Program-made: the position numbers and the translations under genes | Shown: one piece after another, positions 1-64,000 of the stretch | Layout of the letters: every line of letters begins with the position of its first letter | How positions within the stretch are numbered: position 1 is the stretch's first letter | Origin: Streptomyces sp. YIM 130001 | GTDB taxonomy: Bacteria; Actinomycetota; Actinomycetes; Streptomycetales; Streptomycetaceae | NCBI RefSeq assembly: GCF_003574445.1 | Contig: NZ_KZ984555.1 | Location: 62,001-126,000, forward strand | Reading direction: 5' to 3' | DNA: 64,000 bases | The notes under the pieces: generated by a model | Seen by the model: the letters and a program-made list of their open reading frames with translations, nothing else | Told to the model about the DNA's origin: nothing | Databases searched by the model: none

Positions 1-197
1 TGGCGGAGGAAGGCACCAGGGTCGCGGACGCGGCAGGCGGGGTGAGCGACGACGTGTGGCAGCGGGCCGCCAAGCACTTCCCGGAGGATCAACTCGCCGC
101 CCTGGTGGTACTGATCTCCTTCATGAACACGGCGAACCGGATGAACATCATCACCCAGCAGCCGGCGGGCGACTACGAACCCGGGCAGTTCCACTGA
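1..197 (+). CDS. Carboxymuconolactone decarboxylase (AhpD-like) family protein, 3' end only
   Basis: The window opens inside this gene; about 64 C-terminal residues are visible in the frame that stops with TGA at 195-197. The tail contains NRMNI and ends QQPAGDYEPGQFH, the usual end of small carboxymuconolactone decarboxylase/alkylhydroperoxidase D-like proteins. The catalytic Cys-x-x-Cys part lies outside the window. It ends 40 bases before an ECF41 sigma factor, and ECF41 factors are known to sit beside carboxymuconolactone decarboxylases, oxidoreductases or epimerases. It is therefore probably the target gene and co-transcribed partner of that sigma factor. Confidence 0.8.
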   Translation, partial: AEEGTRVADAAGGVSDDVWQRAAKHFPEDQLAALVVLISFMNTANRMNIITQQPAGDYEPGQFH

Positions 198-237
198 GCA
201 GGGCCCACAACGGGGCTTCTACGAGAGGGAGTTCGGC

Positions 238-1161
238 GTGAGCAAGGTCGAGGAGTTCGAGGAGCTGCGGCCACTGCTGTTCTCGATCGCCTACCGGATC
301 CTGGGCAGTGTCGGCGAGGCCGAGGACGCGGTACAGGAGACCTGGCTGCGCTACGACCTCTCCTCGACCCGCCCCGCGTCGGCCAAAGCCTTCCTCTCCA
401 CCACGGTGACCCGGATCTCCATCGACGTACTGCGCTCCGCCCGGATGCGGCGCGAGTCGTACGTGGGCACCTGGCTGCCGGAACCCCTGCTCACCGACCC
501 GTACGAGGACCCCGAGCGGTCGGCGGAGCTGGCCGACTCGGTGTCGCTGGCGGCGCTCCTGCTGCTCGAGCGGCTGAGTCCGGCGGAGCGGGCGGTGTTC
601 GTGCTGCGGGAGGTGTTCGCCTTCGGCTTCGACGACGTCGCCGCGGCGGTCGGCCGGTCCGAGGCGGCCTGCCGGCAGCTCCTCGTACGGGCCAGGCGGC
701 ACATGGACGCCGGACGGCCGCGCTTCGAGGCGGCCCGCGAGGAGCGGCGGGAGCTTGCGGCCAGGTTCTTCGGGGCGCTCACCGACGGGGACGTCGACGT
801 ACTGCGGGAACTGCTCGCCGCGGACGCCTCGATGGTCGGGGACGGCGGCGGCAAAGCCCCGGCGCTCGCCCGCGCCGTCACCGGCGCGGACCCGGTGGCG
901 CGGCTGCTGGCCACGGCGTATCCCCGGATGGCGCTGGCCGGTGTGACCTTCGAGCCGCACGACGTCAACGGCCTGCCGGGCGCGGTCTTCCGCGACCGGG
1001 ACGGCCGGGTGCTGCACACCTTGGCCCTCGAGGTGGCCGACGGGCACATCCGGTCGATCCTCGCGGTGATCAACCCCGACAAGCTCGGCCATGTGGGGCT
1101 GGTGGCGGACGCCTGGGCCGTCAACGACGAGGTACGGCGGGCGGGACGCCGGGGGCGCTGA
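238..1161 (+). CDS. ECF41-type RNA polymerase sigma factor (SigJ-like)
   Basis: This 307-residue protein has sigma region 2 (about residues 8-75, including AEDAVQETWLR), region 4 (about 105-160, SPAERAVFVLREVFAFGFDDVA) and a SnoaL/NTF2-like C-terminal extension (about 170-300). Three signatures of ECF41 are visible: WLPEPL in the linker, DGGGK near residue 203, and NPDKL near residue 281. In this family the extension controls sigma activity in place of a separate anti-sigma factor. The GTG at 238 is preceded by a GAGAGGGAG ribosome site. The upstream carboxymuconolactone decarboxylase is the typical ECF41 partner. Confidence 0.92.
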   Translation: MSKVEEFEELRPLLFSIAYRILGSVGEAEDAVQETWLRYDLSSTRPASAKAFLSTTVTRISIDVLRSARMRRESYVGTWLPEPLLTDPYEDPERSAELADSVSLAALLLLERLSPAERAVFVLREVFAFGFDDVAAAVGRSEAACRQLLVRARRHMDAGRPRFEAAREERRELAARFFGALTDGDVDVLRELLAADASMVGDGGGKAPALARAVTGADPVARLLATAYPRMALAGVTFEPHDVNGLPGAVFRDRDGRVLHTLALEVADGHIRSILAVINPDKLGHVGLVADAWAVNDEVRRAGRRGR

Positions 1162-1282
1162 CGGGGGCGGGCGAGACGCCGGGGACGCCGACGGGGGCGG
1201 GCGGGGCCGGGCGCGTGGGGAGGCGTCCCGGCTCGGCGACGTTTCGGGCGGGGCCGAAGTATGTGCGGTCTAGCGTCGGGAC

Positions 1283-2821
1283 ATGACGCAGACGACGCAT
1301 GAGTTCGATCGCGCGGACGACGTGCGCGCGGCGCTGGCCGACCCCGCGCTCGCCCCGGAGCTCCCGGCCACCGACGGCGGCGAGACCGGTGCGAGTGTCG
1401 GCTGGCTGCGCGCCACCGCGGCCCGGTTCAGCACCGGTGCGGCGCATCGCCGCAGGCGCGCCCTCGTCGAGGCCGAACTCGCCTCACTGGACGCTGACTT
1501 GCTACGCCGAGCCGCCACGGAAGCGCCGCCGGGCGACCTTCGCACCCGCGTAGTGCGCACCCTCGCCACGGCCCTCGGCATGCCGGATCCGGCGACGGTG
1601 GCCGAGGACGTCGTCGTGTCCCGTGCCTACTTCCGAGGCACCGACCCGGCCGCCGACGCGGCGGTGGAACGCCTGGTGCGCCTCCTCGCCCCGGAGGCCG
1701 CCGACGCGGACCCCCTCGAGTCCGGCGCCCAGCGCATCGGCCTCCTCGTCCAGGCGTGCGAGGCGACCGCCGCGCTCGTCGAGGCCGCGGACGCCGACAC
1801 CGACGCCGACGCCGACGCCGTGCCGCTCGCCCACGTACTCCGCCGGACTCCCCCGGTGCGGACCATGCGACGCCTCGCCACCCTCGCCACCCGGCTCGGC
1901 GGCCGCGACATCGCCGAGGGCGACCTGGTGCTCCTGGACGTGGCGACCGCCGGCCGCACGCACCCCGTACCGCTGGCCTTCGGCGCACCGCCGCGCGTCT
2001 GCCCCGGCCGCACCCACGCCCTCGCCCTGGCCGACGGGCTCCTCGGGCGGCCGCTCACCCCGTTCGCCGCTCTCCACCACCGGAATGCTCCACTACTGCT
2101 GCCCAACGCCTGGGACCACGCTTCCGCCGCCGCTCTGGCGGCAGCGGGTTTCGCCGCCGTCGGGACCACCAGCCTCGGTGTCGCGGCGGCTGCAGGCCTG
2201 CGGGACGGGGAGGCCGCGACCGCTGGGGCGACCCTGTCGCTGGCCCGGCTCCTCGGCCAGGACACGTTCTTGTTCAGCGTGGACGCCGAGGGCGGGTTCA
2301 GCGACGACGTGGCCGAGGTCGCCGAACTGGCCAGGAAGCTCCACGCAGCGGGAGCCTCCGGCATCAACATCGAGGACGGCCGCCCGGACGGCACCCTCGC
2401 CCCGGTGGACCTGCACGCCGCGAAGATCGCTGCGGCCAAGGCCGCCGCGCCCGGTCTGTTCGTGAACGCCCGCACGGACACCCACTGGCTCGGCACCCGC
2501 CGGGAGGAGACCGCCGAGCGCCTCGCGCGGTACGAACAGGCCGGTGCCGACGGGGTGTTCGCCCCCGGCCTCACGGATCGGGACGCGATCGTCCGGCTGG
2601 TCTCGGGCCTGGTCACCCCGTTGAACGTCCTGTACTCGCCCACCGGCCCCACCGTCGCCGAACTGGCCGCGTGCGGGGTACGCAGAATCAGCCTCGGCTC
2701 GCTGCTCTACCGCAGTGCCCTGGCCGCCGCGGTCACCACGGCCACCGCCGTCCGCGACAGCCACCGGCCACCGGGCCCGGACCCACTCCCGTACGCCGAC
2801 GTACAGCACCTGGCCCGCTGA
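1283..2821 (+). CDS. Fusion of a reduced cytochrome P450-like domain with a PEP mutase/isocitrate lyase domain
   Basis: This 512-residue protein has two parts. Residues 1 to about 260 read like a shrunken P450: a C-helix-like RARF/HRRRR stretch (about 49-62), an I-helix-like QACEATAALV (157-166), LRRTPPV (186-192) and a haem-loop-like FGAPPRVCPGRT (233-244) with Cys240. The ExxR glutamate is absent (AHVLRR) and the region between I-helix and haem loop is shortened by a DADADADA tract. Residues from about 263 to 505 are a PEP mutase/isocitrate lyase-type TIM barrel (NAWDHASA, RDGEAAT, DAEGGFSDD, GINIEDG). The barrel probably makes or breaks a C-C or C-P bond on an oxoacid; substrate unknown. 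ATG at 1283; it stands alone between the ECF41 gene and the ThrRS leader. Confidence 0.8.
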   Translation: MTQTTHEFDRADDVRAALADPALAPELPATDGGETGASVGWLRATAARFSTGAAHRRRRALVEAELASLDADLLRRAATEAPPGDLRTRVVRTLATALGMPDPATVAEDVVVSRAYFRGTDPAADAAVERLVRLLAPEAADADPLESGAQRIGLLVQACEATAALVEAADADTDADADAVPLAHVLRRTPPVRTMRRLATLATRLGGRDIAEGDLVLLDVATAGRTHPVPLAFGAPPRVCPGRTHALALADGLLGRPLTPFAALHHRNAPLLLPNAWDHASAAALAAAGFAAVGTTSLGVAAAAGLRDGEAATAGATLSLARLLGQDTFLFSVDAEGGFSDDVAEVAELARKLHAAGASGINIEDGRPDGTLAPVDLHAAKIAAAKAAAPGLFVNARTDTHWLGTRREETAERLARYEQAGADGVFAPGLTDRDAIVRLVSGLVTPLNVLYSPTGPTVAELAACGVRRISLGSLLYRSALAAAVTTATAVRDSHRPPGPDPLPYADVQHLAR

Positions 2822-2905
2822 CCGAGCGGTGCCGTGCAGCGGGTACCGGGCCGGCGTGACGCAAAGACGTGGCCGCCGGCCGGGGGCAGCTGTTACGTTC
2901 GAGCC

Positions 2906-2959
2906 ATGAAGCGCGCTGTGTCGATCACGACGACGCCGGACACTGTCCCGGCGCGCTGA
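2906..2959 (+). CDS. Threonine-rich leader peptide (17 aa) of the short ThrRS gene
   Basis: A 17-codon reading frame, MKRAVSITTTPDTVPAR, precedes the ThrRS gene. It has three consecutive Thr codons (ACG ACG ACG) and a fourth soon after, as expected for a leader that senses charged tRNA-Thr. A 6-bp stem (2934-2939 with 2948-2953) forms over its last codons, and a perfect 14-bp hairpin follows 14 bases after the stop. The layout matches classical transcription attenuation of amino-acid genes. A recognisable ribosome site is weak (GTTCGAGCC), so translation of the peptide is inferred. Confidence 0.65.
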   Translation: MKRAVSITTTPDTVPAR

Positions 2960-2973
2960 GAGTTTTCTTGGTT

Positions 2974-3005
2974 CGAAGCCCCGGGGCGAGTGCCCCGGGG
3001 CTTCG
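2974..3005 (+). terminator. Perfect 14-bp attenuator/terminator hairpin before the short ThrRS gene
   Basis: Bases 2974-2987 pair fully with 2992-3005 around a 4-base loop (GAGT). It lies between the Thr leader peptide and the ThrRS start at 3045. No U-tract follows, which is common for Streptomyces terminators. Confidence 0.7.
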
Positions 3006-3044
3006 CCGTGCGGTCACTCGCTCCCTTCCGCGAGGAGACCCCGC

Positions 3045-4403
3045 ATGAACGAGCACCCCGCCCTGAACGACGAGCACGTCGCGCACGACGCCCGGCACGA
3101 CGGTCCCGTGGCGGACCAGCCCCCTGCCGCCGTCGACAACCCCCACGACCACCGCAGACTGGGACGCGAACTCGAGCTGTTCGGCACCGACCCCCTGATG
3201 GGCGCCGGACTGCCGTACTGGCTGCCCGACGGAGCGACTGTCCGGCACAGCCTGGAGGAGTACATCCGGTCGGCCGAGCGGCGGGCCGGCTACCGGCATG
3301 TGTACTCACCCGTCCTCGGCAAGCGCGAGCTGTACGAGATCTCCGGGCACTGGTCCCACTACCGGGACGACATGTTCCCGCCGATGGCCCTCAAAAGCGC
3401 CGAGGGAGGCATGGGCGACGAGGTCGTGCTGCGGCCGAGCCTGTGTCCGCACCATGCCCTGATCTACCGTTCACGCTCCCGTAGCTACCGCGAACTCCCC
3501 TTGCGCATGGCCGAGTTGGGCGGCATGTACCGTTCCGAGCCATCCGGGGTGCTCGGCGGGCTCACCCGCGTACGGTCGATCCAGCTGAACGACGCACACA
3601 TCTTCTGCACCCTGGAACAGGCCGCCGACGAGGCGGCGTCCGCGCTCGCCCTGATCAGGCAGGCGTACCGCGACCTCGGCATCGAAGCGGCCCGCTTCCG
3701 CCTCTCGCTGCCCGACGACGGCGCGAGCGGCGACGGCAAGTACGTGTCCGCGCCCGGCATGTGGGAGCGGGCCGCGGCCCTGCTCACCGAGGTGCTCGAG
3801 CGCTCAGGGGTCGCCTACGAGGCGGCGCCGGGCGAGGCCGCGTTCTACGGCCCGAAGATCGACGTGCAGATCGCCGACGCGGCGGGCCGCGAGTCCACCC
3901 TGTCGACCGTGCAGATCGACTTCCACCAGCCCGAACGCTTCGGCCTGCACTACATCGGCGCGGACGGCGCCAAGCACCGGCCGGTGATGGTCCATCGCAG
4001 CATCATCGGCAGTGTGGAGCGGGCCGTGGCCCACCTCATCGAGGTGCACGGCGGCGCGTTCCCGGCATGGCTGGCACCCGCCCAGGTCGCCGTACTCCCG
4101 GTCTCCGAGGGCGAGCCGGAGGAGCGGGCCGCCCGCGAGCTCCTGGCCCGCTGCGAGGAGCGCGAGCTGCGCGCCGAACTCGCTCCGGCCGGACAGGGCA
4201 GCCTGGGCGCCCGGATCCGCGACGCCCGACTCGTGCCGTACCAGGCGGTGATCGGCGGCCGGGAGGCGGCGGCCGGCCAGGTCTCCGTACGCCTGCGGGA
4301 CGGACGCCGCCTCCCGCCGCTGCCAGTAGCGGAGTTCGTCGCCGAAGTGGACGCCCTGGTACGCGCCCACGAGACCCGGCTGTGGGGCGACGCGGTGGCA
4401 TGA
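3045..4403 (+). CDS. thrS: Threonyl-tRNA synthetase, short form lacking TGS and editing domains
   Basis: Charges tRNA-Thr. The 452 residues hold only the class II catalytic core and anticodon-binding domain; normal bacterial ThrRS is about 640-660 residues with N-terminal TGS and Ser-editing domains. Visible are LRPSLCPHH (zinc Cys region), motif 2 around RSEPSGVLGGLTRVR and NDAHIFC, and motif 3 PVMVHRSIIGSVERAVAHLI followed by the FPAWLAPAQVAVLPV linker into the anticodon domain. ATG 3045 follows a GAGGAGA ribosome site. Second, short ThrRS genes occur in Streptomyces as stress or antibiotic-tolerant paralogues; the Thr leader and hairpin upstream suggest induction when charged tRNA-Thr falls. 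Without an editing domain it may rely on the housekeeping enzyme to clear Ser-tRNA-Thr. Confidence 0.88.
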   Translation: MNEHPALNDEHVAHDARHDGPVADQPPAAVDNPHDHRRLGRELELFGTDPLMGAGLPYWLPDGATVRHSLEEYIRSAERRAGYRHVYSPVLGKRELYEISGHWSHYRDDMFPPMALKSAEGGMGDEVVLRPSLCPHHALIYRSRSRSYRELPLRMAELGGMYRSEPSGVLGGLTRVRSIQLNDAHIFCTLEQAADEAASALALIRQAYRDLGIEAARFRLSLPDDGASGDGKYVSAPGMWERAAALLTEVLERSGVAYEAAPGEAAFYGPKIDVQIADAAGRESTLSTVQIDFHQPERFGLHYIGADGAKHRPVMVHRSIIGSVERAVAHLIEVHGGAFPAWLAPAQVAVLPVSEGEPEERAARELLARCEERELRAELAPAGQGSLGARIRDARLVPYQAVIGGREAAAGQVSVRLRDGRRLPPLPVAEFVAEVDALVRAHETRLWGDAVA

Positions 4404-4424
4404 GCACCCGTGCGCGGCACGCGG

Positions 4425-4650
4425 TCAGTGGTCGCGGCGGTGCGGCACCTCGACGGTGACCACCGCCGCGGCGACGGCCCAGACCGCGTACACGCACCAC
4501 GCGCCCGCGGCGGACCACGGCAGGGCGGCGGCCTCGTAGGGGATGTCGGTCAGGCGGTTCCACGCCATGAACGGCTGGGCGTGGTTGACCAGGGCCGACC
4601 AGCGCCGCTCGTCGCTGAACACCGGCGGCAGCACGACCAGGATCCCGCAG
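4425..4650 (-). pseudogene. 3' remnant of an ABC-2 type transporter permease
   Basis: On the minus strand about 74 residues ending ...TVEVPHRRDH read as the C-terminal end of a membrane permease: GILVVLPPVF, then NHAQPFMAWNRLTDIPY, then a hydrophobic helix (AWCVYAVWAVAAAVV). This is typical of the last segments of ABC-2 permeases found next to two-component systems in Streptomyces. Similarity stops at about 4650, exactly where the plus-strand response-regulator fragment begins. The 5' part of the gene is gone. Confidence 0.65.
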
Positions 4651-5091
4651 GTGATCGTCCTGACCACGTTCGACGACGACGCGTACGTGTACGGGGCGTT
4701 GCGCGTGGGCGCCGCCGGATTCCTGGTCAAGGACATGGCGTTGGACGACATCCTCGCGGCGGTCCGGGTGGTCGCCGGCGGGGACGGACTGCTCGCGCCC
4801 GGTGTGACCCGCCGGCTGATCCGCGAGTTCGCACGCCGGCCGGTGGGCGGCGGGACCGGCCGTGGCGGCGTCGCCGCCCGTACGCTCGACGCGATCACCG
4901 TCCGGGAGCGTGAGGTCCTCACCCTGGTCGGCAGCGGCCTGTCGAACACCGAGATCGCGGACCGTCTGCACCTCAGCGTCGCCACCGCCAAGACGTACCT
5001 GACCCGGCTGCTCGCCAAGCTCGACGCGCGCGACCGGGTCCAGCTGGTGATCATCGCGTACGAGGCGGGTCTCGTCTCGCCCACCCGGTGA
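4651..5091 (+). pseudogene. 3' remnant of a NarL/LuxR-family response regulator
   Basis: The readable part starts at VIVLTTFDDDAYVYGAL, the fourth strand/helix region of a receiver domain, continues through the conserved Lys (FLVKDM) and ends with a complete LuxR helix-turn-helix (ITVREREVLTLVGSGLSNTEIA). The first half of the receiver, with the phosphoacceptor Asp, is missing. The frame stays open leftwards to 4543 but that stretch is antisense to the permease remnant and is not homologous. A single deletion removing the 5' ends of two divergent genes explains both fragments. A shortened DNA-binding protein could still be made. Confidence 0.75.
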
Positions 5092-5118
5092 CCCGACTCC
5101 GTTGCCGGTACGCCGCGT

Positions 5119-6012
5119 TCAGCTCTTCTTCATCGCCGCCAGGACCGCCTTGGTGTCGGACGTGAGCATCTTCTCGACCTCTTCGGCGGGCGGCGGATCG
5201 GCCTTGTCGTCCGGGCCTCCGCCGAACCAGCTCCAGCGCATCTCGTAGGTGAAGTGCCCCTCGCGCACGGCCAGCGTCAGGCCGCCGACCGTGTCCTTGT
5301 CGGTCCCGCGCTGCTCGGCGATCAGGTACGCCTCGTCGCCGATCCCGTCCACCGCGGTGGTCTTGTACGCGTAGGTGTCCTCGGACTGGTCCTCGTAACC
5401 GCGCTGCCGGGACGCGAACTCGCCCTCGGGATCGGTGTTCTTGTGCCATTCGGCGGACGAATAGACGTAGGTGCTCGCCAGATCGTCCTTGCCGGCGTCA
5501 CGGTCCCGCAGGGACCGGCTGCAGTACGAGCGGTCGAGGCCCTTCTGCCGGGAGGCGTACTGGTTCCGGGCCCCCTCGGACGATTCCAGCAGCGTGTAGC
5601 GCTTCTGGAACGCCTCGAGCCCGGTGACCTCGCACATGTCCTTCTGGAAGGCGTGACCGGCGAAGTCCGCCTCGGCACCCGCCGTGCCGGAACTCTCGCC
5701 GGAACCCACGGTGCCGGTGAACAGCAGCCCGCCCCACACGGCGGAGGCGACGACCGCGCCGCCGACGGCCCAGAGCCAGCCCGGCACGGAACGGCGGGCG
5801 CCGGGCTGCGGCGGGACGCCGGCGGGCTGCAGGGGCTGACCGCCCGGGGCCGGCTGCTGCGCGTAAGGGTTCGGCGATACCGCGCCCGGCGCCTGCTGAT
5901 ACGGGTTCGGCTGCGGGACCTGAGGCGCCTGCGGAGGCTGCTGGGGCGCGTACGGGTTGGGGTTCTGCCCGTACGGGTTCGGGTTCTGCCCGTACGGATT
6001 CGGTATCGACAT
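5119..6012 (-). CDS. Membrane-anchored protein with Pro/Asn/Tyr-rich N-terminus, unknown function
   Basis: 297 residues from the ATG at 6012 (an upstream in-frame start at 6054 is less likely). The first 75 residues are low-complexity with PNPYGQN repeats and runs of P and Q, then one transmembrane helix (GWLWAVGGAVVASAVWGGLLF), then an external domain of about 190 residues with two Cys (MCEVTG, SYCSRSL) that could form a disulfide. No enzyme motif is recognised. Similar proline-rich single-pass proteins are common in Streptomyces. It converges with the response-regulator remnant, 27 bases apart. Confidence 0.75.
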   Translation of the reverse strand: MSIPNPYGQNPNPYGQNPNPYAPQQPPQAPQVPQPNPYQQAPGAVSPNPYAQQPAPGGQPLQPAGVPPQPGARRSVPGWLWAVGGAVVASAVWGGLLFTGTVGSGESSGTAGAEADFAGHAFQKDMCEVTGLEAFQKRYTLLESSEGARNQYASRQKGLDRSYCSRSLRDRDAGKDDLASTYVYSSAEWHKNTDPEGEFASRQRGYEDQSEDTYAYKTTAVDGIGDEAYLIAEQRGTDKDTVGGLTLAVREGHFTYEMRWSWFGGGPDDKADPPPAEEVEKMLTSDTKAVLAAMKKS

Positions 6013-6095
6013 GCCGCGCAATCTATCGCGGGCGCAACGCCGTTGATCACCCAAGGCCCCTGGTCAGAGGCGGACTGGTGGGCAGTCGGGCGCGC

Positions 6096-7424
6096 TCAGC
6101 CGCCCAGGCGCAGCGCCCGGCTCCGCAGATAGTCCGCCTCCGGGGCGCTGAGGGTCTTCTCGGCGGCCGACCGGTACGCCGCGCCGGCCTCGGCGTCGCG
6201 GCCGGCCCGTTCCAGGAGGTGGGCGCGCACCGCGTACAGCCGGTGGTGGCCGCCGAGTTCACCGCCGAGCGCGTCGACCTCGGTCAGGCCCGCCTCGGGT
6301 CCGTGCACCATCGCGACCGCCACGGCGCGGCCGAGCCGGGCCATCGGATCGGGCATCTGCCGCACCAGCACGTCGTACAGGCCCAGGATCTGGGGCCAGT
6401 CGGTGTCCTCGGAACGCTTCGCCTCGTCATGCACCGCGGCGATGGCCGCCTGCAGTTGGTACGGGCCGACGGGGGAACGGGCGAGGGCCTCGCGGACGAG
6501 ACCGAGGCCCTCCTCGACGGCGGCGGCGTCCCAGCGGGTGCGGTCCTGTTCGTCGAGCGGGACGAGTGCGCCGTCGGCGCCGCAACGGGCCGGGCTGCGC
6601 GCCTCGGTGAGCAGCATCAGGGCCAACAGGCCGGCCACGGCGCCCTCCTGAGGCAGCAGTGTGCGCACGGCACGGGTCAGCCGGATCGCCTCGCGGGCGA
6701 GTTCGGCCCGGTGCAGGTCGGTGCCGGATGTGGCGGTGTGCCCCTCGTTGTAGATCAGGTAGAGGACCTTGAGTACGGCGTCAAGGCGTGCGTCGCGGTC
6801 GTCGGGTCCGGGCTGCCGGAAGCGGGCGCCCTTGAGTTTCTGTTTCGCGCGGCTGATCCGCTGGGCCATGGTCGCCTCGGGCACCAGATGGGCGCGGGCG
6901 ATCTCCGCGGTGGTCAGTCCGCCCACGGCCCGCAGGGTGAGGGCGACCTGTGCGGCCGGGGTGAGCGACGGGTCGCAGCACAGGAACAGCAGGGTCAGTG
7001 TGTCGTCCTCGGACGGCGCGCGGCTCTCGCCCGGTGCCGGGTCGGTGTCGTGATCCCGTACGGACAGGGCGGCGGCACTCTCCTCGCGGCGCCTGCGTGC
7101 CTGCTCGGCGCGGAGCTGGTCCACGAGCCGGCGGGACGCCACCTTGATCAGCCAGCCGCGGGGGTTGTCGGGCGCTCCTTGCTCGGGCCACTGTCCGGAG
7201 GCGGCCAACAGGGCTTCCTGCACCGCGTCCTCGGCCTGGTCGAAGTGCCCGTACCGACGCACCAGCGCGCCGAGCACCTGTGGCGCGTGCTCCCGCAGCA
7301 GCGCCTCGGTCCGCGACGGCCCGCGCCCCTCGGGGGACTCCGGGCCGGGCGCCCCCGCGCCACGTGCGGCGTCCGCACCCGGCCCGGTGTGCCCGCGCCG
7401 GCGCCCTGCGCCTTCGTTCGTCAT
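6096..7424 (-). CDS. ECF42-type RNA polymerase sigma factor with C-terminal TPR-like extension
   Basis: About 442 residues. Sigma region 2 (HFDQAEDAVQEALL, DNPRGWLI) and region 4 (VALTLRAVGGLTTAEIARAHLVPEATMAQRI split over about 165-195) are followed by a long helical domain of about 230 residues (LDAVLKVLYLIYNEGH, LCCDPSLTPAAQ), the mark of ECF42 factors. ECF42 genes are nearly always beside DGPF/YciI-like genes, and one lies directly upstream here (7528-7944). The start is uncertain: ATG 7424 or GTG 7445. The extension is thought to be needed for activity; no separate anti-sigma gene is seen. Confidence 0.88.
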   Translation of the reverse strand: MTNEGAGRRRGHTGPGADAARGAGAPGPESPEGRGPSRTEALLREHAPQVLGALVRRYGHFDQAEDAVQEALLAASGQWPEQGAPDNPRGWLIKVASRRLVDQLRAEQARRRREESAAALSVRDHDTDPAPGESRAPSEDDTLTLLFLCCDPSLTPAAQVALTLRAVGGLTTAEIARAHLVPEATMAQRISRAKQKLKGARFRQPGPDDRDARLDAVLKVLYLIYNEGHTATSGTDLHRAELAREAIRLTRAVRTLLPQEGAVAGLLALMLLTEARSPARCGADGALVPLDEQDRTRWDAAAVEEGLGLVREALARSPVGPYQLQAAIAAVHDEAKRSEDTDWPQILGLYDVLVRQMPDPMARLGRAVAVAMVHGPEAGLTEVDALGGELGGHHRLYAVRAHLLERAGRDAEAGAAYRSAAEKTLSAPEADYLRSRALRLGG

Positions 7425-7527
7425 GCCGACGATGGTGCTGTGCACGGGCGCATGCGTCGAGCACCCCGCGCCGTGGGCATGGGTGCTCGTGCGCTTCGGA
7501 CGTCGTGCCGGCCGGGGAGGGTCCGGA

Positions 7528-7944
7528 TCAGGCGGGCACGTCCTCCGCTCCCCGGATCTCCCGGATCACGACCGGGTACTCGGTGCTGCCCTCCGGGACC
7601 GGGCACTGCGCGACACGGCCGGCGATCTCGGTGACCCGGCCCAGGCTCTCGCACTCGAGCACCCAGTAGCCGGCCAGGAGTTCCTTGATCTCGCCGTAGG
7701 GGCCGTCGGTCACGACGGGCTTCCCGTCGGCGCCGGCGGTGACGTACCGGGCCTTCCCGGGCTCGTCGAGGCCCTGCGCCTCGACCAGCTCTCCCGACTC
7801 GGCGAGATCGTCGTTGATCGCGGACATGTGGGCGAACATCGCCTCCATCTCCTTCTCGTTCCAGGCCGGGCTGCCGGGGGAAGGGTTGCCGGTCATCCCC
7901 TCGTAGTCCGCCTGGCTGCCGAGAACCATCACCAGATACTTCAT
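7528..7944 (-). CDS. YciI/DGPF-domain protein, ECF42 partner
   Basis: 138 residues starting MKYLVMVLGSQADYEG, with the DGPY signature (VTDGPYGEIKELLAGYWVLEC) of the DGPF/YCII-related family. The ATG at 7944 is chosen because AAGGAG lies 8 bases upstream; a GTG nine bases earlier touches that site. Function is unknown, but these proteins are the usual target gene of ECF42 sigma factors. It is followed 103 bases later by the ECF42 gene on the same strand. Confidence 0.88.
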   Translation of the reverse strand: MKYLVMVLGSQADYEGMTGNPSPGSPAWNEKEMEAMFAHMSAINDDLAESGELVEAQGLDEPGKARYVTAGADGKPVVTDGPYGEIKELLAGYWVLECESLGRVTEIAGRVAQCPVPEGSTEYPVVIREIRGAEDVPA

Positions 7945-8040
7945 GAGTCCCACTCCTTCGTCCCAGCCACCCCTCGCGAGCGGCTTTCACGGGTACGTCG
8001 GAGCCGGACCCACGTCCTCGACATCCCGCGAGGCCGGATT

Positions 8041-8295
8041 TCAGGTTCCTTTCTCGGGCCGCTTCCTGGAGTGCCGCCCGATCTTCCTCACGGGTTCCGG
8101 TTCGCCCTCCACATACGCGTGGCACTTCTCGTTGCGGCAGGGTCCGGGACCCCAGACGGGGACGAATGCCCCGAGAACCTTACGGCGTCGTACGGCCGTC
8201 TCCACCGGGCGCTTGCAGGCCGGACAGACGATTCCGCCCTGCGAGTCCGCCTTGCGAGAATTGGTGCGGGCCGCGTCTTCGGCGTCTTTGCCCAT
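8041..8295 (-). CDS. Small zinc-ribbon-like protein
   Basis: 84 residues. Cys pairs CPACKRP and CRNEKC lie 28 residues apart in a basic sequence, suggesting one structural zinc site. The ends are strongly charged (MGKDAEDAARTNSRK; RKIGRHSRKRPEKG). Function unknown; a nucleic-acid-binding role is possible. It lies between the DGPF protein and a GNAT gene, all on the minus strand. Confidence 0.6.
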   Translation of the reverse strand: MGKDAEDAARTNSRKADSQGGIVCPACKRPVETAVRRRKVLGAFVPVWGPGPCRNEKCHAYVEGEPEPVRKIGRHSRKRPEKGT

Positions 8296-8386
8296 ATCCC
8301 CAGGTTATGCCCGAATCCCGGCGTCGACCAGGCGTACGTCACGGGGCGTGACCGCGGGCCGCGGGTTGTCGTCCGCCGCCAAGCGC

Positions 8387-8995
8387 TCAGCCGCTCACCG
8401 GCTCCCGCCACATCGGGAACATCGGCGGGCCGTCGGGCAGTTCCAGGGCCTGGCCCCTGAGTCGGAAGCCGAGTCGCTCGTACAGCTCGCGGCTGCGCAC
8501 ATTGCTCGCCTCCAGGTAGGCGGGCAGCCCTTCCCGGTCGCAGCGGTCGAGCACCTCGCCGAGGATCGCGCTGCCGAGCCCCCGGCCCTGCTCGCCGTCC
8601 GCCACGGCGACCAGGAGCAGATAGGCGTGCTCCCGGCCATAGGGGTGTATCGCTCCGGTCAACCGCCCGACGAGCTCGGCCCGTTCGTTGTCCGGGTCGG
8701 AGGCCTCGCGCATCAGCGCAGGCGTGTCGTCCTCCCCCTCGGGCTCCTCCGCGGGCACCTGCAGCCACAGGGCGGCGGCCGCACCGTCCTCGGTCATGTC
8801 CACCCAGCCCTCGGTGAGCGCCGCGTCCAGGAAGCAGCCCATGAAGGGGCCGTGCGCCTGGGCGCGCCTGGCCTCGTCGGGGAAGACCCAGCTGCTCACC
8901 GGGTCGTGGTGGAAGGTCTCCTCGAGGAGCCGTACGAGGGCCTCCCGATCGCTCTCGCCCGCCCTGCGGATCGTCACGCCCATCCCGGCTCTCAC
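8387..8995 (-). CDS. GNAT-family N-acetyltransferase
   Basis: About 200 residues. The acetyl-CoA loop is visible as EQGRGLGSAIL (Q/RxxGxG/A) and the C-terminal half has LEASNVRSRELYERLGFRLRG, the typical end of GNAT proteins. Start is ATG 8995 or the in-frame ATG 8983 (MGVTIRRAGESD). Substrate unknown. It stands as a single gene. Confidence 0.88.
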   Translation of the reverse strand: MRAGMGVTIRRAGESDREALVRLLEETFHHDPVSSWVFPDEARRAQAHGPFMGCFLDAALTEGWVDMTEDGAAAALWLQVPAEEPEGEDDTPALMREASDPDNERAELVGRLTGAIHPYGREHAYLLLVAVADGEQGRGLGSAILGEVLDRCDREGLPAYLEASNVRSRELYERLGFRLRGQALELPDGPPMFPMWREPVSG

Positions 8996-9160
8996 TCCTC
9001 AACCGCCGCTGCCCTGCTACCTGTTGGCACCCTAGACGATCACCTCCTCGCTGTTCGGATTCCCCGTTCGATCGTGCGGAGCCGAGGGACGGCAGGGGGT
9101 GGTCCGTCCGGACGGATCACCCCCTGCGCCGGAACACCCCGGCACCCACCGGACCTCTGG

Positions 9161-9252
9161 GTACGTCCGGCCAGTACGTACGGTCAATACGCACTGGCCA
9201 GTACGTGCGGCCCGTACGTGCGGTCAGTACGTCCGGTCAGTACGTACGGCGC
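9161..9252. repeat. Seven tandem copies of a 13-bp repeat
   Basis: The unit GTACGTNCGGTCA recurs head to tail at 9161, 9174, 9187 (14 bases, degenerate), 9201, 9214, 9227 and 9240. The array begins in the last codons of the polyprenyl synthase (minus strand) and extends about 75 bases past its stop. Confidence 0.85.
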
Positions 9253-10388
9253 GTGACGAACTCCGCCAGGGCCAGCAGCCCTCCCGCCCGGTCCGGATCG
9301 GGCACCGCCCGGGACAGCTGGTGCACGGCACGTGCCATCCGGTCCGCGGCCTGGGCCTGCGCCCAGTCCCGGCCGCCCGCACGGTCCACGGCTTCCGCGG
9401 CCCGCTCCACTGCCGAAGGGTCCGCGGGATCCGGCAATCTGCCGTAGTACGCGGCCAGTTCGGCCCCCGCCGACGTGCCCGAGGTGAGCGCGGCCACCAC
9501 CGGGAGCGACTTCTTCCCCGCGGCGAGGTCCGCGCCGACCGGCTTGCCGGTACGCCCCGGATCGCCCCAGATGCCGATCACGTCGTCGATGAGCTGGAAG
9601 GCGAGCCCGGCCTGGCGCCCGAATCCGTCCATCGCCTCCACCTCGTCCGGCTCCGCGCCCGCGTACAGCGCGCCGAGGGCGCAGGCACAGCCGAGCAGCG
9701 CTCCCGTCTTGGCCTCGGCCATCGACAGGCACTCCTCGAGCGTCACCTCCCCGGGCGGCCTGCGCTCCAGCGCGCAGTCCGCCTGCTGGCCCGCGCAGAG
9801 TTCGACCACGCAGGCGGCGAGGCGCCCCGCCGCCCGGGCCGCCATCGGGTGCGCGTCCTCGGCGAGCAGGCGTACGGCGAGTGCCTGCAGGGCGTCACCG
9901 GCGAGCACCGCGTCCGCGTCGCCGAAGACCGTCCAGGCGGTCGGCCGGTGTCTGCGGGTGTGGTCGCGGTCGATGATGTCGTCGTGCAGCAGCGTGAAGT
10001 TGTGGATCAACTCCACGGCTGCCGCTGCCCGGACGGCCGCCGCGGGCTGCCCGCCGGTCGCCCGCGCCGCGGCGAACACCAGACCCGGCCGGATGGCCTT
10101 GCCCGGCTGTCCGGTGACCGGTGCACCGTCGGCCGCCTCCCAGCCGAGGTGGTACCGGGCGATCCGGGCCAGCGAGTCCGGCAGCAGGGCGACCGCCCTG
10201 CGCAGTTCCGGCTCGACGGCCTGCCGGGTCCGCTCCAGGAGGCCCACCGCCTCGTGCCCTTCCCCGGAGGCCGCCGGCCCGTCGTGCGTCGGCCGGCTCC
10301 CGACGGGCGCGGCCGCGTCCGTTCGCACACCCGTCGCACCCGTCGCACCCGTCGCACCCGTCGTCCTTGTCGCCCCCGTCACCTCCAT
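9237..10388 (-). CDS. Polyprenyl diphosphate synthase, probable encapsulin cargo
   Basis: Condenses allylic diphosphates with IPP. The 383-residue protein has the first Asp-rich motif in [14 protein letters not shown] near the middle, and the second in [13 protein letters not shown], then GKKSLPVV. The N-terminal 55 residues are low-complexity (TGATGATGATG, then Ala/Pro/Ser-rich) and look disordered. The ATG at 10388 overlaps the stop of the encapsulin gene by ten bases, so the two are translationally coupled. In family 2 encapsulins, disordered N-terminal extensions of enzymes act as cargo-loading tags, and polyprenyl synthases are a known cargo class of family 2B shells. Confidence 0.9.
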
Positions 10389-11785
10389 CGGCCGATCTCG
10401 ACGTTCTCCAGGACGCCCAGGGCGTCGGGGACGAGGACGGCGGCCGAGTAGTAGGCGGTGACCAGATAGGACATGATCGCCTGCTCGCTGATGCCCATGA
10501 AGCGGACGGACAGGCTCGGTTCGATCTCGTCGGGGATGCCGGCCTGCTGGAGGCCGACCACGCCCGCGTCCTCCTCGCCGGTGCGCATGCACAGGATCGA
10601 GGTGGTCCTGGCGTCACTGATCGGGATCTTGTTGCACGGGAAGATCGGCACGCCGCGCCAGGCCGGGACGTGGTGGCCGTTCACCTCGACCGTGTCCGGG
10701 TAGATGCCGCGCTTGGTGCACTCGCGGCCGAAGGCGGAGATCGCCCGCGGGTGGGCGAGGAACATCTTGGATCCGCGCCTGCGGCTGAGCAGTTCGTCCA
10801 TGTCGTCCGGGCTCGGCGCTCCGGCGTGCGGCTGCAGGCGCTGGTCGTACTCGCAGTTGCTGAGCAGGCCGAACTCGCGGTTGTTGACCAGTTCGTGCTC
10901 CTGGCGTTCCTTGAGCGCCTCGACGGTGAGCCGGAGCTGCTGCTCCGTCTGGTTCATGGGCTGGTTGTAGAGGTCGGCGACCCGGGTGTGGATGCGCAAC
11001 ACGGTCTGGGCGACGCTCAGTTCGTACTCGCGGGGGGCGGCGTCGTAGTCGACGTACGTGCCCGGGATCTCGGCCTCGCCCACATGTCCTGCGGAGAGGT
11101 CGATCTCCTTCTCGCCGTGCTTGTTGGTGCGCTGGCTGGGGACGGACCGGAGCCTGGCGAGGTGGCCGCGCAGGGTTTCCGCGCGCTCGGCGAGCTGCGC
11201 GACGTCCTGCCGGGACAGGGTGAGGACGGTGCAGGCGGTGACGGCCCGCGCGGTGTACTCCCAGATGGCGTCCGGGTCGAGGAGGCACTGGTCGCCGAAG
11301 TAGGCGCCGTCGGCCAGGACTCCCAGCACCGCGTCGTCGCCGTACGGGCCGGTGCCGAGCTTCTCCACACGGCCGCGGGCGAGCAGATACACCTCCTCCA
11401 CGGAGCTGCCGAAGGACGTGATGGTCTCGCCGGGCCCGAACTCCCGCTGCCGGCACCGCTGCGCGAGCTCGTCGAGGGCCGCGGTGTCCTCGAAGCCGCG
11501 CAGCGCCGGGAGTTCACCGAGCTCGGCGGGGATGACCCGGACCTGGTCGCCGGTCTTCACGAAGGTGAGGCGCCCGTCACCCACCGAGTAACTGAGCCTG
11601 CGGTTCACCCGGTAGGTGCCGCCCTGCACCTGTACCCAGGGCAGCATGCGCAGCAGCCAGCGGGAGCTGATCTCCTGCATCTGCGGCGTGGACTTGGTCG
11701 TGGTGGCCAGGTTCCGCGCGGCCCCGGTGGCCAGGCTCTGCTGCGGCCTGCCCTGCTCCGTGCGGATCTCTTCGCCTACCGACAT
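10379..11785 (-). CDS. Family 2B encapsulin shell protein with cyclic-nucleotide-binding domain
   Basis: 468 residues. The N-arm ([19 protein letters not shown]) and C-terminal HK97-type body ([41 protein letters not shown] in pieces, [16 protein letters not shown]) match family 2 encapsulins, including EshA of S. griseus. A Crp-type cyclic-nucleotide-binding domain (about residues 85-205: [35 protein letters not shown]) marks subfamily 2B. ATG 11785 has GGAGGG upstream. It should assemble a protein shell around the downstream polyprenyl synthase; a nucleotide ligand may control assembly or pore state. First gene of a two-gene operon. Confidence 0.93.
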
Positions 11786-12089
11786 GTATGCCCTCCAGAT
11801 CGTGCAACGACGTGGCGCTGACGTGCAGAAAGCAGAGTTCCAGCACGCTGCGTGGCCGCGCCATTACACAAACGAGCGGGAATGGATCACCGCCGCCGGG
11901 GAAGCGGGTCGATAAGCCCCCGACACCCCCGCTCGCGATCACACACGATCGGCTCCGAGCAAAGTCGGGCAATTGCAGACGGGCACGGCGGAGGGGAACT
12001 CCAAGATCCGCCGCACCGTTCACCCAGTGCAACGCACCGCACCGATTTCCGCGACCGCACTCCGGTCGCACTTCGAAGAGGAGAACACG
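11786..12089. other. Divergent intergenic region, encapsulin / small helical protein
   Basis: 304 bases between divergent starts. No convincing -35/-10 pair, operator or RNA gene is recognised. It must hold promoters in both directions; the plus-strand start at 12090 has GAAGAGGAG upstream. Confidence 0.5.
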
Positions 12090-12323
12090 ATGGCTGGCTT
12101 CCTGGATCGCGCCAAGGAGCAGGCGCAGCGCGGGCTCACGCAGGGCAAGGCGAAGATCGACGACGTCCAGACGCAGCGCGCCGGCAGCGACCTGCTCAAG
12201 AAGCTGGGCACGGCGTACTACGAGGAGAAGCGCGGCACCGGCAGCCCGCAGGCCACCGCGCAGGCACTGCAGGCCCTGGAGGCACATGTCGCGGCGAACG
12301 GGGACGGCTTCCTGCGCAGCTGA
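12090..12323 (+). CDS. Small helical protein, unknown function
   Basis: 77 residues, MAGFLDRAKEQAQRG at the start, rich in Lys, Gln and Ala and predicted helical throughout; no Cys and no signal peptide. GAAGAGGAG lies 6 bases before the ATG. Codon bias is typical of a real gene. Small proteins of this kind are widespread in Streptomyces without assigned role. It faces away from the encapsulin gene and precedes an amidase by 117 bases. Confidence 0.7.
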   Translation: MAGFLDRAKEQAQRGLTQGKAKIDDVQTQRAGSDLLKKLGTAYYEEKRGTGSPQATAQALQALEAHVAANGDGFLRS

Positions 12324-12440
12324 CCGGATCGAGTCGTTCCGGGGGTGAACGGCTGGTCCGCGACCGGGCATTGGGGTAGAAGCGCCGTACAGGGCTGCTC
12401 GCGACCTGCGCGCCGCCCGCACAACGCAAGGGAGACGACC

Positions 12441-13031
12441 ATGGCCCCACCCATGTCTGCGAGCCGGTTCCTCAAAGCCCTGAAGGACGAGGACCTCACC
12501 GTGGTCGAGGTCGGCAACTGGCGTGAGCACAACCGCAATCACAAGGGCCCCTGGGGCCCGGTGCACGGCGTCATGATCCATCACACGGTGACGTCGGGCA
12601 GCGCGCGCACGGTCGAGATCTGCCGCGACGGCCACGCGTCACTGCCGGGGCCGCTGTGCCACGGCGTGATCACCAAGGACGGCCGTGTCCACCTCGTCGG
12701 ATACGGCCGGGCCAATCACGCCGGCATGGGCGACGACGACGTCCTGCGCGCCGTGATCGCCGAAAAGCGCCTCCCCCCGGACAACGAGGCGAACACGGAC
12801 GGCAACCGCCACTTCTACGGTTTCGAGTGCGAGAACCTGGGCGACGGCGAGGACCCCTGGCCCGCCGCCCAGCTCGAGGCCATCGAGAAGGTGTCGGCGG
12901 CCCTGCTGCGCGTGCACGACTGGAACGAGCGGTCGGTGATCGGCCACCTCGAATGGCAGCCGGGCAAGGTCGACCCGCGCGGCTTCACCATGGCGGCGAT
13001 GCGCGAGCGCATCGCCGAGCGCCTCAAGTGA
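12441..13031 (+). CDS. N-acetylmuramoyl-L-alanine amidase (amidase_2/PGRP fold)
   Basis: 196 residues, one PGRP-type domain. Zinc ligands are visible in MIHHTVTSG (His) and GHLEWQPGKVDPRG (His and the catalytic Lys/Asp region); LCHGVITKDGRVHLVGYGRANHAG is the family core in two pieces. There is no signal peptide or cell-wall-binding repeat, so it resembles a phage-type endolysin or an enzyme acting on internalised muropeptides. ATG 12441 follows AAGGGAG. Confidence 0.88.
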   Translation: MAPPMSASRFLKALKDEDLTVVEVGNWREHNRNHKGPWGPVHGVMIHHTVTSGSARTVEICRDGHASLPGPLCHGVITKDGRVHLVGYGRANHAGMGDDDVLRAVIAEKRLPPDNEANTDGNRHFYGFECENLGDGEDPWPAAQLEAIEKVSAALLRVHDWNERSVIGHLEWQPGKVDPRGFTMAAMRERIAERLK

Positions 13032-13052
13032 CCTACCGGTGACAATGGACGG

Positions 13053-13955
13053 GTGAGCGCGCACCAGGACCACGGCCTCCGGCCGAGCATCCCGTCTCCC
13101 CTGACGGAGATCGAGGACGCGCGTTTCACCCGTCACGGGCTCCGGCTCCTGCTCAAGCGGGACGACCTGATCCACGAGGCGCTCCCGGGCAACAAATGGC
13201 GCAAGCTCGCGCCCAATCTGACCGCGTCAGCCGGCCGCACCCTGGTGACGTTCGGCGGCGCGTACTCCAATCACCTGCGCGCCGCCGCGGCCGCGGGCCG
13301 CCTCCTCGGATTCCCCACGGTGGGTGTCGTACGCGGCCACGAACTGTCCGAAAAGCCGCTCAACGGCTCGCTCGCGCAATGCGCCGCGGACGGAATGCGG
13401 CTCCACTTCGTCGACCGGTCGACGTATCGACAGGTCGCGGACCCCCTGGTCCTCGACCAGGTACTCACCGACGCCGCACTGACGGGCCCGGTGCACATCG
13501 TCCCCGAGGGCGGCAGCAACGCCCTGGGGGTGACGGGCTGCCTGGCCCTCGGTGCGGAGCTACGCGGCCGCGCGGACGTGATCGGCGTGGCCTGCGGCAC
13601 CGGCGGCACCCTCGCGGGCCTCGCGGCCGGCCTGGCCCCGGGGCAGCGGGCGATCGGCGTCGCAGTGCTGCGCGGCGGCTTCCTGTACTCCGAGGTGGCC
13701 CGGCTGCAGCGGGAGGCGTTCGGCGGGCCCCGGGGTGAGTGGCTGGTTCAGGACGGTTTCCACTGCGGCGGCTTCGCCCGCTCGACACCCGAACTCGAGG
13801 CGTTCGCCGCGGACTTCGAGGACCGGCACGGCCTGCCCGTGGAGCGCCTCTACGTGGCCAAGATGCTCCTGGCCCTCACCACGCTCGCCGAGCGCGGCAC
13901 CTTCCGCCCCGGCGTCCGCATCGCCGCCGTGATCACCGGCCGCCGCGAACCCTGA
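13053..13955 (+). CDS. 1-aminocyclopropane-1-carboxylate deaminase/D-cysteine desulfhydrase family enzyme
   Basis: 300 residues of the PLP fold type II family. LLKRDDLIHEALPGNKWRKL contains the Lys that binds PLP; GGAYSNHLRAAAAAGR, EGGSNALGVTG and the phosphate loop CGTGGTLAGLAAG are characteristic. It probably releases ammonia and an oxoacid or sulfide from a D-amino acid; the sequence does not separate ACC deaminase from D-cysteine desulfhydrase. GTG 13053, 21 bases after the amidase stop, suggests co-transcription. Confidence 0.85.
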   Translation: MSAHQDHGLRPSIPSPLTEIEDARFTRHGLRLLLKRDDLIHEALPGNKWRKLAPNLTASAGRTLVTFGGAYSNHLRAAAAAGRLLGFPTVGVVRGHELSEKPLNGSLAQCAADGMRLHFVDRSTYRQVADPLVLDQVLTDAALTGPVHIVPEGGSNALGVTGCLALGAELRGRADVIGVACGTGGTLAGLAAGLAPGQRAIGVAVLRGGFLYSEVARLQREAFGGPRGEWLVQDGFHCGGFARSTPELEAFAADFEDRHGLPVERLYVAKMLLALTTLAERGTFRPGVRIAAVITGRREP

Positions 13956-13995
13956 CCCGTCCGTCCGAAGACACCACCCGCTCAGACCTACCCGC

Positions 13996-15594
13996 TCAGA
14001 CCTCCTCCTCCCGATAGGCCGCCGCCTCCTCCAGGTCGAGCCGGCGCAACAGGGTCCGCAGCATCTCGTCGTCGATACGCCGCTCGTCCCGCAGCCGCAC
14101 GAACACCTCGCGCTCCGCCGCGATCATCTCCCTGGCGAAGCGCCGATAGGTGTCGTCGGCGCTCTCCCCGGTCGTGGCGTCGACCGCACCGAGCCGCTCC
14201 CACACCGAGTTGCGGCGGCGCTCGAGCACGGCGCGGAGACGGTCGGCCAGCGGCGGCGGCAGGCTGTTCCCCTCGTCCGCCAGAAGCCCGTCCAGGCGCC
14301 GCTGTGCGGCCGTCGAGGCCTCGCTCTGGGCCTGCGCCTCGGCGAGGGTGTCCGCGCGGACGTCCCGCCGGGGCAGTTTCAGCCAGCCGATCAGGGCAGG
14401 CAGGCTCAGACCCTGTACGACGAGAGTCCCGATGACGGTCGTGAAGGTGAGGAACAGGACGAGGTTCCGCGCCGGGAAATCGTCACCGTTGTCGACGGTC
14501 AGCGGGATCGAGAACGCGATGGCCAGCGACACCACCCCACGCATCCCGGCCCAGCCGACGATCAGCGGCCGTGTCCAGCCGGTGTCCGTCTCGCGTTCCC
14601 TGATCCGCCGCGACAGCATCCGCGGCAGATACGTCGCCGGATACACCCAGACGAACCGGGTGGCCACCACGATCAGGAAGACCGCGACCGCGTACCACAG
14701 GGCCCGCACCCCCTCGTACTCGCCGAGGTCCCGCAGCACCACCGGCAACTGCAGCCCGATCAGCGCGAACACCGCGGACTCCAGGACGAACGCGACCATC
14801 CGCCACACGGCGGCCTCCTGCAGCCTGGTCGCGAAGTCCACCTGCCAGGAACGGTGTCCGAGGCAGACCGCCACGACCACCACCGCGAGCACTCCGGACG
14901 CGTGCACCTCCTCGGCGGCCGCGTAGGCGACGAAGGGGATCAGGAGCGAGAGCGTGTTCTGCAGCAGGGCTTCGCGCAGATGCGTGCGCAGCCAGTGCAT
15001 CGGCACCATCAGGACGAGCCCCACACCGACCCCGCCGACCGCGGCGAGCGCGAACTCGCCGATCCCCTCACCCCAGCTCGCGCCCTCCCCGACGGCCGCC
15101 GCGAGGGCCACCTTGTACGCGGTGATCGCGGTGGCGTCGTTCACCAGGGACTCGCCCTGCAGGATCGTGGTGATCCGGGACGGCAGTCCGACCCGGCGGG
15201 CGATCGCGGTGGCGGCGACCGCGTCGGGCGGGGCGATCACCGCGCCGAGCACGAGCGCCGCCGTCAGCGGCAGACCGGGCACGAGCAGGTGCACCGCCCA
15301 CCCCACGACGAGCGTCGCGAAGAGCACGTACCCCACCGAAAGCAGCAGCACGGGACGCCAGTTGGCCCGCAGGTCGAGGTACGAGCTCTCCACCCCGGCG
15401 GTGTAGAGCAGGGGCGGCAGCAGCAGCGGCAGGACGATGTGCGGATCGAGCTCGTACTGCGGCACACCGGGCAGGTACGAGACCAGCAGCCCGGCGGCCA
15501 CGAGCAGCAGCGGCGCGGGGACCGGGGTACGCCGGGCGGCACCGGCGACTGCCGCGCTTCCCGCGACCAGTACGAGCAGGGGCAGAGCTTCCAT
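13996..15594 (-). CDS. Na+/H+ antiporter, CPA1 (NhaP-like) family
   Basis: 532 residues with about 12 membrane segments from MEALPLLVLVAGSAAVAG to about residue 395, then a hydrophilic tail of about 130 residues rich in Glu and Arg. LGAVIAPPDAVAATAIA, ESLVNDATAITAYK and WAGMRGVVSLAIA are hallmark CPA1 motifs, with the ion-binding Asp in NDAT. Exchanges Na+ or K+ for protons across the membrane. ATG 15594 is used; an in-frame GTG at 15603 is possible. A small UBP-type zinc-finger gene diverges 45 bases away. Confidence 0.92.
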   Translation of the reverse strand: MEALPLLVLVAGSAAVAGAARRTPVPAPLLLVAAGLLVSYLPGVPQYELDPHIVLPLLLPPLLYTAGVESSYLDLRANWRPVLLLSVGYVLFATLVVGWAVHLLVPGLPLTAALVLGAVIAPPDAVAATAIARRVGLPSRITTILQGESLVNDATAITAYKVALAAAVGEGASWGEGIGEFALAAVGGVGVGLVLMVPMHWLRTHLREALLQNTLSLLIPFVAYAAAEEVHASGVLAVVVVAVCLGHRSWQVDFATRLQEAAVWRMVAFVLESAVFALIGLQLPVVLRDLGEYEGVRALWYAVAVFLIVVATRFVWVYPATYLPRMLSRRIRERETDTGWTRPLIVGWAGMRGVVSLAIAFSIPLTVDNGDDFPARNLVLFLTFTTVIGTLVVQGLSLPALIGWLKLPRRDVRADTLAEAQAQSEASTAAQRRLDGLLADEGNSLPPPLADRLRAVLERRRNSVWERLGAVDATTGESADDTYRRFAREMIAAEREVFVRLRDERRIDDEMLRTLLRRLDLEEAAAYREEEV

Positions 15595-15639
15595 CGACAG
15601 CACATCCCGTTCCGCGGACCACGACGTAACCTGCCAATC

Positions 15640-15900
15640 ATGTACGAGTGCCTGCATGTCGCCCTGCTGCCGCAGCCGGAACCCACGCCGCTCGGCGCGA
15701 GCTGTCCGGCCTGCGACGCCGTCGGCGCCCACCCCGTGCAACTACGGCTCTGCCTGGCCTGCGGGCATGTCGGATGCTGCGACTCCTCCCCGCTGCGGCA
15801 CGCGACGGGCCACTTCGAGGAGACCGGCCATCCGGTGATGCGAAGCTTCGAGCCCGGTGAGGAATGGCGGTGGTGTTTCGTGGACGGTTCGATCGTCTGA
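15640..15900 (+). CDS. UBP-type zinc-finger protein
   Basis: 86 residues forming one ZnF-UBP domain: CPACDAVG, LRLCLACGHVGCCDSS, then RHATGHFEETGHPVMRSFE, with Cys/His spacing for two or three zinc ions. In eukaryotes this domain binds the free ubiquitin tail; in bacteria the ligand is unknown. Its start is 45 bases from that of the divergent Na+/H+ antiporter, so promoters overlap and the two are probably co-regulated. Confidence 0.85.
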   Translation: MYECLHVALLPQPEPTPLGASCPACDAVGAHPVQLRLCLACGHVGCCDSSPLRHATGHFEETGHPVMRSFEPGEEWRWCFVDGSIV

Positions 15901-15986
15901 CGCCTGGGTACGTCAACCCGGCGCGCGCTCTTCCCAATTGGGCCCGCACACCACTAGCCACTGCGTGTACCCGTAGCACTACTATG

Positions 15987-16011
15987 AGTGACAGGCAGGC
16001 CGGGGGTCACC
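15987..16011. promoter_or_regulatory. Possible BldD-type site upstream of the anti-sigma/sigma operon
   Basis: AGTGA (15987-15991) and TCACC (16007-16011) form inverted half-sites 15 bases apart, about 140 bases before the anti-sigma start. The half-sites match the published AGTGA-n-TCACC description of BldD operators, and S. coelicolor sigH is a known BldD target. The spacing is longer than I would expect, so this is a candidate only. Confidence 0.4.
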
Positions 16012-16150
16012 GGGACAGGGAGCCGAGGAGCGCGATAGCGTCACCGCTGGAGCACGCGGTGCGTCACCCCGTGCGACGCTGTGCCGGACCCACCGCTGCG
16101 TCGCGGTGGACCGTCAACTCGAATGAGCTTGTACCACCTTGGAGGTGAGG

Positions 16151-16564
16151 GTGTCCCAGATCGCAGGCGAGCCCGGGACTCAGGACTTCGTGGAAGTCCG
16201 GCTGCCGGCTGCGGGTGCCTATCTCTCGGTGCTGCGTACGGCCACAGCCGGCCTCGCGGCGCGTTTGGACTTCACCCTCGACGAGATCGAGGATCTACGC
16301 ATCGCGGTCGACGAGGCCTGCGCGATCCTCCTGCAACAGGCCGTCCCAGGCTCCGTACTCAGCTGCACCTTCCGGCTGGTCGACGACTCGCTCGAGGTCA
16401 CGGTGTCGGCACCGACCACCGACGGTCGCGCTCCCGAGCGCGACACCTTCGCCTGGACGGTGCTCTCGGCCCTGGCCGGCAAGGTCGAATCGACGGTCGC
16501 CGACGACCGCACGGTCTCGGTCAGCCTCTACAAACAGCGCGGCGCGGGACCCGGGCCGACGTGA
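16151..16564 (+). CDS. ushX: Anti-sigma factor of the RsbW/SpoIIAB kinase family (UshX/PrsH-like)
   Basis: 137 residues from GTG 16151, which has GGAGGTGAGG just upstream (a TTG at 16139 is in frame but worse placed). The GHKL ATPase fold is represented by LDEIEDLRIAVDEACAILL (N-box region) and a C-terminal DRTVSVSLYK strand. The G1 box is poorly conserved. It probably binds and inhibits the sigma factor encoded immediately after; stops and starts overlap (GTGA, 16561-16564). Order, size and neighbours fit ushX-sigH of S. coelicolor. Confidence 0.85.
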   Translation: MSQIAGEPGTQDFVEVRLPAAGAYLSVLRTATAGLAARLDFTLDEIEDLRIAVDEACAILLQQAVPGSVLSCTFRLVDDSLEVTVSAPTTDGRAPERDTFAWTVLSALAGKVESTVADDRTVSVSLYKQRGAGPGPT

Positions 16565-17568
16565 GCGGGGACGGGCCCGTGCGGGACGAGGAGCACGGCA
16601 CACGGACGCCCTCCGCCGCGGACACCGGCGGCAGGGAGGGCGCATCGCGCACTGCCGGCATCCCGGAACAGCAGGCCCGACCGCACCCACAAGAACCTCA
16701 GGACCAAGCGGTACGGCGGACGGGACGTGATGACGGGGGCGAGCGTGAGACGCTCACCGGCCGGGTCGACGGCGGGCGACGGGCGGGACACATGACAGAG
16801 CACAAGCACGATCCGCACGACCGCAGCGGCGCGAAGGCGCTCTTCGTCGAGCTCCGCAAACTGCCCGACGACAGTGCGGAGTACGCGGACCTGCGCAACC
16901 GCCTGGTGCGCATGCACCTGCCGCTGGTCGAGCACCTCGCCCGCCGCTTCCGCAACCGCGGCGAGCCGCTCGACGACCTCACGCAGGTGGCCACCATCGG
17001 CCTGATCAAGTCGGTGGACCGCTTCGACCCGGAGCGCGGCGTCGAGTTCTCGACCTACGCGACCCCCACGGTCGTCGGCGAGATCAAGCGCCACTTCCGC
17101 GACAAGGGCTGGGCGGTACGGGTTCCGCGGCGGCTGCAGGAGCTGCGGCTCTCCCTGACGACCGCGACCGCGGAGCTCTCCCAGCAGCACGGCCGCTCCC
17201 CCACCGTGCACGAACTGGCCGAGAAGCTCGGCATCTCGGAGGAGGAAGTCCTCGAGGGCCTCGAGTCGGCCAACGCCTACTCGACCCTGTCCCTCGACGT
17301 CCCGGACACGGACGACGAGTCACCTGCGGTGGCGGACACCCTCGGCGCGGAGGACGAGGCCCTGGAGGGCGTCGAATACCGGGAGTCACTGAAACCGCTG
17401 CTCGAGGACCTGCCGCCGCGCGAGAAGCGCATCCTGCTGCTGCGCTTCTTCGCGAACATGACGCAGTCCCAGATCGCGCAGGAGGTCGGCATCTCCCAGA
17501 TGCACGTGTCCCGGCTGCTCGCCAGGACGTTGGCCCAGCTCCGCGAGAAGCTTCTCGTCGAGGAGTAG
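16561..17568 (+). CDS. sigH: SigB/SigF-family stress sigma factor (SigH-like) with N-terminal extension
   Basis: 335 residues from the GTG that overlaps the anti-sigma stop. The first 77 are a charged, low-complexity extension; an in-frame ATG at 16792 (MTEHKHDPH) would give a 258-residue form. Regions 2 (LPLVEHLARRFRNRGEPLDDL, ERGVEFSTYATPTVVGEIKRH in parts), 3 and 4 (FFANMTQSQIAQEVGISQMHVSRLL) are complete. In S. coelicolor, SigH is made as long and short forms with developmental processing and directs osmotic-stress and differentiation genes; the same is inferred here. Confidence 0.88.
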   Translation: MSGDGPVRDEEHGTRTPSAADTGGREGASRTAGIPEQQARPHPQEPQDQAVRRTGRDDGGERETLTGRVDGGRRAGHMTEHKHDPHDRSGAKALFVELRKLPDDSAEYADLRNRLVRMHLPLVEHLARRFRNRGEPLDDLTQVATIGLIKSVDRFDPERGVEFSTYATPTVVGEIKRHFRDKGWAVRVPRRLQELRLSLTTATAELSQQHGRSPTVHELAEKLGISEEEVLEGLESANAYSTLSLDVPDTDDESPAVADTLGAEDEALEGVEYRESLKPLLEDLPPREKRILLLRFFANMTQSQIAQEVGISQMHVSRLLARTLAQLREKLLVEE

Positions 17569-17603
17569 CCGCCGGCACCGCGACCGCGCACCACGAACAC
17601 CCG

Positions 17604-17634
17604 GGCCCGCGCCCGCCACCGGCGAGCGCGGGCC
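17604..17634. terminator. Bidirectional terminator hairpin after the sigma gene
   Basis: GGCCCGCGC (17604-17612) pairs with GCGCGGGCC (17626-17634) around a 13-base loop, in the 66-base gap between convergent genes. Confidence 0.6.
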
Positions 17635-18063
17635 TCACGCGGTGTCGCGCGGACCGATCCCCAGGGCCTTGGTGGACTCCGGGTTGAGCAGCAGGACGAG
17701 TGTGGTGATCGCCACAACGGCGAGCACGATGCCACCGGGGATGAGCAGGCTGTTCGCCTGCAGCAGCTGCCAGGCGACGGGCAGCGCGAGGATCTGCGTG
17801 ACGAGCACCGGCCCGCGGCTCCAGCTGCGCAGCTTGAGCAGCCCGCGCGCCGCGATCAGCGGCAGTGCGGCGAGCACCATCATCGTGACGCCGCCGGTCA
17901 CGGCCTGTTCGGCACTGTCCGGACTGCCGAAGATCCCCTCGACGAGCAGATAGCCGCCCGCCACCACGAGAGCCAGCCCTTCGAGGGCGGCCAGTGCGGC
18001 GGCGGCGGTCAGCCGCGTGGGGCGGGGGCCCGGGTCGTTCGCGTTGTCCTCAGCACTGCTCAC
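17635..18063 (-). CDS. Four-helix integral membrane protein, unknown function
   Basis: 142 residues from GTG 18063. Four hydrophobic segments are visible (ALVVAGGYLLVEGIFG, VTMMVLAALPLIAARGLL, PVLVTQILALPVAWQLL, GGIVLAVVAITTLVLLL), with a short charged N-terminus and C-terminus (PESTKALGIGPRDTA). No catalytic motif. Similar proteins are common beside the diacylglycerol kinase gene in Streptomyces. It diverges from that gene across 81 bases. Confidence 0.8.
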   Translation of the reverse strand: MSSAEDNANDPGPRPTRLTAAAALAALEGLALVVAGGYLLVEGIFGSPDSAEQAVTGGVTMMVLAALPLIAARGLLKLRSWSRGPVLVTQILALPVAWQLLQANSLLIPGGIVLAVVAITTLVLLLNPESTKALGIGPRDTA

Positions 18064-18144
18064 CCCTGCAGGGTAGCCCCGGCGTCCCGTACCCCTCGGG
18101 GCTGGCCCTGTGCCAGGTGAGGGGCGGTAGGTACCCTGCTTCGC

Positions 18145-19113
18145 ATGCGTGCACTCCTCGTCGTCAATCCGGCTGCCACCACCACCAGTGCGCGCACACG
18201 TGACGTACTGATCCACGCCCTGGCCAGCGAGATGAAGCTCGAGGCCGTGACCACCGAGTACCGCGGTCACGCCCGCGACCTCGGCCGGCAGGCGGCCCAG
18301 AGCAAGGACATCGAGCTGGTGGTCGCCCTCGGCGGCGACGGCACGGTGAACGAAGTGGTGAACGGCCTGCTGCACGCCGGCCCGCAGCCCGACTCCCTGC
18401 CCGGCCTCGCCGTGGTGCCCGGCGGCTCGACCAACGTGTTCGCCCGCGCACTCGGCCTGCCGAACGACCCGGTGGAATCGACCGGCGCCCTCCTCGACGC
18501 CTTGCGTACCGGCAGCGAACGCACCGTCGGACTCGGCCTCACCGAAGGGACCCCGGGCACCGAGGACGAGGCGGTGCCGTCGCGCTGGTTCACGTTCAGC
18601 GCCGGTCTCGGCTTCGACGCGGGAGTGGTGGGCCGGGTCGAGCAGCAGCGGGAGCGCGGCAAGCGCTCGACACACGCTCTGTATGTGCGCCAGGTCGTAC
18701 GGCAGTTCCTCGGCGAGGCCGACCGCCGGCACGGCACGATCGTCCTGGACCGGCCGAGCGAGGACCCGGTCGAGGATCTGGTCGTGTCCATAGTCAGCAA
18801 CACCTCGCCGTGGTCGTTCCTCGGGAACAGGCCGCTGTACCCGTCCCCGGACGCGTCCTTCGACACCGGCCTTGACGTGCTGGGACTCAAGAAACTCTCG
18901 ACTCCCGCGGTGACTCGCTACGGCACTCAGCTGCTGATGTCGTCGCCCGAACGCGGCCCGCGGGGCAAGAACGCGGTCGCCCTCCACGACCTCGCCACCT
19001 TCACCTTGCATTCGAAGGTCCCGCTCCCCCTCCAGATGGACGGTGACCATCTGGGGCTGCGTACGAGCGTGACGTTCACAGGCGTTCGCCGTGCACTGCG
19101 TGTGATTGTGTGA
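18145..19113 (+). CDS. Diacylglycerol/sphingosine-type lipid kinase (DAGK catalytic domain)
   Basis: 322 residues. The nucleotide-binding motif VVALGGDGTVNEVVNGL (about 53-69) and VVPGGSTNVFARALGLP are diagnostic of the DAGK/LCB5 family; the C-terminal half is the YegS-like beta-sandwich with PLPLQMDGDHLG. It phosphorylates a lipid such as diacylglycerol, feeding phosphatidic acid back into phospholipid synthesis. ATG 18145. Confidence 0.9.
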   Translation: MRALLVVNPAATTTSARTRDVLIHALASEMKLEAVTTEYRGHARDLGRQAAQSKDIELVVALGGDGTVNEVVNGLLHAGPQPDSLPGLAVVPGGSTNVFARALGLPNDPVESTGALLDALRTGSERTVGLGLTEGTPGTEDEAVPSRWFTFSAGLGFDAGVVGRVEQQRERGKRSTHALYVRQVVRQFLGEADRRHGTIVLDRPSEDPVEDLVVSIVSNTSPWSFLGNRPLYPSPDASFDTGLDVLGLKKLSTPAVTRYGTQLLMSSPERGPRGKNAVALHDLATFTLHSKVPLPLQMDGDHLGLRTSVTFTGVRRALRVIV

Positions 19114-19153
19114 GTGGAAGGGCCTAAAGTCCTTTCACTCGAACGTTTAGGCC
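19112..19153. terminator. Two overlapping, mutually exclusive hairpins
   Basis: Stem A pairs 19112-19121 with 19131-19140 (one G-T pair) and overlaps the lipid kinase stop codon. Stem B pairs GGCCTAAA (19121-19128) with TTTAGGCC (19146-19153). They share bases and cannot form together. Stem A probably ends the kinase transcript. Confidence 0.5.
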
Positions 19154-19431
19154 AGGGTCCACCCCATGGAAGTACGGCTGTGACCTAGTCGACACCGAGG
19201 AATCAAAAAAAACTTCTCGGAAGGGGTTGTATCCGCTGCCGAGGTTTGGGAATCTCTAGGTGGCGCTCAGGACGGCCCGCAACACCGGCCCCACAGAGAG
19301 CCCGAACCCCCTCCTCAAACGCAAGGACGACGCCAGTCATCTGGCTGTCGCCCCTTCCCTTGCGGAGGGATTCGTGAAAGCGTTCACATTCACAAGCACA
19401 AGTGACCGAATCACCAAGAGAGGTAGCAGCC
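19154..19431. promoter_or_regulatory. Leader/promoter region of the WhiB-like gene
   Basis: A long non-coding stretch with an A-rich run (19205-19213), unusual in this genome. AGTGACCGAATCACC (19401-19415) is an inverted repeat of AGTGA/TCACC half-sites 17 bases before the start codon and resembles a BldD-type site. The ribosome site AGAGAGG is at about 19418. Confidence 0.45.
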
Positions 19432-19689
19432 ATGGACTGGCGTCACAACGCCGTTTGCCGCGAGGAAGACCCCGAGCTGTTCTTCCCCATCGGCAACACC
19501 GGTCCTGCGCTGCTGCAGATCGAGGAAGCCAAGGCCGTCTGCCGTCGCTGCCCCGTCGTGGAGCAGTGCCTGCAGTGGGCGCTCGAGTCCGGCCAGGACT
19601 CCGGCGTCTGGGGTGGCCTCAGCGAGGACGAGCGCCGCGCAATGAAGCGCCGCGCCGCTCGCAACCGGGCCCGCCAGGCCAGCGCCTGA
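19432..19689 (+). CDS. wblE: WhiB-family iron-sulfur transcription factor (WblE/WhiB1-like)
   Basis: 85 residues. The four [4Fe-4S] ligands are Cys9, Cys37, Cys40 and Cys46 (AVCREED, CRRCPVVEQC), followed by the GVWGG turn and a basic DNA-binding tail (RRAMKRRAARNRARQ). Size and neighbours (PdtaS-like kinase, SigH-like operon) fit WblE, the Streptomyces orthologue of the essential mycobacterial WhiB1, which is nitric-oxide sensitive and binds the principal sigma factor. ATG 19432. Confidence 0.93.
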   Translation: MDWRHNAVCREEDPELFFPIGNTGPALLQIEEAKAVCRRCPVVEQCLQWALESGQDSGVWGGLSEDERRAMKRRAARNRARQASA

Positions 19690-19794
19690 CGCCCCACCCC
19701 TCAACGAGCCCGAGCCCGGCGGCGCGTACATCGAGTACGCATCTCCCGCCCCCGAGCCGCAGCGCGCAGTACCCTTAATGCGCTCAGCCGTAAA

Positions 19795-19833
19795 CAGTGA
19801 GCCCCGGACCGCACCACGGTCCGGGGCTCACTG
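19795..19833. terminator. Strong bidirectional terminator
   Basis: A perfect 17-bp stem (19795-19811 with 19817-19833) with a 5-base loop lies between the convergent WhiB and histidine kinase genes. Confidence 0.85.
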
Positions 19834-19942
19834 CTGTGCGCGACGCGTGCCGTCCGCTGTGCACATTGAGTGCGAAGTGCGTGAACGAACCGTGGGCGAG
19901 GGCCAGTTGACGTGAACCGGCCACTCCCCGTCGGCGACTCAC

Positions 19943-21424
19943 CTACTTGTCGGGGCGGACCTTCTCGGCGTGCACCGGGATGTCGAGGATCACACGCGTT
20001 CCGCGCTCCGGCGCCGGAACCATGTCGAACGTTCCACCCAACTCGCCCTCGACCAGCGTGCGTACGATCTGCAGGCCCAGGTTGCCGGCCTGCTTGACGT
20101 CGAAGCCGTCGGGCAGGCCGACGCCGTCGTCCTGCACCGTGACGAGGAGTCGGCTCTCCTTGGTGGTGCCGCCGCGGACCGCGGAGACCTCGACGGCACC
20201 CTGCTCGCCCGCGCCGAAGCCGTGCTCGAGGGCGTTCTGCAGTACCTCGGTGAGGACCATGGACAGCGGGGTGGCGACCTCGGCGTCCAGGATGCCGAAG
20301 CGGCCGGTGCGCCGGCCGGTGACCTTGCCCGGCGCGATCTCGGCGACCATCGCGAGCACCCGGTCCGCGATCTCGTCGAACTCGACGCGCTCGTCCAGGT
20401 TCTGGGACAGCGTCTCGTGGACGATGGCGATGGAGCCGACCCGGCGTACCGCCTCCTCGAGGGCCTCGCGGCCGCGCTCCGAACCGATGCGGCGGGCCTG
20501 CAGCCTGAGCAGGGCGGCGACCGTCTGCAGGTTGTTCTTCACCCGGTGGTGGATCTCCCGGATGGTGGCGTCCTTGGTGATCAACTCCCGTTCGCGGCGG
20601 CGCAGTTCCGTGACGTCGCGGCACAGGACGAGCGAACCGATGCGGGTGCCCTTGGGTTTGAGGGGGATCGCGCGGAGCTGGATGACGCCGTCGTCGCCCT
20701 CGACCTCGGTCTCGCGCGGGGCGTAGCCGCTGGCCAGTTTGACCAGGGCCTCGTCGACCGGGCCGCGGGACGGGGCGAGTTCGGCGGTGGCGGTGCCGAG
20801 GTGATGCCCGACGAGGTCGGCGGCGATGCCGAGGCGGTGGTACGCGGACAGGGCGTTCGGCGAGGCGTACTGGACGATGCCGTCGGCGTCGAGCCGGATG
20901 AGGCCGTCACCGACGCGCGGCGAGGCGTCCATGTCGACCTGCTGGTCGGGGAACGGGAACGCTCCCGCGGCGATCATCTGCGCCAGGTCGGATGCCGACT
21001 GCAGATAGGTGAGTTCGAGGCGGGAGGGGGTGCGGACGGTGAGGAGGTTGGTGTTGCGGGCGATCACGCCGAGGACGCGGCCGTCGCGGCGTACGGGGAT
21101 GGACTCGACGCGGACCGGCACCTCCTCGCGCCACTCCGGGTCGCCCTCGCGCACGATGCGGCCCTCGTCGAGCGCGGCGTCCAGGAGGGGGCGGCGCCCA
21201 CGCGGGACCAGGTGGCCGACCATGTCGTCCTGATACGAGGTGGGGCCGGTGTTGGGGCGCATCTGGGCGACCGACACGTAACGCGTGCCGTCCCGGGTCG
21301 GGACCCACAGGACGAGGTCGGCGAACGAGAGGTCGGAGAGCAACTGCCACTCCGAGACCAGCAGATGCAACCACTCGAGATCGGTGTCACCGAGGGCGGT
21401 GTGCTGGCGTACGAGTTCGTTCAT
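19943..21424 (-). CDS. PdtaS-like soluble sensor histidine kinase (GAF-like, PAS, HisKA_2/HATPase)
   Basis: 493 residues from ATG 21424. The N-terminal GAF-like domain (about 1-145, histidine_kinase N-terminal type) is followed by a PAS domain (about 160-275, GIVQYASPNALSAYHRLG) and a HisKA_2 box IREIHHRVKNNLQTVAALL with the phospho-His, then HATPase (VLTEVLQNALEHGFG, DDGVGLPDGF). No membrane segment. Mycobacterial PdtaS with PdtaR controls transcription antitermination; the partner regulator is not in this window. It converges with wblE. Confidence 0.9.
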   Translation of the reverse strand: MNELVRQHTALGDTDLEWLHLLVSEWQLLSDLSFADLVLWVPTRDGTRYVSVAQMRPNTGPTSYQDDMVGHLVPRGRRPLLDAALDEGRIVREGDPEWREEVPVRVESIPVRRDGRVLGVIARNTNLLTVRTPSRLELTYLQSASDLAQMIAAGAFPFPDQQVDMDASPRVGDGLIRLDADGIVQYASPNALSAYHRLGIAADLVGHHLGTATAELAPSRGPVDEALVKLASGYAPRETEVEGDDGVIQLRAIPLKPKGTRIGSLVLCRDVTELRRRERELITKDATIREIHHRVKNNLQTVAALLRLQARRIGSERGREALEEAVRRVGSIAIVHETLSQNLDERVEFDEIADRVLAMVAEIAPGKVTGRRTGRFGILDAEVATPLSMVLTEVLQNALEHGFGAGEQGAVEVSAVRGGTTKESRLLVTVQDDGVGLPDGFDVKQAGNLGLQIVRTLVEGELGGTFDMVPAPERGTRVILDIPVHAEKVRPDK

Positions 21425-21825
21425 GGAGGGCACGGGCTGAGAGTACCTGGCCGCCACTCGTACCTGGTCACGGCCGGTGCGTGGTCCCTGGAACACCCGC
21501 GGGCCGCGGCGCCTGGGAGGGACCCTCAGCCCTCCCGGCACCGCAGCCCGGGTTGCATCGGCCGGCGGGTGTGCGGTCCCAGCGGCCGAGTGGAGGCTCC
21601 GGTGCAGTCAGGGCAGAGAGCGCCGGTGCCTCACTCCGCCCTCCTGTGCGGGGAGAGCGGGAGCCTGTCCTCTGCATTGTGGACTAGACCATTCTCCGGT
21701 GTCCATGCGTGCGGAGGTGTGAGTTTTCGTCGGTTTCTCCAACAGGTACCGGTGTCACCTGCACCGACCGTGGCACGTACCCGAGGGCACGGCTGAAACG
21801 GAGTGGCGGTTCACCGGTCGCACGG
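21425..21825. other. Intergenic region between kinase and SIS-isomerase genes
   Basis: 401 bases without a supportable gene. The only recognised element is a dre-like sequence at 21678-21693. GGAGGGACCCTCAGCCCTCC near 21517 can form a small hairpin. Confidence 0.5.
21678..21693. promoter_or_regulatory. Degenerate dre (DasR operator-like) site
   Basis: TGTGGACTAGACCATT matches 12 of 16 positions of the consensus ACTGGTCTAGACCACT; the 12-base core has one mismatch. It is about 255 bases upstream of the histidine kinase start and 130 bases past the SIS-isomerase stop, so its target is unclear. Confidence 0.4.
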
Positions 21826-22896
21826 TCAGCGGGTTTCCGTGATCTTGGCGAGGGCACGTGGGGCGTCGGGGTCCTGGCCCCGGGCGATGGTGACCTCGTA
21901 GGCGAGGAGCTGCAGCGGGATGATCTCGAGGATGGGCTGGACCTCCTCGACGACGCCGTCCGTCGGCAGCTCGAATCCGGCCGAGGCCGCTTCGACCTGG
22001 GCCTTGGGGCCGATGACGACGAGGTCGGCGCCGCGGCCGCGCAGGCGGTCGAGTACGGGTTGCAGGGCCTGGCCGCCGCGGCCGTCGGTGACGACGGCTA
22101 TCACCGGCGAGATGTTGTCGACCATGGCGAGCGGGCCGTGCAGGAGGTCCGCGCCGGAGTACGAGAGCGCGGGGATGTAGCTCGTCTCCATCAGCTTGAG
22201 TGCTGCCTCCTTGGCGGTCGGATAGCCGTAGCCGCGCGAAGTGATGACCATGCGTTCGGCGAAGCGGTAGCGGGCGGCGAGTTGCCGCACCTCGTCCTGC
22301 CGGGCGAGCAGGTCCGCGGCCAGGTCCGGCAGGCGCGCGGCCGCCGCTCCGTCGCCGCCGCGCAGCCCCTCGACGAAGAGGTAGAGGGCGAGCAGGGACG
22401 CGGTGTACGTCTTCGTCGCGGGCAGTGCGCGCTCGGGGCCGGCCAGGATGTCGAGGTGGAACTCGCAGACGGCGGCGAGCGGCGAGTCCGGGTTGTTGGT
22501 CACCGCGAGGGTGATCGCGCCGGCCTCACCCGCGGCCCGGGTGGAGGCCACCAGATCGGGTGATCCGCCGGACTGGCTGACGGTGATGACGAGGACGTCG
22601 GTGAGGTCCGGCTTCGCGCCGTACGCCGTGGTGGTGGACATCGAGGCGAGGCCGCAGGGCAGGCCCAGCTGGATCTCGAGCAGGTACTTGGCGTACAGGG
22701 CGGCGTTGTCGGAGGTGCCGCGCGCGGTGAGCAGTACGAAGCGCGGCTTGCGGGCGGCGATCCGTGCGGCGGTCTCGCGGATTTCGGGTGCACCGTCCGC
22801 GAGAATGCGGCTCAGGACCGCGGGCTGCTCCGCCATCTCGCCGGACATGATGCTGCCCGGTCGCTCGCTGTGCCGGGCGGTCGTCGTGGCGGGCAT
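21826..22896 (-). CDS. SIS-domain sugar-phosphate isomerase/aminotransferase-like protein
   Basis: 356 residues from ATG 22896 (GGAGGAAG eight bases before). Two SIS domains, like the isomerase half of GlmS: LLTARGTSDNAALYAKY and VSQSGGSPDLVASTRAAGE bind the sugar phosphate in the first, SRGYGYPTAKEAALKLMETSYIPA in the second. The glutaminase half is absent. It probably deaminates or isomerises a hexosamine 6-phosphate, or handles a modified amino sugar. It diverges from nagB with a dre site between, so control by DasR is likely. Confidence 0.85.
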   Translation of the reverse strand: MPATTTARHSERPGSIMSGEMAEQPAVLSRILADGAPEIRETAARIAARKPRFVLLTARGTSDNAALYAKYLLEIQLGLPCGLASMSTTTAYGAKPDLTDVLVITVSQSGGSPDLVASTRAAGEAGAITLAVTNNPDSPLAAVCEFHLDILAGPERALPATKTYTASLLALYLFVEGLRGGDGAAAARLPDLAADLLARQDEVRQLAARYRFAERMVITSRGYGYPTAKEAALKLMETSYIPALSYSGADLLHGPLAMVDNISPVIAVVTDGRGGQALQPVLDRLRGRGADLVVIGPKAQVEAASAGFELPTDGVVEEVQPILEIIPLQLLAYEVTIARGQDPDAPRALAKITETR

Positions 22897-23096
22897 ACGG
22901 GACTTCCTCCCAGGCGGCGGCCGGTTCGGCCGGGGTGCGGGGCGGGTCTGCCCGGGGGTGCGCCGGGCCGTTCCAGTCGACCACGGGGCGCGCGTACGCC
23001 GCCAGCCGGCGAAGGGCTCGGGCGGGTGGTGGAGGGCCCCATGACGTACGGCCGGGCGGAGCAGCCGCGGGTGTGCTGACCGGCACATTCTGCTAG

Positions 23097-23112
23097 ATTG
23101 GTCTATACCACA
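23097..23112 (+). promoter_or_regulatory. dre operator (DasR site) at the nagB promoter
   Basis: ATTGGTCTATACCACA matches 13 of 16 bases of the dre consensus. It overlaps a possible -10 (TAGATT, 23094-23099), so DasR bound here would block nagB, and perhaps the divergent SIS gene, until GlcN-6-phosphate releases it. Confidence 0.8.
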
Positions 23113-23141
23113 TGACCCTTCACCAGATCGGCAGGCCAAGC

Positions 23142-23927
23142 GTGGAAGTTGTCATCGTCCCGGACGCCAAGTCAGGCGGAGAGCTCATCGCGGAGGCCAT
23201 GGCCGGCCTGCTGCGACGCAAGCCCGACGCCCTGCTCGGCGTGGCCACCGGTTCGACGCCGCTGCCGGTCTACCAGGCGCTGAAGGCCAAGGTCGGTGCC
23301 GGCGAGGCCGATGCTTCGCGGGCCCGGATCTGCCAGCTCGACGAGTACGTGGGCCTGCCCGCCGGACACCCGGAGTCGTACCGCTCGGTGGTCCTGCGCG
23401 AGGTCGTGGAGCCGCTCGGGCTCGGCGAGGGATCCTTCATGGGGCCGGACGGCAGTGCCGCGGACGTGCAGGGCGCGTGCGAGGCGTACGACCAGGCGCT
23501 GAGTGACGCGGGCGGGGTGGATCTGCAGCTGCTCGGGATCGGCACCGACGGGCACATCGGGTTCAACGAGCCCTGCTCGTCGCTCGCTTCGCGCACCCGG
23601 ATCAAGACGCTCACCGAGCAGACCCGGGTGGACAACGCCCGGTTCTTCGACGGTGACATCGAGCAGGTCCCGCATCACGTGATCACCCAGGGCATCGGCA
23701 CCATCCTGGAGGCCAGGCACCTGGTGCTGCTCGCCACCGGCGAGGGCAAGGCCGATGCGGTGGCCGCCACGGTCGAGGGGCCGGTGGCCGCCGTGGTGCC
23801 CGCCTCCGCGCTCCAGCTGCACCAGCACGCGACGGTGGTGGTCGACGAGGCCGCGGCGTCCAAGCTGAAGCTGGCGGACTACTTCCGGCACGCCTACGTC
23901 AACAAGCCCGACTGGCAGGGCATCTGA
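23142..23927 (+). CDS. nagB: Glucosamine-6-phosphate deaminase
   Basis: 261 residues. Converts glucosamine 6-phosphate to fructose 6-phosphate and ammonia, the exit from GlcNAc catabolism. LLGVATGSTPLPVYQAL, CQLDEYVGL and LGIGTDGHIGFNEP (active-site region) are diagnostic. GTG 23142 is chosen over the in-frame ATG at 23112 because that ATG lies inside the dre operator; it also gives the usual family length. Divergent from the SIS gene, convergent with dasD. Confidence 0.95.
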   Translation: MEVVIVPDAKSGGELIAEAMAGLLRRKPDALLGVATGSTPLPVYQALKAKVGAGEADASRARICQLDEYVGLPAGHPESYRSVVLREVVEPLGLGEGSFMGPDGSAADVQGACEAYDQALSDAGGVDLQLLGIGTDGHIGFNEPCSSLASRTRIKTLTEQTRVDNARFFDGDIEQVPHHVITQGIGTILEARHLVLLATGEGKADAVAATVEGPVAAVVPASALQLHQHATVVVDEAAASKLKLADYFRHAYVNKPDWQGI

Positions 23928-23949
23928 GCGCACTCCCCCGCACACGACA

Positions 23950-23984
23950 GCGGCCGGGCACCCCGTCCAGGGGTGCCCGGCCGC
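23950..23984. terminator. Bidirectional terminator between nagB and dasD
   Basis: A perfect 15-bp stem (23950-23964 with 23970-23984) and a 5-base loop lie between the convergent genes. Confidence 0.85.
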
Positions 23985-24049
23985 CGCGCGTTCCGTTCCG
24001 GGTGGCTGTGCCGCCCCCGCACACGGCACGGGCTCCCGGACCGGAAGGA

Positions 24050-25561
24050 TCAGGCGCCCGTGATCACCTCGGCCGCGGCGAGGGCGCAGACCCGGGCCGC
24101 GCCGTGGGTGGCGATGTGCAGGGCGCCTCGCGGCGGTGCCTGCGGTACGCCCATCTCGACGACGATCGACTCGGGCCGGGCGGCGAGCAGTTCGTCCAGG
24201 GCCGACGCCATCCAGGGGTGCCGGTGCACGTCGCGGACCACGGCGACCACGCGCCGTTCGCCGGCTTCCGCGAGCAGTCCCGACGCCAGGGCCCGGGCGT
24301 CCTCGTCCTGGCCCGCGTAGCTGCCGGTCCCGGTGCCGGGGAGCCGGCGCGCCAGCTCCGCTGCCACGCCCCACGGAGTCTCGTCGCCGACCGCGATGTT
24401 GGCCACCGGCGTGAAGGCGGCCACGTAGGGGCCCTCGGTCAGGGGCTCGACCGGGGTGTCGGCTCGGGTCACGGTCAGCGCCCGGCGGGCCGCGACCAGG
24501 CCGATGTCGGTGCGCGGGGCGACCGGCTCGCTGCGCGCGGACTCGGTGGCCCCCGCGGTCCACTCGCCGAGGGCCCGTACCCGGGCGGCCGCGTCGGCGA
24601 GCCGCTCCTCGGGGAGTTCGCCGGACTTCACCGCTGCGACCAGCGCGTCGCGCAGCCGCAGCACGGTGTCCTCGTCGGCGAGCCCGCCGCCTACGCAGAT
24701 GGCGTCGGCGCCGGCCGCGATGGCGAGCACGCTGCCGCGCTCGATGCCGTACGTGGCGGCGATCGCCTGCATCTCGATGCCGTCCGTGACGATCAGGCCC
24801 TCGTGGCCCAGCTCCCGGCGCAGCAGGCCGGCGAGGATGCTCGGGCTGAGCGTGGCCGGGTGGCCTGCGTCGAGGGCCGGCAGCAGGATGTGCGCGCTCA
24901 TCACGGCCTTGGTGCCGGCCTCGATGGCCGCGCGGAACGGCACCAGTTCGCGGACCCGCAGCGTCTTCGGGTCCGCGTCGATGCGCGGCACCGCGTGGTG
25001 CGAGTCGACGGAGGTGTCGCCGTGCCCGGGGAAGTGCTTGGTGCAGGCGGCGACGCCGGCCGACTGCAGTCCGGTGATGTAGGCGGCGGTGTGCCGGGCG
25101 ACCAGCGCGGGGTCGGCGCCGAAGGACCGTACGCCGATCACGGGGTTGTCCGAGTTGGAGTTGACGTCCGCGGACGGGGCCCAGTTCAGGTTGACGCCGC
25201 AGGCCGCGAGGCGGCGGCCGAGCTCGGTGGCCACCTGGCGGGTCAGCTCGGGGTCGTCCACGGCGCCGAGCGCGTGGTTGCCGGGGAACGACGAGCCGGC
25301 GCGGACCTCGAGCCGGGTGACGTCGCCACCCTCCTCGTCGATGGCGACCAGGACGTCACCGCGCTCGGCACGCAACTGGGCGGTGAGCGCGGCCAGTTGA
25401 TCCTCGGAGGCGATGTTGCGGCCGAACAGGCCGACGGAGTACAGGCCTTCGTCGAGGCGGCGCAGCAGCCAGTCGGGGGCGGTGGTCCCGGTGAAGCCGG
25501 GCTGCAGGACGGCGAGGACGTCGCGGGTGAGGGTGTCGGTGCTGCGGGCGAGTGTGGTCAT
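24050..25561 (-). CDS. dasD: Beta-N-acetylglucosaminidase, glycoside hydrolase family 3
   Basis: 503 residues. Cleaves chitobiose or GlcNAc oligomers. The NagZ-like signature ACTKHFPGHGDTSVDSHHAVPRI (in parts) carries the Asp-His dyad, and GLIVTDGIEMQAI holds the nucleophile Asp. There is no signal peptide, so it acts in the cytoplasm on imported N,N'-diacetylchitobiose. Last gene of the dasABCD run, 10 bases after the dasC stop. Confidence 0.92.
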   Translation of the reverse strand: MTTLARSTDTLTRDVLAVLQPGFTGTTAPDWLLRRLDEGLYSVGLFGRNIASEDQLAALTAQLRAERGDVLVAIDEEGGDVTRLEVRAGSSFPGNHALGAVDDPELTRQVATELGRRLAACGVNLNWAPSADVNSNSDNPVIGVRSFGADPALVARHTAAYITGLQSAGVAACTKHFPGHGDTSVDSHHAVPRIDADPKTLRVRELVPFRAAIEAGTKAVMSAHILLPALDAGHPATLSPSILAGLLRRELGHEGLIVTDGIEMQAIAATYGIERGSVLAIAAGADAICVGGGLADEDTVLRLRDALVAAVKSGELPEERLADAAARVRALGEWTAGATESARSEPVAPRTDIGLVAARRALTVTRADTPVEPLTEGPYVAAFTPVANIAVGDETPWGVAAELARRLPGTGTGSYAGQDEDARALASGLLAEAGERRVVAVVRDVHRHPWMASALDELLAARPESIVVEMGVPQAPPRGALHIATHGAARVCALAAAEVITGA

Positions 25562-25571
25562 GGAGGCGGAG

Positions 25572-26459
25572 TCATCCCTTCACTGCGCCGGACGTGAGCC
25601 CCGTGGCCATCTTCTTCTGGATGAACATGAAGAAGATCACCACCGGCAGGGCGATCATGGTGGACGCGGCCATCAGCGCGCCGTAGTCGGTGCCTCGCTC
25701 GGTGGTGAAGGTCATCAGCCACACATTGAGCGTGTACTTGTCGTTGTCGTTCATCAGGATGTACGCGAAGAGGTACTCGTTCCACGCGTTCACCAGGGCG
25801 AAAATCGACGCCGCCGCGAGCCCCGGGGCGAGCAGCGGGAACACCACTCGGCGGAAGGCACCCATCCGGGTGCACCCGTCGACCATCGCCGACTCCTCGA
25901 GTTCCACCGGGATGTTGACCACGAAGCCGCGGATCATGACCACCGCGAACGGCAGTGTGGAGACCAGGTAGACGACGATCAGGCCCCAGTACTCGTTGAG
26001 CCCGCCCATGGTGTTCAACTGGGCGTAGATCGGGATCAGCATCGCGGTCGGCGGCAGCATCTGGACCAGGATGAGGACCAGGAGCAGGGACTTGCGTCCG
26101 AAGAACCGGAAGCGTCCGATCGCCAGCGCCGCGAAGGTCGCGATGATCATGCCGCCGACGACGGCTGTGATGGAGACGATCAGACTGGACTGGATCGCGG
26201 TGCCGAAGTTGGCCTGCTTCACGGCCCGTGCGAAGTTGTCGAAGGTGATCGACGACGGCCACAGGGTCTGGTCGTACGAGCGGATCTCGTGGTTGGGACG
26301 CAGCGCGCTGACGACCAGCCAGTAGACGGGGAAGGCCATGACGGCGGCGACGGCCAGGCCGATGATGTTGTACCCGAAGCGGTTCTTCTTGCGGTCGGGC
26401 CGGAGTTCGCGCGGCTCGGGCGGGGCCGTGCTGCCGCTCACCGGGGCGGAGGCGCTCAT
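25572..26459 (-). CDS. dasC: Chitobiose ABC transporter permease
   Basis: 295 residues, six membrane segments, MalG type. The EAA loop that contacts the ATPase is ELEESAMVDGCTRMGAFRRV. The ATG at 26459 overlaps the dasB stop (ATGA). No ATPase gene is in the cluster; in Streptomyces the shared MsiK ATPase energises Das transport. Confidence 0.93.
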   Translation of the reverse strand: MSASAPVSGSTAPPEPRELRPDRKKNRFGYNIIGLAVAAVMAFPVYWLVVSALRPNHEIRSYDQTLWPSSITFDNFARAVKQANFGTAIQSSLIVSITAVVGGMIIATFAALAIGRFRFFGRKSLLLVLILVQMLPPTAMLIPIYAQLNTMGGLNEYWGLIVVYLVSTLPFAVVMIRGFVVNIPVELEESAMVDGCTRMGAFRRVVFPLLAPGLAAASIFALVNAWNEYLFAYILMNDNDKYTLNVWLMTFTTERGTDYGALMAASTMIALPVVIFFMFIQKKMATGLTSGAVKG

Positions 26460-27466
26460 TCGACCTCTCCTGTCTTGATCAGCTGACGCAGGTAGTACAC
26501 GGCGACTCCGGACAGCAGGACGACCGTGATCAGGGCGATGGCGGTGCCCTGGCTGAAGGAGGTGGACTCGAAGGCCTTGGAGAACGAGTAGAGGCCGAGG
26601 GTCTCGTACTCGGGCTCGGGCTTGTTGCCGCGCAGCAGCCAGATCTGACCGAAGACGTTGAAGTCCCAGATCACCGAGAGCGTGGTGACCATGATGAAGA
26701 TGGGCTTGATGACGGGCCAGGTGACGAACCGGTAGACGCTGAAAGCGCTCGCCCCGTCCAACTGGGCTGCTTCTTCGAGCTCCTTGGGCACCTGGGTGAG
26801 CGCCGCGTAGAGGGTGATCACCGCGAACGGGATGGCGCCCCAGACGACCAGGCAGATGATGACCGCGAATCCCTGCCACGGGTTGAGGAACCAGTTGTGG
26901 CCGAGGAAGTCCTCGCCCGCGACCTTCGCGATCAGGGTGTTGAGCAGGCCGTAGTCGGAGTCCGCCAGCCAGCGGAAGACGGACGAGGCGACGAGCAGCG
27001 GCATCGACCACGCGGCGATGAGGGCCACGGTGAGGGTGAGGCGGACCCAGGTGGACAGCCGCTGCATCAGCAGGGCGATCAGCAGGCCGAGGCCCATGGT
27101 GAGCGTCACGCACACGGTCATGAAGAGCACGGTGCGCCCGGTGACGCTCCAGAACTCCGAGTCGCCGAGGATGTTGGTGAACTGCTCGAGTCCGACCCAC
27201 GGTGGGGACTCGCCGGTCCACAACTCGCGGCGCCCCATGTCCTGGAAGGACATGATCACCGTTCTGGCCAGCGGGTAGGCGTAGACGGCGGCGATCGCCA
27301 CGATGGCCGGCAGGATCAGCAGGTAAGGGAGGAGTCCGTTCTTCCCTCGGCCCGGGCGGCCCTTGCCGCCGCTCTTCGAGGGCTCGGGCGGCCGGGGGCC
27401 CGGTACGTTCGCGCCCCCTTCGGCGGGGGCCTTCGCTTCGACGGCCTGGGTGTCGGCGGCAGTCAC
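26456..27466 (-). CDS. dasB: Chitobiose ABC transporter permease
   Basis: 336 residues, MalF type, with a charged Pro/Gly/Lys-rich cytoplasmic N-terminus of about 45 residues before the first helix (GLLPYLLILPAIVAIAAVY). The EAA loop is KELEEAAQLDGASAFSVYRFV. Pairs with DasC to form the channel for N,N'-diacetylchitobiose. Follows dasA by 100 bases containing a hairpin. Confidence 0.93.
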   Translation of the reverse strand: MTAADTQAVEAKAPAEGGANVPGPRPPEPSKSGGKGRPGRGKNGLLPYLLILPAIVAIAAVYAYPLARTVIMSFQDMGRRELWTGESPPWVGLEQFTNILGDSEFWSVTGRTVLFMTVCVTLTMGLGLLIALLMQRLSTWVRLTLTVALIAAWSMPLLVASSVFRWLADSDYGLLNTLIAKVAGEDFLGHNWFLNPWQGFAVIICLVVWGAIPFAVITLYAALTQVPKELEEAAQLDGASAFSVYRFVTWPVIKPIFIMVTTLSVIWDFNVFGQIWLLRGNKPEPEYETLGLYSFSKAFESTSFSQGTAIALITVVLLSGVAVYYLRQLIKTGEVE

Positions 27467-27509
27467 GTGGCTGACCTTCCGTTTGTTCTCTGCACCGAAA
27501 GGGGCGGCC

Positions 27510-27541
27510 GGGCGGTGACCTGTGGAGCCGGGTCACCGCCC
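27510..27541 (-). terminator. Hairpin between dasA and dasB
   Basis: An 11-bp perfect stem (27510-27520 with 27531-27541) follows the binding-protein gene. Such hairpins usually hold back read-through or protect the dasA message, giving more binding protein than permease. Confidence 0.65.
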
Positions 27542-27566
27542 ACCGCCCGGGAGCCTGTACGGCGGC

Positions 27567-28868
27567 TCAGGACTCCTTGTTGATCAGCTCGTCGATCTTC
27601 CCGTCGGCCTTCTTCGTGGCCGAGTCCACGGAGTCGCCCTTGAGGATGTCCAGGAGCAGGTTCTCCAGGACCTCCTCCTTCTCGATCGAGGTCCAGCCGG
27701 GCGCGATCGGCGTGAACCAGGCCTCCGGCACGGCCTTCGCCGCAGGGGCGGTGGCCGGGTTCTTGGTCAGCGGCTCGAGCTGCTTGGTGTTGTTCGGCAG
27801 GATGTCCTTCGAGGCGAGGACCTCCTGGGACTTCTCGCTCGTGTACATCGAGATCCACTCCTCGCCCAGGTCCGCGGACTTGGACTTGGCGGTCACGGCG
27901 AGGTCGGAGCCACCGATGAAGGAGGGCAGCGGCTTTCCGTTCGGGCCGGGCATCGCGGCGACGTCGATCTTGCCCTTGAGCTTCGGGTTGGCGCTCTTGC
28001 CCTCGACGACGGAGCCGGCCTCCCAGCCGTTGCCGTAGATGACGGCGGCCTTCTCGTTGGCCACGACGTTGGCGTGGTCCTGCTCGTCCTTCGTCTGGTC
28101 GGCCTTGTTGTACTTCTTGACCAGGTTGATGAAGTGCTCGATGCCCTGCTTGGACTTGGCGCTGGACAGCGCGCCCTTCCACTCCTTGGAGCCCTCGTCG
28201 TACGTGGCGATCTCGCCGCCGTAGGCGTGGACGTACGACATCGCGGCGTACCAGTAGCGGCCGGGCAGGTAGAGGGAGGAGAAGCGCTTGTCCTTGGCGC
28301 TGTACTCCTTCTGGACGTCGTCCATCGCCTTGAGGAAGTCGTCCTCGGTGGTGGGGAGTTTGTCGCTGTCGGTGCCCTTCTTCACCATCTCCTTGTTGAA
28401 GACGGCCACGCGCGCGCCTGCGTAGTAGGGGACGCAGTACTGCTTGCCCTCGAAGGTGCAGGTGTCCTTGAGGCCCTCGATCCAGGTGTCGGAGTTGTCG
28501 TACTTCTTGGGGTCGATCTCGGCGAGCGCACCGTTGAGGATGTACTGCATGGTCTCGGTGTTGCCGAGTTCGACGACGTCGGGGAACTTGTCGCCGCCGA
28601 GCGCGGTGTCCAGCTTCTTGGCCTTGTCGGCCCACTGCTGGTACTGCACCTTGACCTTGACGTTCGGATACTTCTTCTTGAACTGGGCGTTGACGTCCTT
28701 CACCAGCTCCGGCCAGGTGCTCTGCGCGTCGACCATCAGCCACACGGTCACCGTCTCGTCGCGGTCCTTCGGGTCCTTCGACGAGTTGGAACTGCCGGAA
28801 TCACCACAACCGGCCACCGAGAACATCATGCCCGCGACACCGATCGCGGCTATCAGCTTGCGCTTCAC
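27567..28868 (-). CDS. dasA: Chitobiose-binding lipoprotein of the Das ABC transporter
   Basis: 433 residues from GTG 28868, with GAGGAGGG upstream. Signal peptide MKRKLIAAIGVAGMMFSVAGC ends in a lipobox with Cys21. The mature part is a family 1 solute-binding fold (AQFKKKYPNVKVKVQYQQW, KLDTALGGDKFPDVVELGN, VFNKEMVKKGT). Binds N,N'-diacetylchitobiose outside the membrane; mutants in S. coelicolor are altered in development. Two dre operators lie in its promoter. Confidence 0.94.
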   Translation of the reverse strand: MKRKLIAAIGVAGMMFSVAGCGDSGSSNSSKDPKDRDETVTVWLMVDAQSTWPELVKDVNAQFKKKYPNVKVKVQYQQWADKAKKLDTALGGDKFPDVVELGNTETMQYILNGALAEIDPKKYDNSDTWIEGLKDTCTFEGKQYCVPYYAGARVAVFNKEMVKKGTDSDKLPTTEDDFLKAMDDVQKEYSAKDKRFSSLYLPGRYWYAAMSYVHAYGGEIATYDEGSKEWKGALSSAKSKQGIEHFINLVKKYNKADQTKDEQDHANVVANEKAAVIYGNGWEAGSVVEGKSANPKLKGKIDVAAMPGPNGKPLPSFIGGSDLAVTAKSKSADLGEEWISMYTSEKSQEVLASKDILPNNTKQLEPLTKNPATAPAAKAVPEAWFTPIAPGWTSIEKEEVLENLLLDILKGDSVDSATKKADGKIDELINKES

Positions 28869-28953
28869 GCCACCCTCCTCAGGATGCTCGCAACCCCCCT
28901 GCCCTGCGCGTGACATACGCCAAGTACTGCCGTGGGGCCGGGATCTGGTCTTT

Positions 28954-28969
28954 AATGGTGTAGACCAGT
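28954..28969 (-). promoter_or_regulatory. dre operator 1 of dasA
   Basis: On the minus strand ACTGGTCTACACCATT, 14 of 16 to consensus, 86 bases upstream of the dasA start. This is the strongest DasR site in the window. Confidence 0.88.
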
Positions 28970-28977
28970 ACGGGGAG

Positions 28978-28993
28978 CTTGGCCTAGACCTTT
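28978..28993 (-). promoter_or_regulatory. dre operator 2 of dasA (weaker)
   Basis: On the minus strand AAAGGTCTAGGCCAAG, 11 of 16 to consensus, eight bases upstream of site 1. The close pair suggests cooperative binding by DasR. It also sits in the dasR upstream region, so autoregulation is possible. Confidence 0.65.
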
Positions 28994-29051
28994 AGGGGTG
29001 TCAAGGGTGTATAAGAGGGGGCGCACATCCCGTTACCGGACCGACACCTGA

Positions 29052-29969
<918 letters not shown>

Positions 29970-30224
29970 GGCCGCCCGGTGCCGGTGACGCGGGCCGATG
30001 ACGGTTCGTCACATCATTGCGCCATATTTCTCGCACCGATTAGGAACATTCCTCGCACAGGCATTCCCGAAGGCGATTTCCCGTACGGGTGAACGGCGTT
30101 GAGGTTCCTCTGAGCTTTCATTTGTGTCCGTACCGATATGCGGACGGGGGTGACTCCCTGCGAGACAGTCCTCTAGATTTCCAGCGCATTAATACCTGGG
30201 GGATCTAGGGGACGGAGCCCACCG

Positions 30225-32420
30225 ATGTCAGAGCCGACACCACCCACGACGACGCCGCCGGACGACGCACGGAGAATGACGCCCAAGGCCATCACCGGAT
30301 GGTCGCTCGTCGCCCTCATCGGCGCCGTGGGCTGGGCGGTACTCGCACTCGCCCGCGGCGAGGAGGTGTCGGCCGTCTGGATGCTCGCGGCGGCTCTCGG
30401 CTCCTACGCCATCGCGTACCGCTTCTACGCGAAGTGGATCCAGTACAAGGTCCTCAAGGCCGACCGCAAGCGCGCGACGCCCGCCGAACGCCTGAACAAC
30501 GGCGTGGACTTCCACCCGACCGACCGGCGCGTGCTCTTCGGACACCACTTCGCCGCCGTGGCCGGTGCGGGGCCGCTGGTCGGTCCGATCCTCGCGGCCC
30601 AGATGGGCTACCTGCCCGGCACGATCTGGATCGTGGCCGGCGTGATCTTCGCCGGTGCGGTGCAGGACATGGTGGTGCTGTTCTTCTCGACGCGGCGCGA
30701 CGGCCGTTCGCTCGGGCAGATCGCGCGCGACGAGATCGGCCCGGTGGGCGGTGCCGCGGCACTCATCGCGGTGTTCATGATCATGATCATCCTGCTCGCG
30801 GTGCTCGCGCTCGTCATCGTGAACGCGCTCGCCGATTCGCCGTGGGGCGTGTTCTCCATCGGGATGACCATCCCGATCGCCCTGTTCATGGGCTTCTACC
30901 TGCGGACGCTGCGCCCCGGCCGGGTCACCGAGGTCTCGGTGATCGGTGTCGCGCTGCTGCTGCTCGCCATCGTCGCGGGCGGCTGGGTCGCGGAGTCCTC
31001 GCTGGCCGACACCTTCACCCTCGAAGCGGGCACGCTCGTCATCTGGATGGTCATCTACGGCTTCGTGGCCTCGGTGCTTCCGGTGTGGATGCTGCTCGCC
31101 CCGCGTGACTACCTGTCGACCTTCATGAAGGTCGGCACGATCGTGCTGCTCGCGGTCGGCGTCGTCATCGCGCTGCCCACGCTCAAGATGGACGGCGTCA
31201 CCGAGTTCGCCTCCAGCGGCGCGGGACCGGTCTTCGCCGGCTCGCTGTTCCCGTTCGTCTTCATCACGATCGCCTGCGGCGCGCTCTCCGGCTTCCACGC
31301 ACTGGTCTCCTCGGGCACGACCCCGAAGATGATCCAGAAGGAGACCCAGGTCCGGATGATCGGCTACGGGGCGATGATCACCGAGTCGTTCGTCGCGATC
31401 ATGGCCCTCATCTGCGCCTGCATCATCGACCCCGGTCTGTACTTCGCGATGAACGCGCCGGCCGGAGTGATCGGCGACAGCGTGCAGTCCGCGTCCCAGG
31501 CGGTCTCCGACCTCGGCTTCAGCATCTCGCCGGGCGACCTCGCCCAGGCGGCCAAGGACGTCGAGGAGGCGAGCCTGCTGTCCCGTACGGGTGGTGCGCC
31601 GACGTTCGCGCTCGGGATGTCGGAGATCTTCGCGTCGGTGATCGGCGGGTCCGGACTCAAGGCCTTCTGGTACCACTTCGCGATCATGTTCGAGGCGCTG
31701 TTCATCCTCACCACCGTGGACGCGGGCACCCGGGTGGGCCGCTTCATGCTGCAGGACATGCTGGGCAACGTCTACAAGCCGATGAAGGACGTCAGCTGGA
31801 AGCCCGGCGTCTGGTTCGCCAGCGCCATCGTGGTCGGCGGCTGGGGCTACTTCCTGTGGGTCGGCGTGCACGACCCGCTGGGCGGCATCAACCAGCTCTT
31901 CCCGCTGTTCGGTATCGCCAACCAGCTGCTCGCGGCGGTCGCACTCGCCGTCTGCACCACGCTCCTGGTGAAGTCCGGACGCCTCAAGTACGCCTGGATC
32001 ACGGCCGTTCCACTCGCCTGGGACGCGGCGGTCACCCTGACCGCGAGCTGGCAGAAGGTGTTCTCCGACGACCCGGCGGTGGGCTTCTTCTCGCAGCGCG
32101 CCAAGTACCAGGACGGCATCGACGCCGGTGAGGTGCTGCCGCCCGCGACGTCGATGGACGACATGCACACCGTGGTCACCAACTCCACGGTGGACGGCGT
32201 CCTTTCGATCCTCTTCGCGGTGCTCATCCTGATCGTCCTCGCCGACGCCGCCAGGGTCTGCTACAAGGTGATCCGGGATCCGGCGAGCGCCAAGCTCGCC
32301 GAGGTGAAGTTCGTCGAGTCCAAGCTGGTCGCGCCGGACGGCATGATCCCGACCCAGCAGGAGAAGGCCGAACTCGCCGCGGTCGGCGCGAGGTCCGGGA
32401 CGGACGGGGACGCGTCGTGA
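30225..32420 (+). CDS. cstA: CstA-family carbon-starvation/peptide or pyruvate transporter
   Basis: 731 residues with about 16-18 membrane segments. The conserved N-terminal block RRVLFGHHFAAVAGAGPLVGP and FHALVSSGTTPKMI are family hallmarks. E. coli relatives import peptides or pyruvate. ATG 30225 follows GGGGATCTAGGGGACGGAG. No regulator is adjacent; the 255 bases after dasR contain no recognised site. Coupled to the next gene by GTGA overlap. Confidence 0.94.
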   Translation: MSEPTPPTTTPPDDARRMTPKAITGWSLVALIGAVGWAVLALARGEEVSAVWMLAAALGSYAIAYRFYAKWIQYKVLKADRKRATPAERLNNGVDFHPTDRRVLFGHHFAAVAGAGPLVGPILAAQMGYLPGTIWIVAGVIFAGAVQDMVVLFFSTRRDGRSLGQIARDEIGPVGGAAALIAVFMIMIILLAVLALVIVNALADSPWGVFSIGMTIPIALFMGFYLRTLRPGRVTEVSVIGVALLLLAIVAGGWVAESSLADTFTLEAGTLVIWMVIYGFVASVLPVWMLLAPRDYLSTFMKVGTIVLLAVGVVIALPTLKMDGVTEFASSGAGPVFAGSLFPFVFITIACGALSGFHALVSSGTTPKMIQKETQVRMIGYGAMITESFVAIMALICACIIDPGLYFAMNAPAGVIGDSVQSASQAVSDLGFSISPGDLAQAAKDVEEASLLSRTGGAPTFALGMSEIFASVIGGSGLKAFWYHFAIMFEALFILTTVDAGTRVGRFMLQDMLGNVYKPMKDVSWKPGVWFASAIVVGGWGYFLWVGVHDPLGGINQLFPLFGIANQLLAAVALAVCTTLLVKSGRLKYAWITAVPLAWDAAVTLTASWQKVFSDDPAVGFFSQRAKYQDGIDAGEVLPPATSMDDMHTVVTNSTVDGVLSILFAVLILIVLADAARVCYKVIRDPASAKLAEVKFVESKLVAPDGMIPTQQEKAELAAVGARSGTDGDAS

Positions 32421-32653
32421 CCCCGGGCGCCGAGGCCACCGCCCCCGCCACGACCGCGGGGCGCGTACGGCACTTCGCGAGCCGATTCCGTTACTACTGG
32501 CGGGAGTTGACCGGCGAGGCGACGTACGACCGCTACGTCGCGCACACACGGTCCTGCAGTCCGGGCGCCGAGGTCATGACGCGCCGCGAGTTCGAACGCA
32601 GCCGTACCGATGCGCAGGAGGCGGACCCCCGGGAGGGCTTCCGCTGCTGCTGA
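32417..32653 (+). CDS. YbdD/YjiX-family small protein, CstA partner
   Basis: 78 residues. RFRYYWRELTGEATYDRYVAHT and the Cys-rich end GFRCC match YbdD/YjiX, which is regularly encoded after cstA and needed for transport by some members. Its GTG overlaps the cstA stop by four bases, so the two are made together. Confidence 0.92.
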   Translation: MTPGAEATAPATTAGRVRHFASRFRYYWRELTGEATYDRYVAHTRSCSPGAEVMTRREFERSRTDAQEADPREGFRCC

Positions 32654-32681
32654 GCACACCCGGGGCACCGCCCCGACGGCG

Positions 32682-32719
32682 ACGGGCCGGGCGGCCTCCT
32701 CTCGGAGGACCCGGCCCGT
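32682..32719 (+). terminator. Terminator after the cstA operon
   Basis: ACGGGCCGGG (32682-32691) pairs with CCCGGCCCGT (32710-32719); the loop contains an inner CCTCC/GGAGG stem. Confidence 0.75.
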
Positions 32720-32747
32720 TGTCGTAGCCGTCCGGCAGAATCGGCGC

Positions 32748-33239
32748 ATGGACATCACCATCAGGCGCGCGAACCAGGCCGAGTTCGAGGCGCTCGGCGA
32801 GATCACGGCGGGCGCCTACCTCCACGACGAGCTCATCGACGGCGAGGACCCCTATCTGACGTCCCTGCGGGCCGTGGCCGACCGGGCCGCCGACGGGGAG
32901 GTACTCGTCGCCGTCGACACCGCCGGCACCCTGCTCGGCAGCGTGACCTTCGCGGCGTACGGGACGCGACACGCCGAGATCAGCCGGCCGGGCGAGGCGG
33001 AGTTCCGGGCCCTCGCGGTCGCGCACACGGCCCGCGGCCGGGGCGCGGGCGAGGCGCTCGTACGGGCCTGTGTGGAGCGCGCCAAGGCGTCGGGATGCCA
33101 CGCGATCGTGCTCTCGACCCAGCCCACCATGCGCTCCGCCCACCGCATCTACGAGCGGCTGGGCTTCGTCAGGACCCCCGAGCGGGACTGGACCCCGGTG
33201 CCCGGCATCGACTTGATCGCCTACCGCCTGGCGCTCTGA
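32748..33239 (+). CDS. GNAT-family N-acetyltransferase
   Basis: 163 residues from ATG 32748. ALAVAHTARGRGAGEALVRAC holds the acetyl-CoA loop and STQPTMRSAHRIYERLGFVR the C-terminal GNAT signature. Substrate unknown. A single gene ahead of the B12 riboswitch. Confidence 0.88.
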   Translation: MDITIRRANQAEFEALGEITAGAYLHDELIDGEDPYLTSLRAVADRAADGEVLVAVDTAGTLLGSVTFAAYGTRHAEISRPGEAEFRALAVAHTARGRGAGEALVRACVERAKASGCHAIVLSTQPTMRSAHRIYERLGFVRTPERDWTPVPGIDLIAYRLAL

Positions 33240-33299
33240 GTCCGGTCCGCGTGAACGCCACGTGACACAAGATGTGGGGCCTCCTTCGTCCAACCGACC

Positions 33300-33446
33300 C
33301 AACATGTATGCTCGTGCTCGCTGTCACGCCAGGGGAATCCGGTGCGAATCCGGAACTGTCCCGCAACGGTGTATGTGTGCGCATTCCGCGTGCCCATGAG
33401 TCCGAAGACCTGCCGACAGCGCACCCGGTCCGTCCGGTCCGGGTGC
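33300..33446 (+). promoter_or_regulatory. Cobalamin (B12) riboswitch with expression-platform hairpin, upstream of nrdA
   Basis: GCCAGGGGAATCCGGTGCGA and the B12 box AGTCCGAAGACCTGCC (about 33398-33413) are diagnostic of the cobalamin aptamer. A hairpin pairing 33421-33428 with 33439-33446 follows and probably stops transcription or hides the start region. B12 should turn the class Ia reductase off when the B12-dependent class II enzyme can work, as shown for S. coelicolor nrdABS. Confidence 0.95.
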
Positions 33447-33567
33447 CGACGACGTCCGGGCCTCGCGGAATGGGCCGGTGGACGCGGAGCGCCGCCCTGT
33501 CAGGCGGCGCCGATCCGTGACCCCATGCCTCCCGCGCGGCCCCGAGCCGAGCGAGGGAGTGCACCAC

Positions 33568-35946
33568 GTGACCATCGCGCCAGCCGATCCGTTTGCCGCG
33601 GTCGCCGAGCAGGTCGAAGACGCCCCGGGTACAGCCCTGTTGCGTACCCTCACCGAGCTGACCGCGGATCTGCCCCACACGGATCCCGGCCGGGTCGCGG
33701 CCTCCGCACTCAAGGGCCGGCACGCCGGTTCGGACGAGGCGGAGCTGCGCGACCTGGCGACGGACGCGGCCGCCGGTCTGATCTCCGACGATCCGGCGTA
33801 CGCCCGCCTCGCCGCGCGGCTGCTCACGCTCACCATCGCCGACGAGGCCGCCTCGCAAGGCGTGCGCAGCTTCACCGAGTCGGTGGCGACCGGACATCGC
33901 GAGGGCCTGATCGCGGACCGTACGGCCGAGTTCGCCGTCGCTCACGGCACGCGGCTCGACGCGCTGATCGACCCGGCCGCCGACGACCGCTTCGGCTACT
34001 TCGGGCTGCGGACGGTCTACAGCCGCTATCTGCTGCGCCACCCGCTGACCCGCAAGGTCATCGAGACCCCGCAGCACTTCATGCTGCGCGTCGCCTCCGG
34101 CCTGGCCGCCGACGGCTCGAACGCCGCGGTCGACGAAGTCGCCTCGCTCTACCGCCTGATGAGCCGACTCGACTATCTGCCGTCGTCGCCGACGCTCTTC
34201 AACTCCGGTACCAGGCACCCGCAGATGTCGTCCTGCTACCTCCTCGACTCCCCCGCGGACGAGCTCGACTCGATCTACGACCGCTACCACCAGGTCGCCC
34301 GCCTCTCCAAGCACGCCGGCGGCATCGGGCTCTCGTACTCCCGTATCCGCGCGCGGGGTTCGCTGATCCGCGGGACCAACGGGCACTCCAACGGCATCGT
34401 GCCGTTCCTCAAGACCCTCGACTCCTCGGTCGCCGCGGTGAACCAGGGCGGGCGGCGCAAGGGAGCGGCCGCCGTCTACCTGGAGACCTGGCACGCGGAC
34501 ATCGAGGAGTTCCTCGAACTGCGGGACAACACCGGCGAGGACGCCCGGCGCACCCACCACCTCAATCTGGCGCACTGGGTCCCCGACGAGTTCATGCGGC
34601 GCGTGGAGACGGACGGCAACTGGTCGCTGTTCTCGCCGGTGGACGTGCCGGAGCTCGTCGACCTGTGGGGCGAGGAGTTCGACGCCGCGTACCGCAGGGC
34701 CGAGGCGGCCGGGCTCGCCCGCAGGACGCTGCCCGCCCGTGATCTGTACGGCCGGATGATGCGCGCCCTCGCGCAGACCGGCAACGGCTGGATGACGTTC
34801 AAGGACGCGGCCAACCGCACCGCCAACCAGACCGCCGAACCCGGGAACGTCGTGCACTCGTCGAACCTGTGCACCGAGATCCTCGAGGTGACCGACGACG
34901 GCGAGACCGCCGTGTGCAACCTCGGTTCCGTGAACGTCGGCGCGTTCGTCACGGACGACGGCGCGATCGACTGGGAGCGGCTCGACGCGACCGTCCACAC
35001 GGCGGTGACGTTCCTCGACCGGGTCGTGGACATCAACTTCTACCCGACCGAACAGGCCGGGCGCTCCAACTCCCGCTGGCGGCCGGTCGGTCTGGGCGCG
35101 ATGGGCCTGCAGGACGTGTTCTTCAAGCTCCGGCTGCCCTTCGACTCCCCCGAGGCCAAGGCGCTCTCCACCCAGATCGCCGAGCGGATCATGCTCGCGG
35201 CGTACGAGGCCTCCGCCGACCTCGCCGAGAAGGACGGCCCGCTGCCGGCCTGGGCCCACACCCGGACCGCCCGCGGTGTCCTGCACCCGGACCACTACGG
35301 CGTCGAGACGCACTGGCCGGCGCGCTGGGCCGCACTGCGGGAACGTATCGCCGCGACCGGGATGCGCAACGCACTGCTCCTGGCCATCGCGCCGACCGCG
35401 ACCATCGCCTCGATCGCCGGCGTCTACGAATGCATCGAGCCGCAGGTCTCCAACCTCTTCAAGCGCGAGACCCTGTCCGGCGAGTTCCTCCAGGTCAACT
35501 CGTATCTGGTGGAGGACCTCAAGCAGCTCGGCCAGTGGAATCCGGCGACCCGCGAGACGCTGCGGGACTCGGCCGGATCGGTGCAGGGCCTCACCGCGCT
35601 GCCCGCCGAGGTGCGCGACCTCTACCGCACGGCGTGGGAGATCCCGCAGCGCGCCCTGATCGACATGGCCGCGGCCCGCACGCCGTACCTCGACCAGGCG
35701 CAGTCCCTGAACCTGTTCCTGGAGACGCCGACCATCGGCAAGCTCAGCTCGATGTACGCGTACGCCTGGAAGAGCGGTCTGAAGACCACCTACTACCTGC
35801 GCTCCCGGCCCGCGACACGCATCGCCCGTGCGGCCGGCTCCGGCGCGGCGGACACGGCCGCCCCTGCCCCCGTGCAGCCTGCCGCCGAATCCGACGCGGT
35901 CGCCTGCTCCCTGGAAAACCCCGAATCCTGCGAGGCCTGCCAGTAA
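33568..35946 (+). CDS. nrdA: Class Ia ribonucleoside-diphosphate reductase, large subunit
   Basis: 792 residues from GTG 33568. Reduces ribonucleotides under air with NrdB. An N-terminal ATP-cone-like/alpha domain precedes the barrel: MSSCYLLD and VCNLGSVN hold redox Cys, HSSNLCTEILEV holds the thiyl-radical Cys and Glu, and the tail ends SCEACQ, a CxxC that shuttles electrons from thioredoxin. Ala/Pro-rich linker before the tail. The stop overlaps an ATG by one base (TAATG). Controlled by the B12 riboswitch upstream. Confidence 0.95.
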   Translation: MTIAPADPFAAVAEQVEDAPGTALLRTLTELTADLPHTDPGRVAASALKGRHAGSDEAELRDLATDAAAGLISDDPAYARLAARLLTLTIADEAASQGVRSFTESVATGHREGLIADRTAEFAVAHGTRLDALIDPAADDRFGYFGLRTVYSRYLLRHPLTRKVIETPQHFMLRVASGLAADGSNAAVDEVASLYRLMSRLDYLPSSPTLFNSGTRHPQMSSCYLLDSPADELDSIYDRYHQVARLSKHAGGIGLSYSRIRARGSLIRGTNGHSNGIVPFLKTLDSSVAAVNQGGRRKGAAAVYLETWHADIEEFLELRDNTGEDARRTHHLNLAHWVPDEFMRRVETDGNWSLFSPVDVPELVDLWGEEFDAAYRRAEAAGLARRTLPARDLYGRMMRALAQTGNGWMTFKDAANRTANQTAEPGNVVHSSNLCTEILEVTDDGETAVCNLGSVNVGAFVTDDGAIDWERLDATVHTAVTFLDRVVDINFYPTEQAGRSNSRWRPVGLGAMGLQDVFFKLRLPFDSPEAKALSTQIAERIMLAAYEASADLAEKDGPLPAWAHTRTARGVLHPDHYGVETHWPARWAALRERIAATGMRNALLLAIAPTATIASIAGVYECIEPQVSNLFKRETLSGEFLQVNSYLVEDLKQLGQWNPATRETLRDSAGSVQGLTALPAEVRDLYRTAWEIPQRALIDMAAARTPYLDQAQSLNLFLETPTIGKLSSMYAYAWKSGLKTTYYLRSRPATRIARAAGSGAADTAAPAPVQPAAESDAVACSLENPESCEACQ

Positions 35947-36002
35947 TGCCCACCCGTCGCCCGACCACCAGCCCTCAAGGACAGCGCTCCGCGCAGGAAG
36001 CC

Positions 36003-37082
36003 ATGACTATTCCAAGCCAGACCACCGAGTCCACCGAGTCCACCGGGTCCACCGGGTCCACCGGGTCCACCGGGTCCACCACCAAGAACCTGCTCGACCC
36101 GGGCTTCGAGCTCACGCTGCGCCCCATGCGCTACCCGGACTTCTACGAGCGCTACCGGGACGCCATCAAGAACACCTGGACCGTCGAGGAGGTCGACCTC
36201 CACTCGGACGTGTCCGACCTGGCGAAGCTGTCGCCGGGCGAGCAGCATCTGATCGGCCGTCTCGTCGCGTTCTTCGCGACCGGCGACTCGATCGTGGCGA
36301 ACAACCTGGTGCTCACCCTGTACAAGCACATCAACTCCCCCGAGGCGCGGCTCTACTTGAGCCGGCAGCTGTTCGAGGAAGCCGTGCATGTGCAGTTCTA
36401 TCTGACACTGCTCGACACCTACCTCCCCGACCCGGAGGACCGCACGGCCGCCTTCGCCGCGGTCGAGAGCATCCCGTCGATCCGCGAGAAGGCCGAGTTC
36501 TGCTTCAAGTGGATGGACTCGGTGGAGACGATCGACCAGTTGGAGTCCCGGTCCGACCGGCGCCGCTTCCTGCTGAACCTGATCTGCTTCGCCGCGTGCA
36601 TCGAGGGCCTGTTCTTCTACGGCGCCTTCGCGTACGTGTACTGGTTCCGCTCCCGCGGTCTGCTGCACGGTCTCGCCACCGGCACCAACTGGGTGTTCCG
36701 GGACGAGACCATGCACATGAACTTCGCCTTCGAGGTGGTCGACACCGTCCGCAAGGAGGAGCCGGACCTCTTCGACGAGGACCTGGAGCGGCAGGTCGTC
36801 GAGATGCTCCGGGAGGCGGTCGACTCCGAGCTGCAGTTCGCCCGTGACCTGTGCGGGGACGGACTGCCGGGAATGAACACCGAGTCGATGCGCGAGTACC
36901 TGGAGTGCGTGGCCGACCAGCGGCTCGTACGTCTCGGTTTCGCGCCGGTGTACGGCTCGCAGAACCCGTTCTCCTTCATGGAGTTGCAGGGCGTTCAGGA
37001 GCTGACCAACTTCTTCGAGCGGCGGCCGTCCGCGTACCAGGTGGCGGTGGAGGGCTCGGTGTCGTTCGACGACGAGTTCTGA
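36003..37082 (+). CDS. nrdB: Class Ia ribonucleoside-diphosphate reductase, small subunit
   Basis: 359 residues from ATG 36003 (AGGAAG upstream); an ATG at 35946 overlapping the nrdA stop would add 19 residues. After a Ser/Thr/Gly tract made by 9-base repeats, the ferritin-like fold carries iron ligands in FFATGDSI, RQLFEEAVHVQFY and WVFRDETMHMNFAFE. It holds the tyrosyl radical; the C-terminal VSFDDEF tail docks into NrdA. An AraC-type nrdS gene known to follow nrdB in S. coelicolor is not adjacent here. Confidence 0.94.
   Translation: MTIPSQTTESTESTGSTGSTGSTGSTTKNLLDPGFELTLRPMRYPDFYERYRDAIKNTWTVEEVDLHSDVSDLAKLSPGEQHLIGRLVAFFATGDSIVANNLVLTLYKHINSPEARLYLSRQLFEEAVHVQFYLTLLDTYLPDPEDRTAAFAAVESIPSIREKAEFCFKWMDSVETIDQLESRSDRRRFLLNLICFAACIEGLFFYGAFAYVYWFRSRGLLHGLATGTNWVFRDETMHMNFAFEVVDTVRKEEPDLFDEDLERQVVEMLREAVDSELQFARDLCGDGLPGMNTESMREYLECVADQRLVRLGFAPVYGSQNPFSFMELQGVQELTNFFERRPSAYQVAVEGSVSFDDEF
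36027..36083 (+). repeat. In-frame 9-bp tandem repeat in nrdB
   Basis: Six units of ACCGRGTCC (Thr-Glu/Gly-Ser) run in phase near the NrdB N-terminus. The last four are identical, suggesting recent slippage. Confidence 0.8.
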
Positions 37083-37306
37083 AGGCCCGGCACCGGGCCG
37101 GTGGAGCCGACGGGGGCTACGGGGGCTACGGGGGCTACGGGAGCCTGCCGGGGCGGATCGGGGATCCGGTCCTTCCCGGCAGGTCGGCGCTCGGCCTGCT
37201 TCAACTGCCGGTCGATGCGCCGGTCCTGGAGGTTGCCTGCGAGGGAGGGGGCGGCGAGCAGAAGGGCGACGCCGAGGACGGTGAGCCAGTCGTTGAGTGC
37301 GTTCAT
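36995..37306 (-). CDS. Small single-pass membrane protein, overlapping nrdB antisense
   Basis: 103 residues from ATG 37306, which has GGGAGAG eight bases upstream. MNALNDWLTVLGVALLLAAPSL forms one membrane helix, then NLQDRRIDRQLKQAERRP and an APVAPVAPV tract encoded by 9-base repeats. The last 29 codons run antisense to the nrdB 3' end. The N-terminal half looks genuine; the true end may be altered. Function unknown. Confidence 0.5.
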   Translation of the reverse strand: MNALNDWLTVLGVALLLAAPSLAGNLQDRRIDRQLKQAERRPAGKDRIPDPPRQAPVAPVAPVAPVGSTGPVPGLQNSSSNDTEPSTATWYADGRRSKKLVSS

Positions 37307-37406
37307 GTCTGCCACTCTCCCGCCGCGGGCCGCGCCGGGTGAGTGGCAGGACTGTCATGGTGCGTCGAATTGCTGCCAAGCCGTCGACGGCGTGTTCCCG
37401 GCGCCG

Positions 37407-38678
37407 CTACAAGGCCTCCGGTGCGACCGTCGAGGTGCCGGTGTCGAGTACGGCGTCGAAGGCGTCTAGCACCGGGACCTGCAGGTAGGCGCTCTGCAGC
37501 CGGGTGCGGTCGGGGCCTGCGAGGTGGCCGAGTGAGCGTGCCGCGCGCAGACCCGCCAGGCCGAACCCGATGCCGGCGGCCCTGAACTCGGCCTCGATGC
37601 TGCCGGGTTCGGGCGCCTCGAGCGGGGTGTCGGCGACGGTGAAGCCGAACGGCGCCTCCTCGTCCGGCCGCATGTCCGCGGTGTGGCCCACCGCACTGGT
37701 CAGCCCGAGGGCGAAGTACTCGTCCCCCAGGGCCTCGTGGAGGTGCTGGCCCATCGGCAGTCCGGTGAGGTGCCCGCCGAAGGAGATCGGGGACTTCAGG
37801 ATGTGGGCGTTGTGGGCGGCCAGTACGACACGGGCCCCGGGCCCCTGCTGCTCCAGGTGCCACAGCAGCGACTCGGCCATCGACTTCTCCCGGGCGGAGG
37901 TGTCGGCCGTCAGCCCGCGCCCCGCGAAGAGGTCGGACATCGCACGGAACGTGTAGTCCGCGTGGACGGCCACCTCCAGACGCCGTACCGCCACCGCGTG
38001 GTCCTGGCGGTCACCTCGGGAGACATGGAGCGGCGCCAGTGAGCGGCAGCGGACGAGCAGGCGGGTCAACAGGGCGGTCAGCGCGTCCTGTCGGGACGCA
38101 TCGAGCCGCTCCCACCGGGGCGCGGCAGCGGAGGCGGAGGGCCCGGCGAAGGACTCCGCGATCCGGATCGCCTCCTCGATCAGCGGCAGGACCTCCGGGT
38201 CCACCGCGCGCAGATGGTCGGCGACGGGGAGCAGTGCGGGCAGCAGCGAGCCACCGGCGGCCGGGATGTCCACTCCGGCGAAGCGCACGGGACGTTCGGC
38301 GCCGCGGTTGAACTGCCTTACCCAGCGCAGGGGTTCACCGACCCCCACCGGGATCGACCCGGCCAGAAGCTCCCCGAGGTCGCCCTCCGTGCCCTCCCCC
38401 TGCGCCCAGGCGTCCAGGGCGAAGCCCTCGCTGAAGCCGTACTCGAAGGCGAGGACGGTGAATCCGCAGCGTTCGACGAGGAAGCGCAGGACGCGGCCGC
38501 GCATCGCGGCGAACTCCTCGATGAAGTGCGAGTTCTCCCCCACGGCGACGACACGGGCGGTGCCGATCAGTTCGCGCAGCGGTTCCAGGTCGTCGAGCGG
38601 CGCCGCGGGATCGAGGTGGGTGAGTGAACTCGCGTGCTCGCGGAGCCAGTCGGCGAACGGAGTGGGAGCGTCAGACAT
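37407..38678 (-). CDS. Erythromycin esterase family hydrolase
   Basis: 423 residues. VVAVGENSHFIEEFAAMR near the N-terminus, FAFEYGFSEG-like AFEYGFSEG, and VVLAAHNAHILKSPISFGG are the conserved blocks of EreA/EreB-type macrolide esterases (GENSHF and HNAH carry catalytic His/Glu). It could open a macrolide lactone, though many family members have other substrates. ATG 38678 lies inside the end of the acetyltransferase gene (8-base overlap), so the two form an operon. Confidence 0.85.
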   Translation of the reverse strand: MSDAPTPFADWLREHASSLTHLDPAAPLDDLEPLRELIGTARVVAVGENSHFIEEFAAMRGRVLRFLVERCGFTVLAFEYGFSEGFALDAWAQGEGTEGDLGELLAGSIPVGVGEPLRWVRQFNRGAERPVRFAGVDIPAAGGSLLPALLPVADHLRAVDPEVLPLIEEAIRIAESFAGPSASAAAPRWERLDASRQDALTALLTRLLVRCRSLAPLHVSRGDRQDHAVAVRRLEVAVHADYTFRAMSDLFAGRGLTADTSAREKSMAESLLWHLEQQGPGARVVLAAHNAHILKSPISFGGHLTGLPMGQHLHEALGDEYFALGLTSAVGHTADMRPDEEAPFGFTVADTPLEAPEPGSIEAEFRAAGIGFGLAGLRAARSLGHLAGPDRTRLQSAYLQVPVLDAFDAVLDTGTSTVAPEAL

Positions 38679-39333
38679 GCGGCGGCTCGTTCCCCGGTGC
38701 GGCCGCCTCGAGGTCGTCGATGGTGCCGGACATGATCGTGCGGATGTGCTCGGTGATGTGCTCCGGCGGCCAGTCCCACCACGCGACGGCGAGCAGGCGG
38801 TCCACCTCGTCCTCGCTGTAGCGGCGGCGGATGAGGCGGGCCGGGTTGCCGCCCACGATGCCGTAGTCGGGTACGTCGTCGACCACGACGGCGCCGGAGG
38901 CGATGACCGCCCCGTGGCCGATGCGGACCCCGGGCATCACCAGGGTCCGGTAGCCGAACCAGACGTCGTTCCCGACGACGGTGTCACCGCGCCCCGGCAG
39001 CCCGGTGATGAGGTCGAAGTGCTCGGCCCAGGAGCCGCCCATGATCGGGAAGGGGAACGTCGAGGGACCGTCCATCCGGTGGTTGGCGCCGTTCATGAGG
39101 AACCGGGTTCCCTCGCCCAGAGCGCAGAACTTACCGATGACGAGCTTCTCCGGCCCGTAGTGATAGAGCACGTTCCGGGTCTCGAACGCGGTCGGGTCGT
39201 CCGGATCGTCGTAGTACGAGAACGCTCCGACCTCGATCAGCGGCGAGCTGACCAGCGGCTTGAGCAGCACCACCCGCGGCTGGTCCGGCATGGGGTGCAC
39301 GACGTTCGGGTCGGCGGGGACGATGGGAGTCAC
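38671..39333 (-). CDS. Vat/CatB-type xenobiotic O-acetyltransferase
   Basis: 220 residues of hexapeptide left-handed beta-helix. Features typical of streptogramin A and type B chloramphenicol acetyltransferases: VGAFSYYDDPDD, KLVIGKFCALGEGTRFLMNGANHRMDG (in parts, with the catalytic His), GNDVWFGYRTLVMPGVRIGHGAVIASGAVV, and DYGIVGGNPARLIRRRY. Likely O-acetylates a hydroxylated antibiotic. First gene of the operon with the esterase. Confidence 0.88.
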   Translation of the reverse strand: MTPIVPADPNVVHPMPDQPRVVLLKPLVSSPLIEVGAFSYYDDPDDPTAFETRNVLYHYGPEKLVIGKFCALGEGTRFLMNGANHRMDGPSTFPFPIMGGSWAEHFDLITGLPGRGDTVVGNDVWFGYRTLVMPGVRIGHGAVIASGAVVVDDVPDYGIVGGNPARLIRRRYSEDEVDRLLAVAWWDWPPEHITEHIRTIMSGTIDDLEAAAPGNEPPHV

Positions 39334-39393
39334 GTGCTTGCTTCCTCTGCGGTCGGCCGGCGGGAGCGATGCTGCGGTACGGGCACGTACGGT

Positions 39394-40047
39394 CTACGGC
39401 GTGCGGGCCGTGGTGGATCCGAAGCCCAGCCAAGTGTGGCGATTGCCCCACCAGCACCAGCCGACCTTGGGCGCGTGCCGCCGCTCCTTGCCGTCCCGCC
39501 CTGTGCCGTTGCTGATCCAGATGGCGGGTGTACGGGCGTCGAGGGCGCCGTTCGCCTTGCGCAGCCGGGAGCCGATCGTCATGAAGCAGCGGTTGCGTTC
39601 CAGCGCCTGAGGCTGCTGCAGCACCCAGTGGATGCCTTCGGTCAGCAGCAGTGGGCTGCGCCCCTGCGCGGCGAGGGCGGGCAGCGCCTCCTCCGGGCTC
39701 CAGTCGGCCTTGTCGTCCCCGCGGTCGACTCCGGAGAGGAGGTACAGGGGCGCGTCGGGCGGTTCGCTGCCGTTGGGTGTGAAGTCGTCGACGTCGGCCA
39801 TGTCGACGACCACGAAGCCGGGCTTGCCCTCGCGGCGGAGCAGCGGCGCGAGCGCGGAAGCAGGGGCCCGGTCCGGGTGGACGGCGAGCAGGGCGCCGTC
39901 GCCGGCCTCCCCGGCCCGCGCCGCGAACTCCCGCAGCTCGTCCGGGGAGAGCTGGGCGCGCGTGTGCACGCCGAGCCCGATCAGACGTTCCGCCTGGTCG
40001 GCGAGGGGCGGCAGAGGGGGCAGGGCGGTGTCGGGCGCTGCGGTCAA
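39394..40047 (-). CDS. DUF5701-family protein
   Basis: About 217 residues. TTG 40047 is chosen because GCGAGG lies six bases before it; ATG 40125 is also in frame. QAERLIGLGVHTRAQLSPDELREFA and PLLLTEGIHWVLQQPQAL, NRCFMTIGSRL and KVGWCWWGNRHTWLGFGS are recognised as the DUF5701 pattern. Trp/Cys-rich end; soluble. Function unknown. Confidence 0.75.
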   Translation of the reverse strand: MTAAPDTALPPLPPLADQAERLIGLGVHTRAQLSPDELREFAARAGEAGDGALLAVHPDRAPASALAPLLRREGKPGFVVVDMADVDDFTPNGSEPPDAPLYLLSGVDRGDDKADWSPEEALPALAAQGRSPLLLTEGIHWVLQQPQALERNRCFMTIGSRLRKANGALDARTPAIWISNGTGRDGKERRHAPKVGWCWWGNRHTWLGFGSTTARTP

Positions 40048-40340
40048 GGCGTTCCTCGCTGCGTGGTGGGTCGGGGTGACGGGTGGGCACGGCCCGGCAG
40101 CGGCCGTCGCCGCCGTACGGATCATCCTCACCGCACGCCCGCGCTGGAACAAGCGCCTTTCGCTCAACGGCAATTGACCCGGATCCATCCGATCCGCCCC
40201 CACGCGGCGAGCGTCAGCAGCGCCCCGATGTCCCGTAGCTCCGCGATGCCCCTCCCTACGGGCGACGACGAAGGTACCCCGGGTACCCCGCCGCTCACCA
40301 GGCTCTCCTCACCGCGCGGAACCTGCGGCAAGCTGGAGTC

Positions 40341-41309
40341 ATGCTGAAGAACGTGGCCGCCGTACTGCTCGACGGAGTGCACCCCTTCGAACTCGGCGTG
40401 GTCTGCGAGGTGTTCGGGATCGACCGCAGCGACGAGGGCCTGCCGGTGTACGACTTCGCGGTGGTCTCCGGCGAGGGCCCGCGGCTCGACACCCACGCGG
40501 GATTCTCGCTCCTGGTCGAGCACGGTCTGGAACGGCTCGAGGAGGCGGACCTGATCGCGGTGCCCGCGGGGATGTCGTATCTGCACCGCGACTTCCCCGA
40601 GGAGCTTCTCGACGCGCTGCGCAGGGCCGTGGACCGCGGCGCCCGGGTCCTCTCGGTCTGCTCGGGGGTCTTCGTGCTCGGCTCCGCGGGGCTGCTCGAC
40701 GACCGGCCCTGCACGGTGCACTGGCGGCATGTGGCGGACCTGACGGCCCGCTACCCACGCGCCCGGGTCGAACCGGACGTGCTGTACGTCGCGTCGGGCC
40801 GGGTGGTCACCTCGGCGGGCACGGCGGCCGGGATCGACGCCTGTCTGCACATCGTGCGCGAGGAGCACGGCACCGAGGTGGCCAATACGATCGCGCGCCG
40901 CATGGTGGTTCCGCCGCACCGGGACGGCGGCCAGGCGCAGTTCGTGGAGCGCCCGCTGCCGCGTACCCGGTGCGACACCGTGGGCGGGGTGCTCGCCTGG
41001 ATGGAACGCCATCTGGACGAGGAGATCACGGTGGAGATGCTCGCGGAGCGGGCCCACATGTCGCCGCGCACCTTCGCCCGCCGGTTCAAGGAGGAGACGG
41101 GCACCACGCCGTACCGCTGGCTGCTCAGGCAACGGGTGCTGTTCGCCCAGGAGTTGCTCGAAGGCTCCGACGACACGGTGGACGCGATCGCCGACCGCGC
41201 GGGCTTCGGCAACGCGGCGGCCCTGCGCCACCACTTCCTCGCATCGCTCGGAACCACACCGCATTCCTACCGGCGTACGTTCCGGGGGCCGGGGCGGGAA
41301 GTGGCCTGA
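40341..41309 (+). CDS. GlxA-type transcriptional regulator (DJ-1/PfpI domain + AraC HTH)
   Basis: 322 residues. The N-terminal DJ-1/PfpI domain (about 1-180) has SVCSGVFVLGSAGLLDDR at the nucleophile-elbow position; AraC helices follow (ITVEMLAERAHMSPRTFARRFKEETG, DDTVDAIADRAGFGNAAALRHHF in parts). Members sense small molecules through the first domain. An AraC-like nrdS belongs to the nrdAB operon of S. coelicolor; this gene is 3.3 kb away and separated by minus-strand genes, so any link is speculative. Confidence 0.9.
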   Translation: MLKNVAAVLLDGVHPFELGVVCEVFGIDRSDEGLPVYDFAVVSGEGPRLDTHAGFSLLVEHGLERLEEADLIAVPAGMSYLHRDFPEELLDALRRAVDRGARVLSVCSGVFVLGSAGLLDDRPCTVHWRHVADLTARYPRARVEPDVLYVASGRVVTSAGTAAGIDACLHIVREEHGTEVANTIARRMVVPPHRDGGQAQFVERPLPRTRCDTVGGVLAWMERHLDEEITVEMLAERAHMSPRTFARRFKEETGTTPYRWLLRQRVLFAQELLEGSDDTVDAIADRAGFGNAAALRHHFLASLGTTPHSYRRTFRGPGREVA

Positions 41310-41370
41310 GTGCGTCGCCGGCACGCTGCCGCCTGCCGGTGAGGCCTCCCGCCGGAGGGCCGCCTCGATC

Positions 41371-41401
41371 GCCGGAGGGGCTTGGAGAAGACCCCTCCGG
41401 C
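41371..41401. terminator. Terminator between GlxA-type regulator and carboxypeptidase
   Basis: GCCGGAGGGG (41371-41380) pairs with CCCCTCCGGC (41392-41401), between convergent genes. The same GCCGGAGGG motif is repeated just upstream. Confidence 0.75.
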
Positions 41402-41420
41402 AACGGCTTTCCCGAGGGGC

Positions 41421-42164
41421 TCAGATCCCGCAGGACGGCGCCTTCCAGGTGCGGCCCGACCGGTGGTCGACGTGCGTGTGGTCGTTGTGGCCCGGGTAGC
41501 CGGGGCCGAGTATCCCGTTGAACCCGTGATTGCGAGCCGCCTTCGCCAGCGTGCAGAGCGAGTGCGGGCCGGAGCCCAGGTCCGCCGAATCCCCGTACAG
41601 GTGACGGCTGTTGGTCGCGCCGCCGACCGCCGCGTTGCACGACTTGGAGCGGAATCCGCTGGTCACCCGGATCGACTTGTCGCCGAGCGCGTGCCGCATC
41701 GCCTGCAGCTTCCACATGGTGCGCAGTGCGTTGTTCTTGGCGGTCGCCGCGCTCACGTTGCCGCCCGCCCAGCTGGAGTTGCACTTATTGAGCTCGGCGA
41801 AGTCGAAGTTCGCGGGCGAGCAGTCCGAGTCCTGCAGGGCGTAGATCTTGGCGAAGGTCTTGGCACCGGCGACACCGTCGGCGGTGAGGCCGTACGCCTT
41901 CTGGAAGCGGGTCACGGCCGCCTTGGTGGCGGCACCGTACGAGCCGTCGATCGCCAGGACCGAACCGGTGCCGGGGTAGCCGGCCACCCGGATCTGGAGC
42001 TGGGTGACCGCGGCCCCCTTCGATCCCTCACGCAGCGTGCCCGACCACGTGTAGCAGGAGTCGGCGCTCGCCGACGACGTCGAGACCGCGGAGCCGGCGA
42101 AGACGCCTGCCGCGACCATGACAAAGGACAGTAAGAGGCGCACGGGGCGCTTGTGTCTCAGCAT
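41421..42164 (-). CDS. Secreted zinc D-Ala-D-Ala carboxypeptidase (M15) with peptidoglycan-binding domain
   Basis: 247 residues from ATG 42164. Signal peptide LLLSFVMVAAGVFAGSAVS, then a peptidoglycan-binding_1 domain (LREGSKGAAVTQLQIRVAGY, GSYGAATKAAVTRFQKAYGL), then an M15 domain with zinc ligands in SRHLYGDSADLG and GHNDHTHVDH. The closest described enzyme type is the zinc carboxypeptidase of Streptomyces albus G. Trims peptide stems of the cell wall outside the cell. Confidence 0.92.
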   Translation of the reverse strand: MLRHKRPVRLLLSFVMVAAGVFAGSAVSTSSASADSCYTWSGTLREGSKGAAVTQLQIRVAGYPGTGSVLAIDGSYGAATKAAVTRFQKAYGLTADGVAGAKTFAKIYALQDSDCSPANFDFAELNKCNSSWAGGNVSAATAKNNALRTMWKLQAMRHALGDKSIRVTSGFRSKSCNAAVGGATNSRHLYGDSADLGSGPHSLCTLAKAARNHGFNGILGPGYPGHNDHTHVDHRSGRTWKAPSCGI

Positions 42165-42360
42165 GGGCTGAGACTGGCGGGGGTCCACGGGGCACGTCAA
42201 CACCCTGTGGAAAAGCATCAGTTGTCGGACCAAAGACGGCCGCGGACCCCTCGGGTACCGGCCGTACCCGACCTCCCGTACCACCGGTACCGAGCCCTGG
42301 ACCTGCTACGACGCACGCCGTGCGGCCCGGCGTCGACCGGTCCGCACGGCGTCGCGGGGC

Positions 42361-43011
42361 TCAGGAGTTGGGCACCGTCTCGTAGCGGGGCGTGCCCTCC
42401 TCCATCTGCCGCAGGGCGTCCTTGCGCTCGCGCTTGGAGAGGCGGTCGATGTAGAGGTACCCGTAGAGGTGGTCCGTCTCGTGCTGCAGGCAGCGGGCGA
42501 AGTAGCCGGTGCCGCGCACCCGGATCTCGTTGCCCCGCTCGTCACGCCCCGTGACCACGGCGTAGTCGGGCCGGGCGAGCGGCGCGTACGCGGTCGGGAC
42601 GGAGAGGCAGCCCTCGTTCGACTCGTCCAGGGAGCGGTCGCCGGCCGGGAGCTCCTCGAGGACCGGATTGCAGATCACGCCGGTGTGCCGGGCGCCGTCG
42701 TCGTCCGGGCAGTCGTACACGAAGACCTTCAGGTCGACGCCGATCTGGTTCGCCGCGAGACCCACGCCCTCGGCCGCCCGCTGGCTGGCGAACATGTCGT
42801 CGACCAGCGACGCGAGCTCGGCGTCGAACTCCGTGACGTCCCGGCACTCCTTGTGCAGCACGGGATTGCCGACCACGGTGACCGGACGGACCGAGCCGCG
42901 CTCGCGGTACGCCGTCTCGCGCTCCTCGCAGTCCTCGGTGTCCACGACGAAGCCCTCGTCGTCGACCGGGAGCACCCCGGTGTACTGCTGCTCAGTGTCC
43001 TGCTGCGCCAT
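42361..43011 (-). CDS. def: Peptide deformylase
   Basis: 216 residues. Removes the formyl group from nascent proteins. All three motifs are present: [18 protein letters not shown] and QHETDHLYG (metal His and catalytic Glu). It has an unusual acidic N-terminal extension of about 45 residues before [16 protein letters not shown] 43011. Confidence 0.95.
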
Positions 43012-43117
43012 GTCCGACGTACGCCTTCCTCGACAAGCCGTTGATGGCATACAGCCTACGGGGCCGCACGGACCCGCCGAGGCCGGATACCCGGAGGGCG
43101 GTCCGGCACGGGACCGC

Positions 43118-44098
43118 TCAGCAGACCTCTTCGAGGTCGCGCCAGTCGCGGGAGTCCGGGCTGTCCGCCACCCAGCCGTCGAGCAGTCCGCGGACCAGGC
43201 CGGAGGGTGCCGCGATGCCGCACTCGCGCTCGGGCACCCACAGGGCTCCGGGGCTGCGGTGGCCGAGCGGGCCCGGGTGGCCGGGTTCACTGTGGTCGTG
43301 CGGGTCGAGGTGCTCGCCGTCGCCCTCGTCGCTCGGCATCCGGCTCTCCGAACACATCCGGCACAGCAGCCGCACCGAGGACGACCAGTCCTCCGCCGCG
43401 AAGCCGGCCTCGGCCGCGAGCCGCTCCAGGGCGTCCCGGTCCGCCTCGGTGGCCGCCTCCAGGAGCACCACCCAGGTCGGCACCGGCGAGGGCGCCCACA
43501 GCTCGATCTCGTCGAAGACGGGGTACGAGTGACCGGCGGCCGTGGTCCGCTCGCCGTGCGGGACCCCGTCGTGCAGCACGACCTCGCCCCAGCGGCGCCC
43601 CGAGGACGGCAGCGGGATCGACAGGATCTCGAGCCGGGCCGGATCGAGCCTGCGGCCCCAGACCACCTCGGCCTCGCCCTCGGGCGAGAGCCGAACCGCC
43701 GCGCTGCCCAGGTCCATGCCGTGCGGTTCGCCCGCGGCGGCCGCACCGCCGGGGACCTTGAGGCCGTACGCCTGCCAGGCACGCCGCGCGAGGGGCCAGT
43801 CCTGCAGGGCGGTCGCGGCGATGCCGACGTTCCACCAGTCGGGGGCGCCGGTCTCGCGGTCGAGCAGGGCGACGGCGCGCAGGCCCGCGGCGCGCGCCTG
43901 CTCCCAGTCGTGCCGGAACTTGTGCAGCAGCGCCAGGTTGAACCAGGACTCGGAGAGCCAGGGCTCCAGATCGGCGGCCCGCGTGAGCAGCGCTCCCGCG
44001 TCCTCGTAGCGGCCGTCCCCGATCAGCGTGAAAGCCCGGTCGGTGGCCTGCCGCCACGAGGCGGAGGGCCGGTGCCGTCCCTTGCCGAAGATCCTCAC
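43118..44098 (-). CDS. TPR-containing protein, unknown function
   Basis: 326 residues from GTG 44098. Residues 18 to about 110 look like two or three tetratricopeptide-type helical repeats ([24 protein letters not shown]). The rest, ending [10 protein letters not shown], has a Cys pair (LLCRMCSE) and an acidic, His-rich stretch ([18 protein letters not shown]) that may bind metal. It lies upstream of def on the same strand. No function is assigned. Confidence 0.8.
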
Positions 44099-44242
44099 GA
44101 TTCCCGCCTGCCAGGTTCACTGGGAACTGTCCTGTGCCGGGCCTGTGCCCCCGGGCACCCATGACTACTCACTACTTCGCATCCAACCATGCCCCGTCTG
44201 CGGCCCGCTCATTACCCATGGGTTACCCAGGAGGCACCCGGA

Positions 44243-45607
44243 TCAGACCGCCGCAGAGCGAGCCGGTCCGCCCCGCGAAAGGACCCTGGCCAGGGATTCA
44301 ACGATCTCGGCCTGGTAGTCGTGCCCGGTTCCCAGGCGCAGCCGCTCCACCGCGGCCAGCGCCCCGCCGGGCCCGTCCCCGCGGGCCATCTCGTCGTACG
44401 CGTTCGCCGTACGCACAATCCTGGCGGTCAGCGGCTGCTCCCGGAAGGGGTCGGCCTGCCGTTCCACGACGACCGCGACCTCGCGGGCGACACCGGTCTG
44501 GCGCACCACGGCCCCGCCGAGCAAGGCGATCCGGCGCTGGTCGGCGGCCGGCAGCTCGGCGGTCGCACCGGCCGGGACCGGGTCCACCAGGGACAGCTGG
44601 CCGATGTCGTGCATCAGGGCCGCGTACTCGAGCACCTGCAGGTCCGGGCCGGTGAGCCCCAGGTCGCGGCCGATGGCTCGGCTGAGCAGGGCGACCCGGC
44701 GGGCATGGCCCTGCGGGGTGTACCCGGCGATCTCGGTGGCCCGGGCGAGTGAGGTGATGGTCTGCCGGTAGGTGGTGCGGACCTCGGTGTAGCGGCGGAA
44801 GGCCAACTGGGTCAGGAGCAGCGGTACGCAGAACACCGGCAGCGCCCAGAGCCCGCCGACCGCGACCGAGAGCGCCATCACGGCGCCGGTCGCCCCCACG
44901 GCCGAGACGATCCCCGTCATCGCGCGCAGCTGGTCGCGCAGCAGCGGCCCGTACGGCAGCGGGGTGCCGCCGGTGCGGCGGAAGGCGTCCGGCAGGGTGC
45001 GGGCACGGGCGAGCGCTGCGGCGAGCACGGCGTCGTTGAGCGCGGTGAGGACCAGCACGAGGACGATCCACAGGGCGTAGAACGGACCACGGCCCACGAG
45101 GTGGTCGAGCAGGCCGGTGTTGTACGGGGTCTGGAAGCAGACGGCGGCGAAGCCGACGGTCAGGGTCCGGCGCGTGAGGTGCTCGAGCGCCCGGCCGCGC
45201 CCGGCGGCGATGTGCGGCACCGAGCCCGCCAGCGTGGCGGCACAGACCACGGCGACGACCTGGAGTACGCCGTGCTGGGCGGGACGGCCCGCGATGTCGC
45301 CGAGCAGGGCGTAGGCGAGGGCGCCGGCGGCTCCGAGCGGGGCGGGCTCGCGCTGGCTGCCGCCCCAGCGAGCCAGCTCGCCGAGCAGGATCAGGGCGCC
45401 GAAGGCGAGCGTCGCGCCACGTTCGTCCAGGCCGTACCGGAGGGTGTGGGCGAGCGCGAAGGCGCCGGCCAGGGCGGCCGCGCCGTGGATCAGCACGAGG
45501 CTGAGCAGCGGACCGCGGCGCCGCGGGCGGGCGTGCGCCGGGCCGGTCGCGGGCGCACCCCCGAAGGGCTGTCGGGCCGGGCGGGTGCCGGGCGGCAGCC
45601 GCTTCAC
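44243..45607 (-). CDS. Membrane protein with degenerate HD domain, coupled to the HD-GYP protein
   Basis: 454 residues from GTG 45607, overlapping the preceding stop (GTGA). Seven or so N-terminal membrane segments, then an HD domain at about 285-440. The HD signature reads LMHDIGQLS, with Gln where Lys is normal, and there is no HHExxDGxGYP block, so c-di-GMP hydrolysis is unlikely. Possibly a regulatory partner of the upstream protein. Confidence 0.85.
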   Translation of the reverse strand: MKRLPPGTRPARQPFGGAPATGPAHARPRRRGPLLSLVLIHGAAALAGAFALAHTLRYGLDERGATLAFGALILLGELARWGGSQREPAPLGAAGALAYALLGDIAGRPAQHGVLQVVAVVCAATLAGSVPHIAAGRGRALEHLTRRTLTVGFAAVCFQTPYNTGLLDHLVGRGPFYALWIVLVLVLTALNDAVLAAALARARTLPDAFRRTGGTPLPYGPLLRDQLRAMTGIVSAVGATGAVMALSVAVGGLWALPVFCVPLLLTQLAFRRYTEVRTTYRQTITSLARATEIAGYTPQGHARRVALLSRAIGRDLGLTGPDLQVLEYAALMHDIGQLSLVDPVPAGATAELPAADQRRIALLGGAVVRQTGVAREVAVVVERQADPFREQPLTARIVRTANAYDEMARGDGPGGALAAVERLRLGTGHDYQAEIVESLARVLSRGGPARSAAV

Positions 45608-46938
45608 TGGGCGGATCCGGTGGGTGCCTGGGGGGCGGAACGGGGTGACGGGACGTTTTTTCCGCCCTCGTCGGCGGTCACGGCGGTACGCAGGGAGTGC
45701 CGTCCGAGCGCACGTACGAGGGCCCACACCATCCGGGGGTCGAACTGCCGCCCCGCACACCGCTCCAGCTCGGTGAGCGCCTCGCCCACCGGCCGCCCCC
45801 GCCGGTAGGAGCGGGTCGACGTCATCGCGTCGAAGGCGTCCGCGACGGCCACCACCCGGGCGAACTCCGGGATCTGGCGGCCCTGGAGGCCGTACGGGTA
45901 TCCGCTGCCGTCGAGCCGTTCGTGGTGGTGCAGGATCGCCGAGCGGGCCTCGCCGAGGAATCCGATACCGCGCACCATCTCGTGCCCGTACTCCGGATGC
46001 AGCTCGATGATCCGGCGTTCCTCGTCGGTGAGCGGACCGTCCTTGCGCAGCAGCCGGGTGGGGACGCCGAGCTTGCCGACGTCGTGCAGGATCCCGGCGA
46101 ACCGCAGCACCTCGACCCGGGCGTCCGCCATCCCGAGCTCGCGGGCGATGAGCACGGAGGCCTCGCCGACCCGCTCGCTGTGCCCGCGGGTGTACTCGTC
46201 CTTGATGTCGACCGCCTGCACCAGGGCGCGGATGGTCGCCTGATGCGCCGCCCGCTCGCGGTGGTACTGCGCGAACACCCAGTAGGAGACGTACATCGGC
46301 AGCAGCACGAGCAGGGCGGCGACCGGGCCGTACGAACTGCGCCACAGCACGGCCGTCATCAGTCCCGCCAGCGCGTGCACGCCCGTCGGCGCGAGGGAGC
46401 GCAGGAACAGGCCGTGCCAGGAGCGGCGCAGCGGCAGCCGTTCGGCACAGGCCAGGATGCAGCCGTCGAGCACGGTGAGCACCAGGCAGAACGCCAGGGC
46501 GGCGGCGCCGGCGGGCAGCAGCGCCCCGGGGAACGCGGGCGGGCCCGAGGCGCCCGCCGAGCCGGCCGCCGCGTACACGGTGGCGCCGGCCCAGGCGGAG
46601 ACGGCCAGTTGAGCGGCGCGCCAGATCCGGCGCGGAGCGGCCGGGCGCTGCTCGACCTGCGCGGCGAGCGCCCCGGGTACGGCGACGAGAGCGGCGGCCG
46701 CGGGTGACAGGAGGAACACCCCGGTGAGCACGACCGGGTAGAAGGAGGCCATGCTCCGCGGCCCCCGCTCGCCGCCGATACGCCACCGCGTGAGCTGCTC
46801 GCAGCCGGCGTGCAGCAGCGCGAGCAGGAGCACCGCGCCCCAGGGGGTGTCCGCGGTGAGGGCGGGCCAGGCGCACCCGGCGGCCGCGAGCGCGACCGCC
46901 GCGATGCAGCAGCGCGCCCAGGGCAGAACCGACCGCAT
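45604..46938 (-). CDS. Membrane HD-GYP-type c-di-GMP phosphodiesterase
   Basis: 444 residues from ATG 46938 (AGGGGG upstream). Six to seven N-terminal membrane segments, then a full HD-GYP domain (about 225-400): GHSERVGEAS, FAGILHDVGKLGVP, LHPEYGHEM, ILHHHERLDGSGYP, VADAFDAMTSTRSYR. Such enzymes linearise c-di-GMP, the signal that controls BldD and sporulation in Streptomyces. Memory of S. coelicolor places an HD-GYP protein at the same position next to rsrA. Confidence 0.92.
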   Translation of the reverse strand: MRSVLPWARCCIAAVALAAAGCAWPALTADTPWGAVLLLALLHAGCEQLTRWRIGGERGPRSMASFYPVVLTGVFLLSPAAAALVAVPGALAAQVEQRPAAPRRIWRAAQLAVSAWAGATVYAAAGSAGASGPPAFPGALLPAGAAALAFCLVLTVLDGCILACAERLPLRRSWHGLFLRSLAPTGVHALAGLMTAVLWRSSYGPVAALLVLLPMYVSYWVFAQYHRERAAHQATIRALVQAVDIKDEYTRGHSERVGEASVLIARELGMADARVEVLRFAGILHDVGKLGVPTRLLRKDGPLTDEERRIIELHPEYGHEMVRGIGFLGEARSAILHHHERLDGSGYPYGLQGRQIPEFARVVAVADAFDAMTSTRSYRRGRPVGEALTELERCAGRQFDPRMVWALVRALGRHSLRTAVTADEGGKNVPSPRSAPQAPTGSAQ

Positions 46939-47085
46939 GCCGCACCCCCTAGCCTCTCGCCGTCCAGGCCGCCTCCGAGGCCGCTTCAGGATTCCGGAGA
47001 ATAGGGCGGTGGCGGGCGGGGCGCCGGGGCAATGGGGGATTCAGGCGGTGCAGCGGCGGCGGATTAGCACCTTCGAGTGACAGCA

Positions 47086-47109
47086 GGCCGCGACCCGGAG
47101 GTCGCGGCC
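47086..47109 (-). terminator. Terminator hairpin after rsrA
   Basis: GGCCGCGACC (47086-47095) pairs with GGTCGCGGCC (47100-47109), 77 bases past the rsrA stop. Confidence 0.75.
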
Positions 47110-47185
47110 CGTCTTCTGTGCAAGGCGCGTCCGTTCAAGGCGCACCTACGGCGGACGCTGCCGCCGTGCGGTGGAGCCGGTGAGG

Positions 47186-47509
47186 TCAGGCCTCTCCGCC
47201 GACGGTGCGCGGCGCCTCGGGCGTCACCGTCACGTCGTGGTCCGGCACGGCCTCGCCGGCGCGGATCAGATCGATCCGTCCCATCACCTTGGACCGCAGG
47301 TCCGTGGGCACGTCGTCCTGCCCGCAGCAGCGCTTGACCAGCTTCTTGACCGCCTGCTCGAGGCCGTACTTCTCCAGGCACGGAGAGCACTCCTCGAAGT
47401 GCGTCTCGAACTTCGTGCAGTCACTGTCGGGCATCTCGTGGTCGAGGAACTCGTAGAGATGGTCCAGGACTTCAGAGCAGTCCGTCTCGTGCGGCTCTCC
47501 GCAGCTCAT
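47186..47509 (-). CDS. rsrA: Zinc-containing redox-sensitive anti-sigma factor RsrA
   Basis: 107 residues. Binds SigR under reducing conditions and releases it when disulfides form. Cys11, His37, Cys41 and Cys44 (THFEECSPC) are the zinc ligands at the same numbers as in S. coelicolor RsrA; further Cys at 3 and in RCCGQ. ATG 47509 overlaps the sigR stop (ATGA). Confidence 0.96.
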
Positions 47510-48327
47510 GAGCCCGAGCCTTTCGCTTTGTCCGACTCTCCGGCACCGGCCGGGACGAGCCCGCGGTCACGGGCGTAGTCCTCGAGCATGCCGCGCAGTT
47601 GGCGGCGGCCCCGGTGCAGCCGGGACATCACCGTACCGATGGGTGTCCCCATGATGTCCGCGATCTCCTTGTAGGCAAAGCCCTCGACATCGGCGAGATA
47701 CACCGCGATGCGGAACTCCTCGGGGATCGCCTGCAGCGCCTGCTTCACATCCGAGTCCGGCAGGTGATCGAGCGCCTGCGACTCGGCCGAGCGCAGTCCG
47801 GTCGACATGTGCGACTCGGCGCGCGCGAGCTGCCAGTCCTCGATCTCCTCGGCACCACTGCGCTGCGGTTCACGCTGCTTCTTGCGGTACGAGTTGATGA
47901 ACGTGTTGGTGAGGATGCGGTACAGCCACGCCTTGAGGTTGGTGCCCTCGCGGAACTGGTGGAAGGACGCGTACGCCTTGGCGTACGTCTCCTGCACCAG
48001 GTCCTCCGCGTCCGCGGGGTTGCGCGTCATGCGCAGGGCGGCCGAGTACATCTGGTCGAGGAATTCGAGCGCGTCACGCTCGAAGCGGGCGTTGCGCTCG
48101 GCAGCCGACTCCTCAGCCGTCTCGTTCGCGCGGCCCTCGTCGGTCCCTGTGACCGGACCCACCTCCTCCAGCGATGTCGCGAGGCCGAGACCGACCCCGC
48201 TCGAATCGGAGGATAGACGACGATCCGTCCCTGCCGCCGCCCGAACAGGGGCGGGGTTCGCCGCCAGAAGCATCGACCTGTCCAGGTCGACGGTGCTGGG
48301 GCGGCTCGGGCAGGCAATCGAACCCAT
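47506..48327 (-). CDS. sigR: Thiol-oxidative-stress ECF sigma factor SigR (long form)
   Basis: 273 residues from ATG 48327; an internal GTG at 48162 (MGPVTGTDE) gives the classical 218-residue form. Regions 2 ([40 protein letters not shown]) and 4 ([37 protein letters not shown], in parts) are complete. In S. coelicolor the longer, unstable isoform is made from the SigR-dependent promoter, giving transient amplification; an exact SigR promoter lies upstream here too. Controls thioredoxin and mycothiol genes. Confidence 0.95.
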
Positions 48328-48373
48328 GCGGTGGACTCCCTCTCAAACACGCTTGTGTACCGACACTGGCCAC

Positions 48374-48400
48374 AACACGTGCCCCGCACTCAGCATTCCC
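48374..48400 (-). promoter_or_regulatory. SigR-dependent autoregulatory promoter of sigR-rsrA
   Basis: On the minus strand GGGAAT (48395-48400), an 18-base spacer and GTT (48374-48376) match the SigR consensus exactly. The ATG of the long SigR form is 46 bases downstream. The -35 and most of the spacer lie inside the last codons of the upstream hydrolase gene. Confidence 0.9.
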
Positions 48401-49037
48401 GGAGGGACCCGATCCAGCGGCCCACGGCCTCCGTGATGAGGGTCACCGCTTCGTCCTGCCCGATCTCGGCCCGCTTGGGCACCGCGAACCCGTGGTCCCC
48501 GTACGGGATCTCCACCAACGCGTGGTCGCCGTCCGGGAACTCGGCCGGCTTCCCGAACGGGTCGTTGCCGCCCTGCACGACGAGGGTGGGCACCGCGGCG
48601 CCGAGCAGCTCGTCGGCGCGGGACTTCTCGGGCTTGCCCGGCGGATGCAGCGGGAAGCTGAGGGCGAGCACGGCACGGGCGCCGAGCTCCTTCGCCGTAC
48701 GGCAGGCGACGCGGGCGCCGGCGCTGCGGCCCCCGGCGATCACCGGGTGGCCGGGCTTGCGCAGGGCGGGCCACAGGTCCCGCCAGCCCTGGTCGAGGGT
48801 CTTCGGCGCCGGGGCGAGCTTCTTTCCGGCCACCCGCCAGGGCTGTTCGACGAGCGCGACGCTCACGCCCTGCTCGGGCAGGGCGGCGGCCAGGGCCTGC
48901 AGATCCCGGGCCTCGATCCCGCCGCCCGCGCCGTGGCTCACGGCGAGGGTCACGGGGTTCCCGGCCTCGCCCGCGCGGAACCACGTGATCCGCGCGGCTC
49001 CGGCCTCCGTCTCGACGGTCTCCCGATAATTGCTCAT
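48390..49037 (-). CDS. Alpha/beta hydrolase (KANL3/Tex30-like small hydrolase family)
   Basis: 215 residues. VSHGAGGGIEARDL forms the oxyanion loop, GGRSAGARVACRTA the nucleophile elbow (GxSxG), QGGNDPFG the Asp and YGDHGFAVP the His of the catalytic triad. Substrate unknown. Its last four codons contain the -35 of the sigR promoter. Confidence 0.85.
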   Translation of the reverse strand: MSNYRETVETEAGAARITWFRAGEAGNPVTLAVSHGAGGGIEARDLQALAAALPEQGVSVALVEQPWRVAGKKLAPAPKTLDQGWRDLWPALRKPGHPVIAGGRSAGARVACRTAKELGARAVLALSFPLHPPGKPEKSRADELLGAAVPTLVVQGGNDPFGKPAEFPDGDHALVEIPYGDHGFAVPKRAEIGQDEAVTLITEAVGRWIGSLREC

Positions 49038-49049
49038 CCCGCCATCCTG

Positions 49050-49097
49050 CCTCGCCCCTCGGGCCCCTCCGGCGATCGAGGGGGCCCTGGGGCGAGG
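49050..49097 (-). terminator. Long hairpin after the SRAP gene
   Basis: CCTCGCCCC and GGGCCCC (49050-49067) pair with GGGGCCC and GGGGCGAGG (49081-49097), a 16-bp stem with a small interior loop, between the SRAP stop and the hydrolase start. Confidence 0.7.
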
Positions 49098-49113
49098 AGT
49101 TCCCGGGCATTCC

Positions 49114-49929
49114 CTAGAACAGCGTCGCGACCTCCGGCCCCTCGAGCTCCGTCACCAACTCCGGCGAGTTGTTGCGCACATTGCTGACCGCCGTCGAGAC
49201 GGGATACGCCCGCATCAACCCCTCCGGCGGAGGCTCGAGCAGCGACCGCAGCTCGTCCACCGACTGCTGCGAGGGATCGAGCCACGCATCCCACCGATCC
49301 GGCGTCAGCATCAGCGGCATACGGGGGTGAATGTCGGACAGCGACTGCGGCCCGTCCGCGGACGTGACCCCGAGCGGCCCCGTCTCCGCCTCGGTCGTGA
49401 TCACCGAGCACGTCACCCACCAAGCCGCCGGATGCTCGTCCGGCAACGTCCGGTCGCGCCAGAACTCGTAGAGCCCCGCCATCGCGAACACCGAACCGTC
49501 CGCAGGCGTCACGAAGTACGGCTGCTTCCGCGACCGCTTCTTCTTGCCCTCCACCTCGAGCTCCCGCTCGACCGGCGCGGTCACCCACTCGTAGTAGCCG
49601 TCCGCGGGCAGGATGCAGCGGCGGCCGGTGAAGGCACGGCGGTACGACGGCTTCTCGTGCACGGTCTCCGCACGGGCGTTGATCATCCGGGCCGCACCCT
49701 CGGGCGTCTTCGACCAGGACGGCACGAGTCCCCACTTGAGGGTGCGCAGCTGGCGAACCGGCTCGCGCGATTCCGCGTCCTTCACCGGCCTGTCGAGTAC
49801 GGCGTAGACCTCCTTGGTGGGGGCCACGTTCCAGTCGGCCCCCAGGTCCGAGGCGGAATCCCACTTGTCGATCTCAAAGATTCCTGCGAGATCCTCGGGC
49901 CTACGACTCGACGCGTACCGTCCGCACAT
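49114..49929 (-). CDS. SOS response-associated peptidase (SRAP; YedK/HMCES family)
   Basis: 271 residues. Starts MCGRYASS, with Cys2 that forms a covalent link to abasic sites in single-stranded DNA after Met removal. WNVAPTKEV, RTLKWGLVPSWSK, MINARAETV and CILPADGYYEW carry the remaining active-site residues (Asn, Glu, His in HPRMPLML). Protects abasic DNA during replication. ATG 49929. Confidence 0.95.
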   Translation of the reverse strand: MCGRYASSRRPEDLAGIFEIDKWDSASDLGADWNVAPTKEVYAVLDRPVKDAESREPVRQLRTLKWGLVPSWSKTPEGAARMINARAETVHEKPSYRRAFTGRRCILPADGYYEWVTAPVERELEVEGKKKRSRKQPYFVTPADGSVFAMAGLYEFWRDRTLPDEHPAAWWVTCSVITTEAETGPLGVTSADGPQSLSDIHPRMPLMLTPDRWDAWLDPSQQSVDELRSLLEPPPEGLMRAYPVSTAVSNVRNNSPELVTELEGPEVATLF

Positions 49930-50108
49930 CCTGAACCCTCCCTGTGACCTGCGGGCCCTCCCTGTCGGGGCGCCGCGGTCAGCACCAAGTCAGCACGGTG
50001 CCCGGTATCCGCCGAGCCACCTGAACACCTCCAAGAGTGGCAGACCGTCACCGAGTGCCGTCGGGGCGAACCAGTGCGGGGCCGGCCGCACCCCGGGACC
50101 TTCGCAGC

Positions 50109-51311
50109 TCACGCGTCCGCGAACGGTTCGTCCCGGTAGATCTGCTGCATGACCTCGAACTCGTTGAACATCATCCACTCCTCGTGGATCACGCCGTCCC
50201 TGATGCGCTGCTGGCAGATGCCCCACAGATGCACCCGGCGTCCCGTGGGCCGGCCGTAGAGGCCGTACCCGCGGTGGGTGGCGACCGCGCTCCAGCGGAT
50301 CGAGGTCAGATATCCCTCGTCGTCGTTGCCCATGTAGTACACGTCATCGACGTTCAGAGCGAGATCCGGGAACGTCGCGAGCAGCGAGAGGATGAACGAC
50401 TTGTACTCGCCCCGGCCGTAGAACTCCCGCCCGGACGGACCGTAGTAGCGGAGTCCTGGTGCGTAGGCGTGCTCGATCCGGCTGAGATTCCGCCAGTTCC
50501 ACACGTAGTGGTAGGTGTGGCGCAGGAACGTCTCCGGATCGAAGCGGTCCTCGGGCAGATCCGGCAGGTGGGCCGGCTTGCCCTGCCCGAGCACGCGCTC
50601 GGCCTCGCCGAAGCGGGCGTCGCGCAGTGAGTCCAGGGCCGCGGCGGCGTTGCCCATCTCCCGCGCCTTCGTGCGCAGGTCGTACCCCAGCTGCATGAGC
50701 ATGCTGGAGTTGTTGTAGATGACGTGCTCCTCGTAGATCTCGTTCTCCAGAGCAACGCAGTTGGCTATGCACCACACGGCGATACGGCGACCGGTGGGCG
50801 GGCCGTACTTGGAGTAGCCGGTGTTGTGGCCGACGATGACCGTCCGGTGCGAGGTGTGGAATCCGGTGACGTCGTCGCCCGCCCAGACCAGTTCGTCGGC
50901 GTAGAGCCGCACGTCCGGGAAGGCGTTGATGGTGTGGACGGTGTCCGCGACGATCTTGTCGCGGCCGTACTGCAGCCCGGAATCGTCGATCACCCGGGAA
51001 TTGTGCCGGTAGGTGTCGTAGATGTAGCCGATGTTCTTCTCTTCCCAGATCTCATGCGTGATCCGGACGATGTAGTCGATGATGTCGACGTATTTGTCCT
51101 CGAACCCGCGCATGCTCTGGCGTCGCTCGGTCGGCGGGTTCAGCAGCTGGCGGTCGGTGCCCCCCTTCTCCTTCAGGGAGATCTCGAAGCCCGTCGGCAT
51201 GGTGCGGGCGGGGCTGTAGGGGCGCACCCGGGCATCCGGATCGCCGGGGGTCGGCGATGCCCCGGACGGGCCTGCCGTGGAGGGCTCAGGTGAGGTGTTC
51301 TCGTCGTTCAC
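50109..51311 (-). CDS. Tandem SnoaL/NTF2-like domain protein
   Basis: 400 residues from GTG 51311 (AAGGA seven bases upstream). After a Pro/Ser-rich 60-residue lead, two SnoaL-like domains follow: about 70-215 (YIYDTYRHNSRVIDDSG, TINAFPDVRLYADELVWAGDDV, NTGYSKYGPPTGRRIAVWCI) and about 260-395 (YYGPSGREFYGRGEYKSFIL, TFPDLALNVDDVYYMGNDD, HRGYGLYGRPTGRRVHLWGI). Each has the pattern of ester cyclases or polyketide-cyclase-like isomerases. Substrate unknown. It lies 41 bases after the M20 gene in the same operon, under the CATACGTATG operator. Confidence 0.85.
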   Translation of the reverse strand: MNDENTSPEPSTAGPSGASPTPGDPDARVRPYSPARTMPTGFEISLKEKGGTDRQLLNPPTERRQSMRGFEDKYVDIIDYIVRITHEIWEEKNIGYIYDTYRHNSRVIDDSGLQYGRDKIVADTVHTINAFPDVRLYADELVWAGDDVTGFHTSHRTVIVGHNTGYSKYGPPTGRRIAVWCIANCVALENEIYEEHVIYNNSSMLMQLGYDLRTKAREMGNAAAALDSLRDARFGEAERVLGQGKPAHLPDLPEDRFDPETFLRHTYHYVWNWRNLSRIEHAYAPGLRYYGPSGREFYGRGEYKSFILSLLATFPDLALNVDDVYYMGNDDEGYLTSIRWSAVATHRGYGLYGRPTGRRVHLWGICQQRIRDGVIHEEWMMFNEFEVMQQIYRDEPFADA

Positions 51312-51352
51312 GATGGCGTCCTTGCTGTCGGTGGGCGTACGGGAGGGCAGGA

Positions 51353-52798
51353 TCACGCGTCCGCCCAGGCATGGAGATAGCTCACGGTGAAATGCATCAG
51401 ACGCTTCACGGCGTCGAGCCGGATGAATTCGTTCGGTGCGTGGGGGCGTTCGCCCTCGCCCAGTCCGGCGAAGCTGAAGGGGAGGTCGCCGAGGGCCTGA
51501 AAGTGCGTGGCCGGGCACGCGCCGTTGTACATCGGCCACACCTCGTTCTTCACCCCGTACTCGGCGGCGGCCTCCGCCGCGCTGGTGAGCATGGGGTCGG
51601 TCCGTGGGGTACGCGCGGCCCGGTATCCCCGGGTGTTGACGAGCTCGACATGCTCGAAGCCGCGACGGTCCAGGTGGGCGCGGACGAGGCCGAGCAGCTC
51701 GAGATGATCGGTGCCCTTGGGGAACCTGACGTCCAGTTTGGCACCCGCGCGGCCCGGCAGCATCGTGTAGTAGTCCGGACCGTCGTAGCCGCCGTAGGTG
51801 CCCTGGATGTTGGCGTTGACGCCGAACATGAACTGTTCCAGGTGATCGGCGAGCGAGCGTCCGCCGCGCAGCTTCGCGACGTCCAGCGTGCGCAGCATGC
51901 CGGCCTCCGCCTCGGGGTCGAGGCGCACCTGCTCGATGAGTCCGCGTGCGTCCTCGAAGTCCTCTTCGTTGAGGTCGAGCTCGAGTTCGTAGATGCCGTC
52001 GACCGCGAGCCGGTTGTCCTCGTCGATCATGGAGCCAAGTGCCCTGACGACCTGGATGAGAGGGGCGTCCATCCACGCCGAGTGCCCGGCCCACAGGTGC
52101 CGTCCGGTGCGCGAGCCGCCCCAGGACCCACCGGTGCAGTTCAGTTCCAGCCACAGGGTGCCCTTGAAACCCCGGTGGGTGATCATCGAACCGCCCGCCT
52201 CGTACATGCAGGGCAGCCAGGCACCGGCGGCACCGGCCAGTTCGTCCCGGTGGGATTCGATGAACGCCGGGAGGGACGGGCTGCCGATCTCCTCCTCGCC
52301 CTCGATCACGAATACCAGATGGCACGGCACGTCGCCCTCCACCTGAAGCATGCGCTCGACGGCCATCAGGACGCTCAGACCGGGGCCGCGGTGATTGTGC
52401 GCCCCGCGGCTGACCAGTACCTGTCCCAGCGAGGCGTCCAGTCCGACCCGTGCCGCATCGACGATCTCGGCGCCGAGCGGGTCGACATCCCACTCCTCGG
52501 CGATGGTCGGCGTCAGGTCGTAGAGGCCGTAGACGATGAGCGTCTTGGCGTCGGGACGCTTGGACTTCAGCGTGCCGAAGACGATGGGGTGCCGCGGAGT
52601 CGACACCAGGCGGGCATCGGCGACGCCGATCCGCCGAAGGTGCTCGAGGGTCACCCGCGCGGATCGTTCGATGCCCTCCCCGGTGGCGGAGAATCCGGGG
52701 ATGCGCAGATACTCGCGCACCCGCTCCAGGCAGGCGGCCTCGTCGCGGTCGATCGCCTCGTGCACCCGTCGGTGCGCGGCGCGCTGTGTCCCGGTCAT
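51353..52798 (-). CDS. M20-family metallohydrolase homologue with altered metal site
   Basis: 481 residues from ATG 52798, with GGAG upstream. The family normally hydrolyses peptide or amide bonds with two zinc ions. The catalytic-Glu block IEGEEEIGSPSLPAF (about 166-179) and the dimerisation lid are present, but the first metal motif reads VYGLYDLTPT (Leu92 in place of His) and the bridging-Asp position reads AHNHRGPG (Asn135). The chemistry may therefore differ or be lost. First gene of a two-gene operon with CATACGTATG upstream. Confidence 0.85.
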   Translation of the reverse strand: MTGTQRAAHRRVHEAIDRDEAACLERVREYLRIPGFSATGEGIERSARVTLEHLRRIGVADARLVSTPRHPIVFGTLKSKRPDAKTLIVYGLYDLTPTIAEEWDVDPLGAEIVDAARVGLDASLGQVLVSRGAHNHRGPGLSVLMAVERMLQVEGDVPCHLVFVIEGEEEIGSPSLPAFIESHRDELAGAAGAWLPCMYEAGGSMITHRGFKGTLWLELNCTGGSWGGSRTGRHLWAGHSAWMDAPLIQVVRALGSMIDEDNRLAVDGIYELELDLNEEDFEDARGLIEQVRLDPEAEAGMLRTLDVAKLRGGRSLADHLEQFMFGVNANIQGTYGGYDGPDYYTMLPGRAGAKLDVRFPKGTDHLELLGLVRAHLDRRGFEHVELVNTRGYRAARTPRTDPMLTSAAEAAAEYGVKNEVWPMYNGACPATHFQALGDLPFSFAGLGEGERPHAPNEFIRLDAVKRLMHFTVSYLHAWADA

Positions 52799-52838
52799 AC
52801 GTCTCACTCCAGATGGCTCCGGCGCTCGCGGTATGCAC

Positions 52839-52848
52839 ATACGTATGC
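52839..52848 (-). promoter_or_regulatory. CATACGTATG operator upstream of the M20 gene
   Basis: Perfect 10-bp palindrome 41-50 bases before the M20 start. The same sequence is before the ABC transporter and bicupin genes. It is likely the site of the LacI-family regulator at 56411-57412. Confidence 0.7.
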
Positions 52849-52938
52849 ATAGAGTTGGCACCCTAAGACGAAGGGACGGTGTGCGCAATGAACGGGAGGA
52901 GATGTCTTGCGCATGCCAAGTTTCGCCTGGCAGACCCA

Positions 52939-52967
52939 TTGACAGGCATACGTATGTGCATGAAGGT
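52939..52967 (+). promoter_or_regulatory. Promoter and CATACGTATG operator of the ABC transporter operon
   Basis: TTGACA (52939-52944) is a perfect -35; 17 bases later GAAGGT is a poor -10. The palindrome CATACGTATG (52947-52956) fills the spacer, so a bound repressor would block polymerase. The binding-protein start is 140 bases downstream. Confidence 0.7.
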
Positions 52968-53107
52968 GGCGTGACCTTGGGCGGGCAATCGGCCCCCCGC
53001 CGCCACAGTCAGGTGCCTGGCACGGTGCCACCGCGACGGAGGTCGCTCCCCGCCTCGGCATCTCGATCAACCGTCGCCCGGCCGGCACATGAGCAAGGGA
53101 GCGAGTA

Positions 53108-54467
53108 ATGACTTGTCCTGGCCCAAGACGGCGCCGTGCCGCCGTGCGCCGCGCGGCGATCTGGACGATGGTGACGACGCTCGCCGTCGCGACGGCCGCC
53201 TGTGGAAAGCCCTCCGGACTGATCGAGGTCGCCGCCCCCGCGAAGGCGGCTTGCGATGCTCCTTCACCCGACAGACCGACCACCGTGGACGTCCTCTCCT
53301 ACAGTGCCCCCGCGCTGGATCCGTTCGCCGACGCCATGGTCGAGGGATGCGGCGGAGTGTCGAACCTGTCCGTGAAGCGCCTGCCCGTCGACTTCGGCGG
53401 ACAGCTGCAGAAGGCCGACCCTCTCCGCGAAGGAATCCTCGTACGAGGTGATCCAGGCCTACAACGCGCCGCTGGTGAAGTACGCGAGCAAGGGCTGGCT
53501 CGTCCCCCTGGACGGCTACATCAAGAAGTACGCCAGCCGGTACGGGCTGGCCGACCTCAACAGCAGTGCCTGGGACGGCTTTTCCTACCGCGGCCATGTC
53601 TACGGGGTACCGAACCAGACGAACACGCAGATCCTGATGTACCGCAAGGACCTGTTCGACAAGCTCGGCCTCGACGCCCCGAAGACGTACGCCGACATGA
53701 TGGCCGCAGCGAAAGCGCTCCGCGCCGCCGACGCCGTCAAGTACCCGATGGCCATGGCGTGGGGCGCGGACGACGCTCTGGGTGACGGCTTCCACTCCTC
53801 GCTCACGGCCAACGGCGGAAAGTGGTTCGACCGGCACGGCGCCCCCGCCTTCGACTCCGCCGCAGGCGTGAAGTCGCTGCACCAGATGCGGCAGATGCTG
53901 CGCTACGCGCCGCCGTCCACGCTCACCCACGCCAACGGCGACGTGATGGCGCTGATGCAGCAGGGCCTGGTCGGTATGACCACCATCTGGGCCAGCCGCG
54001 CCGGCCCGATTCTGGACGCGAACCAGTCCCGGGTGGCGGACAAGGTGGGCTTCGCCCCCGCGCCGGCGGCCGTTCCCGGGGGGCCGCCCGCGAGCGGTGT
54101 CTCTCAGGACGGCTTCGTCATCCCGCGCAACTCGACCGTCGACCCGGAGCTGCTCTTCAGGCTGATGGCCTCGACGACTACGGCACCCAAGGTCATGCAG
54201 AAGGCGGCCCCCGTGGCGATCCCGCCCAGGGACTCGCTCGTGCACGACACGAAGGGCCGGCAGCCCTACTGGCCGGCGGCCGAGAAGACGACCAAGCGCG
54301 GTGCCCAGCCGCTGCCCAAGGTCCCGTACATGGAGCCACTGACCAAATCCGTGGTCAATCCCTATCTGGCCAAGGCTCTGACGGGGCGCGCCGAGTCAGC
54401 CGCCGCGCTCGCATCCGCCGCGCGAGAACTCGACGCGACGCTGCGCTCGAAGGGGTATCTGAAGTGA
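53108..54467 (+). pseudogene. ABC transporter solute-binding lipoprotein with a frameshift
   Basis: Read as one gene, this is a sugar-type extracellular binding protein of about 450 residues. Frame 1 (from ATG 53108) gives a signal peptide with a lipobox (LAVATAACG) and runs through LSVKRLPVDFGGQLQKAD; frame 2 then continues LSAKESSYEVIQAYNAPLV to the stop at 54465-54467. The switch fits one extra C in the CCC at 53419-53421. It is therefore either a broken gene or a sequencing error; the rest is intact. It overlaps the next permease gene (GTGA), and the CATACGTATG operator is upstream. Confidence 0.85.
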
Positions 54468-55327
54468 AACGCCGAGAGTTTCTCGCCTATACCGCTCCGG
54501 CCCTCGTGCTCATGGGCGTCCTCATGCTGGTTCCGTTGCTCTTCACGGTCTACATGAGCTTGAACGAAATCGACTACGGCTCCGCATTCGTGTTCAACGG
54601 GCTGGGGAACTATGCGGAGTTGCTGGACAGTCCCGAATTCTGGAAGTCCGTCACCTTCACCCTCATCTACACGGTCGGCACGACGGTACTCAAGATCACC
54701 GTGGGTTTCGCCCTCGCGCTGGCGCTCAACCATGTCGTGCGAGCGCGTTCCTTCTTCCTCGGGATGCTGCTGGTTCCGCTCATCGTGCCGCCGGTCGTCG
54801 GCGCCCTGATCTTCGGCTGGATGCTGCGGGAGGACCTCGGGGTCGGCCTGTACTCGTACCTCTTGTCCGGCCTGGGTCTGGACGTCGGCTGGTTCTCCGA
54901 GGTGTGGCCCGCGCGCATCATGCTCCTCGTCCAGAACACCTGGCAGGACGCGGCGTTCGGCGCACTGATCTTCCTCGCCGTACTGCAGGCGATGCCGAAG
55001 GAGCCGCTGGAGGCGGCGCTGGTGGACGGGGCGAGCTGGGTGCAGCGGGTGCGGCACGTGGTGATTCCGGGCCTCACGGGACTGTTCGGCTTCGTGGCCA
55101 TGATGAGCGTCATGGACGCCTTCCGGATCTTCGACAACATCGCGGTGATCACCCAGGGGAACCCGGCGGGAGAAACCACCAGCCTGATGTTCCTCAACTA
55201 CAAAATCGCTTTCGAGCAGGGGCGCTTGGGCATGGGTAGTGCGATCAGCGTGGTCACCGTGCTGGTGATCGCCCTGCTGATGATCCCCTTCCTGCGCCGC
55301 ACCCGCCGGCAGTTCCGAGGTGAGTGA
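54464..55327 (+). CDS. ABC transporter permease, MalF type
   Basis: 287 residues, six membrane segments. The EAA loop is MPKEPLEAALVDGASWVQRVRHV. GTG 54464 overlaps the binding-protein stop. No ATPase gene is in the island, so it probably shares a general ATPase such as MsiK, as Das does. Confidence 0.92.
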   Translation: MKRREFLAYTAPALVLMGVLMLVPLLFTVYMSLNEIDYGSAFVFNGLGNYAELLDSPEFWKSVTFTLIYTVGTTVLKITVGFALALALNHVVRARSFFLGMLLVPLIVPPVVGALIFGWMLREDLGVGLYSYLLSGLGLDVGWFSEVWPARIMLLVQNTWQDAAFGALIFLAVLQAMPKEPLEAALVDGASWVQRVRHVVIPGLTGLFGFVAMMSVMDAFRIFDNIAVITQGNPAGETTSLMFLNYKIAFEQGRLGMGSAISVVTVLVIALLMIPFLRRTRRQFRGE

Positions 55328-55330
55328 AGG

Positions 55331-56284
55331 ATGGCAGTGAAGATGAACCCCTCCGACGAGCCCGTCTCCGTGATCTCCACCGTCCCTGCCGCGGCGGATG
55401 CCGAGCCGGGGCACGGTTCGCGTATTCCGCGGCTTCCTCCCGCTCGGCCGAAGGGCAGGCGGAGAACCGGCTTGCGGACGAAGGCCGTTGCGTACGGGTT
55501 CCTCGCCCTGGCGGCACTCTTCGCCCTGGCCCCGTTCCTCTGGGTCGGCCTGGCGTCCGTCAAACGGCCCATCGACGCGTTCAGTCTGCCGCCGGTGTGG
55601 GACTTCTCCGCGACGCTCGAGGCGTACCGCGTGCTCTGGTACCAGCACGACTTCGCCACGTTCTTCATGAACACCGTGCTGGTGGCCGTGGCCACCGTGG
55701 TCGTGTCCCTGGTGATCAGCCTGCCGGCCGCCTACGCACTCGCCCGGTACACCAAACGCGGGGCGCTGGTCCTGCTCGTCGTCGCGCTGCTCTTCCGGGC
55801 TCTGCCGCGGATGGCCGTCGTCCTGCCCTTCTACTACATCAGCCGTGAACTGGGCCTGTACGACACCAAGTTCACGCTGGTCGCCGTGCTGGTGGCGGTG
55901 AACCAGCCCTTCACCATCTGGCTGCTGCGCAACTTCTTCGTCTCGCTGCCGGACGCTCTGGAGGAGTCGGCCATGATCGACGGATGCAGCCGGTTCCAGG
56001 CGTTCCGACGCGTCATTCTTCCCCTGGTGCGGCCGGGACTCGCGGCGGCGGGGGTGTTCACCTTTCTGCTGGCGTACCAGGACTACTTGATCCCGGTCAT
56101 CCTCACGCAGTCGAACGCGGTGACCCTGCCGGTGTTCATCGCCCAGTTCTCGACGGAGAACATCGCCGACTGGCCGGTGATCTCCGCGGCGAGTGTGTCG
56201 CTCGCCCTGCCGGTCGTCGCGCTGATCCTGCTGGCGCAGCGCTGGCTGGTGGCCGGTCTCACCGCGGGCTCGGTCAAGGGGTGA
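55331..56284 (+). CDS. ABC transporter permease, MalG type
   Basis: 317 residues with a 45-residue basic, Pro-rich cytoplasmic start and six membrane segments. The EAA loop is PDALEESAMIDGCSRFQAFRRV. ATG 55331 is 3 bases after the previous stop. With its partner it forms the importer of the island's unknown substrate. Confidence 0.92.
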   Translation: MAVKMNPSDEPVSVISTVPAAADAEPGHGSRIPRLPPARPKGRRRTGLRTKAVAYGFLALAALFALAPFLWVGLASVKRPIDAFSLPPVWDFSATLEAYRVLWYQHDFATFFMNTVLVAVATVVVSLVISLPAAYALARYTKRGALVLLVVALLFRALPRMAVVLPFYYISRELGLYDTKFTLVAVLVAVNQPFTIWLLRNFFVSLPDALEESAMIDGCSRFQAFRRVILPLVRPGLAAAGVFTFLLAYQDYLIPVILTQSNAVTLPVFIAQFSTENIADWPVISAASVSLALPVVALILLAQRWLVAGLTAGSVKG

Positions 56285-56410
56285 GAGCGCGCACCGGCAG
56301 GTCGCCGAATCGCTCAAGTACGCGACGGAATCGAGTAGTTGAGGAACCCGGGCGGGCAGGGCCAGTGGTGGCGCTCGCCCGGGGCGCGTTCGAGGACCGA
56401 CCGCCCCGTG

Positions 56411-57412
56411 TCAGGCCGCCACTGCCGCGTGGGTGTTCCTGGCGAGCAGTTCGGTCGGCAGGATGAGGCGTTCGCCCGCCGGGTCGGCCTCGCCGATGAT
56501 CCGGCGGGCGAGCAGCCGGGCCGCCTGCCGTGACAGTTCGCCCAGATCGTGCCGGACCGTGGTGAGCCGGAACATCTCCCACCCGGCCATGGGGATGTCG
56601 TCGAACCCGACGACCGTGAGCTCGTCGGGAATGCGCACCCCTGCGGCGAGCGCCGCGTTCAGCACGCCCATCGCGACGACGTCGTTGCCGCAGAAGACCG
56701 CGGTGGGAGCGGGATCGGCCGCGAGCAGCTCCGGGAGCGACAGATACCCCGTCTCGTAGGCGAACGGACCGTGGCGCACGAACTCATCGGGCAGGCCGAC
56801 CCCGCCCTCGGCGAGTGCCAGGCGGAAACCCATCTCGCGCTCACGACCCGTGGTCGTGTTCTCGGCGCCGAAGATGCCCGCGATGCGGCGGTGGCCCAGC
56901 CCCAGCAGAAACTCGGCGACCTGGCGGCCTCCGCCCTTGTTGTCCACGACGGAGGCGTAGTCCCCCTGCCGTCCGCTGTCCCGGTTGAGGAACACATAAG
57001 GGAGCCGCCGGCGGTCGAGTTCGTCCGGCAGCCGCGACTCGGTGGTGGCCGTGGTCAGCACCACGCCGTCCAGCGACTGGTCCAGCAGCTGCTCGCTGCT
57101 GACGGCGTCGTCGGAACGCTCGGTGATGAGCATCATGCGGTAGCCGAGCAGGTGCAGCTCGTCGTGGAGCGGAGCGACCAGGTGCGGGTAGAACGGGTTG
57201 GCCAGGTCGGTGACGATCACGCCCACGCGCTGCGTCGCCCGGGTCGACAGAGTGCGGCCCGCCTCACTCGGGATGTAGTTCAGCGCGGCGGCCGCCTTGA
57301 GTACCTTCTCCCGGGTGGCGGCGGAGACGCGGCGGTCGTTGCGCAGCGCGCGGGAGACGGTGGGCTGCGACACCCCCGCCAGTCTCGCCACGTCGTGGCT
57401 CGTGATCGCCAT
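56411..57412 (-). CDS. LacI-family transcriptional regulator of the catabolic island
   Basis: 333 residues from ATG 57412 (AAGGGA upstream). Helix-turn-helix and hinge: ITSHDVARLAGVSQPTVSRAL, YIPSEAGRTLSTRATQRVGVIV. The periplasmic-binding-like effector domain follows (VFLNRDSGRQGDYASVV, AVFCGNDVVAMGVLNAAL, TVVGFDDIPMAG). Converges with the ABC transporter genes and lies between the two catabolic operons, all of which carry CATACGTATG; a degenerate copy lies before this gene. It is the natural candidate for their repressor. Confidence 0.92.
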   Translation of the reverse strand: MAITSHDVARLAGVSQPTVSRALRNDRRVSAATREKVLKAAAALNYIPSEAGRTLSTRATQRVGVIVTDLANPFYPHLVAPLHDELHLLGYRMMLITERSDDAVSSEQLLDQSLDGVVLTTATTESRLPDELDRRRLPYVFLNRDSGRQGDYASVVDNKGGGRQVAEFLLGLGHRRIAGIFGAENTTTGREREMGFRLALAEGGVGLPDEFVRHGPFAYETGYLSLPELLAADPAPTAVFCGNDVVAMGVLNAALAAGVRIPDELTVVGFDDIPMAGWEMFRLTTVRHDLGELSRQAARLLARRIIGEADPAGERLILPTELLARNTHAAVAA

Positions 57413-57540
57413 GTGTTCCCTTCTCGTACGCCGCACTCCGGCCGTCGGGCGAGGCGCCCCGCCCTGCCGGAATCCGAACGAAAGCATACGCCTGAATGCG
57501 GGACTGCCTATCTGCGCCAGCGGAAACGGATGGGCGGGTA

Positions 57541-57550
57541 CATACGCATA
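57541..57550 (-). promoter_or_regulatory. Degenerate operator upstream of the LacI gene
   Basis: CATACGCATA, 8 of 10 to the island palindrome, 129 bases before the LacI start. A second partial copy, CATACGCCTG, is at 57485-57494. They suggest weak autoregulation. A 14-base direct repeat (57587-57600 and 57612-57625) follows; the rest of the 304-base gap holds nothing recognised except the terminator. Confidence 0.45.
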
Positions 57551-57649
57551 CAGCCGCTCGTTCCCGCGACCCGTTCCCTGGGTGCTGCGCGTGCGGCCCG
57601 CTTCGCGGTGTGCGCGTGCGGCCCGTTCCGTCAGCTTCGCGTCGCACAT

Positions 57650-57702
57650 GCGGGCGGGGCCGGTGCCCTCGGTCCTCCGAGGACGGCACCGGCCCCGCCC
57701 GC
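57650..57702 (-). terminator. Terminator of the bicupin-aldolase operon
   Basis: A perfect 18-bp stem (57650-57667 with 57685-57702) topped by a second CTCGG/CCGAG stem, 14 bases past the aldolase stop. The strongest terminator in the window. Confidence 0.9.
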
Positions 57703-57716
57703 ACGCGAGGAGCGCG

Positions 57717-58484
57717 TCAGTCTCCGCCGGGGGCCGCCAACTCACGCAGTGTGCCCATCAGGACGTGGGTCAGGTTGTAGACGACCGCCCCGGGCGGCGC
57801 CTGCCGGGCCTGAGCTGCGGATCCGACGATGGTCGTGACCGGCCGCCCGGCCCGGGCCGCGGCGGCCTCCACCTCGGCGGTGGCCGCACGTACGGCGGCC
57901 TTGGCCGCGTCGCCCGTCAGACCGGTGGCGACCGCCAGGTCGGCAGGCCCGACGAACACCGAGTCCACTCCGTCCACCGCGAGGATCGCGCCCGCCGCGG
58001 CGCACGCGCGAGGCGTCTCGAGCATGGGGACGACCAAGGTCCTGGCGGCGGTCCGGGCGAGGTGCTCGGACGCCGCCGTGGAACCGAAGCGACCCGCTCT
58101 GCCGTAGGTGGCGAAGCCGCGTTCTCCGAGTGGCGGGTAGTGCGCCCACGCCACGGCGCGCGCGGCCTCCTCGGGAGTGTCCACATGAGGCACCACGACG
58201 CCCTCGGCACCCAGGTCGAGTACGCGCAGGATCAGCGCGGGCTCGACCTCGCCGACCCGGACGAGTACCGGGACGCCGTGCAGTTCGCCCTCCTGGATGT
58301 GCCGCTGCAGCTCCGTCAGGTCCGCGGGCCCGTGTTCGCAGTCCACGACGACGAAGTCGAGCCCCGCGACGGCGGCCATCTCCACGAGGGGGCCCGCAGG
58401 CAACCGGACCAGGGCGCCGAGCACCCGCTCGCCGGCCCGCAACCGCCCCTTGAGGGTGAGCGCTTCGGCCGGGTTCGCCGTCAT
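57717..58484 (-). CDS. HpcH/HpaI-family aldolase
   Basis: 255 residues from ATG 58484, overlapping the SDR stop (ATGA). FVVVDCEHGPADLTEL, EGVVVPHVDTPEEAARAV and DSVFVGPADLAVATGL are the metal- and pyruvate-binding blocks of class II 2-keto-3-deoxy-type aldolases. It probably splits a 2-oxo-4-hydroxy acid to pyruvate (or a related oxoacid) and an aldehyde. Last gene of the operon, suggesting the final cleavage step. Confidence 0.9.
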   Translation of the reverse strand: MTANPAEALTLKGRLRAGERVLGALVRLPAGPLVEMAAVAGLDFVVVDCEHGPADLTELQRHIQEGELHGVPVLVRVGEVEPALILRVLDLGAEGVVVPHVDTPEEAARAVAWAHYPPLGERGFATYGRAGRFGSTAASEHLARTAARTLVVPMLETPRACAAAGAILAVDGVDSVFVGPADLAVATGLTGDAAKAAVRAATAEVEAAAARAGRPVTTIVGSAAQARQAPPGAVVYNLTHVLMGTLRELAAPGGD

Positions 58485-59245
58485 CGGGCCACCATCCCGG
58501 CCGACAGGTCGATGTCCGCCGCGCACAGGCCGGGCATCTGGAGCATGGCCACGAGCGCGGCGCCGACCTCCTCCTCGCTGACCATGCGGCCCAGCAGCGC
58601 CCGGGAGACGAACGCCCGTTCCGCCGCGTCCGGTGTGGTGCCCGTGCGCTCCGCCTCGAGACGGAAGTTGCGCTCCATGCGGGGGCCGGCCACCGGTCCC
58701 GGGGACAGGGAGTTGACCTGCACGCCGAGCGGGCCGGCCTCGGCGGCGAGCGACGTGGTCAGCCCCAGTACGGCCGCCTTGGACGCGCAGTAGGGGGTCC
58801 GCCGGGCGAGCGGCCGCTTCCCGGAGACGGACGCCACGTTCACCACGTCGCCGCTGCCTCGGTCGGTCATGGCGGGGACGAAGGCACGACACATCAGGTA
58901 GACGCCGCGCACGTTGGCGGCGAAGACGTCGTCCCACTCCGTCGGCTCGATCTCCGCCAACGGCTTGACCGGGCCCGCCACTCCGGCGTTGTTGACCAGC
59001 ACGGAGATCTCTTCGTCCGCCAGTTCCCCGGCGAGCGCGGCGACCGACGCGGGGTCGGCGACGTCGCACACCGCGGCGCGGCCGGGCCCCGGGAGGCCGG
59101 CGACGGTTTCCGTGACGGTATTGCGGCTGCGGCCGACGGCGACCACGCGGGCGCCCGCTGCGGACAGGGCCCGGCACATGGCCCGGCCCAGCCCGTTGCC
59201 GCCGCCCGTGATCAGCGCGGTACGTCCCGCGAACACGCCGGTCAC
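58481..59245 (-). CDS. Short-chain dehydrogenase/reductase
   Basis: 254 residues. Rossmann motif TALITGGGNGLGRAM, NNAGV, Ser in NVASVSGKRP and YCASK give the catalytic tetrad (Tyr and Lys in TPYCASKAAV). Oxidises or reduces a hydroxyl in the pathway. ATG 59245 overlaps the HisD-like stop (ATGA) and its own stop overlaps the aldolase start. Confidence 0.92.
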   Translation of the reverse strand: MTGVFAGRTALITGGGNGLGRAMCRALSAAGARVVAVGRSRNTVTETVAGLPGPGRAAVCDVADPASVAALAGELADEEISVLVNNAGVAGPVKPLAEIEPTEWDDVFAANVRGVYLMCRAFVPAMTDRGSGDVVNVASVSGKRPLARRTPYCASKAAVLGLTTSLAAEAGPLGVQVNSLSPGPVAGPRMERNFRLEAERTGTTPDAAERAFVSRALLGRMVSEEEVGAALVAMLQMPGLCAADIDLSAGMVAR

Positions 59246-60564
59246 GAGTCGGCCTTGGACAACTCGTGGTCGGACCAGGCCAGTTCGGCGTCCCCGAACT
59301 TGGCGGCCCGTACATCACCGGAGCGCGCGTGCCCCTCGAACAGCTCGACCCGTGCCGCCCGGCCGCAGACCTCGCCGAGGTGCGCGCTGGCCGCCGGGTC
59401 CGTCACCTCCTGGTAGGTGACGGTCTTGAGGTACTTGCCGACCCACAGGCCGCCCGTGTAGCGGGCCGCGCCGCGGGTGGGCAGCACATGGTTGGTGCCG
59501 ATCACCTTGTCGCCGTAGGAGACGCAGGTTCCCTCGCCGAGGAAGAGGGCGCCGTAGTCGCGCATGCTGTCCAGGGCCTGGCGCGGATTCTCGGTGAGTA
59601 CCTCGACGTGTTCGCTGGCGTAGGAGTCGGCGACCTCGAAGGCCTCGGCGAGGGTGTCGACCACCACCAACTCGCCGTGGTCGCGCCAGGCGGGCTCCGC
59701 GAAGTCCTTGGTCGGCATGTCGGGGAGGATCCGCTCGATGTGCTCCATCACCGACCCGCCGAGTTCGGCGGACGTCGTCACGAGTACCGCGGGCGAGTCG
59801 GGACCGTGCTCGGCCTGCGAGAGCAGGTCGACGGCGACGACGAACGGGTCGGCGCTCTCGTCCGCGACGACCAGGATCTCGGTCGGGCCGGCGAACAGGT
59901 CGATGCCGACCTCGCCGAAGAGCTGGCGCTTGGCCTCGGCGACGTAGGCGTTGCCGGGCCCGGCCAGCAGATCGACGCGGCCCATCGTCTCGCTGCCGAC
60001 CGCCATCGCGGCGACCGCCTGGACACCGCCCAGGAGGTAGATCTCGTCCGCGCCCGCCAGGTGCATGGCGGCGACCGTCGCGGCGGGAATCTCACCGCGG
60101 ATCGGGGGCGTGCACGCCACGACCCGGGGCACCCCCGCGACCTTGGCGGTGACGATGGTCATGTGGGCGGAGGCGGTCAGCGGGTAGCGGCCGCCCGGAA
60201 CGTAGGCTCCGGCCGCGGAGACCGGGACGTGGCGGTGGCCGAGCCGCACGCCGGGCAGTGTCTCCACCTCGATGTCGCGCATCGACTCGCGCTGATGGCG
60301 TGCGAAGGTGCGCACCTGCTCCTGTACGAACTCGATGTCCTCGATCACCTGCCGCGGCACCCCGGCCACGATCTCGCTGATCCGCTCGGGCGAGAGCCGG
60401 AAGGACTCGGGCGACCACGTGTCGAACTTCTCGGAGTACGCACGGACCGCGGCGTCACCGCGGTCACGGATGTCTTCGATGATCGACGCGACACGTTCGG
60501 CGACCTGGCCCCGGTCCTGGCGGGCCTGCTCCGCACCCGTGGCGCGCTTGAGGAACTTTCGCAT
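59242..60564 (-). CDS. HisD-like dehydrogenase (catabolic, not histidine biosynthesis)
   Basis: 440 residues from ATG 60564. The histidinol dehydrogenase fold is clear (VSAAGAYVPGGRYPLTAS, IDLFAGPTEILVVAD, LSQAEHGPDSPA, GTNHVLPTRGAARYTGGL). No other his gene is nearby, and the start MRKFLKRATG resembles the divergent branch that includes sulfopropanediol dehydrogenase HpsN. It probably oxidises a primary alcohol in two steps to an acid with NAD. The exact substrate is unknown. Confidence 0.88.
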   Translation of the reverse strand: MRKFLKRATGAEQARQDRGQVAERVASIIEDIRDRGDAAVRAYSEKFDTWSPESFRLSPERISEIVAGVPRQVIEDIEFVQEQVRTFARHQRESMRDIEVETLPGVRLGHRHVPVSAAGAYVPGGRYPLTASAHMTIVTAKVAGVPRVVACTPPIRGEIPAATVAAMHLAGADEIYLLGGVQAVAAMAVGSETMGRVDLLAGPGNAYVAEAKRQLFGEVGIDLFAGPTEILVVADESADPFVVAVDLLSQAEHGPDSPAVLVTTSAELGGSVMEHIERILPDMPTKDFAEPAWRDHGELVVVDTLAEAFEVADSYASEHVEVLTENPRQALDSMRDYGALFLGEGTCVSYGDKVIGTNHVLPTRGAARYTGGLWVGKYLKTVTYQEVTDPAASAHLGEVCGRAARVELFEGHARSGDVRAAKFGDAELAWSDHELSKADS

Positions 60565-60592
60565 GGAACGACTCCTGGTGGATCGAAGGGGG

Positions 60593-61309
60593 TCAGCGGA
60601 TGACGGTGGCGGCGACGTGTTCCTCCAGCCACCGGGTCACGACGGAGCCCGTACGGGCGGGGCACTCCAGCGGGAGCAGATGGCCCGCTCCGGACAGCGT
60701 GCGCAGCGTGCCGTGCCGGGCCCGGCCGGCGATGGCCTGGTGGAAGGCGGGCGGGCACAACGCGTCGTGGGTGCCCGCCACAGCGACGACGGGACAGTCG
60801 AGGGTGGCGAGCGCATCGAGGGCGTCGCGGCGCGTGGCCTGTGCGGCGAGCTGGGCGAGGAACGTCTCCTGGCCCACCCGGTGGGCCATCTCCTCGATCT
60901 TCCGCCGCAGTTCGGGGGCGGGCTCGGGGGTGGCGGACATCGTGGGCAGGATCTGGTCGGCGACCACCGAGGCGAAGCCGCCGGAGCGGGTGGCACGGGC
61001 CATCTGCCCCCAGCCCGCCAGCTGTTCGGGACGCGGTGCGTACGCGTTGGTCGACATGGCGCACAGGCCCGCAAGGCGTTCCGGCGCGCGCCGGGCCACC
61101 TCGAAGCCCACGATGGCCCCGAGGCTGAGCCCGACCAGCACGAAAGGGCCGGGCACGGTGGCCAGCACCTGGTCCGCCATGGCTTCGACGGACGGTTCGG
61201 TGATCTCGGCGTGGTGCACCGGTCCGGGCAGCAGCTCTTCGACCCCGGCCCACAGGCCGGCGTCGCAGAGCATCCCGGGCACCAGGACCACCGGCAGATC
61301 GGCGATCAT
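60593..61309 (-). CDS. Alpha/beta hydrolase, enol-lactonase/esterase-like
   Basis: 238 residues from ATG 61309, overlapping the bicupin stop (ATGA). LVPGMLCDAGLW oxyanion loop, VGLSLGAIVGFEVA nucleophile Ser, AGTHDALCPP Asp and SGAGHLLPLE His. Resembles 3-oxoadipate enol-lactonases and related C-C or ester hydrolases. Works in the catabolic operon; substrate unknown. Confidence 0.88.
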   Translation of the reverse strand: MIADLPVVLVPGMLCDAGLWAGVEELLPGPVHHAEITEPSVEAMADQVLATVPGPFVLVGLSLGAIVGFEVARRAPERLAGLCAMSTNAYAPRPEQLAGWGQMARATRSGGFASVVADQILPTMSATPEPAPELRRKIEEMAHRVGQETFLAQLAAQATRRDALDALATLDCPVVAVAGTHDALCPPAFHQAIAGRARHGTLRTLSGAGHLLPLECPARTGSVVTRWLEEHVAATVIR

Positions 61310-62426
61310 CGTCCGGGGCGGCTGGGCAGCAGATGCAGGGGGGCGAGGTAGCCGTCGTGGTCCACGCCCACCCCGGCGTCCGCCGAGGCCTTGACGACCT
61401 CCTCGTCCCACTCCATACGGACCCGGCCGTCGCCGCTGTTGACCACGATCATGGTGGCGGTGGTGTCTGCGACGTTGCGCATGGAACGCCACGCTCCGGC
61501 GGGTACGGAGAGCATGTCGCGCTCACCGAGGCGAACCGTCTGCCGCTGGTCGGCCTGGTTGAGCGTGACCTCCCATTCCCCGTCCTTGGCCATCAGCACC
61601 TGGGTGTGCCGGTGCCGGTGCGAGAGGACCCCCTCGCCCTGCTCGGCCCGGAGCCAGGCGATGTTGTGACCGTGCGGGCGGTGGACACGCGGTTCCTGAC
61701 GGCGGTCCTCGGTCATGCCGTAGCCGACGACCAGGGCGAGTTCGGCCCGGCCGCCGGGCAGCGCGCCGCCCAGGAACGCCCGGTCCGACCATTCCAGGTC
61801 GGCCTGGGTCACGACGCGGCGGCGCATCTGCTCCACCGTGTACGTGTCGAGGTCCGCGATGTCCTCCTCGGCCATGGGCCGGGTCAGCTGCACGCCCTCG
61901 GTCAGCTCGCCACCCGCCACGGTGTCGATGATCCGGTTGTCGGCCGTGAGGTACAGGCCGTGCCCCTCGGACCCCAGATGATCCCGCCGGTGTCGTCGTG
62001 GCCGAGGACCGTGAAGAGCCAGCCGTCGTCCGGGCCGGCGTTGGTGAAGCCGCGGTAGATCCAGGTGGGGATGGAGGCGATGTCCCCCTCACGCAGGGTG
62101 AGTTCGCCCTCGGAGCCGTCGGCGCCCCACCGCAGCCGGTACTCGCCGCGGAAGCACAGGAACACCTCGGCGGTGTAGTGCAGATGCAGGTTGTTCGTGA
62201 TGCCGTGGGGCATGGCAGCGGCCCCGATGTTGTACCCGTGCGGCTCGCGCAGGTTCACCACCTGACTGGCGCTCTGGGTCACCCCCGGGCCGATCATCGC
62301 GTAGTTCTCCTTGCGGTCCGAACCAGGCGTACGGCAGTCGATGAACGCCTGGTTGCAGGAGACGAAGTCACCACGTCGAATCGTGCGGCGTTCCAGCTCG
62401 GCCTCAGTGACCACGATTGACGGCAT
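61306..62426 (-). pseudogene. Bicupin protein with a frameshift
   Basis: Reads as one gene of about 373 residues if a base is restored. The first cupin (from ATG 62426, GGAGG upstream) has LHLHYTAEVFLCFRGEYRLRW and GDIASIPTWIYRGFTNAG; after IIWG the frame ends in nonsense. The other frame continues EGHGLYLTADNRIIDTVAGG into the second cupin (VLSHRHRHTQVLMAKDGEW, RDMLSVPAGAWRSMRN). One G missing from the run complementary to 61972-61975 explains it. Either decay or sequencing error. Possibly a ring-cleaving dioxygenase or sugar isomerase. Confidence 0.82.
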
Positions 62427-62452
62427 CGTCAAGCACCTCCGAAGATTCGATA

Positions 62453-62496
62453 CATACGTATGCAATGATGCAATCCGAGGCATCGCGAATTGTCAA
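62453..62496 (-). promoter_or_regulatory. Promoter and CATACGTATG operator of the bicupin operon
   Basis: On the minus strand TTGACA (62491-62496), 17 bases, then TTGCAT (62468-62473) as -10; the palindrome CATACGTATG (62453-62462) sits at the likely transcription start, 27 bases before the bicupin ATG. Confidence 0.75.
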
Positions 62497-63128
62497 GTGA
62501 TGGAGCGGCCGCCTCGACCGCCGTTCTGCTCCGACTCGGCTCGCCGGCACCCCCCGGACGAAGCCCGGACTTCAAGGCGGGAGGACCGGGCACCCGGCGC
62601 GGGCGCGGCGCCGCGAGCACCCAGGGCGACTCCCGGTGTCAGCCGGGTCGCCTCGCGGGCCCCCGCCCGGTTATTCGTATACATGCGGGGCACAATGGGG
62701 CAGGAGTTCGGCCGCGCACCCGGTACCGGCCGGTCGGCGCCGTCCCGTCGAGCCGCCGCCGCGCCCGCCACTGCGGCGGCCGACGGCGAGGATTCAGCAC
62801 GGCACATCGTCGCCACGCTCGACGGCCGGCGTACGTCCGCTGCCGCGCCGACACCGCCCCTCCGGATTCCGGCACCGTCGTCAGCACGCGCCCGAGCCCG
62901 GCGGACCGCCCGGGTGACCGCAGGTGGCGTCAGGCCGGCGGGAGTTCGGCACAGTTCGGCACAGTTCGGTACAGAAGTGTCCGGATCGCTCCGCGGACCG
63001 GGCTGCCGGAGCCGCCTCCGCGCGGTCAGGAACGGTCGACGCCAGGTGAGCGTCCTAGTCTCGGACGTCGTCCGCACATACGTGCCACACTGCCAGACCC
63101 CGTACCCGAGGGAGGAGCCTCCCGCACC
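62497..63128. other. Gene-poor region between the island and the M50 peptidase
   Basis: About 630 bases with open frames but no convincing gene. It contains three 10-base direct repeats (62943-62972), GCACATACGTGCC near 63075 that resembles half the island operator, and the promoter of the M50 gene. Confidence 0.5.
62943..62972. repeat. Three 10-bp direct repeats
   Basis: AGTTCGGCAC occurs at 62943, 62953 and (one change) 62963, exactly one helix turn apart, 157 bases before the M50 peptidase start. Confidence 0.75.
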
Positions 63129-63851
63129 ATGTACCTCACCGCAGCCACCTCGATGTCCGGCCTCTGGGACCGCGTCTTCGGCGCCCAGCCGGACCCGGAC
63201 CAGTGGCTGGTGTACGCCACCGCGGCCGTCGCGCTCGCCGCCGTACTCCCGCACGCGATATGGAGGTTGACGCGTAACGCGATCACCATCGCGCACGAGG
63301 GCGGGCACGGGCTGATCGCCCTCGTCACCGGCCGCAAGCTGGACGGCATCCGGCTGCACTCCGACACCAGCGGTCTGACGGTGAGCCGCGGCAAGCCGAC
63401 CGGCATCGGCATGATCCTCACCGCCGCGGGCGGATACACCGCTCCCCCGCTGCTCGGCCTGGGCGGCGCCTGGCTGCTCGCCGCGAACCACATCACCGCG
63501 CTGCTCTGGCTCGCCACCGCCCTGCTGATCGCCCTCCTGGTGATGATCCGCAACGCGTACGGCGCCCTGACCGTCGTCATCACCGGCGGCGCCTTCCTGC
63601 TCGTCTCCTGGCTCGCCGACCCCGAGGTGCAGGCCGGGTTCGCGTACGCCGTGGTGTGGTTCCTGCTGCTCGGGGGTGTCCGGCCGGCCTTCGAGCTGCA
63701 GTCGAAGCGGCGGCGCGGCGGTGCGTCCGACTCGGACGCGGACCAGCTCTCGCGGCTCACACACGTACCGGCGGCGATGTGGTTCTTCTTCTTCCACGCC
63801 GTCTCGATCTGTGCGCTGATCGGCGGCGGGCGCTGGCTGCTCGGCCTGTGA
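63129..63851 (+). CDS. M50B-type membrane metalloprotease
   Basis: 240 residues with about six membrane segments. TIAHEGGHGLIALVTG holds the HExxH zinc site at the start of a membrane helix. The family cleaves or handles membrane substrates, for example in sigma-factor release; no partner is adjacent. ATG 63129; GAGGGAGGAG is rather distant (about 12 bases). Confidence 0.85.
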   Translation: MYLTAATSMSGLWDRVFGAQPDPDQWLVYATAAVALAAVLPHAIWRLTRNAITIAHEGGHGLIALVTGRKLDGIRLHSDTSGLTVSRGKPTGIGMILTAAGGYTAPPLLGLGGAWLLAANHITALLWLATALLIALLVMIRNAYGALTVVITGGAFLLVSWLADPEVQAGFAYAVVWFLLLGGVRPAFELQSKRRRGGASDSDADQLSRLTHVPAAMWFFFFHAVSICALIGGGRWLLGL

Positions 63852-63962
63852 CCGGCGGGCGACCGCCGGTCCTTCGGACGTGCGGCCGGCGGGCGCCGAG
63901 GCGCGCTGCGCCACGGAATCCTGGCAGATCCCGCGTGGCGGCGAGCGATTAAGGTAAAGGCC

Positions 63963-64000
63963 ATGACCGAGAACCCCGCGCACGCTTCCCTCTGGCCGGC
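63963..64000 (+). CDS. Start of a gene cut by the window edge
   Basis: Twelve codons, MTENPAHASLWP, from ATG 63963 with AAGGTAAAGG just upstream. Too short to identify. Confidence 0.4.
   Translation, partial: MTENPAHASLWP

Follow-up and report, generated by a model that had tools for sequence, protein, structure and literature searches.

A gene for a short threonyl-tRNA synthetase (ThrRS) of the thrS2 type (positions 3045 to 4403, forward strand, 452 amino acids) is preceded on the same strand in Streptomyces sp. YIM 130001 by a small open reading frame (2906 to 2959); positions are those of the window, the whole 64,000-nucleotide stretch of DNA that was analyzed. The frame encodes the 17 residues MKRAVSITTTPDTVPAR followed by a TGA stop, and it carries the putative sensor codons ACG ACG ACG at 2927 to 2935 as well as a fourth Thr codon, ACT, at 2942 to 2944. 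A 14-bp hairpin (P3, arms 3 and 4; CGAAGCCCCGGGGC-GAGT-GCCCCGGGGCTTCG, with the loop GAGT at 2988 to 2991) occupies 2974 to 3005 of the forward strand, and the RNA from 2880 to 3080 folded more stably than every one of 200 dinucleotide shuffles (z = −4.0). The triple-ACG frame, a perfect hairpin and a ThrRS lacking the TGS and editing domains had been named in an original prediction, and each was found: the product of the gene, which has eight Thr codons and no ACG, matches the NCBIfam threonine--tRNA ligase model, and Pfam models matched only the class II core and the anticodon-binding domain, with no match to a TGS or editing domain. Its zinc-ligand motifs are kept. Elsewhere in the window, the frame at 1283 to 2821 matches PEP mutase (PF13714) in its C-terminal half and is unmatched over its N-terminal 260 residues; the frame at 4543 to 5091, 140 nt after the ThrRS gene, encodes a partial response-regulator domain, whose receiver half looks incomplete, and a LuxR-type helix-turn-helix. 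Rfam matches in the window comprised Sernc350 (11247 to 11751), scr5239 (21509 to 21663) and a cobalamin riboswitch (33298 to 33431).

Occurrence of the leader was surveyed at 80 loci, the best matches listed for the closest short ThrRS genes, which span Streptomyces, Kitasatospora, Streptosporangium, Saccharopolyspora, Nocardia and others. An upstream short frame with three consecutive Thr codons was present at 79 of them; the exception, L072, has merely 63 nt of upstream sequence, so that the leader was found at 79 of 79 testable loci, and a chance frame can be discounted on this ground. Conservation of the Thr codons, which the original prediction had expected, thus held for the run, which was also kept in 8 of 8 distant leaders, while the fourth codon it had counted is present in the window and is not conserved. 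No Thr-run frame was found in the 400 nt upstream of the housekeeping thrS in the window's own genome.

A covariance model built on the leader detected 58 strong matches (E below 1e-12) among 394 genomes from the class to which the window belongs. Of these, 57 lie directly upstream of a short ThrRS gene, as judged by comparing places by eye, and the remaining one (G035) stops at a contig end. Setting the threshold for presence of the gene at E up to 1e-110 yielded 62 gene-bearing genomes in this sample, 60 of which have the leader: 57 by a strong match, G327 and G338 by a weak match together with reading of the sequence, and G330 by reading. In the other two (G288 and G412) the gene sits at a contig end. 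Six weak model matches (L130 to L135) were left out, as the filter yielded no leader there, although that filter also missed true leaders. Within the window's order, 58 of 147 genomes carry the short gene (E below 1e-150, counted by eye); it is accessory in this order. A search of 396 genomes of the phylum added Thr-run leaders, identified by reading, in G781, G649, G850, G726 and G836 and the ordinary form in G539; no leader was found on reading upstream of the full-length ThrRS gene of G635, and the match in G688 (L199) contains a stop. After removal of identical copies, and with L055 (missed by the search pattern) and L072 (no upstream sequence) left out, 138 distinct leaders were counted; a search with the 3′ motif of the leader at three mismatches was too loose for copy counts. 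L169 (G058:C23, at about 749 in the locus) is a decayed second leader copy with a stop in the Thr-Pro region, apparently followed by a remnant of a ThrRS C terminus, in a genome that has a short ThrRS gene with leader elsewhere; in G076, a 79% identical match covers only residues 33 to 244 of the short enzyme and is perhaps a broken copy.

The Thr codons of leader and gene are sharply partitioned. In a set of 79 leaders selected purely by peptide pattern, ACG accounts for 233 of the 237 codons in the run (75, 79 and 79 at the three positions, with ACT in four first places). In the 138 leaders a count of 413 ACG in 441 is partly due to selection, as the search pattern called for ACG in second place; codons for Thr beyond the run comprise 20 ACC, 4 ACG and 3 ACT in these leaders. 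The short genes themselves nearly lack this codon: in the 80 best matches listed, 893 Thr codons comprise 851 ACC, 37 ACT, 4 ACG and 1 ACA. When the homologous domain was compared in 20 genomes that have both paralogs, ACG made up 95 of 337 Thr codons in the housekeeping gene versus 0 of 170 in the short gene (Fisher's test, 1.2e-19), and Thr content was 4.3% versus 2.1%. The 41 loci of the class sample, partly from the same genomes, gave 1 ACG in 360 for the short gene. Farther away, the run is mostly ACG too, and the short genes of G327, G338, G330, G781 and G649 contain no ACG, those of G726 and G836 one each (1 of 15 and 1 of 12); left out of these counts were L205 (G850), with a broken frame and 5 of 14, and L206 (G635), a full-length ThrRS gene for which no leader was found, with 3 of 16.

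Codon bias driven by expression was considered as a cause of ACG avoidance and set aside. Other codons of the same ending, TCG (74 of 259), CCG (290 of 498) and GCG (359 of 1,055), are somewhat less used by the short gene than by its housekeeping paralog and are still common, and eight EF-Tu-family genes of the same genome use ACG for 19 to 43% of Thr (18 to 43% with the housekeeping thrS included); for both reasons such a bias is an unlikely cause. tRNA-Thr genes with the anticodons CGU, UGU and, twice, GGU were found among the 54 of 65 tRNA matches scanned. According to the theory of selective charging, leaders use those synonymous codons that are most sensitive to starvation (PMC1183508). 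An ACG run ahead of a nearly ACG-free gene is independent evidence for a candidate attenuator.

Several pairings, all on the forward strand, would compete within this RNA. At their center is region 2 (GTCCCGGCGCGC, 2945 to 2956), whose possible partners are the Thr and Pro codons (P1), region 1 and arm 3 (P2). In P1, CGCCGG of the last Thr and the Pro codons (2934 to 2939) pairs with CCGGCG (2948 to 2953); in P2, 2945 to 2951 pairs with 2981 to 2987. The stem 1:2 joins GCGCGC at 2911 to 2916 (region 1, codons 2 to 4) to 2951 to 2956. This 6-bp stem was part of the original prediction and stood in the close relatives, where 99.6% of its positions are paired in 80 aligned leaders; it was not seen in the distant leaders, where the P1 hairpin takes its place. 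Downstream, the apex of arm 3 with the loop (3b, GGGGCGAGTG, 2983 to 2992) can pair with region 5 (CACTCGCTCC, 3015 to 3024) to form P4, a pairing that the original prediction had missed. Region 5 is also a potential partner of the Shine-Dalgarno (SD) region 6 (GCGAGGAG, 3030 to 3037), in which GCGAG can pair with CTCGC at 3017 to 3021 (P5).

Support for these helices differs in degree. P3 is paired in 98.9% of cells across the 80 leaders, with six compensatory co-changes and 18 double-change cells versus 6.0 expected (p = 0.032); the share of its variant cells that are paired was not above the null (p = 0.77). The core of P4 (2986 to 2992 with 3015 to 3021) is 94.8% paired; the tree shows nine compensatory co-changes for it, versus none for any of six slid registers. 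Covariation thus supports this candidate pairing, through the one helix-level measure that was significant (44 double-change cells versus 12.0 expected, p = 0.0035); the proportion of its variant cells that are paired gave p = 0.16. No single pair was significant under the tree null, the best being 2988:3019 (E about 1.2), and P5 taken alone did not covary significantly (p = 0.23). On 1:2 and 2:3 covariation is silent, because both hardly vary among close relatives.

Against dinucleotide shuffles, combined Fisher values, which treat related sequences as independent, were 5.6e-11 for P1, 1.4e-11 for P2, 7.3e-5 for P4 and 1.1e-7 for P5 in 29 representatives and 8.6e-4, 0.014, 7.8e-4 and 5.9e-5, respectively, in 8 distant leaders, whose arms were set by eye. 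Singly, p was below 0.05 in 2 of 8 distant leaders for P1 and likewise for P2, in 3 of 29 representatives and 4 of 8 distant leaders for P4, and in 7 of 29 and 3 of 8 for P5. The same topology can be read by eye in the distant leaders with other letters, for example as CGACGGGT:ACCCGTCG for P1. Two marks of an attenuator are accordingly present, a run of Thr codons before a gene for the same amino acid and mutually exclusive pairings among regions 1, 2, 3 and 4, of which P1 and P2 are indicated by their strength against shuffles and by folds rather than by covariation.

Folds were computed under different ribosome settings. With a ribosome masking the Thr codons of an RNA that does not yet extend to arm 4, P2 formed in the window leader (−22.6 kcal/mol) and in seven others (−15.3 to −21.4 kcal/mol). 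Masking arm 4 gave at least eight pairs between region 2 or the spacer and arm 3 in 27 of the 29 representatives and in 7 of the 8 distant leaders. A ribosome at the stop codon covers region 2 and gave a different fold. In the full-length window RNA, P3 formed in all four ribosome settings.

The DNA itself shows the leader, the position of its putative promoter (below), the division of ACG between leader and gene, and helices that would exclude one another at region 2 and arm 3. Together they suggest, on comparative evidence throughout, that the original prediction was right in kind, and we conclude that this is probably a ribosome-mediated attenuator. It would respond to how far the ACG-reading tRNA-Thr is charged and switch on a backup ThrRS reduced to the catalytic core. 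When that tRNA is uncharged, a ribosome would stall on the ACG run and melt P1; region 2 would then be free to pair with arm 3 (P2), P3 would be blocked and the gene would be expressed. When Thr-tRNA is plentiful, the ribosome would advance to the stop codon, at which region 2 ends; P3 would then form and expression would be turned off.

As to output, we lean toward transcription read-through, with masking of the SD as an alternative or a second layer. The hairpin is real; as a terminator it is putative. The third mark of an attenuator, a GC-rich hairpin followed by a U-tract, was not seen: TTTT occurs within 15 nt after P3 in 0 of 138 leaders, and a terminator scan of this stretch of the window found none. 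Streptomyces has structured 3′ ends without U residues, which have been related to I-shaped terminators or Rho-dependent ends (PMC8269248), and the missing U-tract therefore weakens a transcriptional attenuator and does not exclude it.

Control at the level of translation is a tentative alternative, which we consider rather doubtful. Here the hairpin would be no terminator; P5 would mask the SD for as long as 3:4 stands, and once the stalled ribosome frees arm 3, 3b would take region 5 (P4) and open the SD. The missing U-tract, the covariation of P4 and the excess of both P4 and P5 over shuffles would fit this scheme, as would the distant leaders of G330 and G338, in which the SD can be held by GGGCTCC:GGAGCCC (P5, by eye), and that of G781, whose P4 is a 10-bp helix of different letters. 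When region 2, arm 4 and the SD were all made unavailable, each of the 26 leaders folded gave P4. However, mean SD accessibility across the 29 representatives was 0.28 both with and without arm 4, and removal of arm 4 raised it in only 2 of 29 representatives and 1 of 8 distant leaders. With a 30S subunit holding the SD, P2 still beat P4 in most leaders folded. Accessibility was only slightly below that of mononucleotide shuffles (0.330 versus 0.365; lower in 83 of 132), and the covariation of P5 was, as noted, not significant. The flat accessibility and the dominance of P2 over P4 argue against a simple SD switch at equilibrium, in folds that include neither pseudoknots nor kinetics.

A promoter can be proposed upstream. 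A −10-like hexamer, TACGTT, lies at 2894 to 2899 (forward strand), 6 nt before the start of the leader, which would make the leader frame leaderless. TANNNT precedes the start by 6 to 7 nt in all 138 leaders, where the choice of start partly favored the hexamer, and in 8 of 8 distant leaders; transcription should therefore begin upstream of the hairpin, and a start downstream of it, which would contradict the original prediction, is not indicated. An imperfect match to a WblC/WhiB7-type box (GCAAAGACG, 2861 to 2869, forward strand) stands in position relative to the −10. In 43 of the 138, a GAAAWY box starts 32 to 34 nt ahead of the −10, versus a mean of 0.245 and a maximum of 3 in mononucleotide shuffles, and AAA or GAAW at the box offset in 106 of 138, versus 0 to 4 at four other offsets. 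A table of WblC-activated genes includes thrS2 (PMC7157823), and SCO3778 has been named a threonyl-tRNA synthetase (PMC10771440); we infer that both refer to the short gene. Control by WblC alone, with leader and hairpin as a passive 5′ region, would account for the positioned box and for the listing of thrS2 among the activated genes. It leaves the ACG run, the near absence of ACG from the gene and the compensated helices unexplained, and we regard it as very improbable. In S. lividans, leader peptides are listed before alaS, trpS and thrS (PMC8079986, Table 4), and the WblC-activated genes listed for S. coelicolor include alaS2, trpS and thrS2 (PMC7157823, Table 1). If the former genes are the counterparts of the latter paralogs, there would be a class of doubly controlled backup synthetases.

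The leader is constrained as RNA. Of 138 distinct leaders, 131 share exactly the same last 15 nt (GTCCCGGCGCGCTGA). The peptide ends in VPAR in most of them, as would be expected of an arrest peptide, in which the nascent chain TTTPESVPAR would itself respond to a drug or metabolite by stalling the ribosome. However, the reading frame is shifted at the end of the leader in L002 and L110, which keep all 15 nt, and in L141, which keeps the last 12; these leaders lose the peptide end and retain all or most of the RNA, so that conservation is of the RNA rather than of the peptide. The distant leaders have little in common beyond the Thr run. A function of the peptide was therefore set aside, and we give an arrest peptide very little credence. 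A T-box or another known RNA family deserves practically none, as Rfam gave no T-box match at the leader and no match over it at gathering score, with four weak sub-threshold matches only.

The short enzyme may also differ from its housekeeping paralog in sensitivity to inhibitors. At the site of Leu489 of E. coli ThrRS, Gln is found in the window enzyme and at 80 of 80 best-matching loci, and G463 (E. coli numbering) is kept in 81 of 81 including the window; of 43 motif finds in further loci, 42 have Gln at the 489 site and 1 has Lys. Leu stands there in the distant enzymes of G649 and G850 and, as usual, in the housekeeping ThrRS of the window's genome. Mutations at L489 or H309 of the E. 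coli enzyme are reported to raise the borrelidin Ki 300- to 1,000-fold, and the self-resistant ThrRS of S. parvulus is described as different at the L489 site (PMC4389257). From the residue at this resistance site, the short ThrRS is predicted to be possibly inhibitor tolerant. The same residue is what would point to induction by borrelidin, as put forward in the original prediction.

The trpRS1 attenuator of S. coelicolor, reportedly described by Vecchione and Sello in 2010, governs an auxiliary, drug-tolerant synthetase through a leader. The thrS2 leader resembles it in controlling, as proposed here, an auxiliary synthetase; Trp, however, has a single codon, whereas the thrS2 leader picks the one synonym that its gene avoids. 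With attenuators of the trp, leu and his type it shares a run of cognate codons, alternative hairpins and a codon choice tied to the charging of isoacceptors, in keeping with the theory cited above (PMC1183508), and it differs from them in lacking a U-tract. ACC is the codon of the E. coli thr leader, in contrast to ACG here. The LEU element of actinobacterial leuA is alike in its alternative structures, involvement of the SD and lack of a clear terminator, as described in a 2005 survey, and unlike in its pairing scheme and gene; that survey, in the portion available to us, gives no conserved structure for threonine genes of actinobacteria (PMC1262725).

The closest precedent is thrL of S. lividans TK24, reported as an attenuator candidate with a leaderless start, whose termination its authors call unclear (PMC8079986). 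It resembles the present leader in placing MKRVRPFLETTPGFVPAR before a thrS, in its leaderless start and in having one hairpin and no U-rich stretch, and 13 of its 18 residues, compared by eye, equal those of leader L155 (MKRAQPFLTTTPDSVPAR) found here. It differs in being one candidate with two Thr codons, which that report, in the portion available to us, treats without comparative, structural or codon analysis (PMC8079986). From locus numbering and the company this leader keeps in our set, we infer that thrL precedes the short ThrRS paralog. A literature search found no account of the leader family, of P1, P4 or P5, or of the ACG partition; a review by Lopatovskaya et al. (2010) may list thrS leaders. 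Overall, the Thr(ACG)-codon leader before this backup ThrRS gene is real and is conserved widely. Attenuators of this kind are known, and the family and its ACG partition appear to be new.

A broader reading, to which we give even chances, is that of a codon-partitioned rescue circuit. ACG would serve as the alarm codon, and ACG together with about half of all Thr would have been purged from the rescue enzyme, so that the tRNA-Thr isoacceptors used for the alarm would differ from those used for the response. This RNA may affect termination as well as SD access, and the promoter may in addition respond to WblC. With few Thr codons and hardly any ACG, thrS2 could be translated even in the very starvation that would induce it. 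If this is true, thrS2 would be a two-key backup against failure of Thr-tRNA and against inhibitors of the ribosome or the synthetase. The alarm codon stands beside a gene that avoids it, with near-total separation in close relatives and the housekeeping paralog as a built-in control, and the idea of selective charging is therefore directly testable in this system. The leader model can be used to find other such backup synthetases, and the reading proposed here tells under which conditions the cell would turn to a spare synthetase that is possibly inhibitor tolerant.
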